Positions 1 to 64,000 of a stretch of DNA of 64,000 nucleotides are shown here, one piece after another. The DNA comes from Steinernema hermaphroditum (lineage: Eukaryota > Nematoda > Chromadorea > Rhabditida > Steinernematidae): the NCBI GenBank assembly GCA_030435675.1, contig CM059622.1, forward strand, positions 15,500,001-15,564,000, written 5' to 3'. The notes beneath the pieces are model-generated. The model was given only the letters and a program-made list of their open reading frames with translations, did no database searches and was not told the DNA's origin. Within the stretch, counting starts at the first letter, position 1, and each line of letters begins with the position of its first letter. Position numbers and translations under genes: made by a program.

Positions 1-895
1 TCGGACGAGATGACGAAGTCGAGGATCGCCCAACTGACGACGGGAACACGGGCCTGGTAGAGTTGCCGATAGCGGTCGCCGGCTCCTCGGCGGTAGAGTC
101 GGATGTGGCCATCTGGAAAGGGATCGTTTGATAAGGAGGAGTGGGATAGATCTGTTTTGGTCTTTATGGGAACATTAGACACTTACCTTGACTAGCTGTG
201 ATGATCGAGTTGCCCCTGTCAACAAACTGGGACACGAAGGTCTTCGACTTGACGCTTCCCACCACCTTCCTCGTGTTCGGAATGTACGAGTTGACTACGG
301 TGGCGCGCTGTCCTAGCGAGAAAGGCTTTCCAAGATTGAGTTCTCGTCTGAGAATCATGTCGGGTAGGAAGCCTCTGTGTGTGGTACTGAAATGGTCCTC
401 GAGGAAGTGGATCGCCCCGTTTCGGGTCTCTAAATCATGCATGAAGTGATCGTAGCTCTAAAAATGAATAATTTTTGCGAATTGAAAGAATATCCCTACT
501 TTTCTCAGTTCCTCATCGCCAGTCACATATCTAAATCGAGTCGGTCGACGTTCTCGTTCATGATACCGATGCATTCCTGAACTCATCGGACCTTCTGGAT
601 GCCCCTCGCTTTGGCCTTCTTCAGAGCTTTGCGCGCTTCTCGGATAGTGCAACGCTTCACGGAGGTCGTCGGCGTTAGAGGCGATGTCGATAACGCGATT
701 CTCGACCAGCTCCCTCAAGATTGAGGCGATCTGACTGTGGCCTGGGCGTGCGGATCGGATTCTCTGATTCGGAAATGCCGCTTCGAGGGCGCGCTCCTGC
801 GCTACGATGTTGGCTGCGGAGCTGAGGACGTCTTCGGGACTGTCGGCTGCGGAGGCGGCGTCGTCGGAGGAGTGGCGCGATTCGCCTAAACCCAT
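1..895 (-). CDS. wdr-23: DCAF11/WDR23-like CUL4-DDB1 adaptor, N-terminal part (cut by window edge)
   Basis: WD40 substrate receptor of CUL4-DDB1 ubiquitin ligases; in worms WDR-23 restrains the stress regulator SKN-1 (established knowledge). Exons read on the minus strand: 895-500, 457-187 and 112 running off the left edge; both introns are GT-AG and phases join (0, then 1). Exon 1 is an acidic, Ser/Ala-rich leader. Exon 2 holds the conserved pre-WD40 segment (FSLGQRATVVNSYIPN, then KTFVSQF). Exon 3 continues with GHIRLYRRGAGDRYRQ and WAILDFVIS, matching the first WD repeat of human DCAF11 in order and spacing. The ATG at 895 is preceded by a 3' splice site (TTGTTTCAG ending at 912), so the transcript probably receives a spliced leader or a short upstream exon. 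The family call is firm; the exact start is less sure. Confidence 0.88.
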
Positions 896-1069
896 ATACT
901 CCAAGTTTTATCTGAAACAAGGAGATTGCTCGGTTTAGTTGTACCAAGCATACAAAGCACGAAAATACGAGAAAAAATGCGGAATTACTCTAAATTTGAT
1001 CGGATTACAAATTGTCTCAAAATGCAGTTTATAGAGCTGTTGGTATCGAGCAAGTCCTGAAGGCTGAAG

Positions 1070-1182
1070 GCCCTTGAAGCGGCGTTTCCGAATCAAACAA
1101 TCCGATCCGCATGTCCAGGACACAGTCACATCGATGCAATACTGAGGGAGCTAGGGTAGAGAATCGAGTTATCGATCCCTCT
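1070..1182 (+). pseudogene. Inverted partial copy of DCAF11 exon 1 (broken)
   Basis: The plus-strand translation here (ALEAAFPNQTIRSACPGHSH, then ILREL) matches residues encoded by the minus-strand DCAF11 exon at about 690-790, where the text is ALEAAFPNQRIRSARPGHSQ. The copy lies about 170 bp upstream of the gene in the opposite orientation. It carries an in-frame stop after ILRELG and has no start or splice context. I read it as a local inverted duplication that decayed. Similarity continues to about 1182 (GAGAATCGAGTTATCGA) and then stops. Confidence 0.8.
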
Positions 1183-1189
1183 TTTTTCT

Positions 1190-2017
1190 CCTTTCTCTCA
1201 AATCCAATTACTTAACGAGAGATCCAGGTGTTTAGCCGTATCATAACCAAAAATATGGTAAAATCAAAGAGCAAGAATGAGTTAAGAATAAGACCCTTTC
1301 GTAGATTTCAACATCGCGCCGAGATAGGAGCATGCATGGTGAATACAAGATCAGTACATAACGAATAGTTATGATGCGACACAAGATGCTCAGTCCGTAA
1401 AATTCCCGATTTGAACCCATTTGAATATCAAAGATGTAATCACACTGAACTGCATGAGATGGTGGCCAAGTTCATAAATTAGGACATGTGGAGAATTCAC
1501 GACATAAAGCTGATTTTTAACACGACTGTGAAAAAAAGCGCCGCTACAAACAGCTCTGACGGACCTTGGGGTCAAAGATCTGAAACGGCCAGGTTTAGAG
1601 CTATTATTGGAAGGAATTTTAGTTCAAATGTGGACTGTCATTACTTGTTGGTGCCCAGCGTATTTTTCTCGCCTAAATCTAATTACTGAATAACGAAATT
1701 AGGCAGACAGGTGTTTGCCATATTCGGTCGGAAAATAAGAAAGAACGCCAAGGTGGCGTACGCTTTCACTTTTAGCCATTTAGCCAAATTTCTGTATTTT
1801 GAAAACAAAATCTGAAATCAGCTGGTGTTTTTAGGGCGTTCCCTGTCCGCCCCCAGCAAGTAAACCAGTCTTCTGCTATTCGCGTTGAGACCACCTATAT
1901 TGTTCATCCGTTCGAACTGTCCAAGTTTCCTTTGTCTTTTTATATTTTTCTTTTATTGTTATCAAACGAAAAAAAAAATAAAAGAAATATTAAACTACTC
2001 CAACAAACAAAAAGTTC
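1190..2017. other. Gene-free spacer
   Basis: AT-rich sequence without a supported ORF, RNA gene or clear repeat; short ORFs lack splice context and family similarity. It separates the DCAF11 region from the tRNA-Glu gene. Confidence 0.6.
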
Positions 2018-2089
2018 TTCCCATGCCGGGAATCGAACCCGGGCCGCGTGGGTGAAAGCCACGAATCCTAACCACTAGACCACATGGGA
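2018..2089 (-). tRNA. tRNA-Glu (TTC)
   Basis: Full cloverleaf on the minus strand: acceptor TCCCATG pairs with CATGGGA, anticodon loop CTTTCAC with anticodon TTC, T-loop GGTTCGATTCC. Discriminator A. It is near-identical to the copies at 9455 and 56417. A run of A residues (T on the minus strand) lies just beyond the 3' end and can act as a Pol III terminator. Confidence 0.97.
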
Positions 2090-2249
2090 TGGTGACAGCC
2101 TTGGTCGTGAAGTTAGTTACGTGAAAGGGCTGGTGTTATAAAGAAGTCAACCTGTTTGGTCGTTTCTTGATATGCAGGCTTTAAGCATAAAAAAGAAAAT
2201 AAAGAACAAAAATAAGACAAATAACTTGAAGAAAAAAATAAAAAATGAT

Positions 2250-2253
2250 CGCT

Positions 2254-2320
<67 letters not shown>

Positions 2321-2323
2321 AGC
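2250..2323 (-). tRNA. tRNA-Asn (GTT)
   Basis: Minus-strand cloverleaf: acceptor GCTTCCG pairs with CGGGAGC, anticodon loop CTGTTAA gives anticodon GTT, T-loop GGTTCAAGCCC, discriminator G. An oligo-T stretch on the minus strand follows the 3' end. It is paired with the tRNA-Glu at 2018, an arrangement repeated at 9.46-9.93 kb. Confidence 0.97.
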
Positions 2324-2583
2324 ATGTCTGTTTAAGGTCCGCGATCATTTATTAGGGCGACTTGTGTTCCTTTATCTTCATCTCTTATTTCTTTTTTTTC
2401 TGTTTCATATGGCTTGCTACAGTATACTAATTTATGAACCTTATAAACACGAGAACTCTATAAAAAGTTTAAAACAGCTTCTTTCTAATGGACGTAACCA
2501 CATGTCCAACCGGAGTGGCCTTCATTTTCTTCATAATTCTGCTCAGTCTTTTGTCCTTTTCTTTGCCTAAAACACACTTATTC

Positions 2584-3206
2584 TCAAACATCCGTATACG
2601 ACGACTCCCTACCTGTACTCATAACCTGTTTCTTTCCAATTCGGGACACCTTCTTCTCCGTTTCCCACTTAATGTTCACATAAGTATGGTCAAGTTCTCC
2701 TTTGACCACTCTGTTTCTCCTGGGCACATTTTCATATAAATGATCCGATGAGTATGTCGATGATCGATGGCTGCATAGGGTGGACAATGAGGTTGTGGAT
2801 TTGACGGGAAAACGTTCTATTATGGTGGAAGCTGACACCTTCCGAAGTCGAACGTTTGCTTCTTGCCTAAAGTACCTCGGTCAGGTAGTGCCCAATCACA
2901 GAATCGCATACCTAGCATCGCCTGATTTCGAGCAGGTTGACGTATACGCCGACTTGATTTTGTCATCGAGGGAGACGTCCATCATCAGCTCGCAATCCTC
3001 GTCATCTTCGTTGTCTGTGTAGTATCGAGAGGAAAGCTCTGTGTCGCTCATATAGGAAAGGTTCCCATAAGGGGCGTTGACATAATCGCTTCTTTTGCTA
3101 CGGGCGTAGATCGACGAATTGACTGTTGAGCTGTAGGAGTAGTGTCTGGAGCTATGGCTGGTGTGATAGGGCGTGTGACAGTTGTAGACATGCATATTGT
3201 CGAGTT
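2584..3206 (-). CDS. C-terminal two exons of an unidentified protein ending in a PDZ ligand
   Basis: Two exons on the minus strand, 3206-2912 and 2866-2584, join in phase 2 across a 45-bp GT-AG intron (acceptor TACTTTAG). The translation is Ser/Tyr-rich with an acidic patch (DNEDDEDCELMMD), two tyrosine motifs (YENV, TYVNI) and a Lys-rich end. The stop follows SSYTDV, a class I PDZ-binding C-terminus (T-x-V). This composition suits the cytoplasmic tail of a membrane receptor or adhesion protein, but I see no membrane segment and did not recognise the family. An acceptor (ATCTTTCAG) precedes the first exon in phase 1, so more exons should lie at higher coordinates; I could not find them. Alternatively the Met at 3197-3195 starts a small protein. 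Confidence 0.55.
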
Positions 3207-3209
3207 CTG

Positions 3210-4535
3210 AAAGATGTTTTTTTAGATGAAAAACGGGAGGTATGATTGTGGGAAATTCAAAAACGAAAGCGCCAGAAACTGATAGCTGGGATTGACGGAA
3301 GCAATGGATAAAGATATACAAGACGGGAGCCCCGTTTCAAGATTGACAATGACAAGCAGCAGTCTTAGCCTCAAAATGAGCCCCTGAGCACTCAGAAATA
3401 TTGCGATCTAAGCCTTTAATCAGACTTAATGAGCATCCGATGCAAGATTCCCAGCGAGCGATTATCAAACCGGCGGTATAAAGGCACGGAGTAATGGGAG
3501 CATCAACACTTCGGGTTGGAGAAGACCCTCAGACTTCTATGGGGCCACTTTAAGTTGACTAGGGACCAGCAGCAGTCTTAAGAATTCCAAAACTATCGTT
3601 TATTATTTACGTTTATTATATTTCAGAGTGCTCTAGGGCTGGGGCCTTTCTGGTCTGTCCCCTATTGGAACATTAGTCAGGCCACTGTCTTAAAAAGGCC
3701 CTTTACTTTAGCTAAAGTGGAAAGGAAGACCGTTATGTATGGAACAGTTCCACGGATAGTAAAAGGCACTTCTAAAACAGTGCAAAAATCGCAAAACCGC
3801 GCACGTATAACACGTCATGTTCCCATGAAACGCATCGAAAACGGCGATGCTTAAACTGCACACCACCTGCTCCCCACGACGCACCTCGGAAGAGATCTGA
3901 TAAGAAGCCTAATTTGACTTCCTCGGGTCGACCCCCCTCGCACGTCTCTTCTACGTTCCCACGGCAGCGCCACGAAGTGTTGTCAATTGAGTGAGAACGT
4001 AGGACAGCACGAAGGTGACACTGGCCGTTAAAGCCGAATAATCTGCGTTGAAGGAGAATTAAAAAGCAACGGCTCAAGTATGGGATTGAACTACTGGAGA
4101 ATCGCGATTTCGGTACAAAGCCTTCGCGTGGCATGTTGTCCGCTTTCAACTTGTTTGACCGTCTTCGCAACCACACTTAGCACCTGCTGAACAACAAAGT
4201 CGCGGCGTCAACTCATCGATTGTGCCGTGGGGAAGAGGAACTCCGTGGGAGCCTCGATGTGATAGCCTGCTGATGGAGAGCCAACATGATGGAAACGACG
4301 ATTTTGAAATTCTTTCCAAAATCAAGAAGTTTTACATCTGTGAATTCTACAAAACTCGCAAAATCAGGTTAGGAGGAAGGAATAGCTTCAAGCTACTTTC
4401 ATACAGGCCTAGAGTTGTAAAGAATGTGCTGCCATTACGAAACAGATCGAACTGTCCTTTCGATCGGACCAATCCGATATGTATGCCTAATATGTAGTTG
4501 TTACCAAAGATAGGCGTCGTGTCAGCCGTACATCC
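3210..4535. other. Region without a supported gene
   Basis: Short ORFs occur on both strands (for example minus 3772-4176, plus 4222-4497) but none shows a family motif or a convincing splice context. Missing upstream exons of the 2584-3206 gene would have to lie here or further right. Confidence 0.5.
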
Positions 4536-4539
4536 GCAT

Positions 4540-4645
4540 CAGTTTAATGGTTTGGCCAGCCGACCCAGCCGTCAACCGGCTTGGGGATCGATTGAACGGC
4601 TAGCAGATCCGATCCGATCCGTTCGTGCCATCGGGCTGTGAGACT
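4540..4645. repeat. Degenerate fragment related to the small element at 45.1 kb
   Basis: GC-rich stretch with CCAGCCGACC, GTCAACCGG and GGATCGATTGAACGGCTAGC. It shares wording with the element at 45068-45205 and the fragment at 31.76-31.87 kb, but lacks the GATGGGCA terminal motif. Weak evidence. Confidence 0.35.
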
Positions 4646-4880
4646 TGTTACAATTTTAATGGAAATTTGAAGGAGCGATGATTTTACTCGTACAACCAGC
4701 GGTAACAAAGAGGACATGGACATTCCTAGTGACACGTCGAGTTCAAGATCTGCGGCTTTACACTTAATCTAACAAGGGAACCTTCCTGTGTGCCCACCTT
4801 GGATCGAACTACAAACTGGAACAGCGGTGACAAACAAAAAATCCCCTATATATAAATGGAGAACCGACGGGTCCGTTGGT

Positions 4881-4899
4881 CTGTGTGTGTGTGTGTGTG
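4881..4899. repeat. (GT)n microsatellite
   Basis: About nine GT units, next to the SINE head at 4939-5010. Confidence 0.9.
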
Positions 4900-4938
4900 T
4901 TTTTCCGTGCGCACGGCGGAAACACCCACACAAAATAA

Positions 4939-5010
4939 GGACCCCGAGGGGAACCGAACCCGACACCGCCCGCTTACAAACAGAGAACGTTCGCAATGAG
5001 CCACACAGAC
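4939..5010 (-). repeat. tRNA-Thr-derived SINE head, copy 1
   Basis: On the minus strand: GTGTGGCTCATTGCGAACG (A-box region), TTTGTAA (anticodon-loop-like, TGT), then GGGTTCGGTTCCC (B box). It shares this order with copies at 15.78, 18.34 and 43.53 kb. It is truncated and diverged, so it is not a functional tRNA. Confidence 0.8.
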
Positions 5011-5170
5011 AGTTGAGATGCTAGTGCTCTACTTCCATTATCTCTCTGGTGATGCTAGGCTTTGAGTTTTTTTGCTGTTTTTGAGTGACTTTTTGTCTAT
5101 TTTGTAACCAGCAGTGTTTTCTGTTCGAGTTTCCTGAAGCTTTACAATTTTTTCGCCCACTTTAGCCATT

Positions 5171-5503
5171 TACATGAGCGCCAATCTTGCCGCCCGCAGG
5201 GCTATGGTGTCTTGCCGCCCGCAGGGCTACAGTTTTAGGCCCCAACTTCAGCTTTTTGCATGAGCGCCAATCTTGCCGCCCGCAGGGCTACAGTTTTAGG
5301 CCCCAACTTCAGCTTTTTGCATGAGCGCCAATCTTGCCGCCCGCAGGGCTACAGTTTTTGGTACCAAATTCAGCCCTTTGCATGAGCACCAATCTTGCCG
5401 CCCGCAGGGCTATTGGTGTCTTGCCGCCCGCAGGGCTACAGTTTTTTGGCCCCAACTTCAGCCCTATCCATGAGCGCCAATCTTGCCGCCCGCAGGGCTA
5501 CAG
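5171..5503. repeat. 61-bp minisatellite (about five units)
   Basis: Tandem units begin CATGAGCGCCAATCTTGCC, continue CGCCCGCAGGGCTACAG and end GGCCCCAACTTCAGC. A 25-bp internal block (GGTGTCTTGCCGCCCGCAGG) is inserted in two units. Each unit holds the self-complementary core GCCCGCAGGGC. ORFs across it are repeat artefacts. Confidence 0.92.
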
Positions 5504-5509
5504 GCTAAT

Positions 5510-6590
5510 TGGCTTTTAGTACCTGGAGGCGCGAATTCGCGCGCAGCTGGGTTTATTTAACATTAACCACAAAAGAGCGTCGGCTTGTACGCACACTTGA
5601 CCATGGAAAAAAACCCTTCGAAAGTCATGTCCTAGCCAGTATGGACAATACTGTGGTATCGAGGGCTTTTATGCTTGAACTGGCCAATCATCGTCGCGTG
5701 CTTTTGATGGTCATCTCAGGAAGCTAAATAAAGAAAACAAAAAAAGGAATGGTTCGGAAGGGTGTCAAAGCCCTACAATGGCACTACATGGTTTGGCCAC
5801 ACAGGTTACTTTCTTTCGTTTCTTTGCAGTCTTTTGAACGTAATGTTTATATGGTCAGATGTTTGCATAAGTCATCGGACAAGTGTGTATAAGCCGGCCT
5901 TTTGGGGTTTGTGTGTGCCAATTTGGAGCTTGATCTGAGGCAGTCACTTCGAATGGTTTCTTGTAAAACTACAACATTCCGAGGGCCCCTCGATTGCATT
6001 TTGCATATCTCAATTATTAAAAAAAAACTGAATAGAGAAGTTAACCCACAACGAGCTCCTCGAAAGAGATAATATTATTGTCAAGGAAGCAGCTTCATGA
6101 AAGTCATTAAAATTCGTCATGATATCTTCCAATAGCCTTGATAAACGGCAGATGTTTCTCCTGCAAACCTCTCCGAATGAGATCGAGATCATCGGGACAC
6201 CTAAAGGCTACAGAGACGAACTCGGAGTTCTCTTCCAGGATTGCATATGAGGATCCCGCAATTTCTGTGTTCTGTGTTCATATTGTCCACATTTTCGGCC
6301 ACCGGTGGCTATCTGTATCCGATCTTTCAATGAACTGAGAAAATGCCACAAATGCCACGGACAGCGATTCTTAGGTCAATTCATTTATGCGTGGCTTTCA
6401 GACGAACACCGACGCCTTTTGCATCGCGTTTTCCACCGTCCAGCGCTTATGTTCGCCCAGCATTAATGTCAACCGTTCGGTTTGCGTTATTCAGAGTCGT
6501 GGCGGGAGTTTTTCCTTATGGCTGCATATCCGATGGGCAGCGTTTGTGGCGATTGAATATTCGACGACTGTTTACTTCATCCAGCCGATT
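5510..6590. other. Spacer upstream of the CASC3-like gene
   Basis: No supported gene. The segment from about 6.3 kb is pyrimidine- and CpG-rich and ends in the splice acceptor TTTCCAG immediately before the start codon at 6596, so it may hold a promoter plus outron or a 5' non-coding exon. Confidence 0.5.
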
Positions 6591-6595
6591 TCCAG

Positions 6596-7939
6596 ATGTC
6601 CTATCGACCCAGAGACGATCGCCGTTTCGGCTACGAGCAGCGTCGAGGCGACTTCCGTTCGTCCGACTTCCACCGTCGTCCGCCTCCTTCGCGCGACTTT
6701 CGAGATCGCGATTTCGACTCCAGGCCCCGCCAGCGCGTCGGTCCTTCGCAGACCGTTAATGAGCTCGACAGGGACAGCATCGTTGGAGCCTCGGGTATGT
6801 ACTTGAAGAGGAAAAGGTGACTTCTCGGCACCACACAGTCCACATACATTATATGAAAGTTGGCCTTTTCAAAAAGGAGCTTAAACATTCGCCATCTCCA
6901 AGGTGACAGACATGCTCGAAGATTTCAATTCTTGTAAATCATAGCCTTGCATAGACGATAACAATATCGTTTAGGAGGCTCAAAAAGAGGCCAATTCCAG
7001 CGCGGCGGTCGCATCTCTTTCGACCGTCCGCCGCAGCGAGGACGCGACTTCAGAAGCTTCCGTCAAGAACCGTACGGAGGAAGGCCATTCAGAGGGTTTG
7101 TCCATATGCATATAATCTCTTTAACGTGATGCTAGTCGAACCGATACATACGTGAAATGTAAGCTGCCGATTTCCTTAGCAGTCCCCTGACACGACTTCA
7201 TTTAGATCTGCACAAGTTTCCGAGAGTTAATACGCTTTATCTATTTAGTGGGCGTGATCATCGCACTGAGTTTCGGCCTCGAGAAGAAGAATATGGTAGG
7301 TGTTGATCGGGTTTTGTCCCACAGTAATAGTGGATTTAGTTCGAGAACGTCAAGAAGAAAGCGATCGACCGAAGATGAACATTTTCGATCCGGCTGTTGT
7401 GCCGAAAAAGGGATTCTATTTTGAGGCAAGGAGGATTAAAATGTCCCCCCTGTGATGTGGAATGTCTTTCAGCATGACAACCGTGGAGGAGACTTTGTGA
7501 AACGTGACCGTGACCATCCTAGAAGAGGCAATGGTGATCGTTACAGAGATGACAGAGACCGTATTCGTAATATGTACGATCCGAGGAGAGATGGAAGAGA
7601 CTTCGACAGGAACCGTTCGCATAATCAGCGACCGGCCCCAGACGGATGGCGCAATGATAAGCAGGTAGGTGACCGTTACAGAGATCTAGCTTTTTCCTAA
7701 GGACCTCCAAAAAGAAATTATAAAAATCGTCAAGCAATGCAATAACGCTCCTTTTTTAGAGAGATGAACGCCATCCGAACGAGCGCGAACAGGTCGGCAG
7801 AACTGGGCGATTCGATCGTAGCCGTCTTTCTGGATTCTCTCGAGCCGATTCGGGAAAATGGGCCCATGACATGTACGAAGAAGCAGAGAAAGAAGGAGGG
7901 CAAAACGGAGGTGATGATGGCGCTGTAGCGGACGAATAA
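6596..7939 (+). CDS. CASC3/Barentsz-like exon junction complex protein, short form
   Basis: CASC3 (MLN51/Btz) clamps eIF4A3 on spliced mRNA through its SELOR domain (established knowledge). Six exons: 6596-6794, 6975-7095, 7249-7295, 7340-7425, 7473-7664, 7760-7939; joined length 825 nt, 274 aa. The N-terminus is Arg/Gly/Asp-rich (RDDRRFGYEQRR). The first SELOR half is FDPAVVPKKGFYFEHDNRG across the exon 4/5 junction. The second half, GKWAHDMYEE, is in the last exon. About 80 Arg/Asp-rich residues separate them, far more than in human CASC3. The protein ends soon after SELOR, so the long C-terminal half of vertebrate CASC3 is missing. The ATG directly follows the acceptor TTTCCAG, suggesting trans-splicing. 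Intron 4 (7426-7472) starts with GC: donor GAG|GCAAGG. Confidence 0.85.
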
Positions 7940-8144
7940 TTGGCTTTGATCATACCATGTACTTTGTTTGTTGTATTTATTTTTGGCTTGAAACGTAAAC
8001 ATGTTTCACCAATATAAACTGAAAAAAGTGTAAACTAACTCCATGCTGATGTGGCCACAGGGACATGTTTCTGGTAAACTTCTTCTTATGCTTGAGACTT
8101 TTGTGTATTTATAATACACAGAGGGAGTGAAAGAAGCAAAGAAT

Positions 8145-8215
8145 TGCATCGGCCGGGAATCGAACCCGGGCCGCCCGCGTGGCAGGCGAGCATTCTACCA
8201 CTGAACCACCGATGC
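8145..8215 (-). tRNA. tRNA-Gly (GCC)
   Basis: Minus-strand cloverleaf: acceptor GCATCGG pairs with CCGATGC, anticodon loop CTGCCAC (GCC), T-loop GGTTCGATTCC, discriminator A. Confidence 0.97.
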
Positions 8216-8586
8216 CTGGCGGTTAGCGTTTCCTAGATTTATATACCCGTGCTGTTAAGACCACCCTTTATCGCTTTTTTCTGTACCGTGAGATACGAGT
8301 CCGGATAAAACAGGTGAGCATATTAGGACATGGATCCCATGAAACTCTCCGTGAAACTCCCTGTGGGATCGCACGGCTTCGCCAGTTTTGTCCCATTCGC
8401 CTGTTTGGCTGTTTTGGTCCACCTTTGTTTTTGGCTTTTTGCTTCTTAGATTTTCCGGTCCGACGTCTGACCCAACTTCTGTACATGATTCAACTTCCTC
8501 CAAACACTAGGTTTAGGACAGGGCTGCTGTTATTTGACTCTTATTTTATTTCATCTACTCTTGAATCATTCAGCATTCGTTCAGCC

Positions 8587-9315
8587 ATGAACTGGATCTC
8601 CCCCGATTTCTGCGATCGTGTCTATGGAAACATCACTTGGAAACAAGCCGACTACGGACTATTTAAAGTAAACTCTCATCTCGAGTGATTAATAAAATTC
8701 ATATTTTTCTTTCCAGTCTGCAAATCTGCAGCGTATCACTAAGGTAAACAAAGCGAGCCTTGGAAATGGAGGCCTCGTGGCGCAATGGATAACGCGTCGG
8801 TCTACGGAACCGAAGATTGCAGGTTCGAATCCTGCCAAGGTTGAAACTTTTTTTATTGTTTTCTAATAGTTTTTTTTTCTGTGACGTTGTGCCGTACTAA
8901 GTCCAGCAGGGTTAGATTTATTAGTTATAGATTTTAGACGGTCGCAGCAAGACAACCTATATGAAGTCAGCGAGGCAAAGTCCACCGAGTGTTTTCTTCA
9001 AATAAATCACTGATAATGTCTTTGATACTGACTTCAAGTTCTTATCATATTTTGCAGCTCCCTACAACGTCGACATTCCATCTTTGTGCGAATGGTTCGT
9101 GGATCGCCAAACATCGTTCATCTGTTGTTGACCATGAGTGGTCTCTAACCCATCCGCTGACGCAACGGGAAATCCGGCTCGACGACGACCAGGCGCTCCA
9201 TCGGCGAAAACATCGTTCAGCGACTCTGCAGCCATGTGTTTGTGATGTTTTTAGTGGAGCACATAAATCTAATGGATGGTCCAGTCATTTACAGCCTTAC
9301 GAGTCGTGTTTGTGA
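8587..9315 (+). CDS. Possible small three-exon gene with a tRNA in intron 2 (uncertain)
   Basis: Splice signals allow exons 8587-8667 (MNWISPDFCDRVYGN start), 8717-8743 (SANLQRITK) and 9058-9315, all phase 0, giving 121 aa. The ATG lies 2 nt after an acceptor-like CGTTCAG. I recognise no family. The third exon's reading frame is doubtful: another frame there (PYNVDIPSLCEWFVDRQT) looks equally protein-like but stops early. A tRNA-Arg (8771-8843) sits inside the second intron. It could be a spurious splice series, or a decayed gene. Confidence 0.3.
8771..8843 (+). tRNA. tRNA-Arg (ACG), acceptor stem weakened
   Basis: Anticodon arm TCGGT-CTACGGA-ACCGA gives anticodon ACG; D and T arms are intact (T-loop GGTTCGAATCC). 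The 3' acceptor strand is CAAGGTT where the copy at 58860 has CGAGGTC. Pairing with GGCCTCG therefore leaves a C-A mismatch and two G-T pairs. It may be a decaying copy. Confidence 0.88.
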
Positions 9316-9454
9316 CGCAACTGATCTTTGAATCAGTTTGCCGTTGGGAGACGAGGCAGTAAAGCAAGCCCGAGGAAGCAAGCAAAAGCAAGAAAAGTTT
9401 TAAATCTTACGAAGAATACAAAATTGCCTTGAGAAGAAAAAACAAAAAAATTTC

Positions 9455-9526
9455 TTCCCATGCCGGGAATCGAACCCGGGCCGCGTGGGTGAAAGCCACG
9501 AATCCTAACCACTAGACCACATGGGA
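9455..9526 (-). tRNA. tRNA-Glu (TTC)
   Basis: Same 72-nt sequence and fold as the gene at 2018-2089: acceptor TCCCATG/CATGGGA and anticodon TTC. An oligo-T terminator lies on the minus strand beyond the 3' end. Confidence 0.97.
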
Positions 9527-9859
9527 GGCTGTCTGTTAAGTCGTCGATAGCTAGTTGTATCACATCGGACACAGAAACTGGCTTTGTTCTTCAGTGAAAA
9601 AAATTTATGTGACATGATTCATAAAGCTCATAACGGTTTCACATTTCCACTTTATGACTTTTAACGATCACGCTCCCCAAAAAAATGAACGACATGGGCT
9701 GAGAAGTGTTCTTGGAACGGAAAGTGCAAGCACGCCCTGTGGCTATTTTGATCGTTGGGTGCAGGAACGAAGTATGAGAAATCAATTTTCAAGCATTCTG
9801 AATACAAAAGAAGACTAGGAATGTGATTACAAAACGAATTAAAAAAAAATAAAAAAGAT

Positions 9860-9863
9860 CGCT

Positions 9864-9930
<67 letters not shown>

Positions 9931-9933
9931 AGC
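9860..9933 (-). tRNA. tRNA-Asn (GTT)
   Basis: Same as the gene at 2250-2323. The A-rich 3' flank (AAAAAA then GATCGCTCCC on the plus strand) is also shared with that copy, pointing to duplication of the Glu-Asn pair. Confidence 0.97.
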
Positions 9934-12900
9934 ATATCTACCTCAACGCTGCGATGATCTATTATGACGAGTACTGTGTGTTCTCCTCATCTCCACCACG
10001 CGCTTTGTCTTCAGCGAATCATCGCCGTCTCACCGGCGTTTTTGCGGCCTTCTGACGCTCCACTTGATCGTCGTTCCAATCACCGCGGCGGCGACGAAAA
10101 TAGCGAACGAAGGCGGCGACGCGAACGGTTCGATTGATTTTCGCGATGTTGCGTGTGCTATGACGCCTTCCCGCAGCGCCTAATGCCGTACAATAATCGA
10201 CGATTTCGCGTGGTTTCACCGCCATCATCGCCATTAAAGCCCCTAGCCGATCCCTTCAGAAGCGTTCGGGCTTCGATGGGATGCTCCGCGGTGTAATTAA
10301 TCGTGGCGACGGCGTCGGCAACGTAGCCGGGGGGCAATATCCCGGCTAATCTGCCCCGACGGAGCCGTCCGAGTAGCCAGGGCAGTTAGTCCTTGCAGTG
10401 GTCTTCGCATCGTCGTCGTCGTCCGAGCGGTTTAGAGCGCCGCCGCGCAACGCGCATAATTTATCGGCTTATTGATTGCATCGAAGGCGAAAACGAGGGA
10501 AGATGGGCGCCTTCGTCGGCTTTGTTCTTCTCCGCCGGAGAATGTTTGCCTCTCCGGGGCGCTAGATGAGTCATCTGTGGAGCGCTACGGCCTCCATTTT
10601 CGGGATTCCCATTTTGCGTCAATCGCTAAGTCCGCTGACTAAGACGATGTTTTCCACTGAACCTCGGCTATTTGTGTCCTGCACCTGTCATTCAATTAAC
10701 TCGTTTCCGATGGATGCATTAGAGTGGAAAATTGATTTTGAAGATATTTTCGTCTTTACTGCGAACACACTGTGTTTTCCTGAATGTGGTTAGATCTAGC
10801 CTTCTGTGAATGCTGGATTCTTTAAATTATCCGGGCGTTCCACATGCTATTCGTGCCCAATTAATTCCCTTCCAATGAGTTTGTTGGAGCGCAGTTTTAT
10901 GGAGATCGATTTTCGAGGCTATTTTCGGCTTAGCGCAGCACTGGAAGCCTGTTTTGGATGTTGATTGACCGAATTGTGGCGGATCGTCGGCTGGAAAACT
11001 ATCGATTTTCTATGAGCGATCGTATCTATCCCTTCATGACCGAACCTGTGATATTTACTGAATGACTTTCTGCGTGAACATTTGATCTTCTACTGTTTGG
11101 ACTTGGGTTTGTATTTGGCTACATTTTCCGTCGAATTGTCGTGAACCCCAGGCTAGATTTTCGTCACTTGTCCTCTGTTTTTATGTCCCTGGCTACACTC
11201 CCTAAAGGGAAGGCTTCCAAGTGTCGGATGCGGATCGGACTGGGCTTTAATTTAGCTATATTTAGCTTAACAGAAGACAGGTCAGGCATGTTCTTGGATG
11301 CTATCTCGTTCGCTGTACTTTATGTGCCTTCCTTTGTATTAAAATGACCGTGCACCCGTGCCCTGACTCGTGCCATGAACCTAACAATGGAAGGCCTTAT
11401 TGGAAGGAAGGCCCCTAGTTGTCCTTATTGTAGCTCTGCACATCATCACACCACACCACCAAAGTTCAACCCGACCTATGGCAATTGGATGTTCCATATC
11501 ATTTGATATACACCCATTGCTCTGACCATCTGCCGCGCCTTACATCACTACATGAAGGTCCAGGCTCGCTTATCAGGGTCACTTTCCCCGGCTGATAAGC
11601 TATTTCTGGGTCTTCCGCCCTGAGTGACCATGTCCGTTGTTTACCACATTCGAATCGGGTCCAAAAGACAAGCGCCTTTGTATTCAACTCTCATAAGTAG
11701 CCCTATTCATGCTCTTTTTCTGCAGAAAGCACTGCTAATTAGCTTTTCTGATTTCGACGGCTTTTTTATTCGAAAATAGACTGAGAACACATCTCTTCCT
11801 ATAGCCACTAAAGTCATCATTTCGCTCGGACGCTAATTAGTTTCCAGCCACTTCCCTTATTACTTTCTTGGAATCGCCGTCGCCTGAAGGCGAATGCCCT
11901 TTCGAGTCGCATCGATCCGCTTTTTTTTGGCCGTCGGCCCCGTGGATCGCTTTATGACCGCCACTTTCGCTCCTATTCTTCTTCTCCTGCTGCCACTTCC
12001 TGAGTCAAGAGTGCTCGTATGCATTCCCCGATGGATGGGCGCGACGCGTTTTTCGTGAATTTCCGAAAAGAGTCAGTCTGTCCTAAGCTGACTAAGTGGG
12101 GCCGTGCACTTCTGGGCTTAGAGTGTTTCTAATCGGATTTCAAAAGTGGAGTTCAGCTTTGGAGTGGGATACTTGTCAAATCAGTCTTGGTGTTAAAAAC
12201 AGGCATGTTGAAGCTCTGTTTTCCAAGAATGCGCAAACATTAACGTCATGTAATGCCTGATGACTAGACTACGATAATCCTTCCGCTTTCAACATTCTTG
12301 GCATTCTGGATAACAAGAAGCGTGTGACCTTTGTGGATTAGGATTAGCACAGGGATGGGTTTGGACTTGAGAATAAAGGAAATGACGAGATCGGAGTGAG
12401 AAAACAGGTCAGACGAAGGAACTTTCTTCAGATCGAGTTGAAAATTGGCACACAGGTAGGGAATGCATTATGAATGTTAATCCCTAAGGTCCGTCGGATT
12501 ATACGCACAACTGAGCATGTAAACATTCTTCAAAAGTTACATTCAAATGGCTATAGCCAACTTTGCCAATATGGGTGGTGCTGCCTTAGTGGTCGAACTG
12601 GGTACTGTCTTGGCTCCCATTTTCCAGGTCCGGGTTCGAATCCCATCCCAGCCATGTGTTTTACTGTTATCCGTTTCGCGTGCTGAGATGATCACCAAAG
12701 GCACACAAGGTTGACCCTTCTGATCATAAAACTTTCGTGGTAGGTTTGACAGTATTGCCCATATTGGTTAGGACGTGACTTTCGGCGTCTGTTTACATGG
12801 TTTATAGGAATAGAATACTACAAAAAACGAGACCCTATTCACAAAGGTAGCAGACGAGGAAGTAGGTCATATGCGTAGGTTTGGGGCGTGGGATTAATGC

Positions 12901-14887
12901 GCGGTTCTTTGTAACCATGAGAACCCAACAGCAGTGCCTAGAAGTTGAATGAATTCTGTCTACGTTCTGTTGTTTTCGTAAGCCAGGTGCAATGAAATCA
13001 TTTGTGAATTCCACACATATGGATACTACTGTATCGTCATTGCTGATCTTGCATGAATTAGAAGAACTACTGTAGGTTTCAAGTATCAAGTAACCTTAAT
13101 CACTATCTTGTTTTCCATCCAAACTTTGTTATTTCACGCACGTTTTATGTTTATAGTGTATGTCTATGATGATTATAACGTGCAATAAGCCAGTTGCGCA
13201 GTCTGCTATGATGGGCAAACATGCACTTGTGATTACACTTGGACAGACTAGTCTCGGAGCAAAACACGGTAGAAAGCGTCGGGTTACCGCTGCACTTTTT
13301 TTATTTCCTCAAATAAATAGGTGTGTATATCAAAACAACACATAGTGACTATCAAGCATCCCTATCGAGATTGTTCAGTATATGATTTCCGGTCTTCCTA
13401 ACCAAATAGCCGCTCTTCTAATGTGGACATGCGTCCATTGTGCAAATATGAAGTAGCTAACTAATAAGGTCTTGCAGAAAATCAGATGAATGTCTTCATC
13501 AGCTGTCTTCAGGCTGTCACATGACCGCCAGGACTGCTTGACTTCCAAATTTAGATATAAACAAAAGAGGGCACATTGTTGGAGCCTGGGTTGGATTGTA
13601 CAAAAGGACAGAAGTAAAAGAGTAGGGTCCGGGATTGCTAGATGAATGTAATACCAATAGCTGGGACAGTAATCACAGTTTAAGATGAATATGAACACCG
13701 GTCGTTTGGTCATGAATGGAGAAATTGACGACCTTTCCAGTTAGAATTGTTTGTCAGGTATGGTAAAGATGCGGCCAATAGAACACCCGTTTTGGTGTTC
13801 CATCTTTGGACTCTTGGATATTGAATTTGAATTTGGAAGACATGAAGGAGTGTTGGAAAATAAACCTATGTATCGGATTGCGATAATGAAAACGGACTTC
13901 CTTGTAAACATCACATATTCATCCGCCTTCATTGTATGCGTTATGTTGGTTCTTTTGGACATTAGGGTGGGGTGTGAACCTCCCCTCTGATGCAGACTTT
14001 CTTCACTATATTCTGTATTCCAATTACCGAAAGGTCCATGACCCTCATCAACCTATCTCTCCGTTCCATCTTCTCACTTTTTCACACTTTCGACATGTTC
14101 CTATTTCGCTTTTTTCCGAACCAGTTCCCTACTATCTCCAACATCATCTTCGCCGATCACTTTCCGTACAGCACGGCGTCCTTTGGTCTCCGTGACTCTT
14201 GCCAACTTCTGGCCGTGATTCACTATTTTCAAAATCGGATTGTGTTTCGTCGCCGCCGTCGAAGCGAACAGCTGTCCGCAGGCGGCAGGTGCACCTGAGG
14301 TCCTATCTCCCGCACCCCTCCAGCAGATGTCCGTTCCCGTGGCGGCGGCGAAATTTAATTTGGAACTCGGGAGTCGCGCGTCACGCGCCACACACGCACT
14401 TCCGTTCGTGTCTAATATCGCTTAAGTCCTGGCGACGACGCACGTACTTGTTTTCTGCGGCGCCTCGCACCAACGTTCGCGATGTGTTTGTTGGCTTTTG
14501 ATGTACGAAAAGTTGCGCTAATTGAGGTACTTTTGGCGACCCGATGGGCATGATTAGCTGAGACAAACACGCATATTTGGAGTTGTGGTCTTAGCAGGGG
14601 AGGGGCTGTCTAGACAGATGTGCAATGAGGGCTGTACTAATAGTTTCGAGAAATGAAAACTTTCTGAGTCAGTCATGCTTGTCCATTTCCAAGGTAGACG
14701 GTATTGATGTTTATCCAAGCGTAGGTAGCCTGCAATCTTTAAGTGGATGGTTATGTCTCCTTTTGTTCATTTTTTATTTGTTTTTCAATGGCCTAGCTAT
14801 GGACATTCCCCTATCCCTACGGATATTGGTCATAGGACCCTTTTTATTCGAATCTAACCCTATCGGTCCCGAGGCATGGTGGCAGTA
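9934..14887. other. Long non-coding stretch with CpG-rich patches
   Basis: No gene could be supported. CpG-rich patches lie at about 10.02-10.56, 11.86-12.06 and 14.13-14.47 kb; their ORFs show no family motif, and several overlap in different frames. They may be regulatory or non-coding exons of the MAST gene downstream, or of an unseen RNA. A tRNA-like fragment is listed separately at 12.57 kb. Confidence 0.45.
12572..12654 (+). repeat. tRNA-like sequence (Pol III A and B boxes)
   Basis: TTAGTGGTCGAACTGGG resembles an A box and GGGTTCGAATCCC is a perfect B-box/T-loop. The anticodon arm does not fold cleanly and the acceptor ends do not pair well, so this is a tRNA pseudogene or SINE head of a different family from the tRNA-Thr type. 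Confidence 0.55.
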
Positions 14888-15756
14888 CAGGGTGGCGCAT
14901 AAATACTGTAAGTGGGTCAAACTTTTCAATTTGTCCTGCTTTTTCGCCTTTTTGTACCACTTCTGTTGTTATATTCGTGTTCCTCGTTCTTTTTTGATCT
15001 AGGATGACTGTTTCCCCTGTTATTTTTCTCCTTGCCCCTTCGACAAAATGGTGTCCCAAAATGACCGTTTTGCTACCATCGCTGATTAAAAGTGTGGAAT
15101 GCCGATTCCGGAAATTGAAAAGTTAAGGAAATTCCATTTTTTTCAAGTCCAGAGTTTTGTCGAACACTTTCAAGAGACAGGAGGAATCACTGTTTGCCAA
15201 ATAAGTGGAAGACCGAGAACAGTCCAAAACAGCAAGGACCACAGAAGCCATTTGGAACAAGATCAAGCAGAATCTGGTCATATCCATAAGAAAACTGGTC
15301 GAATAACAGGGAGTCATTGAGGGATCGCAGAGAAAATTTGTGAAAAGAAAATCGCGGACTCGACTCCTACAAGATGACATACATCTAGCTCTTGGACGAT
15401 CAAAATGAAAGCCGTAAGACAGGACAAGTGTTGGAAGATAAAGGTCGAAGTCCGCGGAGGGAGCATCCAGAAAATCCTGTTCTCGGATGAGAAGATTTTC
15501 ATCGTTGATCCGGTGCGAAACACCCGGGATCACTGTGAACGTCTTCCGAAAGGCTCTCCCCGCAACGTCACCATCGAAAAGAGCCATTTCCCAAAGTCCA
15601 TCATGGTTTGGGCCGGGGTTTCTGGACTTGGGAACGTAGAGCTCGTTTTCTTCGACGCCAATGAAAAAAAAGGTGACCTGCCATGGCGAGAACTGCCGAA
15701 ACCTGGTTCTGAACGGCGTGGTGAAATCCTGGACCAAAATCCTGGGCGCCACCCTG
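14888..15756 (+). mobile_element. Deleted Tc1/mariner-like transposon with TA duplication
   Basis: Ends are CAGGGTGGCGC (14888-14898) and GCGCCACCCTG (15746-15756), each flanked by TA, the target duplicated by Tc1/mariner elements. Inside, plus-strand fragments resemble a mariner transposase: an N-terminal helix-turn-helix-like part (FVEHFQETGGITVCQISGRP, about 15150-15230) and the catalytic core ILFSDEKIF (first Asp of the DDE/D triad) followed by SIMVWAGVSGLG. Frames shift several times and the remainder of the catalytic domain is absent, so it cannot be autonomous. The element is 869 bp, shorter than typical full mariners (about 1.3 kb). Confidence 0.75.
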
Positions 15757-15778
15757 TATACAGGTTGGTGCCAGTCTG

Positions 15779-15850
15779 TCTTGTGGCTCATTGCGAACGC
15801 GCCTGATTAGTAATCACTCGGGGTCGGTTCGACGCCGGCCTCGGTCCTAA
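15779..15850 (+). repeat. tRNA-Thr-derived SINE head, copy 2
   Basis: TTGTGGCTCATTGCGAACGC then GGTCGGTTCGACGCCGG: same A-box and B-box order as the other copies. It begins about 22 bp after the mariner-like right end. Confidence 0.8.
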
Positions 15851-18340
15851 TTTAATCTGCTGTCTCAATTTAATGAAATTCGAGTTTTCACAACTGTCAA
15901 AAACGAAACGCTCTTCGATGAATATTCCGATGGACAGAAAAGCATGCACACAGACCAGAATTCGGTGTGGATATCCTGTGAATTATAGAAGGGACCTTGA
16001 TGTTTGATGTCGTATGTTTTTGTGTTCATCTTGAAGAAGCAAAAATAAAGTAAACGCCATGTTTTTCAACATGTAAGTGCACTAAATTCAATTTCTCGAT
16101 GAAAAATCGACGAGTAGTGCTACAACGTTCCTATGCATAGAACTTATGGAATGTTTTTTGGTCGTAATGAACGCCTAATACAGAAAAGCTTGCCTTTCCT
16201 GATTTACTAGTCAGAAAAGCGTTCCCAGAAAAGCCAATTTTAAGTCTTCGAAGGTGCCTCCATTGCTAATTTTCTTCCCCCCCCCCCCCCATGACGACTA
16301 CCTTGGGACCTTCAGTTTGTGTCGATCATTGGCGCCTTGTCGCTTTAAATAGGTTGCTCTACCAAGAACTAACGAAGTTCGTCGTCACCCCGTGGATAGC
16401 AGAATTTTTGAACAAAAATGGGTAGTATCAGGGCTACTAGTGGAACCGCTATATTTCCTTGTTCCCAAGGTAGCCTACATGAAGAACGATCTTCGATCCT
16501 CCACTATTCCATCTTGTTTTTGTTATCCAAAGAAGCCGCTCTTAGAAGAGTGCAATTTTCTAGTAACCCGAAATTTAACGATAATTATACGTGCAACTAA
16601 TTGGGACGCTGTTTTTACTGCTCAAATAGTGGTTCATCTAATGGGCACCTTCAGATTCTGCCGATCTCTGGCGCCTTAGCAGCTCAAGAACTAACGAAAT
16701 TTGTTGTTTATTAACTTATTTCTAGTGTGAGTGATTTCAAACGCATGGATACTGTGCGAAACAGGCTACATACATATATGATACATTCCTGGGCGGGGTG
16801 CACTGTTGGCGTGCCTTTGTTGTTTATCAGTGTCGTTAATTTCAAACGATGGATAAACAGGCAAGTTACTGTGGACTATATCCACCTTACAAGTCGCTTT
16901 TGGTGATCCTAGGGTTCAAGTTTCAGCTGTAAAAGACTATGACCTGCCCAGTTGTCTTTAGTCTTTGGTTGTTTCTTTCTCGGGATCTATTCAGAAAGCC
17001 CACTTCTGAAATTGCCCAAAATTACATTCCGGAAATGTAATTAGCCCTTCCCCATCTTTCTTGTCCACTGATTGTGCATGCACTTGGCGGAAAATACCGC
17101 GATCAGTGAATATGTATCGGCCTGCATGAGATCTCTGGTCGAGGCTAATCGTGTATTGATAAGTTTTCTACTCTCCTTCACACGATAATCATATCAAATA
17201 TTAACATGTTTGTTTGCGTTCATCTAATCCAATTTAGCGAACATTTCAAACATGGGCACTTTCTTGACCTAGTTGCCCTATAAGGACATCCATTGGTATC
17301 TAGGGGAAGTGCACTTCCCCTTGAACGCTTATTTATATGTCTGGATTTCAACGTTTACAGACGCTTTCTTTTTAGTCTTTGTTCCTTCACCCTATCGGGA
17401 ACAGTGAAATATTCATGGAATTTCGCTAATTTTCGTCCGTCTTTCGAGAGACTTCTTTGCATTTGGGAGCGTCTTAAGTAGAAAAGGACGAAATTTTGTG
17501 TTCAGTCGTTGGTGTTCCAAGTTGAAAGGCGCCTTATCTGTAGATTCCAGCTTGTACGGCGGCTTCCTCTTGCGCACGATCTATCTAGGAACTGGAAGAA
17601 GACTTTATCTTATGTAGGGTTATCAAATGCTTAAAAATCCTATCCAAAAATATCGAGTCAACTGTTCGATGTTCGAAAATCTTATGATCCTACGCCATAA
17701 ACCACTTCCTACAATCCCAGATTGGTCTCACTAGAGTGCTGTTGAGGTCGTTGCCATGAAGATCAATGTTATTTAAAGTCCAGTTCAACGTAATCTTCTC
17801 GTATTCAAATTGTTTTTGAGAATGACCTCAAGTTGTTTTTGGATTGGCTTATTTCTGTCATTTTGAAAGTTCGTTATTCTAGAAAGGACACCAAGGAGAT
17901 CGTGACGACATGCTGTATTTTTCTTATATTTCATTTTTTGCCCTTATCGACCAATAATATTTAAATATGTGAGAAACTAAGGACATGTGAGAACTCCTGC
18001 TAAGGAAATTATTACTGGGAACAATGGAAATTATTTCAGTTCTTGAAGTTTGTTTGCCATTTTCTGTGTGATTCTTCTGAATGCTTTTCATTCAGTTTTT
18101 AGATTTGTTTCTTGGGCGGTATTGTCTGCTGCTATCGTAGTTTGTTAAAGCCAGGAATTAAGACGATGAGAGCGTGAATCAGGTGGTCTCAAAATAAGCG
18201 CGATTTCGCCTACTTTACGAGCTACTGTAGCGACAAGATTTACGAAAAAAACCGTTTTTTATCCAAACATAACGCGATAAAAGGATGGATGGCCTGCCGG
18301 TCTCAACGGCATAGCGGCAGTTAATCGATCTATTGGAAAT
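15851..18340. other. Region without a supported gene
   Basis: AT-rich, with a C14 homopolymer at 16277-16290. Short ORFs (for example plus 16392-16679) show no family motif or splice context. Confidence 0.5.
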
Positions 18341-18415
18341 GTCTTTGTGGCTCATTGCGAACGTGTCCGAATTGTAATCGGTCGGTGTGGGTTCGATGCC
18401 GGCCTCAGTCCCGAA
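18341..18415 (+). repeat. tRNA-Thr-derived SINE head, copy 3
   Basis: GTCTTTGTGGCTCATTGCG (A-box region), AATTGTAATCGG, GTGGGTTCGATGCCGG (B box) and CTCAGTCCC. This is the best-preserved plus-strand copy. An A/C-rich tail (AAACAAAACAAACAC near 18470-18490) follows and may be the SINE 3' end. Confidence 0.82.
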
Positions 18416-18494
18416 TTTTGTGTGATGTTTGAAACCGACTGGTGATCGAGTGCGGCCGCTCCTCTGCGAACAAAACAAAACAAACACAATCAAA

Positions 18495-19732
18495 CCAATG
18501 AACCCATCGAGGCTGTCTGCCGATCCGAATGATGACTACCTTATAGGTGTTGGTTTTGTTTTGTTTTTTGTTTAATGTTCCAACCCAACCTATATCGAGG
18601 CAAACGAGCGAGTGTTATTTGAACTACCATTATTATTATAGTACAAAATTCTATTACATTTATGAAATATTAGACCAGTATTGTTGTAAAGCTGTAGATT
18701 AGCCTTTTTCATACATATTGGCACGGAACCATTCCGAATATGTTCTTTTTCCCATTCCATTGGTTTTTCTTTCATAGTGCATTGCTGTATTATGTCGCAG
18801 ATTAACCAAAAAATGTCCTCAAACTTCAGAACGATTAGGCGAGCAATGAACCCGTCGGTGTTTACATAAGTGCCCAGCACTAAGTTCATTTTTTCATCAT
18901 TGTCCAAGCTGTTAAACTTAGCACAAGGACAAACGACATTGTGACGTCGAGCAGCTTTAAGCTTTGTCGTATTTCGAAAGTTCATTTTCTTCTACTTCTT
19001 CATTCTTAGTAGGAATAAAGGAGTAGACGAAAATTCGTTTTGGCCAAAGAACTGAATGCGGCCATAATTTTTCGTTCCCGACCAAAACAGCTTGCTGACA
19101 TCAGACCACTTTCTGCAAAACAACCCATTGGCAGCTGTTAAAAGGCGGCCAATTTTGCTATTTGCTGACGTAGTGTTTTTTTCGTGGGACTGACGTGGCT
19201 GTCGTGTGGCTCTCCAATCGTCTAAATGCTCTATTTTGCTCGCTTTTCCAAACGCAGCCTTTGGTCTCGGCGTGCCAGAGCGTGATGACAAACTCGATTT
19301 CGATGACTAAAACGGTGGATCACCACGCTTTGTTTTTCGACCTAAAGTTTACATTCTGTGAAAGCCTTCTTCGTGGAACGCCTCTATTTTGCCCAGTCCA
19401 GGTGTTTCCGACCTCTTAACACTCTCGACTCGCGCGCTGTTTACGTCTCAATCCTTGTTTGTGGCCGCGCGTTATCTTAGTACACTTTCCATTATCGACG
19501 CTTCAATTGACGTTTCACACAGGCGTGACTAAGATTCGTCCTTTGCGACGATGACTTAATTCCGCATGTGTAATTTGAAACGTTGTTTTCGAGAGAAGGG
19601 CGATCGGCGGTCAGTCGTCATGTTGCCTGATTCATTTGAGGATAATCGTAAACAGAGAATGAAGTGAGTGTTCCTTGACGAATGGACATCAACTGGTCTT
19701 CTCAGTTTATGAAGTTGAGTCAGGCTTGGCTT
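18495..19732. other. Region without a supported gene
   Basis: ORFs at minus 18590-18985 and 18992-19291 lack recognisable motifs. Nothing else seen. Confidence 0.45.
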
Positions 19733-20645
19733 TGAGATCTACGGCGTATAACAGTCGGGGTTAGGGAGTGTTGGATGGAACGGATCGCGCTATTATATCG
19801 CTGGCTTTATTTTATTCGTAGGGAGGGAACTGTACGGTGAGGAGTGTCTCAGATTCTGGATATAGGATTACAGAATTGAAGAGCCTTCTTAGTGGTTCAT
19901 ACTCATAGCTGTGACCCTATCATGACTGATTTTTACCAGCGATATGTACAACCTGCGTTGAAATGTTGAAATGTGTGTATCTCCTGGCTCTTAACTCGTG
20001 TCCATGTCGCTTTTTTTAACCTCGATGGCTTCATATCTGACTCAAATGTGTATTCTCCTTATATAAATTGAAGAGATTACTTGAAGATTTAACTTTTGGC
20101 ATTTTTCATGTTGCTGATCTTTCTTATGTACACCATACTGCCGCAATTAAGATCTGCGGTGTAGAACAGTGAGGGTTAGGGAATTCTGGGTGGAACGGAT
20201 CGCCCTACCTATTCCTTCATTTTATTTGTAAGGAAGGAACTGTTGGGTGTCTTGGATTCTGGATGTGACCCTAACATTTGCATTTTTTAGTCATCTAAAA
20301 CAGTCTGTCTTGGACGGAGGTTGTTGGTTTTGAGAAGTTAGAGGGCCGCCTGACGACTGACCTGATCCACAAAAATGCCTTTATACATTATTCACTTTGA
20401 TCTCTTGGATGAACGCTTCAATATCAGCAGCGATATCTACAACCTGCGGAATGTTGAAATGCCTGTATCTCTTGACTAGTGTCAAAGCCGCTTTTTTTGA
20501 ACCTCGATAGTTCCATGTCCGACTCAAATGACTCGCCTAGCCGTACTTTCTCCTTATTTAAATTGAAGAGATTACAAAAAAAAACGAATTTTTGGTATAT
20601 TTCATGTTGCTGATCTTTCTTATTTGCGTGGTATTGTGGCAATTG
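19733..20645. repeat. Diverged tandem duplication
   Basis: The block starting GATCTACGGCGTATAACAG (19736) recurs as GATCTGCGGTGTAGAACAG (20151). Its later part (TGTATCTCCTGGCTC, about 19.98 kb) recurs near 20.46 kb, as does ATTTTTCATGTTGCTGATC at 20.10 and 20.60 kb. The offset grows from 415 to about 490 bp, so indels have accumulated. Confidence 0.75.
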
Positions 20646-21270
20646 CGTAATTGCCATGGTGAGTATAATAGCGTTTAGGGATGCATTTACGTAGTATTGT
20701 CAAATATTGGCCGACTTAGTTCCCCTTGTGAGCGCATGTTTACACAAAGAAGCCATACTGACAGCCTGTGTCTCCTTCTCAGATTTTCCCTTTTTAGATA
20801 TGCCTAGATACCCATTGTTCAGTTCAAATCATGCGTAGACTATTTTCCAATACGAATAGTAACCATTATTAGCGCTACACACCCAAATATATCTAGGAAA
20901 CGGCCCAATGAGCTGTGGGAGAGGAGGCGAACTTGATCAGCCTAATAAAGGCGGGTCCTAATCCAAGCCGGGCTTTCCCTAATTAATGTGAAATATGAAT
21001 ACAGGACTCGTCTCCTAAGCTAAGCCTAGGCCACGCTTGAAGATGGACATATCACTTCGAAGCTGATGAGATCGGCTCCCAGTTGGTCCGGTACCCATTT
21101 GCTAAGTGGTATTCAACACTACGGTAGATTGTCATGTTTGCTATAACTAGTATGTTCGTGCGATCTCATGGCGACTTTCTTCATATAATCGCGTCCTTGT
21201 TCGCCCTAGTAACCAAGCTCTTCGCTTCAGGGTGTTTGCCTGAAAGTCCTTTTCTACCCAAAAGGATTTA

Positions 21271-24200
21271 ATGAGTGCGCCACGCGGAGGTCGCGGCAGC
21301 AGCCATGACTTCTTCTTTGGCGGGAGCACCGACGACGGGAGTCTATCCGTTCCACCGTACTCCCCCGACGTCCCGCTGTCGGCGACGCTAGAATCCGCCA
21401 GTCGTCTGACGCCCAGTCGCCTCCAACTTCCGCCGAGTCCCTTCTTCGACATCTCCTCGCCCGGCACCAATCTGGTAGGCATATACATCTTACGGTAGAC
21501 AATTCCTTTCAACTTCGAAGTGTAGCATTATATCACAAATTTTCTACACGACCAGTCATCATAATCAACGGTTCCGGTTTTATGTTGTTATGGTCATGTC
21601 AATAGTCACTTGTGCGGTTGTCCTGTGATTCGATTTTCCAGTTGACATGACCCGTAGAATAGAACGTTTTGGTTACATTTTGTTTTAACGTTTTCGCTGA
21701 TGCCTTCTTCTATGGCTTCTTTGGGTCTAGGCACAGCTACAGATCATCGAACCTTACTTTAACCCTTCCGCTGATGTCTTCTTGTGTAGCTTCTTTGAAC
21801 CTAAGCCGCTGGCTTGTACAGCCAAAGATCGCCGAATTGGTAGATTGGGTCGGGCTAGGGTAAATTACTCTTAGATACTAGACTTTTATCCAAATTTTGG
21901 ACCTTCTTGGTGGTGATACATGAGACTAGATACAAGACTGTCCCCTTTGATGCCTTTCAGCACTCTAAATCCGTGACCCATTTTTCTCTAGTGTAGTGGC
22001 TGTGCTTTAACCAACGTGCGCACACGTCCACTTCTTGCCGCTTTTAGAATCCCAAACATCCGGTTCTCAGCGAACGGTGACTCAGGCTAAGTGCCCACTT
22101 CCGAACGAGTAAACAACAGGATATATTGCTGAATGTCGCATTTGCAAATGTCAAAGAAGACCATAAAATATGGCGTTGTTTCTGGTCGAAAGGTCCCAAT
22201 GGGAAAATATTGTGGAAATGGGGCATATATGTGATTGGTCTCAAAGATCGTCAAGTTGAAGTAGGTCCATATCTTTGGGAAAAGTTGAGTTGCTACCGGA
22301 TCAAAGTGTCACAAAAATTTTTACTCTACCGTCATAAAAACAACGCAGTACAAATGACTCATAAATTTCATAATTTGAAGAAATATTACAAGGGGTAAAT
22401 AGCGGTAGGAAGGAACTTGTTCGATGATTTACCCTTCAAAAACATGCTATTTACCACCCTTTATCTTCGATGGGCATGTTGATGCTCCGTCCATGGCTAT
22501 GTTCAACTTCTTCTACTTTCCTAGTGGGCTTCCAGGGTCAGGTATGTGATTCAGGATATAGCATTCGCGACAGCTTAATATAGGTTTTCTTATCTGCTAC
22601 CAAGGGGAAAGTTCAAACATGTCCCCTCAGGTTTTTTGCTGGTAAGTACTGGGGAGTGTTGCAACTGTGTTCTAGGCCACACACAACCAGTTTTTTATCT
22701 GTAAAAAGCAGTGAGCTTTCGTGGCTATTCAGGAGTGCCGTCGCAGAACCCAGAGGAATGCCACTGTATTCCAATTTTTTACACTTTTTTGTGGTTGAAG
22801 GGGAAGAATGATCTCGAAAGTATGTGGAATGGTTTGGTCTGGGTGGAATCAAAGTGGATGCTCTAGAAACGTCCAGATTTTGGAGTTAGTAATGAGTCCC
22901 GCGACGGTACTCCTGAACGGCCATGAAGACTCGCCGCTTTTTTCAGATTGTAGGACTGATTGTATGTTGCCTAGAATGCTCAAAAAACAGTCGCAACACT
23001 GTATGGACCTTCCTTTGCTACCAGATAAGAGGACCAATATTAGGCTGTTTTAACCGAGAATGCTATATCTTGAATCCCACCTACAACACCTGACCCTTAA
23101 ACCCCACTGAGAGGGCTATACCATTAGTGCAAGAAACTGAAATCCTATATTCTATATCCTCTATTCTCCCTACAATACCTAACCCTGAAAACCTATTGAG
23201 AGGGAAGACCTTTTGAACCGTCAGTTGTTAGTTTAAACTCCATCACATACAGCGATCGTGGTTGGGAAAATAATGACCTATATATTGCAAAACTGCAACT
23301 TGATTGGTGCTTTTGAAGTTCAAAATGTGAAAGCTGATTCCTTATACATCAGATTACAAAGATCACCGGATGGCGTGAGTGCTGACATCATATGAAAAGC
23401 TCAAAAACGGACACCCTGTTGCGCCGATTCCAATCAAGATGGAGTACCGTCGTCGAAGAAACGTCGTTTCGCTTCGTGGAAGTGTTTTCCCGACCTCCAC
23501 GATGATACATAGCAGATTAGGGCCGTAAAGCGCTTAACTACTATTTTCCCATTTCCGAGACGGATTTCGTCTATCCAAAAACAACGCCGACTCCGTCATT
23601 GCCTACTTTCACTGTTTACCCGTTCAGTCGACTCCCGGAGACGGCAACCTGCCTCCCGTTCTGCTGAGCCCGGTCCTCTCGCGTCCCGTCCGCTCCCTGT
23701 CGGCCCAGTCGTCGCCGTTCCTGCTCCGTCACCACAACCAAGTCTCCGACAGCGAAGGCGAACTGTGCAACGTGTGGGCGTCGGTCACCTCCAGCGGCTC
23801 GGGCCTGCAACGAAAGCGCTCTTCGCGGGTCTCTCGCCCATCCGACTCGAGTTCGCCGCTTCCGACGCCGCCGCCTTACGCCGCGGCGTCGCCGATTGGC
23901 CGCTCGACGTCCACTTCCAAAATCGGATCATATCACTCCAGTGAGTTTCGCCGTTTTTCGACGCTCGACGGCGCTCTTTTTCAGGCGGAGGACATCTACA
24001 CTCGGGGAATCTAACGTCGCTTCGGCCGATCTCGCCGCTTCTCACGCGGCCCTACAACAATAGTGGAGTCATGTCGGGTAAGCCGTGCATCCTTATTAAG
24101 CCATGATGAGTCTCTCCTAAGACTTGGGAACGTCTTAAACCGTTTCTAAGGCGCTTCTTGGTGTGGGGAAATATCAGTCATACTCAGTCATACCTTTGCA

Positions 24201-27200
24201 TCGGTCCACAGATTACCAGGGTTTATAGGCCCTGACCTCATGTACCTTTCCATTTTGTGGCTGTATAACAGTACACATCCTATAAATAGGCCTAATTACC
24301 TTGGTCTTTCTCAAAAACCGTCGCTGATCTAACCGGTCAAGCATCATTCATACGATGAACCTGAAATTTTGACCGGTTTCCAAGCCTCCACTTGTTGCTT
24401 CATTTTGGATCCGAACACTGTAAATTGAGTAGGCAAATCATCGGACTCAAGCCCCCTTGGACCTTAGTGGTTTATGAACCATAGGAGACAAGGGTTCGGC
24501 TCGGTTCGATGACTGACCTTAGTTATGAGAGAAAGACAAGTGGACAAGCACCTTATGTAAAATACGATAATCTGATCGACTGTCGACTTACCATAACTCC
24601 TTATCGGTGCATGTACTTTTCATTTTGGCATGACCTCCGTCTCTCCAACCCTTGAACAGGACCCAAAAAGTCGAACACAGCGTTCGATGGCCCACCCTAG
24701 TCATAGAAAACATCTTGCTCTCGGGCGCTTCTATCTTCATTGATATGACTTTTCAGTCACCACTGATCGGAATTAGAACCTATTGTTCGGGTGGTTTCCA
24801 CATGGTTTCAATTGAGAATCCATTTATAGGTTCATCTATGTGGGATTATAAAACTACGGGTAAATCTGGCTTGGACTATGGTAAATCTTCACATTCAAAA
24901 ACCGAGATTTATTTCCCACCGACCTTTAGATTCGTCCGGAATAGGAAAGCCTAATCCGTCCTAGTCTCTACTTAAGCCGGTTGTAGATGTTAAGTCTAAA
25001 ATAGTTGTAGGATTCACCTTTCCTAAAGGTTAAGCATCGAAGAGCTTTAGTAGATTTGGATCTTCCTGGACCCATAGCTTCCCACCAGCCATCGATCATT
25101 GGCTTCTTCTTCTCATTCTCTTCCACGTGTAATTCTATCGGGCCAGCACGAACCTAATTAGCCAACCAATTGAGTCTCATGTTTGCACCCACTACGCGCA
25201 CGTACTTCGCCTTAGTCGTCTTTTTCGGCGGCCGTCCGTTCGACCAGTGGGACTTTGGTTAAAAATTTATGGTTTCGTTGCAAGACGTGTTGTTTGGCAC
25301 GTCTTTCAGCGTGTAGACACGTCTGCTTTCTTGTTGTACTGTTATGAAATGCGATCCAACTGAAACGGAAGCCAAGAAGGTGTGGGTGAGGTCCATTGAG
25401 GTCACCTTTTTAGACCTTCTCCATTGTCCTATGGATATGAATAGAGCTCATTCACGGCGTCAGATAGCGTTACCTAAGACATTTAGCACGAAATTACATT
25501 TGGAACGGAGATTGACCTTTATCACACGGTTGTTAATGTCTTTCTGCCGTAATTAGCCATGCATGAACGTATGACGAATTTGAAAAGCAGACCTTTAAGT
25601 CGCCCTCTTGGGGTTTGAATCGGTAATAACGTTTTGGTTGCGGTTGCCTTTTCATAGTGGTGTGATGGGCATGTTCCAGGCAGGCGGGTATTTGGAAGGC
25701 GGGTCCTGACGCGATCATAATTTTTGAGCAGTATTCGACTTTAAAAGGACCGAGGAACCCGAATTTGGACTTGCTTATCTCCTGCCTCAAGCGATAGTTA
25801 CTGTAACATTGAAATGACCCAGAAATTCGACTTACAGATACTAGTCTAACGATCTAATCGTGCTTATCTCCTACCCCAAGCGATGATGATCTTTGAGCTA
25901 TCCTGTCCTCCTGTTCTCTATACCCTATTGTTATTGGAGTTTTCCTCTTTGGGACGCAAACAAGTCGGCCCTCTTATTGTTTGGCACCGCGGCAGTGTTG
26001 AGCCCTAAGCGTCCTCTTTTCTTTTATGTATTCCCAGAAGGATTTGGCCTCCGAAAATAACGTCTCCCATGCTTCTGGGAGTTTCGCACATTACATGCGG
26101 GCTCATGTATCAAAGATGACGTCGGTGTGTTTGTGTGAAAAGGACCGCTTCTACGCCTACTTCGGGGCTTTTTGGTATGTCAAGGAGTGAAATTTAAGCT
26201 GAAAGATTCGCGATTATAAGCTATGTCTATGTCCGACGAGCTTGATGCTTGATGGTGATATGGATGTTTTAGACTGATATCTAGGCCATTTTTTGAGAAA
26301 TTTCGCAGAAAATTGTTTAAAAGATGGCCGTGATTGAATCATTTCTCATTATTTTGGTTTTTCTTGCTTTTTGGGGAATTCCAATAGTTTCAAAGTCGAA
26401 AAAGGTAGCCCTAGAGCACACAAATCTTGATGGCCATCAGTCATCACATCAGCTACTTGGATCCTACAATTGTCGCTACTTTTGGCATGGACTACCTCAC
26501 AATTCTATGAGATAGAGCCCTTGGGCGATCGGTGGTGATCTAATGAGATTGGTGGAACACTGAACCTTTGATCAACACCTGTTTCTTTGGCCTAAACTTG
26601 AACCATTCAGATATCGGATCGCCCTTATGTATATCACACATGGTACTCCTCTGAATAAAGACTCAAGCACTCCTAAGCAACCTGTAGATCAAAGCCATGT
26701 TTATATTAAACTCACTGGATGCCTCCCGCCCTAGGATATCCAAAAAAGGACCAATTCACCCTAATTCACAAAAAAATGAAACCCAGACAGCTGTGTGCTT
26801 CTCCATTAATTATGTTAAGAAACGAACAGAGGCACACCCCTAACATTCCCTTGGGTCTGTAAAGCTCAACTTGGAGAAGATGGAGTGAAGCCAAACGCCT
26901 CACATCTTAGGCTTCTCCGCTTCGTTGTCTCCACATTAAAACACTGAGACGTCTTCTATTTACAGAATGGGATCACATTCGCGTAATTAGTTGTGTGCCC
27001 CGGGTCGCATTATGCGTGTCCATTTGCCTAAAAGCCCAGTAGCTGTTTTTTGTTTCTCCTCGAAATTGTTGTCGCTTTCTACTTGATTAACTATGAATGG
27101 GCAAATGACGAATTTGGACAGGAAGGAGGGCGTTTGAGAAAGCCGTTTTGTGGGAGGAATCTATTATGACGGTGGCCAGAAATACGCTTTTTTTTAGTGT

Positions 27201-30200
27201 TATGCATTAGGTCGGAATCGGTGATCTTAACGAGTCCGGAGCAGGGATGCCGACTGGCTCCTGATCAGTTGACATCTCTGGTCTGGAGTCGTTTTTGGTC
27301 AAGAAGGATGGCGTTTAAGAAGGCCCTCTGGACTCTGGCTCGTTTGGTCTCCATTAGGATCATTGGTCAAAGCGGTTCATGTTTGATTCCCCGTTTTCGC
27401 GCCTAGACTACTCATATATAATTCAATCGAAAAAGAAACGAAAAACAAGAAGATTGCGTATAAATAATAAGGTGGAAAACGCAATTGCAATTAGTTTTAA
27501 TGAGGTTTTCCGCGATTTGGTCATGTTTGCTTTCGATTATAATGAGTGTGCGTTATACGCGGAAAAATATTTTTGTTCGATTCATAATAGCATTTGGTTA
27601 ACCTAATAAGTCCATCGAAGTGTGTGCCGAGCGGCACAGAATCGAGCTCGAGCTATGATTGGCTTCGTTTAGAAGGATGGACACATTTTGACGACAAACC
27701 ATATCGATCTCTAGAAGTAGGCTTATTCTATGAAGATTCTATTCGGTCGCGTTTTCGCAAAATCAAGTAAACAGTAAGAGCGTCGAAAGTCGCTATAATA
27801 TAGACCTTAAGTCATTCCACCATTTGTCTGTGCCGGTGTAGTGCAATGGTAAAGACCCTAGATCCTCGTTATTTGGGCCACGGGTTCGACACCTCCAGCG
27901 AGGTTACTTTCCCTTCACAGTTTAGAGTAGTTTTAAGTGTTTCTCTTGTTTTCGCTTCCAACCATGTGCTTGAAAACTGAAAAAATTCATAAGTGCGCTG
28001 CGTGCGGCCACTATTTGAAGGATTTAGTGGTTACGCTGAACCATGAACCGTGCAATGTCTCGAAGTTGATCGATGGATCGAAGTTTTAGCAAAATTTCGG
28101 CTTCTTTTTTCGGAGGCAGGCACTTCGGAAGGTCTTTCCTTGTAAAAGGAAAAACAGCCAATTTTAAAAGTTCGTCTGATTCGAGGGTAATCGTGGAGTT
28201 CCCAAAACATGGCATTAGTCAAATTGGCGCGTGAACTCGACCGACTCCTGGTCTAAACTTAAACTATTGCTTTCTTTTTGTTCTTTTTGTTGATTTGGGA
28301 ATAGTTTCTCCCGCATGTATCCTGCTCAAACAACCAACATATCAGTCGTTCTACTCCTATGGTCTTGACCTGCTGAATTGTTCCACTTAGTGCTTGTGGA
28401 TGGCGCTCCAATTCCACTTTCAGTTCCAAATGTGATCCATTTGGACGTGCCCCCGCTGCATTTATCGCTTCGATCAGGAACTCTTTCAGCTTCAAACAGA
28501 TTCACTGTTCTAAGTAGATTCGTAGTTTAATGCTGATTCGGAAAAAAATCGAATTCTACTAGTGTGGAGAACAGGATATCGTACACTTGTTCAACAAAGA
28601 ATCCGTATGGCTTAGGCTAGTATTGTACAGATTTAACTAACAAGGGCACCTTCCGAGTCCGCCTTCGATTGAGCACACAGCTAGGAAGGCGTACATACAT
28701 TGAACGCTAACCCCAAAAGCCTGTCGGCTCATGCAGGTGCCTAAAAGACAAGAAAAAAACCGAAACTAAATAGACCTGGTCAACAAACTGGTAGACAATG
28801 GATTCACCGGCAATCGTGCCCATAACTTTTAGTTTTTGAGACTCCCATTCACTAATGAATGGCCTATTTAAGGCCATCTTTCAACTTGATCTAAGGCGAA
28901 CACATCCTTGTAAGAATCCTCGTTTGGCACCGCCTATGATAGTATACTAGAGATCTATCATATTTTATTTTCAATTTTCCGCATCAGCCAACGATACCTT
29001 TCTACTTTTCTCGGTTCCATCATAAAATATGAGCCTTCATCATGCTAGAATGATTTAGTACGATGGCTAATTTCTTAAGTTCTCTCGAAAACATCTCGAC
29101 ATATTCTATGAAAAATATGTTTTGACAAGCATCTAAATCAGCTGAAAAGTGCACATTCAGTCGTCTTCAATAGCTTTGTGCCACTGTCACACAGGTTGAT
29201 GCTCAGAGTCTTGACAAGCATTCACCTTCATGACCTTCTTCTTGTGTTCGATTTCCAAATTCCCCATCCACCTACCCCTTCCGTCCTTAGACTCTTATCA
29301 GCCCTTGTTTTTTCATCACGTTCTCTATCATCGATGACACGATGACTAACCGTCGCCGTCGTTGCATCAACCCACCGCACCTTTTGTGCGAATCCCGCAT
29401 CGGCATCGACGCGCAAATCGCCGAGCCGCTGCTTTCGGGAATCACACATCGTCACATCTTTTTGCGTCTTTGCCTTTAATATCCACTTTCTGCGATGGCG
29501 CGAGGGTGGCGCCGCCGAACAATTGCCTAGCCGCTCCGATTCGTCATCCTCTTCGCCTTCGTTTTTGGCGAAAACAGAGTGCGCAAGCGGGCTCATTTCG
29601 GATTGCTCGCCTTATTAATCATATCTTCTTTTGCAGATTCGGGTACCAAACGTCTCTACGACTCCTTCAACGCACACCCGTCGACTTCGAGGATCGGACG
29701 AATGCGACGCCGTCCATCCACCGCCGCTTCTGGAGGTGAGCTTTTGGGGATGGCTTAAAGTGTTTTTGTTGTGATCTTTGGTCTGGAAAAGATAAGTGCA
29801 ATCACCAAATTATATTGTCGAGGTCGTCTGGAGACTTAGCGAAGGACTAACTCCATTCGGCTGGCTGATTGAGGCTGAGACTGGGGATCACGATAGGGAT
29901 CAGGCTGAAGATAAGGCGACCTTGTTGATTAACGTTACAGTAGTCATTTCTTTGAGAATTGAGGTTTTGAACCAATGGGTAGGTCTCTTTGATGTATCAG
30001 GCTGGATTCTGATTACGGTAGCCCATAGTGAATGATTAGAAAGGGGGCCTAGACTGAATCTTGCCCTGCAGTTTAGCTGAAATTCTTGCTCCATGGCTAT
30101 TTCTTTGAGGATGGATTCTTCAAAGTTAGATGTTCACAGGAGACTTTTCTGAAGTGTCTTTTGCTAATTACCGTAGTACACAAAACGGGAAAAAACTAAA

Positions 30201-33200
30201 AAGAAATGGTTAAGAAGAGAATCGAACCCGGACTCTAAAAATGGCAACCTAAGCACTACCCATCGGTATCGTTTTGGCAAAGTTGACCGTAGTCATCTGA
30301 TCGTAACTTTCGAAGTGTGTCTACATGATCAGGTCTGCGTAAAAGCAGGCGGCCTTTTGAGATTAATATTCAATTCTGTAGGCCTACCTAGATCTGGATC
30401 TGAAGTGGGACACTTCCGATGTCTTTTCAGTGAACTATTTTTGTCTTATTTTTGGCCATGGTGAATTGTGTTATAGTACTCTGGTGAACACAGTTTACCC
30501 TTAATGGACTGCTATGTACTATAGCAAGCAGTTTTCGAGGAAGTCGTCCTTCAACCCACTGATGACGCTCTCCATCAAAATAGTCCCTCTGTTTTCATCT
30601 TCTACTTGAGCGATGGATTAGGAATGCGCCAAATATAATATGAGTCAAGCTCATCCGGCATCGTTTTCATTTCTTTATGCGTATAGATGGACACGCACAT
30701 CCACTCGGCCTTCCATCTCTGGCTTTTATAATGTCTACGTCACGTTCATTTTACATTCTGGTCATAGAAGCCTTGCTAGCGTGAGTCCTTAGGTCAAATG
30801 GTCCGTAGATCAGTTCCTCGTTTTGCGTTTTTGCTCTCGACGTCACATGTTCTCGGCAAACTAATTGCCTATTACACGCAGGTGCTTCTCGGACAGCTTT
30901 TAGAGTATGACTTGCACAGGTTCACCACAGCTTAGAGGTGCTTCTTCTGCAGTCCGGCACTCCCACAAGTGGGAAACCTCGACGAAAATATGCCCTTTTT
31001 TGTTGGCTCATTTGCGTCACACGATTTTTAGCCGTAATCGGAGTGTCGCTCACGGTAAAGGTCGCGTCGAGTTAGCAGAAAAATCTAATAAGGTCGTGGT
31101 GGCACGGTTCGCATGGAATTTTCCCGATTTTCTCACTCATGCAACCTTGTTTACGTGAAATGCTTTCACGGACTGCGTGTTTGGACAAAATACAAAGAAC
31201 TTTGGTGCTTTCCATCAAGGATCTTAAACAGGGCTTCCGTTTGTGGATGTCGTAGATTTTCTGGAAAGTTCCAGCCTTTTCAACTCATCGAAAACACTTT
31301 CATCTTTGAAGGATACCTATTAGAGTGTGTCATTGGATCGTTGAAATGAATCCAAATCCATGGCTTAGTGGAACGTATACTTAAAGACTAAAAATCGAAA
31401 TTCGGCGTTTGGAACTTACTCCATTCCACCTTCAACACATCCGTTTTTGGTAATTTTTGGTCATCTATAGGTTGCCAAGAAGCCAAAAATAAGAGAAGAC
31501 TTTCCGGGACTTGAAAGCACTTTCCCGATTTTTAAAAATGAAAACCCACTTACACATAGCCTTGATAAGAGTACTTTAAATTACCTTAAAATGTGTGCGC
31601 ATCCTTTTCGTGATTTCGTAGAAGCGAAAGCCAGAAATTCCAAGTGACAGACACTGAGCCTTAGTGGAGTGGAGGATACTGTGGTAGGTCCATTATTAGA
31701 TATTTTGCATGGTTAATGCCATCGATTCAAGAGTAAGTGAATGAATGAATAAATGTATAACCAAGTCAACCGGTTCATGAATCGGCTGGCGCCCGTCGTC
31801 AACGCGGATTGGCTGCGTCGGCTGGCTAACCGGTTAAACTGCTGAGCCGATGCCCATCTCTGGTCACAGGTAGACCGAATTGCACTCTGTCAGGATTGGA
31901 TGTCTAAAAATTACATCGAAAAGACGAAAATAACGAAAAACTGGTACTTGTACCCGAAAATGGCCGTTGCACTCTGGTGTTCGTTTGGTCAAGTGGTAGT
32001 GGCCCGGAATTCGGTTTTTTTTTTCGTTCAAAACCCCCTTGGCAACCTCTTTGACTTTTTCAAATCCATGGCACTGTGTTCAATATGTTTTTGAACATAC
32101 ACTGTCATAAATGGTAAATGTCATACGCTTATTTGTCGTCATGAGTTTTAGCCTAACAAAGGAAGGGTAAAACATGTTGTACGTGGATGCCAGTGAATCT
32201 CTATTTGGAGACCTTCCTAGATGTCCTCATTGGTCTCCTAAAATATTAGCAACGGCTGTAACTAAACCCGAAGAACCATCAGTTTGTTTTATGTTAAGCT
32301 ACATTATAGCCATTCTAAGGAATCAGAGGCCAATACATCTTTATGGGATTGTACCGTGCGCTCTCAGAAACTTTTCCCCAACAGGTTGCTATTTTCAGCC
32401 TGAATACAACTGAGAAAATGTATCGTTTTTAGAGGATGAAAGCTCAGGGAAAAATGTGTGATTTGAAAAAGTAGGAGAGATGAGCAAGGTTACGTATACT
32501 CTTTAACTGTTCGGGCCTGCAAGTGAGTAGTTCATCCCACAAGTACGCCATAATGATCATTCTAAGTTCATAGAGATGCTAGAGAGGCAAGACTAGACCA
32601 ATGGTTCCTACTGTGTACACGAAACACCACGTCAATTCCCATGGAACTTTCCGGAATTTGCTCTTTTTTCTGCAACTCCACGCCGTCACATGTTTCTGTG
32701 TTCTCGACGAACTCGCCGCTTCCCCTCTGCGTGCGTCGACGACGTCAACACGCAGTCGAGCGCTTGTTTATCGCAGAAAAAGTCAGATGATGAGGCGGCG
32801 CTTCGTTGCCGTGTGCTCAAAACAGCGGCGTGCTCGAAGCCAGGGCAAACTTTTGGACAAGAAATCGCCTCTTTTCCGCCCGCCTCTTTAAGTCTGTACG
32901 TGTTTGTTCAACTCTCGGCCGCGTGTTTGTCGAACCCGGACAGCCCTAAATGGGGACCACCAAAAATGGGCCACCCTAAAGAAAAAACGACATCGTCAAA
33001 TCGATCGCTTTCAGATTCATCGTCGTGGCTGCTCGGTGCGAACACGACGTCCAACCTGGTTCGACTCCGCAACTCGTCGCTTGGACGCTCCGATCCGCAA
33101 ATCTCGGCGTCATGCCAGTCACGCGCTTCCGCTCTGCTCGGTGTTTCAGTGTCGCCCGTCAGTTCCGTCGTCAAAATGAGGGTACGTTGTTGTCGCCTTT

Positions 33201-36200
33201 CCTACATTTACATCCATCCGCACTTTGGAAAGGGAAGCGAAAAAGTACATTTTTTCCTCTAAATATCGTCCGCTCGACTGCATAGGATCAAAGAACGCAC
33301 TGAAAGATGTCATTTTTGTTCGCAGACGGGGGAGGAGCGGTTGAAGAAGCGAGTTGTTTGGTCATGTTTGTGACAAGGTTGATTCGTCCATCCGACCGCA
33401 AAAGTTTATTTTTATGACACCCTCTAGATCTATGAACCAAATCGTCCCATTTCGGCAAACATGGTAACAAATACGAGGATTTATTCGTCCGACTATCGAT
33501 CGATGGTCTCACATGATGAGTGTTCTTGTGACAGCTAAGACAGGTCATTTTTGTAAACACATATAAGTGTGATTACGACGATAGGTTAAAGTAGGGATAG
33601 GGTAGAGAAACGACTCCATAAACGTACTCGTTTGGTTCGAGATGTGGGCCTGTAAACTATCGAAAGTACCTAGCGATTAAGGTTTACCCTGCAGATATGA
33701 CTTTTTTCCTTTTGCCTTTCGACATTTCCGACCCCAATCTAGAGATGCTGATGATAAACTCCCTAGTTCGATCTAAGATTCGATAAACTTGATATAAGTT
33801 GCGACAAAAGGTTAAAGTAGGGAAACCAATCCATTTTTACTCGTTTTGGCTCTTAAATATGGACCTGGAGACTGTCAAACGCCTTACGCAATTGGTTCTA
33901 TCGATCAAGGTTCACCGAGACATGGCAGAGATGACCTTTTTCCTTTTCTCTTTTGAGATTTCTAGTCCCTGAAGATGACAGGCTAGTGACCCCCTAGTTG
34001 TCATGTTGGCTCACGTAAAAGAGCACTCCGGATATGGTTATCGGATTCACCTAGAATAATACGCTATTCATGTTTACATGTGTCTCTGTCTGGATGTAAA
34101 TGGGGACGAATATCATCTACGTCACATGTGGTGAATGTTCCATATGCGCATGTTTTGTGATTATGCAATGTTTCCGAACATCGTCTACCATCCAAAGCCA
34201 CCATTATATGGCAGCTGGCTGCTACTTCTATGATACTCACTTTTACCTTTTGTGTGTAAATTATGATGTTTCTCCCCTAAAAGTTGTTCTTCCATCTCGG
34301 TCATCTGCGCCTTTTCAGAGAACAACGGAAAACCAACGTCCCGCTTCTCGACGTAGTCTCAACGTGTCCACCTCGCCCACTCTGGCCGCAACGTCGCCGT
34401 CTTCGCTCCGCTGTAGAAGTCCCGTTCCTGTGGTCACCGCGTCCGCCCCTAGGCCTTGTCCACAGCCGGCTAAGCCGAGTGGTGTCGCCCTGCGCGCCTC
34501 CTCCAAATCGGGCTCATCGCTGGCACCGTTCCATCATCTCGACAATCGGCGGTGGTCTCTTGCTTCGCTGCCTTCTTCCAGCGGTTACGGTACTCCCGGA
34601 AGCAATTCTGCTTTTTCTGTAAGTGTAAACTTCATAGCTCTATGCCATGAATTCTAGAAATCAATAGTTTTGAGAAATAATGATCGAGCACAGTCTTTGG
34701 CCCCCTAAAAAAAGAAAGATACCATAATAAAAGCATCATTTCAGAGTCAATACTCCTCACAAGAGCACCTCTGCGAAATGTTCGGCGACATGCGTCTCGG
34801 CGGTCGCTACGATTCCAACGACAGCTGCCCCAGCTTCGACGACGCCGGAATATTCCGTCCCCGCTCGAGAAGCCTGCACAGTCCCATGCGGCTGAACTCA
34901 CAGACGGCGGCGGAGATCGCCGCTCGAAGCACGATCTACAAAGAGCGCTTCCCTAAAGCCAAGTCGCACATGGAAGACCGTCTCAGTCACTTCGTCGAGG
35001 ACCACGGCGTCCTCTGTGGATTCGTCTCTCCGGCCATGGACACCTCGACGAAAGCGGACTCTTCGCCTGTGCTTCGTCAGCAGAAGTCCGTGGACATTCC
35101 TTCCGAAGCGTCGACCCTCACCGCGCCGACTGTCGTGCTAAGACCTCGATCGTCGAGTGGGCGATGTCGTGAAGGATCTCCGAGGATCATGGAGCCGTCG
35201 CAGGCGTCGAATCGCCGCTCCATGATAGAGTCGGTCGTCGATCCGACGATGGTACGACTGATCTCGGACGGAGCCACGCGGTTCCTCCTGCACCAAATCG
35301 TCGAAATCGCCGCTGATTGCCTGCTAAAGAGCAAAGAGGACATCATCACGTGTGCCTACTTCTGCGAAATGAGCCAAAGGCTAGAAGACACCCTCGCCGC
35401 GGCGCAAGACCGTACGGGTCCAGAATCATATACGTATCTGTCCAAACTCGTCAAACACCTTCTAATGATCGTGTCGAGACCGGCCCGGCTGCTGGAATGC
35501 TTGGTAAGCGCCAATTCAAAACCCCCTCAATACATCGATCGTTCAGGAATTCGATCCTGATGAATTCTACCACCTTTTGGAAGAGGCCGAAGGAGCTGTA
35601 AGAGAGAAACTGGGCTCGGGCAATGCCCGCGTTCCAGATCTACCTCAATACATCGTGGGAAAGTTGGGTCTCGACCGGGACCCCCTCATGGACATTCCGC
35701 CGTCTGACGAGGAAAACGACGAAGCGGAAGTGGAGAAGGTGGAGCCGGAGATACCGCTGGAAGGGCCGGATCTACCGAAGATACGGGCACCCTGCGAGGA
35801 GGACTTCGATACCATCCGGGTACGTTCTGTAAATAGCGCGTTTGTTTGTCTTCCAGTGTGTGCGTAAAAACAAGAAATGGATAGCAGTGTGCAGGGTAAA
35901 AACAACGATCCTGTAGATTAAAAGGGCCGATAAGTAAAGGAAGGGGATCTTTGGATTTTTCCGAATCATGCCCAGTATGCGCCAGTCCTACAATAGAGCC
36001 TGTAGCATTAGTGCTTGCAATGGAACCTGAGACATTTTGGGTATCCTAACTCAATGATGTGGATACCGGCGAATCGGAGATAAGCAGTCAGGGTTGTAGG
36101 CTGACTTTAGGTCCAAAATATCATTAAAATCTCAACAAAGCACTTATCTCCATCTTGAAGACAGTCTTTGGACACTGAATGACTAAACCGACCCCCTAGA

Positions 36201-39200
36201 ATCCTAATCAGATATGTGCAGATCGTGAATGGTCTATCCGCAATAGTAGAAAACACTGCTTACCTTATGACTGTTTATATCCACCATTTGGACCCGTCCG
36301 GCCCCTTGCTAGGACGCTGATTGATAAAACCGACCCCATAGAACCCAAGTTAGATATGTGTCCTATGAAGATCGTGGATGACCAATCCTTATGACTGTTT
36401 ATATCCACCCGTTAGACCCGTCCCAAACACATTCCATCACAAACTCAGCACTTTATTGATGAGATATTTCGGTGTTGTTTATCTCTCCCCCCAAACCAAA
36501 TAATTTATCCGCGTCTGAAAGTACGCCTCTCTAAGCAGCTGCCGTCCATCCATCACTAACGACTTCCTCGTTCATTTCAGCTGGTGAGCAACGGAGCCTA
36601 CGGCGCTGTTTACTTGGTGCGCCACAAGGAGACAAAGCAGCGCTTTGCGCTGAAAAAAATGAACAAGCACACGCTTATCCTGAGAAATCAAGTAGATCAG
36701 GTCTACGCTGAACGGGATATCCTGACGTTTACGGACAATCCATTCGTCGTGTCGTTCTATGGCTCGTTCGAAACGAAGCACCACCTCTGCATGTTGATGG
36801 AGTATGTCGAGGGAGGCGATTGTGCCGCTCTCCTGAAGACCTGTGGCACGCTGCCCTATGACCTCGTCCGGCTTTACATGGCCGAAACGGTGCTGGCGAT
36901 AGAGTATCTACACTCCTATGGCATCGTGCATCGAGATCTGAAACCTGACAATTTGCTCATCACCGCCATGGGTCACATCAAACTGACCGATTTCGGACTG
37001 TCCAAAATAGGACTCATGTCCAGGACCACCCTTGTGTCCGAGGGCTGCATGGACGTCGCCCTGTCGGCCTGTAATCAGCAGTTCCGAGACAAACAGCTCT
37101 GCGGAACGCCCGAATACATCGCGCCCGAAGTGATTCTTCGACAGGGCTACGGTAACCCGGTCGACTGGTGGGCGCTGGGCATCATTCTCTACGAGTTTCT
37201 CGTCGGAATCGTGCCGTTCCTCGGCGACACACCCGAAGAACTCTTCTCCAACATCATCAGCGAAGAAGTGCTCTATCCGACCGACGACGAAGCGCTTCCA
37301 GTCGAAGCGGAGCATCTGATCAGAAGTCTCATGGAGAAGAATCCTATCGAGCGGCTTGGCACTACCTTTGGCGCCCAGGAGCTGATGGCTCATAGCTTCT
37401 TCGAGGGTCTCGACTTCAATTCGCTGCTGAGACAGAAGGCGGAGTTTGTGCCGAATCTGGAGAATGAAGAGGATACGAGCTACTTTGACAGTGAGTCTAT
37501 TCTCTTTTATTTCGAAAACGGGTCACATTCAGTGATGTCTAAGGGATTTCTGGACCTTTCTGATCCTCTCTTTTCAGCCCGAACCAACCGCTACAACCAC
37601 GAAGTCGATTCCGGCGACGACGACGTCCCCATGTTCCTCTCCTTCAGTACGGCATCGCCCCGCCACAGCATCGTCGGCCTGGACCCCTCTATGCAAGCCC
37701 ACCTTCAAGAACTGCGCGCCCAGAGTCGCCAGAACGAAACGCTCCTCTGCAAATCACCCTCCGAGGACCACACCGTCTCCCCGATCAACTCGGACCATGA
37801 CGCTTTGAGTGATCACAGCGGCCACCATCCCAACCTTCGCACACCAACGCCACTTCGCATGAAACCCGACCAGCTCGTGCCGTCGGCGGTGCTTCTACGG
37901 CGACGTTTCTCGGCGCAGCGATCGTCGAATCTGTCGACGAGTAGCAGTGGAACGGCCGGCACTCCAGGAGGAACGGAGATGGGCTCCGGCACCGGATGGA
38001 TAGGCACGTCCACCGACTCGTCCATCGACGCCTCTTCTTTTGTTTTGGCCGAAAACGCCGGAAGTGCCGCGATCTCGGCGCGGAGGAATATTCCGTCGCC
38101 GATGCCGCCTACCCGTGTCCCGAAGATCTCAAGCTCCGAAGAGCATCAGTCGAATAAGGAGCTGTCGCCGGTGGAGGAGTCGACAACGCTCTCCCCTCAA
38201 AATACTATGGTAAGTGCTCTATTGATTCAAGAAAAACAACTTAAAAGGATAGCTAGAGATCGAGCCTAAATTTGATTCAGAGTAATCTCGATCTTTCCAT
38301 TACATCATGCCATTTTTCGACTCATTTTCAACATCCCATTCCAGCCCCCTCTGGTGAAGACCCAAGAAGTAGTCCTTCGTGGCGCCTCTACCCTCAGCGT
38401 CTCCATCCCTCCCGTATCCACTTCACCATCCTCTTCATCGCCCCACCAAGGCCAACACCTTCAGTATTACCACACGGGCCCACCGGTCTCCCCGGGTGGT
38501 TCCATCTCAAGCGCCTCCTCATGGGACGGCACCGGACCGAACCCCACAACTTCCGCCTGTATCACAAACTCCTCAGAAAGCGGTCCACTCACCATCGGAG
38601 TTCCCCAGCCCCGGAAGCCTTCCCTGCTCATCAAAAAGGGACCCAAAGGCTATGGATTCACCATAAAGTCCGTTCGCGTATACTTGGGCGAGCACTCCGA
38701 CTACTACACCATCGAGCACATTGTCACGTCGGTGGAGGACAACTCACCAGCCTGGGAAGCCGGTCTTCGCGCTTCCGATCTCATCACACACGTCCATCAG
38801 CAGCCCGTCTCCAATCTCAATCATCCCCAGCTGATGCATCGTCTCCTCTCCCACGGTGACACCATCAACCTCATGGTCACACCTCTGGCTTCTTCGTCGA
38901 TCAAAGAGGGTGCCGCCCGCAAATCGATTGGGAAGATGGCGAAACGGAAACCCAAGGCGCCGGCCAGACGGAACCACCTGGAGAAGAAGTCCCGAAAGCC
39001 TTCGTCTCTCCTCAGAAGACTGAGTGGAAAGCGTGGCGGTCCCGGCGACATCGTTCCCGGCACGTCGTCTCAAAAGCAAACCTTCATGCCAAGAAGCGTT
39101 TCCAGTCAAGACGGCGCCATATTGGGAGGATCCCCTGGATCCAATGGGCCTTCTTGCTCGAAGAACGGAGCTCCAAGCACGTCAGGGTTGGCTGTCTCGT

Positions 39201-39494
39201 CGCTGGCCACGACCAGCAAGACAGCCTCTTGCTATCTGGACGTCGATCGCGCCGGCGACCAACTTCCCATCATTCCAAAGCAGAAGAGACTCTCCGACGT
39301 GGGTATCATCGGCCATAGGATCCACTTGTCGCCGGGCAGTGCGCAGATGCCGCCGGTCAGTCCACCACCCCCAGAGCCGTCATCTTCCAGGTAAGCGCCC
39401 TGTCAACATGCCCTCCATCTAAATCGGGTCTTTTAGATCTCTCCGTAAACTGTCGGCCTCGCGACTCATGAATCGACTGAGGAAAAACGACTAA
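21271..39494 (+). CDS. kin-4: MAST-family serine/threonine kinase (KIN-4-like), complete
   Basis: Microtubule-associated Ser/Thr (MAST) AGC kinase with a PDZ domain. Exons: 21271-21474, 23628-23940, 23985-24077, 29637-29735, 33015-33181, 34319-34618, 34745-35503, 35547-35819, 36581-37490, 37578-38209, 38345-39390, 39437-39494. All introns are GT-AG; 4854 nt, 1617 aa. Order: Ser/Pro-rich N-terminus; [16 protein letters not shown] (about 250-265) and [16 protein letters not shown] (about 370-385), both MAST signatures; the MAST pre-kinase domain (about 430-690, [17 protein letters not shown]); kinase (about 732-1005) with [14 protein letters not shown] (K761/K762), HRDLKPDN (D855), DFG (D873), [13 protein letters not shown] (about 1342-1432, [14 protein letters not shown]); basic tail [19 protein letters not shown]. 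An in-frame TGA at 21241 supports the ATG. Introns 1, 3 and 4 are long (2.2, 5.6, 3.3 kb). Upstream non-coding exons are not excluded. Confidence 0.95.
22505..23120. repeat. Foldback (long inverted repeat) element in MAST intron 1
   Basis: Left arm about 22505-22755 and right arm about 22885-23120 are inverted copies. GATTCAGGATATAGCATTC on the left matches GAATGCTATATCTTGAATC on the right, and the minus-strand CGACGGCACTCCTGAATAGC matches CGACGGTACTCCTGAACGGC. Spacer about 130 bp. A partial third piece (CCTACAATACCTAACCCTGA) lies at about 23170. No coding content. Confidence 0.75.
24078..29636. other. MAST intron 3 (5.6 kb): no nested gene seen
   Basis: Contains a tRNA-like fragment at 27.84 kb and a CpG-rich patch at about 29.34-29.60 kb just before exon 4 that could mark an internal promoter. 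No other gene could be supported. Confidence 0.6.
27836..27907 (+). repeat. tRNA-like fragment
   Basis: GTGTAGTGCAATGGTAAAG resembles an A box and CACGGGTTCGACACC a B box; the arms between do not fold as a tRNA. Likely a tRNA-derived SINE remnant or pseudogene. Confidence 0.5.
30205..30262 (-). repeat. tRNA-like fragment
   Basis: On the minus strand GGGTAGTGCTTAGG then GTCCGGGTTCGATTCTC: A-box and B-box-like spacing, without a full cloverleaf. Confidence 0.4.
31760..31868. repeat. Truncated hAT-like small element
   Basis: Ends in TGCCCATCTCTGG, the mirror of the CCAGAGATGGGCA end at 45068, with shared internal wording (CGGCTGGCGCCC). The left terminal repeat is missing. The preceding 31.69-31.74 kb (ATGCCATCGATTCAAGAGTAA) resembles the end of the interspersed repeat at 41.88 kb. 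Confidence 0.55.
32966..33181 (+). other. Possible alternative first coding exon of MAST
   Basis: An ATG at 32966 ([16 protein letters not shown]) reads without a stop through the exon 5 acceptor and continues in the MAST frame to the donor at 33182; the frame is open back to 32690. The upstream 32.65-32.95 kb is CpG-rich. This would give an isoform lacking the residues encoded by exons 1-4. Inference only. Confidence 0.35.
33574..34015. repeat. Diverged tandem duplication in MAST intron 5
   Basis: GGTTAAAGTAGGGATAGGG, ACTCGTTTGG, CTTTTTTCCTTTTGCC and CTCCCTAG of the first unit recur in order about 225 bp later (GGTTAAAGTAGGGAAACC, ACTCGTTTTGG, CTTTTTCCTTTTCTC, CCCCCTAG). Confidence 0.7.
35820..36580. 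other. MAST intron 8 with a short tandem duplication
   Basis: TTATGACTGTTTATATCCACC followed by GGACCCGTCC or AGACCCGTCC occurs twice (about 36.27 and 36.39 kb), each after AAACCGACCCC-type sequence. Otherwise nothing seen. Confidence 0.6.
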
Positions 39495-39702
39495 AGCTTT
39501 ACCTTCATAATCATTGTGTTACTATTGTACATTTTATATCTTCTCATACGTGTCGAGTTAGTGTCGCTCTCTGTCCGCCTTGTACATTCCCCTGTCTTCT
39601 GAAATTTCTAATATTTATTGTAGACCGCTGTCGCTGTCCAGCTTTCGCGCGCGCGCTTCAAACGGTGTATCGGAACTCGGAGAGAGTGCACACACACTGG
39701 TA

Positions 39703-39708
39703 AATAAA
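39703..39708 (+). terminator. AATAAA polyadenylation signal of MAST
   Basis: AATAAA about 210 nt downstream of the MAST stop at 39494. The only other gene nearby, the SKP1-like CDS, is convergent and ends at 39864. Confidence 0.7.
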
Positions 39709-39863
39709 AGAAATGTTTCTTAGAGTTTTCCCTCTTCCGTCCTTCCTTTCTTCCGAAGCTATTGAGTGTTGTCACGTGAATCATAATTCATAAAGTATCT
39801 CAGATCTCGTTTGAACTACAGTACGATAGTCAAGCCTTTTATTTGGCAAGTTCCATAGCAGAT

Positions 39864-40301
39864 TCAAATATGGCTCTCTTTCGTTTCGCTGCGGTTGAAC
39901 CACTTGGCAAACTCTTCGGTCGATAATGCCCTCATCTGGCTCATGATGTACTTGACGACGTTCGTTGTCAGAAGGTGACACTCCAAGAAGTTAGCAGTTA
40001 CAATGAGCTTTGCAAGGTCGCCAACTTCTAGTGACTTGAACATGTCTTCCTCTTTTTGCGAAATACGTCCATTGCGTTGGTGTTCTACGAGTTGTTCCTC
40101 TGAAAGGGGTTCTTCTAGGTTCACCAATTTGATCCACTGGTTGAGAAGGGCGAGGTTCGAGCTGTTCAAGGACAGCAGAGGAATGACTTCTCCGATCGAT
40201 TCGAAGCCTTGATCAGAAAGGAAGTTTGAGTAGGCGGCGAACGTGGTGGGGAAGTGGAAGACGTCACCCTCGCTGGATTCGAATTGCAGGAAAGAGGTCA
40301 T
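39864..40301 (-). CDS. SKP1-related protein with shortened C-terminus
   Basis: SKP1 links F-box proteins to CUL1 in SCF ubiquitin ligases; nematodes have an expanded skr family (established knowledge). The single exon gives 145 aa from the ATG at 40301. An upstream in-frame start at 40367 would add 22 residues. The N-terminal BTB/POZ-like part starts FLQFESSEGDVF. The SKP1 dimerisation segment is clear: VGDLAKLIVTANFLECHLL, then STEEFAKWFNR, matching the SKP1 pattern GTLFELILAANYLD...TPEEIRKTFN. It then stops after only eight more residues, so the last two helices that grip the F-box are missing. An acceptor-like ACACAG lies 2 nt before the ATG. It may be a functional skr paralogue or a truncated copy; there is no frameshift. 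Confidence 0.8.
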   Translation of the reverse strand: MTSFLQFESSEGDVFHFPTTFAAYSNFLSDQGFESIGEVIPLLSLNSSNLALLNQWIKLVNLEEPLSEEQLVEHQRNGRISQKEEDMFKSLEVGDLAKLIVTANFLECHLLTTNVVKYIMSQMRALSTEEFAKWFNRSETKESHI

Positions 40302-40439
40302 CTCTGTGTTGGATTTTTTTGTAGGTTCGCTTAGGGATAGATCTCTTATATGATGGAAATCTATCAAAAAGCGATGCTGAATGTGTTAGGACGCAATCGT
40401 ACACCATCGCTTTGAAACATAGAAGCAATGCTTTGAAGC

Positions 40440-40890
40440 ATTTCTCTAGCACAAACTACTGGTGTATGGCTAAAGGAAATTTCACTTTTGCTTCATAAAA
40501 TATACGGCTAAGGCACATGTTGTTCACTCAGTTCTTTGGGCATTCCAGTTGATGGTTTCATGCCATAGGCATTGGGTTGGAGAGTTAAAGAAGTCGTTTA
40601 TAACGAATTTTTACTAGTAAAATCAAACATATTTCATTCAAGGTGCCCGCCATTGCGCATTCGTAGAAAATCCAAAGTTTGAGAGTGAAAGATGTTTTGG
40701 TCTATTTTTCAACCTCTTTATCTTATTCTGAGTGCTTACCCCTAATGTAGTCACTTACGAATAAACACAGGTGACGGTAAGATAGAGCGATAATAGAACA
40801 GTAAATCGGAATCACTCAACCCAGAGTGGAAAGCCATTGCTGAGGTCCACTTGTCAACTGTTGTTCGCTCATTCCACTTCTGGATCGTAT
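40440..40890. other. Spacer
   Basis: AT-rich; nothing seen except the 8-bp target duplication at its right edge. Confidence 0.5.
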
Positions 40891-40905
40891 GGTTTCATGG
40901 TACTA

Positions 40906-41026
40906 GGACATTTGCGCCACCGACATTTGCGCCACCGACATTTGCGCCACAGACATTTGCGCCACAGACATTTGCGCCACAGACATTTGCGCCACAAACA
41001 TTTGCGCCACAGACATTTGCGCCACT
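40906..41026. repeat. Left terminal array of 15-bp repeats (8 units)
   Basis: Units read GACATTTGCGCCACC with small changes at the last bases (CACC, CACA). Confidence 0.95.
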
Positions 41027-41358
41027 TTTCTGGTCTCACCACGAAAAGCCTTTTACGAATCCTTTTAATTGATAACTGGAGTAGGAACGGTAAGTCGTGA
41101 GTTGTGTTCGATACTTTCTGTGTCTCACCATGTAAGCTACGACTAGGACATATAAGAATAAACTTAAAAATCGTAAACAAAAATTTGAGTCAAAACCTGT
41201 GTCTCACAACTATGGCCTGGCATTTATGCACGAGTTTGAGTTTATAAAATTCAGATCAAATTCTTAATCTTGAATTTCGTGTTTTCGGGCACGCACAAAA
41301 TCAATAGGTATGAGCCTAAGCCAAGCCTGGATGTTAGGTCATTAGGCCATCGCCCGCA

Positions 41359-41412
41359 ATATTAAATATCTAGGCATGTTCCACAAGAAGAACATGCCTA
41401 GATATTTAATAT
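41359..41412. repeat. Perfect 23-bp inverted repeat with 8-nt loop
   Basis: Arm ATATTAAATATCTAGGCATG plus TTC at 41359-41381 is mirrored exactly at 41390-41412; the loop is CACAAGAA. Confidence 0.95.
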
Positions 41413-41890
41413 GGTCTTTCATTTGTGTTCGCAGCGATCGGTCGGGTCATCCACTCGCTCTCTCTGAGGCTGGAATGAGTTGAGTTAGCGGTTGTTCTCG
41501 GCCGTCGTTGTTGGCACAATGATCGCCCCGTTCCAATCCGTTGTGGCTGGCGTGGAACGTAAGCCGAATTATGTATATCTCGCCAAAAAGACCGTCAGCA
41601 TCGCCCGATCACCTGCGCCGTTCACTCAAGCTGAAGAATCGCCCCAACTCCGAAGTCTGCTCCGTCAACCGCACCGAAGACGGGACTCCACGTTGCCTGT
41701 TATGCTCCACCACCGCGCATCTTCTGGATACAGCCTCTTTGTCGCTTCGAAGCCCGCGCACATTGATAGGATAGCTGTCTTCAATTCGGACGTCGCGCTC
41801 TGCGCCGAAGAAAGAAGATCAGCAGCTACTACGGTGATATACGGTTCTCCTTTGAGCATTATGAGATATCTTGCATGACGAATGTCATTG
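41413..41890 (+). repeat. Interspersed repeat copy 1 (partner at 57.8-58.3 kb)
   Basis: Shares long stretches with the minus strand of 57780-58310: AGCGATCGGTCGGGTC, CTCTCTCTGAGGCTG, GGCCGTCGTTGTTGGC, ATGATCGCCCCG and GAAGCCCGCGCA. The reading frame is not preserved between copies, so it is probably non-coding. Its end (GTCATTGATTCAAGAGTAAA) recurs at 31.72 kb. Confidence 0.75.
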
Positions 41891-42064
41891 ATTCAAGAGT
41901 AAATGTAAATGCATGTTCCTAAGCCAAACCTAGGTCTACGACATAAGCAAAGAGGAGGGCTCGCTTCGCTTGCTGAAACGTCAGTGACATGCGCCTAGAC
42001 ATCTGAACACAATATGCTCTCCGTTTAAAATTTAAAAGTATTGGGCGTAAACAGGCTTTTCGTG

Positions 42065-42182
42065 GTGAGACCAGAAAAGTGACGTAAATGTCAATGGCGC
42101 AAATGTCAATGGCGCAAATGTCGGTGGCGCAAATGTCAGTGGCGCAAATGTCGGTGGCGCAAATGTCGGTGGCGCAAATGTC
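42065..42182. repeat. Right terminal array of 15-bp repeats (7 units)
   Basis: Units GTGGCGCAAATGTCG, in inverted orientation to the left array; the innermost unit is degenerate (GTGACGTAAATGTCA). Confidence 0.95.
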
Positions 42183-42409
42183 CGAACACCGGTTTCATGA
42201 TTCAATAGGCTATATATGGTCGCCGTAATTTCGATGGGTCAAGGCTCCTCACACGAAAAGTGCGCTTCTGGGAAACGTCGCACTCCGATTTTGTGAAAGG
42301 GAAAGGTGGACAAAGGAATAGGAAACAAATTTATCGAAGGGCGATTAAAATAACAATGAGAAGCAAATAATATAAGGTGCGGCTCCTCATTGGTTTCTTC
42401 CTCCTTCTT

Positions 42410-44339
42410 TCAGTCCTCCGTTTTGTCCTCCTTCTTCTTCTCAGCGACCGCCTGTGCGAGTTGGGAGTCGCTCAGGCCGTCCTCCCGCCAAGGGGCCTCG
42501 ATCTCTTGGCAAGAGCGACGGACCCAGTCCGCACTCTGCTTAAACAGAGCGACGGACTCAATATTCCATGAATGTATTATTATTAATTCATACATTACAG
42601 AACTACAAATCACGACTTTCGCGCAATCTTAACCTTGCATTTGACCCGAAGCAATCTGCTATAAGCGGCGAAAAGCTCTTTTGGACTCGGGTATGGGTAC
42701 ATCGTGGCGAGACGAGGAACTCCCTGATCGTCGCACTGCACGGCGCGCACAACGTCTTTCCACCAGAAGATGCCACTTTTGTCGACCCGACGGACGAGAG
42801 CCTTAGACGCTAGGATGCCCGTGAAGAGCGCATCTTCCACTTGGAGAAGAGGCGTCTCGGCGGCCATCTCGATGATTGCCTTCGCCGCCGTCGAAGTCAT
42901 CATATACGCCGGACCGTTACAGTATGCAGGATAGCGTCTCCGCTCGTAGAGCTCCTTTGGAACGTACCTTAATGGAACAGCGATGAGTGTGAGCACAAAA
43001 TTGAAATTCATACCAGGTGGAGTTGGCATCGCGATTCACGGCGGTCCCTCTCCAAATGACGCCATAGATCGTTTTGTTGTCGCCCTTGTCGAATTCTGTT
43101 TCTACGAAGTGAAGAAGACGGTCCAGCTCCGCGACGGAGTCGTCGTCGATCTTCAGCGCAAATGGGACGTTAGGACAGAACATGTTGTACCAGTCGAGAC
43201 TCGTGTAGATCTGAAATGCCACACTGAAAGTGACTGAGCCTGTGGGAGTATATCACTGCAGAACGGTCGAAATACTCATGAGTCTTGTGTGAAAGTAATT
43301 CAAGCATGTGACCGGTCGCTTTCTTTCATTTTCCGGCCGGACTCTCCCTAGGGTGCTCACGAACATGCGACTTCTGTTTAGACGCCCTTTTTGGACCGCC
43401 CTGTCTAAGCAGACCGTCCGATTACGAATTAAACGCGTTCGCAGTGAACAACACAAACAATTCCAACGAAACCGTTCAACTGTACTTCGAAATGACCTCC
43501 AAGGAGAGGCCAGTTTCAGAGACAATTGGGACTGAGCCCGGTGTCGAACCCACCCCGACCGATTACAAATCAAACGCGTTCGCAATGAGCCACACAAACA
43601 GTAATATGGTGACCGGTTATCTGCCAATTTGTCTAAGGCCTTGCGTTTCCTTGCAGTTTTGAGTCACTTTTACTTTGACTCACCTTCAAAGAAAGATTTC
43701 TGTAGCTGTCAACAACGTCTGTAACAATGAGATCTCCACTGATACGATTCTCCTCCTCCACCGCTTCGGAAAGACTGTCGTTTTGTGCGTCTCCTAGCAC
43801 GAAGAACACCGCCGCCTTCGTCGTCTAAATTCACAGAGTACACGTTCTAACCTTCACAATTCATACCTTGTTAGGGTGCGCCCACGTCTGTCGGATAGCT
43901 TCGCGTTGTTCGAAAGCAGAAGGCCTCGACGGAATGAAAACGAACAACGATTTATCGACGCAGCGCTCTACCATGGGCTCTGTCAAAAGGCGGTAATCGA
44001 ACTGGACGGTCGAGAAGTTGACACTCAAGGTGATTGGGCTATAGCGTAATCCGCTTAGCTTCAGGGCGCCGTCGACGGCGCCGTTAAGGGCTGGAATCCA
44101 CGTACAGCGTGTAAGGAGAAGGGTATCTAGGACATTCAGATGAATAATAGATGAAGACGAGGGTGAATAGGGTATAGACCAAGTAGACCAATGTCGTTTT
44201 GATCTCGAAATCTAAACTTACAAACAACGAAGAAGAATATGAAGTACCGATGTTTCGAGAATAACTTAGATGCCTTCGCGAATCGATGCTGTCTTCGTAA
44301 GACTTCTAGCCGACTATAAGGGAACAATCCGAGGGGCAT
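42410..44339 (-). CDS. GT31 family beta-1,3-galactosyltransferase-like enzyme
   Basis: Golgi type II glycosyltransferase adding a sugar in beta-1,3 linkage; acceptor unknown. Exons on the minus strand: 44339-44222, 44126-43867, 43824-43684, 43210-43014, 42967-42634, 42556-42410; 1197 nt, 398 aa. Features: short basic cytosolic N-terminus, signal anchor FIFFFVVYTLLL (about 33-45, created by the exon 1/2 join), a conserved REAIRQTWAHP motif (about 115-124), DVVDSYRNLSLK, the metal-binding triad IDDD (D195-D197), YPAYCNGPAYMM and the late acidic motif EDALF (about 283-287), all GT31 hallmarks. The last join (AAG|GTTAAG) is weak; without it translation stops at a TGA at 42610 and the acidic 48-residue tail is lost. 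Intron 3 carries a SINE. An acceptor-like CCAG lies 2 nt before the ATG. Confidence 0.88.
43411..43460 (-). repeat. Partial SINE segment
   Basis: GAACGCGTTTAATTCGTAATCG on the minus strand repeats the central part of the SINE head at 43525-43600. It sits in the same intron and orientation, about 100 bp further 3' in the SINE sense. Confidence 0.6.
43525..43600 (-). repeat. tRNA-Thr-derived SINE head, copy 4
   Basis: Minus strand: TTGTGTGGCTCATTGCGAAC, GATTTGTAATCGG (anticodon-loop-like TTTGTAA), GGTGGGTTCGACACCGGGC and CTCAGTCCC. Lies inside intron 3 of the GT31 gene. Confidence 0.85.
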
Positions 44340-44344
44340 CGCTG

Positions 44345-45060
44345 GACATCAATACGAAGCATCATTCGGAGACCGCCATGTGGTGACAACTCTGCAAAGG
44401 CATCTACAAATCCGTGGCAATAGCGACTTTTTAACACCACACAACGAGAGAACCGGAATAGGAGAGTGACAAATCGGCATGAAAACAGTCAAATAGTGAG
44501 TGATTTAGGGATATTGTGACCGAGCTGGACTTTTCGATCGATCTTTATATGTATAGTATAAGACTGAAAGGGAAGGACTTCTATTTCTATGCCTCTTGTT
44601 GGATGGCTCGGCCGTTCTCCTTACGGTTGCCAGGATGCAAGGATCCGCGTAATCGGCCTTTTAGAGAAGAGTCCAATATAGTTCAGAATTTAGAGAAAGA
44701 CGCAAATGTCACGAGATATTATAATATCGATATTCCTCAAGTTCCTAATGACCACATTTGAGGGAACCTTCTGCAGTGTTCTCCTCAAATTTGGCATTTG
44801 CGCATTGTGGGATTTGTTCATTTCCACTGCACTTTCTCGTCTGACCTCCAAATATAAATGTTTGGTGAACTATTTGTGTATTTCTGGCTGGCCTGTTTTC
44901 TATATTTGGAATTTTGAAGACCCGAAATGGGCACGAATTTCGATATAATCCGCTTAAATGGATGGTACATGACTTGTGATTACTCTTTTGAAGCAATACC
45001 ACTCTACAGTTACACATCCAGGAAAGATCTGTTCGCTGTTTGTGACTCAAATGAAAATAT
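44345..45060. other. Region without a supported gene
   Basis: Overlapping ORFs on both strands (including a 191-aa minus ORF running through the 45.1 kb element) show no motif or splice context. Confidence 0.5.
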
Positions 45061-45067
45061 ATTCCGT

Positions 45068-45205
45068 CCAGAGATGGGCAGAAAGAACAGATCGGATCGG
45101 CTAGCCGATCAACCGATCTGATTGACGATTGACGGATCGGCTGGCGCCACCCGTCAGCCGGCTCACGGCTCAAGCCGATGCGGCAAAGTCGTTGCCCATC
45201 TATGG
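45068..45205. mobile_element. Small hAT-like non-autonomous element (MITE)
   Basis: Terminal inverted repeats CCAGAGATGGGCA (45068-45080) and TGCCCATCTATGG (45193-45205) resemble the CAGRGATGGGCA ends of hAT transposons. The interior is CG-rich and partly self-complementary (GGATCGGCTAGCCGATC). I do not see a clean 8-bp target duplication. Confidence 0.6.
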
Positions 45206-45209
45206 TCTC

Positions 45210-47419
45210 GCCTCGTATCTTGATCGCTAAGACATTTGAGTACCAGCTAGTTTTTACCAGCGCAGTATGGTTTAGACAATTCGCCATGCGAGAATATGAG
45301 GTGGACCGACCGTATTCCAATCAACGAGTCCTAAACCCGAATGATCCAATAAATAAGTGACACACAGATGTGTCAAGCACGTACAACTGTAACTTGCCCG
45401 GTGTAAAAAACTCGGTACACATTACTCTCATCGTGACGCTCCAGTAGGATAGAGCAGAGCAAATTAATCGCCGATATTGCGAAGACAACACACGACGAAT
45501 TTAGCTTTAGCTCACAAGGTTTCTAGCTAAGATATCATAATGTACGACCGATACATGATAAACAAGTTGCGCCTCATACGGCTTCTGGAAAACATTATGT
45601 TTTCCCATTTTCATTGCTCTTTGGCTTTCCACTGCTAATGAACATTGGCCTTTACGTCACATTGATTTCGAAAACAAAAAATCACTCGTAACAAGGCTGA
45701 TGGTAATCCCTCTCATATCCTCTTGTCATGAAAGGCGATGTGACTTAGATTCATGAAATCAAGTCATGAAAAGGCTGTGATGAATGATTAACAAAGGCAC
45801 ATTTTTAAATTTTACCACATATATAAGTGTCCTATTCTCCTCATTTTTTGGATCTAAGCATACCTCCCTCGAACGGAACGCAGTCTAGGCGACTACGAAT
45901 GCGATCCATAATAGGGAAAATTTCAAAGAAAAACAAAGGTCTACATTGCAATAGATTCTAAGGCTGAGGTGTGTGTAGGCCAACTTGCGTGCCAAGGGCA
46001 AGATCGACGACTCAGAGGGGACCCGTGTTCTGGATATGAAGAGAATTTTAGGATGGGACTTTTTTAGTTTTTGGGCCTTGTTTTGATATATATTGACAGA
46101 ACAGACGATCGTTATTGAGAAGAAAAAATCGCCACTAGACGCAAAGTCGCTGCAGCGCGTGACGATCCGAATGAGGAGCGGCGGTCAATGTTTAGATTAT
46201 AAATGTGCACAGATAGGATTTCACTATGGCGTCGAGCGATTTGCATAAGTCGTCGGCACGCGCCAAAACAATCAACGCCCACCTGTGTTGGGACTGTCAC
46301 TACTTCCACCAAAAAAACACACGGGATTCCATCGACCTCCACGTCGGAAATAAGGAGACTCGAGACTCGTATAGAAATATTCATTATAGAAGTTTGTGGA
46401 GATCAAGAAAATCTGCATTTCTTTGCATTTCCTGGATACTGTAGACGCCAGAGAGCAGGTTTTTTTTTGTACACGGTTCAGATTTGCGCCCTTCAGGTGT
46501 GATGGGCGTGGCTGCTTCCGGGGACGTCGGTAGAAGCCAGCCGGATGCTTCTGAGCCGACGCAGCCCATACCACGACGCCTTTCCCATCGAGATCGGGGT
46601 TGCAGGAGAACGTCGTGTTTTTTGTGTGTGCAGATGACAAGATACCGGTAACTAAAAACACACTAAAGGACTAGCCATCAATCAAAGAAGACACCAGTAG
46701 CTCTGCTGGTGAAGGCTGGCGCTCATAGACACGGCTTTTATTCCAGTTTGACTCAGTAAACGTGGATGCCCTATGGCTTCAATTCATAACCGCATGTATA
46801 AGAAGGGATTTTTATTTATGATTTGTGATTTGGAAAGAAGACAAATTATGATTTGTTTGTATCATTCAGCGACTTTATTTCAAGAATCAAGGCAGGAACA
46901 AACAGAGGACGTTAGTTGCAGCAGGGCTCATTCTTGGCCTGGCGTTGATGTTGAATCGGTCGGTAGTGGCTTTGGTAGTTTCATGATCCATCTGAGAATC
47001 GACAAAACTTGGGATGCGGCAGCGGATCTTTTATTGAAATCACACTAGCCGTCTGTGAAGAAAACATCAGTTTGTACGGGTATCGGTGTGGCCGATTTCA
47101 TGCATGACACAACCCGACATTTAATACCTATACCAAAAAAGAAAACTTTGATATTTCAGGTGGATTTTCCTGGACAGTCTATCGGTAATGCGGTTCCCTC
47201 TCCTCCTCAAATTTGTCACTTCACCATCAATAAGGTAGGCGTCTCCGTAATTGGCTTGTTTTTCGATGCATATATGTCACATATAATTGCTCCCCATGCA
47301 ATTTCCCGACAGTGAGATATATTTATCGCTCATATCGTCATGGTCACACATTCGGAATTCTTCTGATTTCGAGGGGAAAGATGAGGAGAGGCGCTACTAC
47401 TGATCTGCTTTCTTCGCAA
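45210..47419. other. Intergenic, one GC-rich patch
   Basis: The GC-rich patch at about 46.13-46.66 kb is open in more than one frame on both strands. The minus-strand frame has CNPDLDGKGVVVWAASAQKH, which I do not recognise. An unidentified exon there is possible but unsupported. The rest is AT-rich. Confidence 0.4.
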
Positions 47420-47721
47420 CTACTGTAGCCACATGTATCGGTCGGGACTGTACATGTCAGGGTCGAGGTTGAAGTCGGTGCCCGAACCCAGGCGTGACGC
47501 TCTCTTTCCGAATCTATAAACTACCGTACTCTCATATCTCATGACGTGCGAACTCACCGCATGCGTCCGGTCATCGCCTTGCTCTTGAGCTCGCTGAGGA
47601 GGCTGTCGAACTCTCCGGGATTGCGACGGATCATCACGTGTCCCGGCGCCGCATTCGCCGGGCTGGTCACCAAAATCGCGACGCAGAAGAGGGAAAGAAG
47701 CCATAGGAGTAGGGACTGCAT
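47420..47721 (-). CDS. flp-27: FLP-27-like RFamide neuropeptide precursor
   Basis: Two exons on the minus strand, 47721-47558 and 47513-47420, join in phase 2 across a 44-bp GT-AG intron; 85 aa. The N-terminus is a signal peptide (LLLWLLSLFCVAILV, cleavage near ANAA). Splicing creates TGRMRFGKR: Gly gives the C-terminal amide and the dibasic KR is the cleavage site. The peptide core EFDSLLSELKSKAMTGRMRFG strongly resembles, from memory, C. elegans FLP-27 ([20 protein letters not shown]). The precursor is therefore expected to release one long peptide ending in RMRF-amide for secretion from neurons; its receptor is unknown. A TATA box (47761-47770) lies about 40 nt upstream, so the 5' leader is very short. 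The tail after KR (LGSGTDFNLDPDMYSPD) is acidic and of unknown function. Confidence 0.9.
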
Positions 47722-47760
47722 AGTGGAGGCAGGGGAATGATCAGGGCCACGCTGCGTCCC

Positions 47761-47770
47761 GCTTTTATAA
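47761..47770 (-). promoter_or_regulatory. TATA box of the FLP-27-like gene
   Basis: Minus-strand TTATAAAAGC, 40-50 nt upstream of the ATG at 47721. Confidence 0.7.
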
Positions 47771-47774
47771 CTTC

Positions 47775-49370
47775 CCACAAACAATGCTCGCGGAACACAC
47801 CCACTTCTGCTTGTGGAGGCGGGTACGTGTATTTCGGGAAATCACGCACGAAGCATTTCCCTAATGAACTTGAACTGATCAACTATGCACTGCTGCAGGG
47901 GTGCTGCAGGGGGGTGTACGATTACTGTAAGCTGTCGACTTGAAACAATGCGGATTCCTTTGGCGCATCAACGATCAGAAATCGACGAATTTGTCCTTTT
48001 TTTACGACGTAGTGATGATGAGCATTTTTATGTGCCAAAAATAGCGAGACGATAATCGTTTTCGTCTTTATTACTCTCAATTGGCGCACCCCCCTAAACG
48101 ACGATTTGCTGTTTTGACGTCGTAGGAATCGTGGAGGTGGCTTACGGCGTTATTGTTGAAAGGCACATGAGGGTCGTCCATTTTGATAATTAGGCGAAGT
48201 TCGACACAACTGCATTATTTATTATTTTAGGCACCAACAACCTAATCTCGGCTGATTATAAGCATGATGTCATGCGAGGAATGATCAATGAGGATAGAGG
48301 AATACGGTAGTTGTTTTGCGAACATTGTCCAAATGAGGACGGTCTGTTTATGCGTAAAAACGGTTTCTATCGACATAGGCACGATCCGAGACAAGGGCTG
48401 GTCTGCTTGGGCATTGAAAACGAACAAAGCCACGTTATAGACTCAAGTTCAAGCCGTTGTTTTTCTTCACAACTGCTCCAAGGAGAATGGCGGGCAATCG
48501 TGTCGGTGGTTCCGAAAAGATTGCCCTGATTTTCAGTAGAAATTACGGTAGCGACACGATTCCCTGCTGAACCAGGTGATATGGTTGAGCAAGTGATTTA
48601 CGCTATGAGGTTGAGGCGCCTGCCTAGACTGTTCGTCTGCATAGGCTGTGACATGTCTATGTCTACCCTCAATGCACAAGTAGACTGCAAACGAAGGAGA
48701 CAATAGACTATGCGTCTAGTTAGCACGGAACACTTGCAAAACTGTTCTGATACAATTTTGCCAGCTGCAAGAAAATATCGATTCCACTAACAAAGAATGC
48801 TGGACTAAATTTGGTAAGCTGTATTTTGAAGAACACAATAAGCTTGCATAATATTTACGTTCAGTAAGCTGATTAAGCAAGATTGTATCATATTGCAGCA
48901 GTTCGGATCCCGACACGATCATCTTGCCACGACAAGGGGAGATGTCTGCAAAATGTTTGCTTGTCTGTCGTTCATCTCGATTGCTCAAAAACCCTCAGAA
49001 CGGTTTGTCAGCTAATGTTACAAACTCTCTCGGAGTGGTCAAATTGCCGCTTTGAGGGAAGTGGGCATCAATATCACTTGCCATTTGTGCGAGCGCCGAC
49101 GAAAAACGCTAATGATGCCGCTTTTGAGTTTAAATTTGTGCTCCACGAGCATCCTTAGTCAATAAGGTGGCGCTTTCCAGTGATTTTGGGCACTGGATTG
49201 CATCACCTGCCCGTGACGATCACAAATTTCACGCGCATTTTCCTTGCCACAAACGATGTTTCACATAATCATGTCATTTTGCTTTCAGATCAGTCGTCGG
49301 TTGGCCTTTTACCCACGAAGAAATCGACGTTGACTGACATCTTCTCATCGGGAACTAGCACGAAGCGCGG
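47775..49370. other. Intergenic between FLP-27-like and VPS13D-like genes
   Basis: No supported gene. An acceptor TTGCTTTCAG at 49279-49288 lies about 90 nt before the VPS13D ATG and is a candidate spliced-leader acceptor. Confidence 0.5.
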
Positions 49371-49376
49371 TTACTG

Positions 49377-52060
49377 ATGTTGGAAGGAGTCGTAGCGTGG
49401 GTGCTGAACACGTACATCGGCGAGTACCTTGAGAATCTGAACACTGACCAGCTCTCCATCGCTCTACTTCAAGGAAAGACTAGCTTGTTTTGCAATTTGC
49501 TCACTGTTCGTTTGTTTCAGGTCAGGTAGAGCTGGAAAATGTTCCTCTCAAGAAGACGGCGCTCAAAAAGTTCGATGTACCCGTGCAGGTGAAGTCCGGC
49601 TTCTTGGGCAAGCTCACGCTGAACGTTCCGCTTCCTCATATACGCAGTGCACCGTGGGTTGTGAAGATCAGCGACTTGTTCGTGTTGCTTAGCCCGTCTG
49701 ACGGGAAATACGATGCGGAATTTTTTGAGCGATATGAGCAGACGAAGAAGGAGCAGTTGTTGGAAGAGTTGGAAAATTTTCACAAGGTAAACGTTGATTC
49801 ATTGCCAAATTAATCTAGTTAAGTTGGAAACTGATTCTTGGTTGTTCATTACATTGGCGTTCGTGAGAAGGTTATCATAATTTTGTTAACACGAATATGG
49901 ATAGTTAAGAAAGCGCCAACATGCAAAGTCTCTTTGTTTTGCTGCGAAATTTGGGAACAACCGCTTGCCACAATACAGCGACAATTCAGACAAAAAGGTT
50001 GCAAACAAAGGCACTCATTTTGCAGAATCGTGAAGCGGTGGGAAACAGTAGGAAACCAACCTATTTCACAGAGATCTGCTTGACAAAATTATTGCCATTG
50101 CCTGCAGTCTTTGTTTGGCATTAGACATACATAAGTATCTGTCCAGCTTTGTCTGTGGGATAGTTTTTTCTGTGTTACACCCACTTTATATTCCTTGAAA
50201 ATGATCGTAAATTTACTGTCTATTTCAGAAACAACTCCTTGAAGCGCTACGAATTCGCGTACCCAACGAAACCGATCAGTCCTACGGTTCGTGGTGGGGC
50301 GCCTCGCTCGTTTCCACAATCGTCAACAACATCCAGCTCATCTTGACCAATGTACATATCCGTTACGAAGACGACGTTTCGCTCCCGAACCGCCACCCTT
50401 TCAACTGCGGCGTCAGGATTCAGAAAATTTCCGTACAGACGACCGACCGTCAATGGGTTAGTAGTCGATATCGGAATAAGCTGAAGATGCATGTTTAGAA
50501 AGCTGGCTTTGTTCAACCCAAAGAAGGCGAAAATGTCTTCAAGGTTCTTGAATTGCAAGGCCTGTCGATTTACTGGAATAGTGGCCAAGCGATCCACAAG
50601 GAGGTCGCCTCGTATAAGGATTTGCGCAAGATCTTGGCTCCTGACGATACTCGCAATAACAGTTTTGTTCTGCAGCCGTTCAACGCAAGCCTAAAAATGG
50701 AGAAGAACTCAAGTAAACTGCCGTTGAAAACAACGAATCCTCCTTCGCCTCGATTTAAGGCAAGACCGTTAACATTTCTATTGTGATCAACTTCTTCTAG
50801 TTCGACTTCTGTCCAGAACGAGTCATCATCGAGCTTTCAAGACGGCAGTTCACAGAAATACGTCTTTTATGTCAGGAGTGGACGCTTTTCGATCGAGCTC
50901 GACAGCACAGAAAGGGGCGACCGACAGTGAGCGTTTCCGAAGACGCGCGTTCTTGGTGGAAGTTTGCCTATAGAAGCATCAGTGGACCCGCCAGGAAGAA
51001 GCGCTATAGTCAGACGTGGCGCTTCGCTTTCGAGCGCGTGAAGCAGCTGAACACTTACTGTCGCGCATATAGAAGTCGCCTGCTATGGCTGATAGAACAA
51101 GAGGAGGCCAAAGAGAATGCCGAGGAGGAAAGCTATCAGTTTGTGCTTGACTGTAATGAAGACGTCGACGTTATGAAGGCGATAGAACGAGATTCTCAAT
51201 TCACGTATCAGGTATCGGCAGTTCTTACCGAAGGTTACTGCAACAACAGTTTAGGAGCTTAATGTGTTCCGTGAAACTGTGTTTCGCCGATTAATGAAAG
51301 AACGAGGGAAGTCGGAATTGGATGCATCCGTCGGTGGAAAGACGCTTAACGAGAGCGACCTTACTGGCGTTCCGCGAACGCCGAATCGTAAGTGCAGGAC
51401 TGCACCGGTGCAATCGCAAGAGACGTGGTACGAATGGGTGAGCAGCTGGTTTTCATCTGGAACCAGTTCAGGTTGGTCTAGGTATCATACCTGTTTATCT
51501 TTGAAGCATTTAGAATATAAGCGACCCGAGCCTAAGAAGGTGGAATCTGTTCTCTTTGATGTGCTGCCCAACGTGGAGGAACGTCATTTACCTCCATATC
51601 TGCAAGAGTTGGAGAAACAACTGGAAGATGAAATCATGTACGTACTGACCGAGTCGTGGGACGACTCTACCGTACTGCGGCGTGATGCTCTTTTCGCCGA
51701 GATTTTGCTTCATCTGGAGAAAATGACTATTCGTTTCGTTGACTTCGACGAGGAGGTATGCCGCAATTACTGTGGCTAACTGATAGCTGGTCGATTTAGC
51801 TCGGAAGAACTCGTGTCCTTGCCATGGACTTATGGAATGCTGTTGGACGTCTTCACCTTTCGCCTCGTGAAAACAGCGCCACCGTAACGCTTTCCGTCGG
51901 AGATATGAGCATCCAGAGGCTGCATACCGAAAGTACAATCTGTTGTAGAGTGACCAGTTTGAATACGAGCTGGGTATTAGCACGACATGTTAGAGCACTA
52001 CCGTATCTGTTATCGCTACTATTTGTTGACTTGTTGGCGCCGCTTGCACGTATCTGGTAA
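49377..52060 (+). CDS. VPS13D-like lipid-transfer protein, N-terminal part only (truncated)
   Basis: VPS13 proteins are bridge-like lipid channels at organelle contacts, usually over 3000 aa. Exons: 49377-49473, 49521-49786, 50229-50456, 50499-50759, 50801-51211, 51255-51471, 51514-51755, 51800-52060; 1983 nt, 660 aa. The start [19 protein letters not shown] with [14 protein letters not shown] and [10 protein letters not shown] is the Chorein_N domain, closest to VPS13D. Later landmarks: [25 protein letters not shown], and WYEWVSSWF. Similarity fades at about residue 620 (near 51.93 kb), then a unique tail reaches a TAA. The rest of VPS13D is not in the window. Intron 1 (49474-49520) begins GA (CAAG|GAAAGA) and intron 4 (50760-50800) begins GC (AAG|GCAAGA). 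It is either a real short paralogue or a gene broken by rearrangement. Confidence 0.85.
49474..49520 (+). other. Apparent GA-AG intron in the VPS13D-like gene
   Basis: Protein similarity ([17 protein letters not shown]) fixes the junction at CAAG|GAAAGA ... TTTGTTTCAG|GT. The donor is a standard GTAAGA with T changed to A at position +2; length 47 bp, typical here. No GT or GC nearby gives the right frame. Confidence 0.7.
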
Positions 52061-52335
52061 GCGTTGTTATCACGTGATATCGTGTTCTACGTGTTTCCGA
52101 TATAAATGATTATGTATGGTGGATGAATATTGGGAACAAAGCATCGAATAGGATTTTTATTTGCACATATTCTATAGCAGCATAATACCGACCAGGCCAA
52201 ATACGATTATGATCGCCCCGTAATTCGATTACCCGTAGAGGAATGAGGTTTTACCAGTTTTTCCTTCGGCCATCAATTCGACTCTTCTACATCAGCCAAC
52301 ATCGTCCTCAGAGAACTTTTGTAGATCTAAATATC

Positions 52336-55300
52336 CTAGATGAAGGACAATACTGCGTACATGTCACATACGTTGTCGGTTACGGTAACAGGCGAATTGA
52401 AGATGATGCCCACACGCACTTTGTCGTTGTATCGGAGACCGTGGAGCAGCTTCGGTGTTAGTAGGAAGTACTGCGTTTTCGCCAGCGAGCCTTCGGAGGC
52501 CAGGATGTCCAGCATCATCTCGAACACCTTCCGCTCATTCCGGGGATCCATGCCTTGATTGATCTCGTCCACGCATCTGAACGGCACCGGACAGAGCTCC
52601 TGGAGCGCCAACATGTAGAGCATTGTGCTCACGCTCCGTTCGCCACCACTCTGTGATTTGTCGTCGAGTCGCCGGAGAGACGCATTTTCGCGGAACTTCA
52701 CGTAGATGTCGATGCCGTACTCTTCCATGTGGTACTAAAAGGAAACTGGTAATGAGTGGTCATCGGATGGAGGCTGACTTCATTTTCTGGCACGCAGAGC
52801 TTCACTTCACCGATGCAATTCAGCTGCGAGAAGAACTTGGTGAAGTTGTCACTGATCTTCTCTACCAGATGCTTCACCGGTTCTCTCCATGCGTCGAGTT
52901 TTTCCGACAGCTGTGCTTCTGAGATCGTCAGCTGAAAACAAACGTTAAATTAGGTTACAAATGTCGTGCAGATTAATTATCTTGTTTTATTAAGTTGTTT
53001 AAAACTTACTTTCTCACGCAACTCGCGAATGCTACCATCTATTTTCTCCTTCTCCTCCAGCGACTTCGTATGCCGCTCCACGTCCGTTGCACTTCCCGTC
53101 ACTCCGGCGACATTATTCCGCGCGATCTCCTGATCTATTCGGTTCTGCAGCGCGGTCACATCCCGTTCCACCCCCTCCTTCTCGAAATATTCTGTCAGCT
53201 CTTTCAGCTTCCTTTTATGACTGCCGTTCAGTTCTGATGGGTCGACGGACGGGATGTGACAGATGTCGGAGAAGCGCGCGTTGCTCCGCTGGAACGCTTC
53301 CTCCGCTTGACGGAATTCCCTGGCGAGATACGCGATCTCCTCCCGGATCGTTTCCATCTCCAGCTGCACTGCCGTTTCCTTCGTCCGTTGTTCATCCAAA
53401 TGGCTTTCTGCTTCGTGACACGATACTGCTGCCTCGCCGAGTTCTATTATCTTCTTACTCAATGCTTCCTAAACCACAGCATATTATTAGAAGTGAAGAA
53501 GTAAAGAGTCCCACCAATATCTGCAATCGCTTTTCCCCCCTCTGCAGCGCCTTTCTCTTGCACATTTCATTCCGTTCCTCTAGGGCCTTTTGCGCGTGCT
53601 CCACCTCAGGTCTCACGTCCAGGTGACAGTCGAGCTTGACGCATTCTGCTTCGAGTTTATGTTTCAAAGTCCTGAGCTCCGTTTGTTTTCGTTTCTCGAC
53701 TTCCCTTTCCTCAAAGTAACGGCGCTGTTTCTCGGTGTACGCGTTTATCCGCTCCTCAACGGCACCTCTCTCCTGTTCGAACTTAATACGAACACGTTAG
53801 ATTCATAGCATTCCAATAATTCTCTCACTTTTTCCTTCAATTCGCGGTACTCTCTCTTGACGTCCGTGAGGTCAGTTTCACTGGGCTGGAAGTGCTCGTT
53901 GACGAAGTAGCTTTGATCGCGGAGTTGGTCGATGCGGATGATGGGATCGCCAGTAAACGGCGAATACTTCGTGTGACACCTTATTTTCGGTGTGAAAATC
54001 AATGGATGCGCGTCACCGATCTTAGCAGCCACTTCTTCTAACTTATGGTTCAAACGATCCGTACCGATAGGGATCTGATGGATCTGGAAATCGCAAAAAT
54101 TATAGCCTATTTTGGACGAAAGAAACTTGCACTGCTGTTAGCCATTAGGAAAGCCATGACCACGTCAGGAGCCTCGATCATTTCACTGAGAAAGTTGGTG
54201 AAGCCCATGTTACGCATGCTGCTCGAGATCTGGGGACGAACGCCTTCGTACTGCCGCCTCTGTTCTTCCTTCATGATGGTCGTGTTGATCTTGAATCGTT
54301 GGGAGTGCATCAGTCGCTCGTCATCTTCACATCCAAAGATGAACATGGCCATGTCACGGATGGAAACCGTGTTACACAAGTACCGCGGAGCGGATCTGTC
54401 CTTCAGGAAGATATCAAGGAAGGGAATGTAGACGGGGTACTTGAAGCTCCCCAGATTGTTCTTATAGAATTGGTACGCCTGGAGGATTTGTAGATGCCCC
54501 ACGCTCCGCTCCGACTGCAGGTGCTCGATTTTGCTCCGGAGCGCTCTCTTGCTCTGTTCGCCTTGGCGAATGATATCTGAAATTTTTAAATGCCTTAAAA
54601 TAGAATGGACCGGTGTAGCTTACATTGCTCTTTGTTCTTAACCTGCTCGTACTGTCTGCGGATCTCTTCCTTCAACGCTACCACCCTATCCTTCTCCTCG
54701 CTCAGGGCCTGATCTTCCTGTGAGAAGTCCTTCGGCACATATGCATCGTTCACCTCCTTCCAGTTTTGCCGAAATCCAGCGATCCTTTCCTCGAGCACTG
54801 CCCGTTCATTTTCCCAATCATCGAATTTCGTTTTCTGGATTTCGAAGTTCTTCTGATTTTCAGCAATCTGAACCACCGAGTTAATTTATCATTCTCTTCA
54901 CGAGAAACGTCACCTCATCACCCAATTTGCGCTCTCTCAGCAAATCATATAGCTCCTCTTCCATGTCATTCATCTTTTCTTTCTGCAAATCATCCTTCAT
55001 AATAAGAAACTTTCGGTGAGGCCCACCTCCTTGCCGAACTGGAAGCGACTCTGTCGGAGTTTCTGATCGAGCGTAGCAATCGTGCGTTTCACCTTTTCCT
55101 CATCCTTCATCTTCTTCTGCAGCGTGTTCTCCTTGTCCTTCTTCGTGGACACCTCATTCTGATAGTGCTCGAAGGCGGCCTGCGCTTCCAAGTATGCGAC
55201 GCACTCTTTCAGCTTGTTGATGTGCCTATTGCGAAGCTCCTGCTCGTGAAAGGCTTGTACTCGAGGCTCCAAATCGCTGATCGTCTTTTTTATTCGTTCC

Positions 55301-56178
55301 AGTTCGGCTTCTAGCTTCCGCTTCTCCTGCTCCACGTCGTTTCCCTTCTTGCTCTCTCCACAGAGCTCCGTGTACTTCCCGTACAGACCGACTCCGAGGG
55401 CTTTCTGTGTGTTCTCAAGCAGCTTTTGCGAGTTCTGCTCCGAGAAACTTTTCACCTTATCCTGGGCGAGGAACGTGCACGGGTTGTCTATCTAAATGGC
55501 GTTTTCATATTATTGCACGGGGCCAGCGAATGAATTACTTGAATATTGAATTCTTTAATGACTTCATTTACTACTTTGTGAGTGACCTTTCTGCCGTCGA
55601 TGAAATATTCCGTTGTGCAGTCAGCCTTGCTGCCGGTTCCTTTTCGCAATACAATTCGGAATTTCTTTAGCTTTGACTCATTGTGATCGCGTCTAAACAA
55701 TTGGAGCAGTTAGTCATATCCAGTACAACCGCTCAACAAATGCGATAGAATGGAAACGTTGGGATTTCCGAATATTCCAGAAAGCAATCAATCCTTAGCT
55801 CACTTACATAGTAACTTCCACCCATCCCTCCTGCTTCCCGTGCTTCACGTAATCGTCCATGCGATCAGAACGGCCTAGTAGAGCCGGCTTCCCTCCGACA
55901 GCCAAGCAGATACCACAGAGAACGGAACTCTTGCCTAAAAACCGAATGAAGCCTCCGATTCGATCGTAAACCACGTACCAGTTCCATTGGAGCCGATGAT
56001 AACATTCAGATTAGGACTTGGATAGTAGCAGCCGTGATCGTATGTTCTGAAATTGAGCAGTGAAGAAGATCGACAGAAAAGGAGTCGAAACTCACAGAAA
56101 GTTAGTCAATTCTACTTTGGTTATTGAACCGACGGCGTAGTCGTTTATCGAGTAGCGCATTTCGTCGTCTTCGTCCAT
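52336..56178 (-). CDS. smc-5: SMC5, SMC5/6 complex ATPase, complete
   Basis: SMC5 pairs with SMC6 in a DNA-repair and chromosome-maintenance ring. Exons, minus strand: 56178-56096, 56046-55979, 55934-55808, 55692-55539, 55491-55027, 54982-54914, 54867-54624, 54576-54131, 54083-53829, 53781-53515, 53468-53010, 52931-52779, 52734-52336; 3189 nt, 1062 aa (human 1101). N-terminal head has Walker A GSNGTGKSS (about 46-53) and DNPCTFLAQDKVKSFSE. Two Glu/Lys-rich coiled-coil arms flank the hinge (about 403-640). The C-terminal head has signature SGGERS (about 959-964) and Walker B PFRCVDEINQGMD. Intron 8 (54130-54084) has a GC donor, AGT|GCAAGT. An acceptor TTTTCAG ends 19 nt before the ATG, fitting SL trans-splicing. 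The last 20 residues after FNSP could be intron read-through, so the exact C-terminus is uncertain. Confidence 0.95.
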
Positions 56179-56416
56179 TCTGATAGGGGACTTTGCTCTG
56201 AAAACGTGGACGGATAATTAACAACAATGGTTGGCATTTCACAGCACACGAAATACGGTAGATTTGCGCGAAATTTGGGATGTTTGGCGCCGAAACAAAA
56301 AGAGATAAAATCGAAAAAACACCACGAACGTGCGAATTTCATAATTTCAAATTTCGCGCCCAACATCCACACGCGTCTGCTAGTAGATACCGATTTTGAA
56401 CAGCCGTCAGACATGC

Positions 56417-56488
56417 TCCCATGTGGTCTAGTGGTTAGGATTCGTGGCTTTCACCCACGCGGCCCGGGTTCGATTCCCGGCATGGGAA
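56417..56488 (+). tRNA. tRNA-Glu (TTC)
   Basis: Same gene sequence as those at 2018 and 9455, here on the plus strand, upstream of the divergent SMC5 start; acceptor TCCCATG/CATGGGA, anticodon TTC, discriminator A. Confidence 0.97.
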
Positions 56489-56646
56489 AAACTTTTTGTT
56501 CTTAACTTCTATGTAATTCGCCTCGCCTACTTGGGTCTTGGGTCTGATTTGGCTGATTTCCTTTGCGTGGTCCCGCGCAAAGGAAATCGCAAAGGAAATC
56601 AGCCGAAGGCTCAAGAGTGGATGAAATGCTTTCAGTTTCAGTAACT

Positions 56647-56711
56647 GTTACGTCTTGCCGTAACACTGTTTGAGGGAGCGTAGGACCTCTACCTGGTGGG
56701 AGACCTCAAAC
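56647..56711 (-). repeat. Double-hairpin repeat, copy 1 (SL-like body without SL1 leader)
   Basis: Two adjacent inverted repeats: GTTACG...CGTAAC (56647-56664) and GTTTGAGG...CCTCAAAC (56668-56711). Nearly identical to 58421-58485. On the minus strand it reads GTTTGAG|GTCTCCCACC; the 15 bases before that do not match SL1. Confidence 0.8.
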
Positions 56712-56859
56712 GTTTGCCGTCGGGGAGTCTTTCTTGTGTCCTATCGAACGTTAAACTAACTCAAACGGCGGAAATCGCTAAAATAGATCTCCGATTTTAC
56801 AGTAGATTACGGTATCGCATACAATGTACGCACCTTCAGAAACATTTCCCACCAAGCAT

Positions 56860-56957
56860 ATAAGCATCTCCAAAGAGACGCAGTTCCAAAATTTATCTCG
56901 CCACTTCCATTTGAAAGAGCGGATCTAATGTTTACCTCAAACTTGGGTAATTAAACC
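56860..56957 (-). ncRNA. sls-1: SL1 spliced-leader RNA gene A
   Basis: Minus strand. The 22-nt leader (56957-56936) begins GGTTTAATTACCC and ends AAGTTTGAG, identical to the nematode SL1. It is followed by the donor GTAAAC, which pairs with the leader start as in stem-loop I. An Sm site AAATTTTGG is at 56894-56886 and a 3' hairpin GCGTCTC-TTTG-GAGATGC at 56881-56864. The RNA donates its first 22 nt to pre-mRNAs by trans-splicing. The upstream block (GTCGCTCCCCGCACAAGAAC, then CTCCACACC) matches genes B and C and is the likely proximal promoter. Confidence 0.95.
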
Positions 56958-57148
56958 GACGACGATGTGGTGTGGAGGTTCTTGTGCGGGGAGCGACTGT
57001 CTCGCTGTAGCACTGTGAGGTGCCTACTCCAGAGAAGCAGAGAAATCTTTCGCACTTTGGACAGTGATCGCTTTCACGTGTACACGCATAAATGTTTCTA
57101 CACGACACCCCGAAGTCTTATCTTACACTCACACAGCTTCAAAGTCTT

Positions 57149-57246
57149 ATAAGCATCTCCGAAGAGACGCAGTTCCAAAATTTCTCTCGCCACTTCCATT
57201 TGAAAGAGCGGATCTAATGTTTACCTCAAACTTGGGTAATTAAACC
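57149..57246 (-). ncRNA. sls-1: SL1 spliced-leader RNA gene B
   Basis: Minus strand, leader 57246-57225 identical to SL1, donor GTAAAC, Sm site AAATTTTGG (57183-57175), 3' hairpin GCGTCTCTTCGGAGATGC (57170-57153). Its upstream sequence is more diverged than those of A and C but keeps the CACAAGA-CCTCCACAC block. It is transcribed divergently from gene C, forming a 415-bp palindrome with it (57146-57560). Confidence 0.95.
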
Positions 57247-57459
57247 GGCGATGGTGCCGTGTGGAGGCTCTTGTGTGGTGAGCGACCATTCCGCTGCAGT
57301 GACGCGAGCTCTGCGGCTCCCTCTATGTGTACACGTGAAAGCGACGCGATCACTCTCCGCAGCGCGAGAGATTTCTCTGTTTCTCTGGAGTAGGCACCTC
57401 ACAGTGCTACAGCGAGACGGTCGCTCCCCGCACAAGAACCTCCACACCACATCGTCGTC
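57247..57459. promoter_or_regulatory. Bidirectional promoter between SL1 genes B and C
   Basis: 213 bp between divergent leaders. Both sides carry GGTCGCTC...CACAAGA.CCTCCACAC about 10-42 nt upstream of the leader (57418-57450 for C, mirrored at about 57256-57288 for B), the position expected for a snRNA-type proximal element. The middle is unique, with CACGTG at about 57337. Confidence 0.65.
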
Positions 57460-57557
57460 GGTTTAATTACCCAAGTTTGAGGTAAACATTAGATCCGCTC
57501 TTTCAAATGGAAGTGGCGAGATAAATTTTGGAACTGCGTCTCTTCGGAGATGCTTAT
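57460..57557 (+). ncRNA. sls-1: SL1 spliced-leader RNA gene C
   Basis: Plus strand, leader 57460-57481 identical to SL1, donor GTAAAC at 57482, Sm site AAATTTTGG (57523-57531), 3' hairpin GCGTCTCTTCGGAGATGC (57536-57553). Gene A and its upstream about 150 bp match gene C and its promoter closely, so A is a near-copy of C. Confidence 0.96.
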
Positions 57558-57779
57558 AAGCTTCGAAAACTATCGAAAGAGTTGACTCTTTTCGAAATGG
57601 CTGTTTTCTGAGGGCTCAATTTCTCGTTTCCGCCATTTGTGGACTAGGTATTACATGGTTTCTTTAGTCGACAGTGTCTGGACATTGCTCTGGATACATC
57701 TGCAAGCTTCACGTCATAACTCGAGAGGCGCCGAATCCAGTGCGAACACACATCGGATTAGACGATGCGATAGTTCTCA

Positions 57780-58310
57780 TATATGAAAACCTCTTGTATA
57801 TTTACACGATTTATCTTCCCGAATCAACGGCTTACGCCGTGCAGGACGTCTCATATATGCACAAAGAAGAACATAGTCACACCGTGGTCGCTGATTTTCT
57901 TCTGATTTCGGTGGAGCAAACGAATCCGAATAGAATGCAGCGCTCCCATTAGTTTGCGCGGGCATCGAAGTCGTGAAGAGCTGATTCCGGAAGTGGAATA
58001 GCGGTGGAGTAGAGCCAACGGAGCGGAGAGTCATCTTCGGTTCGGCTGGCGGCGCGGACTTCGGAGTTGCAACGCTTCTTCGGCTTCTCTGGCGGCGCGG
58101 GTAGAGTCGGGCGGTCGTGACGGGCTTTTTGGCGAGACGGTGGAACTACGGCTCCCTGGTGTTCCAGGCCTTCTGGGAGCCGGGGCGATCATTGCGCCAA
58201 CAACGACGGCCGAGAATGACCGCTCACTCAACTCATTCGGCTCAGACAGCCTCAGAGAGAGCGAGAGCGAGTGGACGACCCGACCGATCGCTGGGGGCAC
58301 AAATGAAAGA
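57780..58310 (-). repeat. Interspersed repeat copy 2
   Basis: Minus-strand counterpart of 41413-41890 (shared AGCGATCGGTCGGGTC, ATGATCGCCCCG and others). More complete here, which suggests the copy inside the foldback element was captured or inserted there. No conserved ORF. Confidence 0.75.
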
Positions 58311-58420
58311 CTCTTGTATATTACCTGCTTCAATTCAACATAATGCAACTTGGGTCCTACAACTGTAGTTGTGACGAATTTGAATGTGTTTGGGAGCTGG
58401 ACCTACTTGACCTCCACCAT

Positions 58421-58500
58421 GTTACGTCTTGTCGTAACAATAGTTTGAGGGAGCTAGGAGCTCTACCTGGTGGGAGACCTCAAACTTGGGTAATTAAACC
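58421..58500 (-). pseudogene. SL1 leader fused to a different body (locus D)
   Basis: Minus strand: 58500-58479 is the exact 22-nt SL1 leader, but it continues GTCTCCCACCAGGTAGAGCT instead of GTAAAC. The body is the double-hairpin repeat seen at 56647-56711. I see no Sm site of the AATTTTGG type, and the upstream flank lacks the promoter block shared by genes A-C. Probably a chimera or pseudogene; a divergent SL RNA class is the alternative. Confidence 0.6.
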
Positions 58501-58859
58501 TTTATGTACAAATAACACGTAACAAATAAAGGCGCGAACACGTAAGCACATGAACGCGCTAGTCAACACAAACATAAGGCTGGCGCGATATGAGTGGAAG
58601 AGACAGAGAGCGGTCGCTAGCCTAGACAGCATAGACAACACGCAGACAAGTACGGTGACCAATCGCGGTGAGACGCAGACGAACATTGAACAAGAGAATC
58701 AATGCGTGTGGTCAGCACGCAACACACCAGTTTTGAAGTTTATGTGCATAAAAATAAAGCTCCGTTATTGTATCCTCTTGCATGTTCATTGAAACAAGCT
58801 TATACGGCGTCTTTCTTTCGTAGTACCGCTAGGGGAACTAGCGTCTTTATGGATCCCAT

Positions 58860-58932
58860 GGCCTCGTGGCGCAATGGATAACGCGTCGGTCTACGGAACC
58901 GAAGATTGCAGGTTCGAATCCTGCCGAGGTCG
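58860..58932 (+). tRNA. tRNA-Arg (ACG)
   Basis: Acceptor GGCCTCG pairs with CGAGGTC, anticodon loop CTACGGA (ACG), T-loop GGTTCGAATCC, discriminator G. Intact version of the copy at 8771. Confidence 0.97.
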
Positions 58933-58939
58933 AAATTTT

Positions 58940-59590
58940 TCCAATTCTTATGTTTTTCCCGAAAGGGTGCAGTTTTTCAAATGGATAGAGAGACGAACAG
59001 CTACAAGCGGAGATCAGTCTGTAATGCTGTACACCCATATGAATGTCTGCATGACTACAAAAGGTGCAGACAGTCTAGTAGACCTAGTAGTGGCGGACCA
59101 CGCGACAGACAGTTTGTCTAAACGTTCCGTCCGACGACTTCCCTATTCCCCTCCGCCCCTTTCCACTGTATTTGATAAAACTTCTTTAATTACATTTTTC
59201 ATCGAAAACAGTACGTACAACAAAATCAACACATGCTCACAATCACAAAATAATAAAGATTAGAGGGGAGGAGCCTCGAGAGGAAACGAAGTGTGGAGAC
59301 ATGCGGGCCACGAGCGGCTCCTCACCTGCGAGTATCAAGAGGTGTTTCGGTGGCAACATGCAGCCCAAGGAGTAGGGAGCAACCGGGCGATTGAGAAGAA
59401 CAGATAAATTAATTTGAGCGCGAAAGGAAGAATCAATCGCTGAATTAAATATAAATATCACAATAGTACCTGTAATGGAGAGGACAATCGGGCCAACAAT
59501 CGAGTGGTGTGAATGAGAGGGGATTAATAATAGCAAAGAGAGACGTAACAACCGAAAATACATTAATCGCCTAAAGGTATCTTCTAGTGG
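58940..59590. other. Downstream flank of the BAF250-type gene
   Basis: No supported gene; AT-rich stretches at 59.4-59.58 kb are the probable 3' UTR of the minus-strand gene ending at 59595. Confidence 0.5.
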
Positions 59591-59594
59591 GAGA

Positions 59595-62450
59595 CTACGC
59601 GACAGCGGCCATCGAGTTCTTCGTCGTCGCGGTGTGGTCGACTTCTATGGAACCGTTGAGCTTCTTGCCGTTCGTTCCGTTCTCGAGACGGCGTCGCTTC
59701 TTGCAGTCGCCATTACTCCCGTTCTCCATGACCACGGGCGTGGCGGGGCGCTTCTTCACCTTTGGCGCTCGGAAGAGACTGTCGTCCGACGGTACTGGCG
59801 ATCCTTCGGACACGGGAGTACCGTTCGTCAGCTTCTCTTCCGGCTTGGGCGATTCGGCTGTCTTCTGTTCCGGGGATGATGTGCTAGCCGCGGAGGAAGC
59901 ATCATCGTTGGTGGCCGTGGTCGCCGCGGTGGGCGAGGAATCATCTGCCTGTTCCTCTTCTTTGGGCTTCTCGGCCTCTTCCTTCTGTTGTAGGTCAACG
60001 GCCGTCTCCTCTTCGGCACGAGGCACCTCGTAAAGTGTCTCTACAATCATCTGAGCCACTCGGGAGTCCATCTGAAGAATAGTAAATCAGTAAAAGCTTT
60101 GATGATGCGACGATCTTACCAGCTGGGACATGGAGAGAGCGAGAAGACGTTGCTGTTGCTTGATGAAGAGTTTTCGACACTCCTCGACACGACAGAAGTT
60201 GTGAAGAAGAGTGGCAGCACGGCGAAGCATGCCCACCGATGTTCCCATCAGCTCAGGACTGTCACGTAGGGCCGTCATTCCCTGCTGAGTGACCACGGAG
60301 TGCATGGCCGTATCGGTGAATTCCAGGAAGTACACGATGTGAGCGAGCGCCGGAGTGTGCAGGCATGTGAAGTAGACGGCTTCGTCGGAGATGTTGCAAA
60401 TGGCGTTCAGAATGACGAGAGAGAATTCTCGGTAGTGAACATCTTCTGACATGGCCAGCCAGCTGGCCAGTCTTTCCAGGAACGCTTCAAACCTGTTCCA
60501 AGGTCCGGTGGCAACGAGCAGGTCGACGTTTGCTTCGATTACGGACATCTTGCAGAGAATCTCAAGAGCATAAGCCCTAAAAAGTTTGCGTTGAAACGAT
60601 ATTTCTCATGGATATATACCTTGGAGGCAACACGCCTGGTAGGACAAGCGGGTCCTTCGCGGTAATGCTCTGCGTCACCGTCCAATGAATCAGTCCATCG
60701 AAGATGGGCCAGGATACTTCGCTGTCGTGCTCAGCCAATTTGAGCTAAAGATGCATAGCGATGAAATCTAGCATTGAAGAGTTGAGCTACCTGTACACTG
60801 AGATGGCAAAGAATTACGAATGCGTCGTCGCGGAGTTGATTCGCCAAGTCATCCATGATCTTGTTCGCGTCGTCTTCGAAGTCGACACACTTGGAAATGA
60901 CACCAGAGCCATTAGTCGCTTGACCATTGGACGAGTCCAGCTGTTCGTCTTCCGACTCCTTCAGCTTTGCATAAGCGGCTTCGGCACGTTCTCGACGTTT
61001 CGTGGCGAATGACACTTCGTCGCAGCGGAGCTTCAAGAAACGGCCGAGGAGGTAAAGGAGGCAGGCGTGCCGTGCCATCGCGCCATCGTTGCCCGGGAGG
61101 AAAGAGTAGCCACGCAGAATATTCGAGAAAGCCAGACACCGGTTAACCTGCTTCTGAAGTGCTTCGAACTTGGTGGTCAGTCCTGTGGCCTTGACAGAGA
61201 CGTGCTCGGTCCACTCAGCAGGCTTGATGTTCTGTAGAGCTGGTTCTTCAACGGACTCTTCAACTGGCTCCTTCTTGACTTCAATATCAGGTTTCTGATC
61301 GACTGGAGCGGCTTCTTTCTTCACACCGGGTACTATAGGCTCCTTCATCAAACAGCACTCGAGCTTGTAAGCTTTCTCCAACTTCTCCGCGAGACGTGCG
61401 CCTAGGCCAGCATCGAGAATGTTGTCCTTCGCACTGTCTCTGCCCTCGTTTTCCTTGTCGTTGGGCTCAGATCCAGCTGGGCGATAGCGGCGAAGCTCGA
61501 GCGGCAAATCGACCTTTTTCTTCTCAACACGAACTCCACGTCCGAACCGTGACACTTTGTTGAAATCGGATGAGTTGCGCGAGTTGACGAGCTGCTTCAT
61601 GCCCGTTTTCTCGTCTTCGGTTGACCAGAAACCGTCATCGTCAATGGTAGGAATTGCTGCGAACGGCGACTTCGCATCCTTCTGGAATATTCTCAATTAG
61701 AGGGTCACAAGCGGTGGAAATATACCTTGAAAACTTCAGGAAATAGGAGGGTTACGGAAGCACGCAAGTGCTCAACGATCAAATTGAGCAGATCGGGCTG
61801 TTGATGGATCGAGAAAGCACCAATCGCTCCAGGATTCGAATCGTCGTAGAGAATGACGTTCAGAGCGTTCACTGCCCAAACAACTTCTGTGTCCAGAGCG
61901 CTGCGAAGGGCCATCATGACGCGCTTAGGAACTGCTCCACACAAATCCTTCGACAGCACCTTAAACGAAAAGAATAAAAACCGTCGTGATCACTAAATTT
62001 TACCTTTCTGCGACGTCTAAGCAGCGGCTGCGTGGCTTCGATGGTTCCAGGAGGAAACAACGACTGCTGCTGGGACTGTTGCTGCTGAGCAGAGCTCGCC
62101 GACATCAGCGCCGCTGTGGTGGCCGGAGCATGGTGGTGCGAGGCGGGCGTCGGCATCGCCGGATTCTGGCTCCGCGACGACATCATCGACGGCGTCGGGG
62201 TGGGCTGCGGAACGGCGCCTTGAGGAGGTCCTGGCTGAGGTGGCTGCGCTCCATACTGCAAATAGAACGATGGCTGAAGAGATGGGCCTGGATGCGGGAT
62301 CATTGCTTGGGGTGGCATCATGAAGATGTATTGGGGATGCTGCCATGGCTGGGGAGAGACGCCGCGCATGGGTTGCTGGAAGTGGAATACCGGACTTGGG
62401 ACTGAGACCAGGCCCCGGGGCTCCTGCTTGCTCTTCTTGCGAGGTTTCAT
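59595..62450 (-). CDS. ARID1/BAF250-type SWI/SNF subunit, BAF250_C part, no ARID domain
   Basis: ARID1 proteins (LET-526 in worms) anchor the BAF chromatin-remodelling complex; the C-terminal BAF250_C repeats bind the core. Exons on the minus strand: 62450-62004, 61959-61726, 61681-60791, 60744-60620, 60576-60120, 60071-59595; 2631 nt, 876 aa. Pro/Gln-rich start (MKPRKKSKQEPRG), then LLRRRRKVLSKD and RVMMALRSALDTEVVWAVNA, LNVILYDD, an acidic/basic linker, LRGYSFLPGNDGAMARHACL, SWPIFDGLIHWTV and VDLLVATGPWNR, in the order of human ARID1A. The last exon is acidic with basic nuclear-signal-like runs (KVKKRP, CKKRRR). A TGA in frame just before the ATG at 62450 suggests a start here, but the Pro/Gln exons at 62.8-63.8 kb may be spliced on, for example at CAG|GAG near 62424. 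No ARID domain is encoded in either part. Confidence 0.9.
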
Positions 62451-62819
62451 GTTTCAGCGAAAATCAGAAACACAACGTCGGCAATCGTTTCTGGCAGCGC
62501 GCGGCAGTCTGCGACGGTAGTCTGTCTGCAGCAGACCAATCTCATCGCCTCAGGACCGAGACTCAAATCTGTCTGCTTTTTGTCTATTTGCAGTTCTCAC
62601 ACTTCTGCTCTATTTTTCTGCGATAGATGTCTATTTTTAGGCTGGTGATGTCTAGTCTCTTTATGGATAGGATTTCTGGGGAATTTGCTGAACTTTTCGA
62701 TGAAATTCAAGAGCTTTTCGACGGAAAATCGTTGACTATTTTCAGTGGGCATGAAGGCATAGGGGCCAGGATAGCGCGATTCCGTACTTTTCCACTAACA
62801 AAATGGTAAAACAGCTCAC

Positions 62820-63758
62820 CCTCTGTCGCATCTGCGCTGCAGCTCCACTTCCCGGCGAAGGAGCTCCTGGCGGAACGCCCGGCTGTCCAAGATGGTAAGG
62901 TGGGAAGGGGGCACGCCGCTGCTGACTGTATCCTTGAGGTGGCTGCATCTGCTGCTGTGGGGGGACCTGCGGTTGTCCGGGATACCTCGGCTGCTGTTGC
63001 CACATCGGCGGCGGATGAGTGCCGGGAGGATACATGCCGGGTGGATAGGCGCCCGACGTGGAAGCTCCGTCGGCGGCCATCGGATAAGTGGGCCGAGGCG
63101 GAGGAGGGCGCGGAGATCCGTACGACGTTGATGGAGCCGCACCGGGATAGTACCCTTGTGGGGGAGGCTGTTGCTGTTGCTGGGTGATGGACACCGGTGG
63201 CGTCGGGGCGACGGCTGGACGGCTTTGCGGGCGATTCGCGGCGTCTTCGCCCGGCGCCGACATCTGACTAGAACTGTCCGGAGTGCCGGCGGCGGGGCCC
63301 GTGCTCGGCGCGCGACTGTTCACTTGGCTTCCGCCGGCCACGTCCACCTGCAGCGTATTCGACGGGTGCTGCTGCGCGGGAGGCTGCTGGGGCATCGGCT
63401 GCATGTGCGGATGTTGCTGATAGTATCGCTGCTGCTCCTCGTACGACTGCGGTGGCGGCATCCGGGGCGCTCCATAGGGATAACCCTGCGGCGGCGCTCC
63501 TTGTGGCCATCCGTGAGGCTGCTGCTGCTGCTGCGGATAGTAGTAGGCGGCGTTCGGGTCGGCTCCTGGCGGTGGTGGTCCGGGATGATAGCCGGCAGGC
63601 GGTGGGCCTTGTCCTAAACAGGCTAGTATTATTCACCGCGGTCGCCATCGTCTAGACGATCTTGCTGATGGAGAAGAAGAAGATAAAAAGTGAATATTGA
63701 TGAGGACCCCTTGAAACTTACCGTGATAGCGCACAGCCAGCCGCAAATGGCTGATCAT
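62820..63758 (-). CDS. Pro/Gln-rich N-terminal exons, probably the start of the BAF250-type gene
   Basis: Exon 63758-63722 (MISHLRLAVRYHG) joins exon 63613-62820 in phase 1; the latter ends in a good donor (AGG|GTGAGC) in phase 0. It encodes 277 codons of low-complexity PQG-rich sequence (Y(P)QQQQQPHGWPQG, PPPMWQQQPRYPG), like the N-terminal half of ARID1/Osa. The next exon in phase 0 is most simply the 62.45 kb exon, via a weak acceptor about 370 bp further on, so this may be one gene. Alternatively it is a separate short transcript. A (CGT)n-type run lies at about 63878-63902 in the presumed 5' UTR. Confidence 0.65.
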
Positions 63759-63877
63759 TTTGTGAGGCGCGCGACAGCGTTCCAGCAAAGGTCGGAACGA
63801 ATAAACGCGCTAATGAATGCGCGCGCGCCGTTTGTGTAACTTTTCAGCATCAGTTCGGGGCGCGACAAAAAAGCGAC

Positions 63878-63902
63878 GATTCGTCGTCGTCGTCGTCGTC
63901 CG
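63878..63902. repeat. Short CGT/ACG triplet repeat
   Basis: About seven CGT units (CGTCGTCGTCGTCGTC), upstream of the start at 63758 in the probable 5' UTR or promoter of the minus-strand gene. Confidence 0.85.
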
Positions 63903-64000
63903 TCGCTGTCGACGTAGAAGACGACGATGGTGAGCCAAAAAAGTGGGTAGACCCGGGTAGAGGAGCGCGACTCGTCGTACTCCTTCTCCTCCTTCTTCAC

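Follow-up and report, generated by a model that had tools for sequence, protein, structure and literature searches.

Divergent SL1 RNA genes without 5S linkage in Steinernema hermaphroditum, and a promoter box held in common with U1 and SmY genes

The window analysed here is a 64-kb stretch (C2:15500001-15564000) with a GC content of 0.41-0.55; the assembly it comes from comprises 60 contigs and totals 90.6 Mb. It contains four exact copies of the 22-nt SL1 leader, three of which begin complete SL1 RNA genes, designated A, B and C (Table 1). The 22-mer was absent from 100 shuffles of the window, with up to three mismatches tolerated. In each of the three genes the leader is followed by a GTAAAC donor, a second hairpin, an Sm-type site (AAATTTTGGAAC) and a 7-bp 3' hairpin, which bears out the initial annotation of three complete SL1 genes in 0.7 kb. 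The predicted folds of A, B and C all contain three stem-loops with the Sm-type site between the second and third, at a predicted folding energy of -27.4 kcal/mol (z -2.3 to -2.6). The Rfam SL1 model (RF00198) aligned to the three genes over model positions 1-103 with scores of 34.8-35.8 bits (E 0.0015-0.0027), all below its gathering score of 75 bits, which is a database cut-off and no anatomical feature. Five SL1 copies from two other loci of the same genome scored 29.2-36.2 bits. Therefore, the model fits this species poorly, and the shortfall is not peculiar to the window cluster.

Table 1. Positions of the SL1 RNA genes, their upstream elements and a leader-bearing repeat in the window
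Feature	Position	Strand	Details
SL1 RNA gene A	56860-56957	-	leader 56936-56957; GTAAAC donor; Sm-type site and hairpin start 56875-56894; promoter type I
SL1 RNA gene B	57149-57246	-	leader 57225-57246; Sm-type site and hairpin start 57164-57183; promoter type II, without box1
SL1 RNA gene C	57460-57557	+	leader 57460-57481; Sm-type site and hairpin start 57523-57542; promoter type I
Divergent spacer B-C	57247-57459	.	213 bp; promoter region at each end, box2 and box1 between
box1 (TTTCTCTGYTTCTCTGGAGT) at -88 of gene C	57372-57391	+
box1 at -88 of gene A	57026-57045	-
box2 with CACGTG, gene B's side of spacer	57319-57341	-	similar place in several other 215-219 bp spacers
Conserved -56 to -36 region, gene C	57404-57424	+	position-wise conservation
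Conserved -56 to -36 region, gene B	57282-57302	-	position-wise conservation
Conserved -56 to -36 region, gene A	56993-57013	-	position-wise conservation
LTR-like repeat with exact SL1 leader	58420-58524		22-mer 58479-58500(-); TGTTACG...CGTAACA ends

The neighbours of the cluster are a tRNA-Glu gene (56417-56488) and a tRNA-Arg gene (58859-58933); elsewhere in the window tRNA-Glu stands beside tRNA-Asn twice (2018-2324 and 9455-9934). The cluster had been placed between SMC5 and a BAF250-type gene. The latter is supported by BAF250_C exons inside 60087-61696 (122.5 and 75.9 bits), but the exons on the opposite side include one with a weak SMC_N match (28.8 bits, cut-off 40), which does not establish the SMC5 assignment. 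The reported absence of 5S rRNA near the cluster was confirmed: no match reached the gathering score in the 64-kb window, and nothing was found up to E=10 in 54000-61000. Among the matches listed, the sole 5S match on C2 lies at 17529907, ~2 Mb from the window. A, B and C are SL1 RNA genes without 5S linkage at this locus.

Genes A and C are identical in 223 of 237 aligned columns, the upstream CACGTG included, in agreement with the earlier view of A as a duplicate of C. Because this identity extends beyond the promoter, the best reading is that A arose from C as an inverted copy that includes the spacer half next to C; A itself has no partner. B and C had been described as mirror images around a 213-bp shared promoter. 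The length of the spacer was correct, and the RNA parts differ at 1 position, but the near-mirror is confined to the RNA part; the upstream regions are of two types. We replace the idea that B and C are served by one promoter with two promoter regions that have shared boxes in the middle.

The fourth exact 22-mer, omitted from the initial annotation, is part of an LTR-like repeat and lacks the remainder of an SL1 gene; a partial relative of this repeat lies at 56646-56711. Genome-wide, 101 leader sites are directly preceded by AAA, one of them also being a GTAAAT site. Among 100 of these as listed, 20 neighbour pairs lie within 10 kb, 18 of them on the same strand, and the interior piece between one such pair encodes RVT_1, RNase H and integrase H2C2 domains. 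The eight AAA-preceded sites that were read (L002-L008 and the window copy) all run on as repeats. We therefore reject the reading of all 265 exact 22-mers in the genome as genes. In Brugia, PAO elements with SL1 at their flanks have been described (PMC7181701).

In the genome census only the best candidates were scored, so that its counts are lower bounds. The leader is joined to GTAAAC at 118 sites, of which 43 form a tandem array of almost identical copies on C4 (loci L059 and L060); the remainder are dispersed, mostly on C2. Outside the C4 array, 74 such sites among the matches listed and one gene with a GTAATC donor make up 75 dispersed SL1 genes. Two further SL1 genes, L077:8557-8654 and L077:9903-10000, have a leader ending in GAA, not GAG, before GTAAAC, and each is divergent to a standard SL1 gene. 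The leader is joined to GTAAAT at 37 sites, 34 of them on C7. At least 43 matches to 5S rRNA were found, 36 of them on C7 by manual count of the listing. At a separate locus, L079 (C3:4002800-4003800), an SL RNA gene whose leader is altered stands close to a 5S gene on the same strand, and the two may be what is left of a 5S-SL1 repeat. Many SL1 genes of this nematode lie away from 5S, but the initial annotation was too narrow, as 34 more SL1 copies lie with 5S in the 45S rDNA of C7.

The rDNA units on C7 are ~9.9 kb long. In locus L061 (C7:8000-17999), half of whose sequence is N, the order is 5S(+), U2(-), SL1(+), SL1(+), 5S(+), 18S(-), with no 28S in the readable half. Both SL1 copies of the unit have a GTAAAT donor, and U2 and the first SL1 are divergent, 191 bp apart (796 and 988). 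U2 matches are found on C7 in 19 of 20 cases; the remaining one is weak (49.9 bits). As the C7 unit carries 5S and SL1, the 5S linkage of SL1 persists in this genome within the 45S repeat. 5S and SL1 share a repeat, as in the C. elegans type, in the C7 copies but not in the window cluster. Vahidi et al. in 1988 reportedly described 5S genes within the 45S rDNA repeats of Meloidogyne arenaria. The 5S-like sequence in that rDNA unit resembles the C7 arrangement, to which SL1 and U2 are added in S. hermaphroditum.

The arrangement of B and C recurs across the genome. Orientation was analysed for the 75 dispersed SL1, at least 42 U1 and 33 U5 genes, leaving out the C7 copies and the C4 array, whose neighbours are on the same strand and would raise the same-strand count. 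Neighbours no more than 400 bp apart formed 56 pairs, 35 of them head-to-head; none of 10,000 orientation shuffles reached 35 (maximum 26), a comparison that exaggerates significance because copied pairs are non-independent events. The 35 divergent pairs comprise 19 SL1/SL1, 11 SL1/U1, 4 U1/U1 and 1 U5/U5. Extending the distance to 600 bp gave 60 pairs: 35 divergent, 11 convergent and 14 tandem. Among the C2 SL1 genes, 47 of 65 belong to a divergent pair and 18 are unpaired, four of which were afterwards found to have a partner with a variant leader. Manual inspection added six further pairs when SL genes whose leader is altered or whose donor is GTAAAT were included. All of the U1 matches (at least 42) are on C2.

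Other snRNA genes are clustered in their own ways. U1 and U5 often lie in tandem on C2 (8 of the 14 tandem neighbour pairs within 600 bp). For U4, 17 of 18 matches fall within one 0.26-Mb stretch (C3:4.46-4.72 Mb), with two divergent pairs identified by hand (gaps of 266 and 299 bp). For U6, 17 of 21 matches fall within a 1-Mb stretch (C3:14.6-15.6 Mb), where two convergent pairs were identified by hand (gaps of 148 and 370 bp).

Alignment of 58 dispersed SL1 genes showed conservation of positions -66 to -1. Mean pairwise identity (ungapped) was 93.5% in the RNA and 70.8% in -66 to -1, and 30.4% both in -130 to -89 and in positions 98-140. Within the conserved segment, the region from -56 to -36 is presumed from its position alone to be PSE-like, and we assume that the promoter names PSE and SNAPc apply to this genome. 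Farther upstream lies a 20-bp element, box1, at -88 in SL1 and -87 in U1 genes. With up to 4 mismatches, box1 was present in 42 of 67 dispersed genes, among them 9 of 9 U1 genes; all 42 C4 array copies measured have the box1 position with 5-6 mismatches. It occurs in 24 of 27 divergent spacers examined, the three without it being the 10.9-Mb subgroup, and shuffled spacers never yielded box1 at under 5 mismatches. The element is not required everywhere, since it is absent from all three 10.9-Mb subgroup pairs and from 18 of 51 SL1 genes typed as described below. The layout is that of a bidirectional snRNA-type promoter, with divergent genes, a short spacer and elements at fixed distances. It is plausible from the sequence that the spacer drives both genes, as each of the 24 spacers outside the 10.9-Mb subgroup has box1.

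Searching the genome for box1 (up to 2 mismatches) returned 68 matches, as against 1 for the backward pattern. Of the 68, 55 precede an SL1, SL1-variant or U1 gene by 70-95 bp, and in 53 of these the distance is exactly 88 bp for SL1 or a variant and 87 bp for U1. Five of the remaining 13 were inspected, and three precede one U1 and two SmY genes. The additional U1 is likewise on C2. SmY is a trans-splicing RNA; the two SmY genes, in L095 (C1:14069900-14070750), are convergent (231-309(+) and 538-616(-)) with box1 87 bp upstream. The other two of the five, in L065 and L067, had no Rfam match (E up to 0.1) at the expected start on that strand. Two further box1 matches lie at C1:14088999 and C1:14090678. 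Two U5 copies inspected by eye have a box1-like stretch at a similar place.

We compared the promoters of 51 SL1 genes (the window and L065-L078, leaving out the 10.9-Mb subgroup) by ungapped nearest relatives in -68 to -1. Type I promoters, with box1, account for 33 of the 51, and type II promoters, without it, for 18. For 48 of the 51 genes the nearest relative shared the gene's own type, a figure matched in none of 2000 label shuffles, and a gene's own partner was its nearest relative in only 1 of 32 cases. The typed SL1/SL1 pairs were 11 I/II, 5 I/I and no II/II. Because nearest relatives share type while partners are so rarely nearest, the pairs most likely descend from an asymmetric unit.

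Spread of the pairs by a mobile element is not favoured, as mean identity is already down to ~30% directly past the RNA (98-140, ungapped). Some copies share 3' flanks: that of B is 95% like locus L066:1320 over 43 bases, and others were noted by eye. In some cases larger pieces may have been copied.

Stem pairing was assessed in 57 of 58 distinct aligned copies, leaving out L077:5141-5238, which lacks the 3' hairpin. Stem pairs changed on both sides numbered 3, compared with 0.6 in shuffles (2 of 500 shuffles had as many), and paired stem cells made up 98.9% compared with a shuffle average of 98.5%, counts that are inflated because the structure was folded from the same sequences and the copies are related. 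Slid structures gave 31-46% pairing.

Our reading, to which we assign a probability of roughly 80%, is that A, B and C are genes for the SL1 trans-splicing donor RNA, that B and C represent a single copy of a divergent small-RNA unit scattered chiefly across C2, and that A is an inverted duplicate of C. Each gene has its own conserved promoter region at -66 to -1, and the pairs examined outside the 10.9-Mb subgroup include at least one gene with box1 at about -88. Under this model RNA polymerase II, working from a SNAPc-type snRNA promoter, would read both sides. Box1, which SL1 and U1 genes share with the two SmY genes and, as judged by eye, with the two U5 copies, would be an upstream element able to serve both genes of a pair, the box1-less one included. 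The SL1 RNA so made would then give the 22-nt leader. Old copying of the asymmetric unit would have multiplied the pairs, with selection preserving RNA and promoter while the outer flanks decayed.

A serious rival, though one that we consider less probable, is that each pair consists of two independent head-to-head promoters working from their own -66 to -1 regions only, and that close packing is a by-product of unit copying and not of shared regulation. The conserved region present in each dispersed SL1 gene fits such independence, as does its retention in genes without box1, and tandem and convergent neighbours occur as well (14 and 11 of the 60 neighbour pairs within 600 bp). The presence of box1 in all 24 divergent spacers outside the 10.9-Mb subgroup argues the other way. 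Box1-less SL1 genes are also mostly paired: they make up 23 of 46 paired and 2 of 12 unpaired genes, or 17 of 40 and 1 of 11 without the 10.9-Mb subgroup, a weak difference.

It had also been suggested that an inverted cluster of this kind can spread or be homogenised by gene conversion. The divergent layout has indeed spread, but the view that conversion between inverted arms keeps B and C alike is unlikely on the evidence from the pairs. In its favour, besides the near-identity of A and C, the RNA parts of 15 SL1/SL1 pairs (one pair being dropped for an indel-bearing gene) differed by a mean of 2.27 within pairs compared with 3.45 under random pairing, with 14 of 5000 random pairings as low. 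This signal weakened to 2.21 compared with 2.60 (331 of 5000 as low) once one C1 pair was removed. In -66 to -1, within-pair differences were no lower than random (17.67 and 17.16), and the own partner, as noted, was the nearest relative once in 32. We therefore reject mirror-palindrome homogenisation as the main force for the promoters. Least probable of all is the reading of the dispersed copies as pseudogene-like relics of an ancestral array, with working SL1 RNA coming from the C4 array or the rDNA: the array copies are almost identical and some dispersed copies are damaged (L077:5141-5238, and L069:4866 with a shortened Sm-type site), but RNA identity stands at 93.5% while the flanks are at 30%, the promoter box is held at a fixed position, and the both-side stem changes, modest as they are, exceed those in shuffles. 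The C4 array or the rDNA copies could be the source of most SL1 RNA.

A broader and more tentative proposal is that SL1, U1, U5 and SmY might constitute one promoter regulon defined by box1 at about -88, largely organised in two-way units in which a gene lacking box1 leans on the box of its partner. The rDNA unit with 18S and 5S would tie U2 and a further set of SL1 genes to the nucleolus, a single repeat that would hold genes for all three polymerases together with the genome's intact U2 supply.

In C. elegans, the sls-1 genes carry the same 22-nt leader and lie in the 5S rDNA tandem array. The S. hermaphroditum genes differ from these in that the partner is SL1 or U1 and not 5S, the genes are dispersed, and a promoter box is common to U1 and SmY genes. 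C. elegans 5S and SL1 run in opposite directions, and their common promoter region is bound by ATTF-6 (PMC11822377, PMC12803116). In Oscheius tipulae, 5S and SL1 are reported as unclustered, in passages that mention neither divergent pairs nor U1 partners nor promoter boxes (PMC8022731). Neither divergence nor missing 5S linkage is therefore new when taken alone: the former is reported for C. elegans 5S and SL1, and the latter for O. tipulae. The SL2 RNA genes of C. elegans, 19 in number, are likewise dispersed (PMC1657053), but the leader differs, being SL1 in S. hermaphroditum. In the literature on SL/snRNA/rDNA linkage and divergent snRNA genes, searched in partial texts with subscription papers mostly outside its reach, we found no SL1/U1 divergent modules, no SL1 and U2 together in 45S rDNA and no box common to U1 and SmY.

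In this genome SL1 genes are divided between the C4 tandem array, the rDNA units and dispersed pairs, some of them with U1, and an SL1 gene of the window type manages without a 5S neighbour. Because the 3' hairpin differs among copies, they could be distinguished in RNA reads. Box1 is a practical tool for finding other small RNA genes, as it did here for one U1 and two SmY genes, and the arrangement offers a natural test of the co-regulation of SL1, U1 and SmY.
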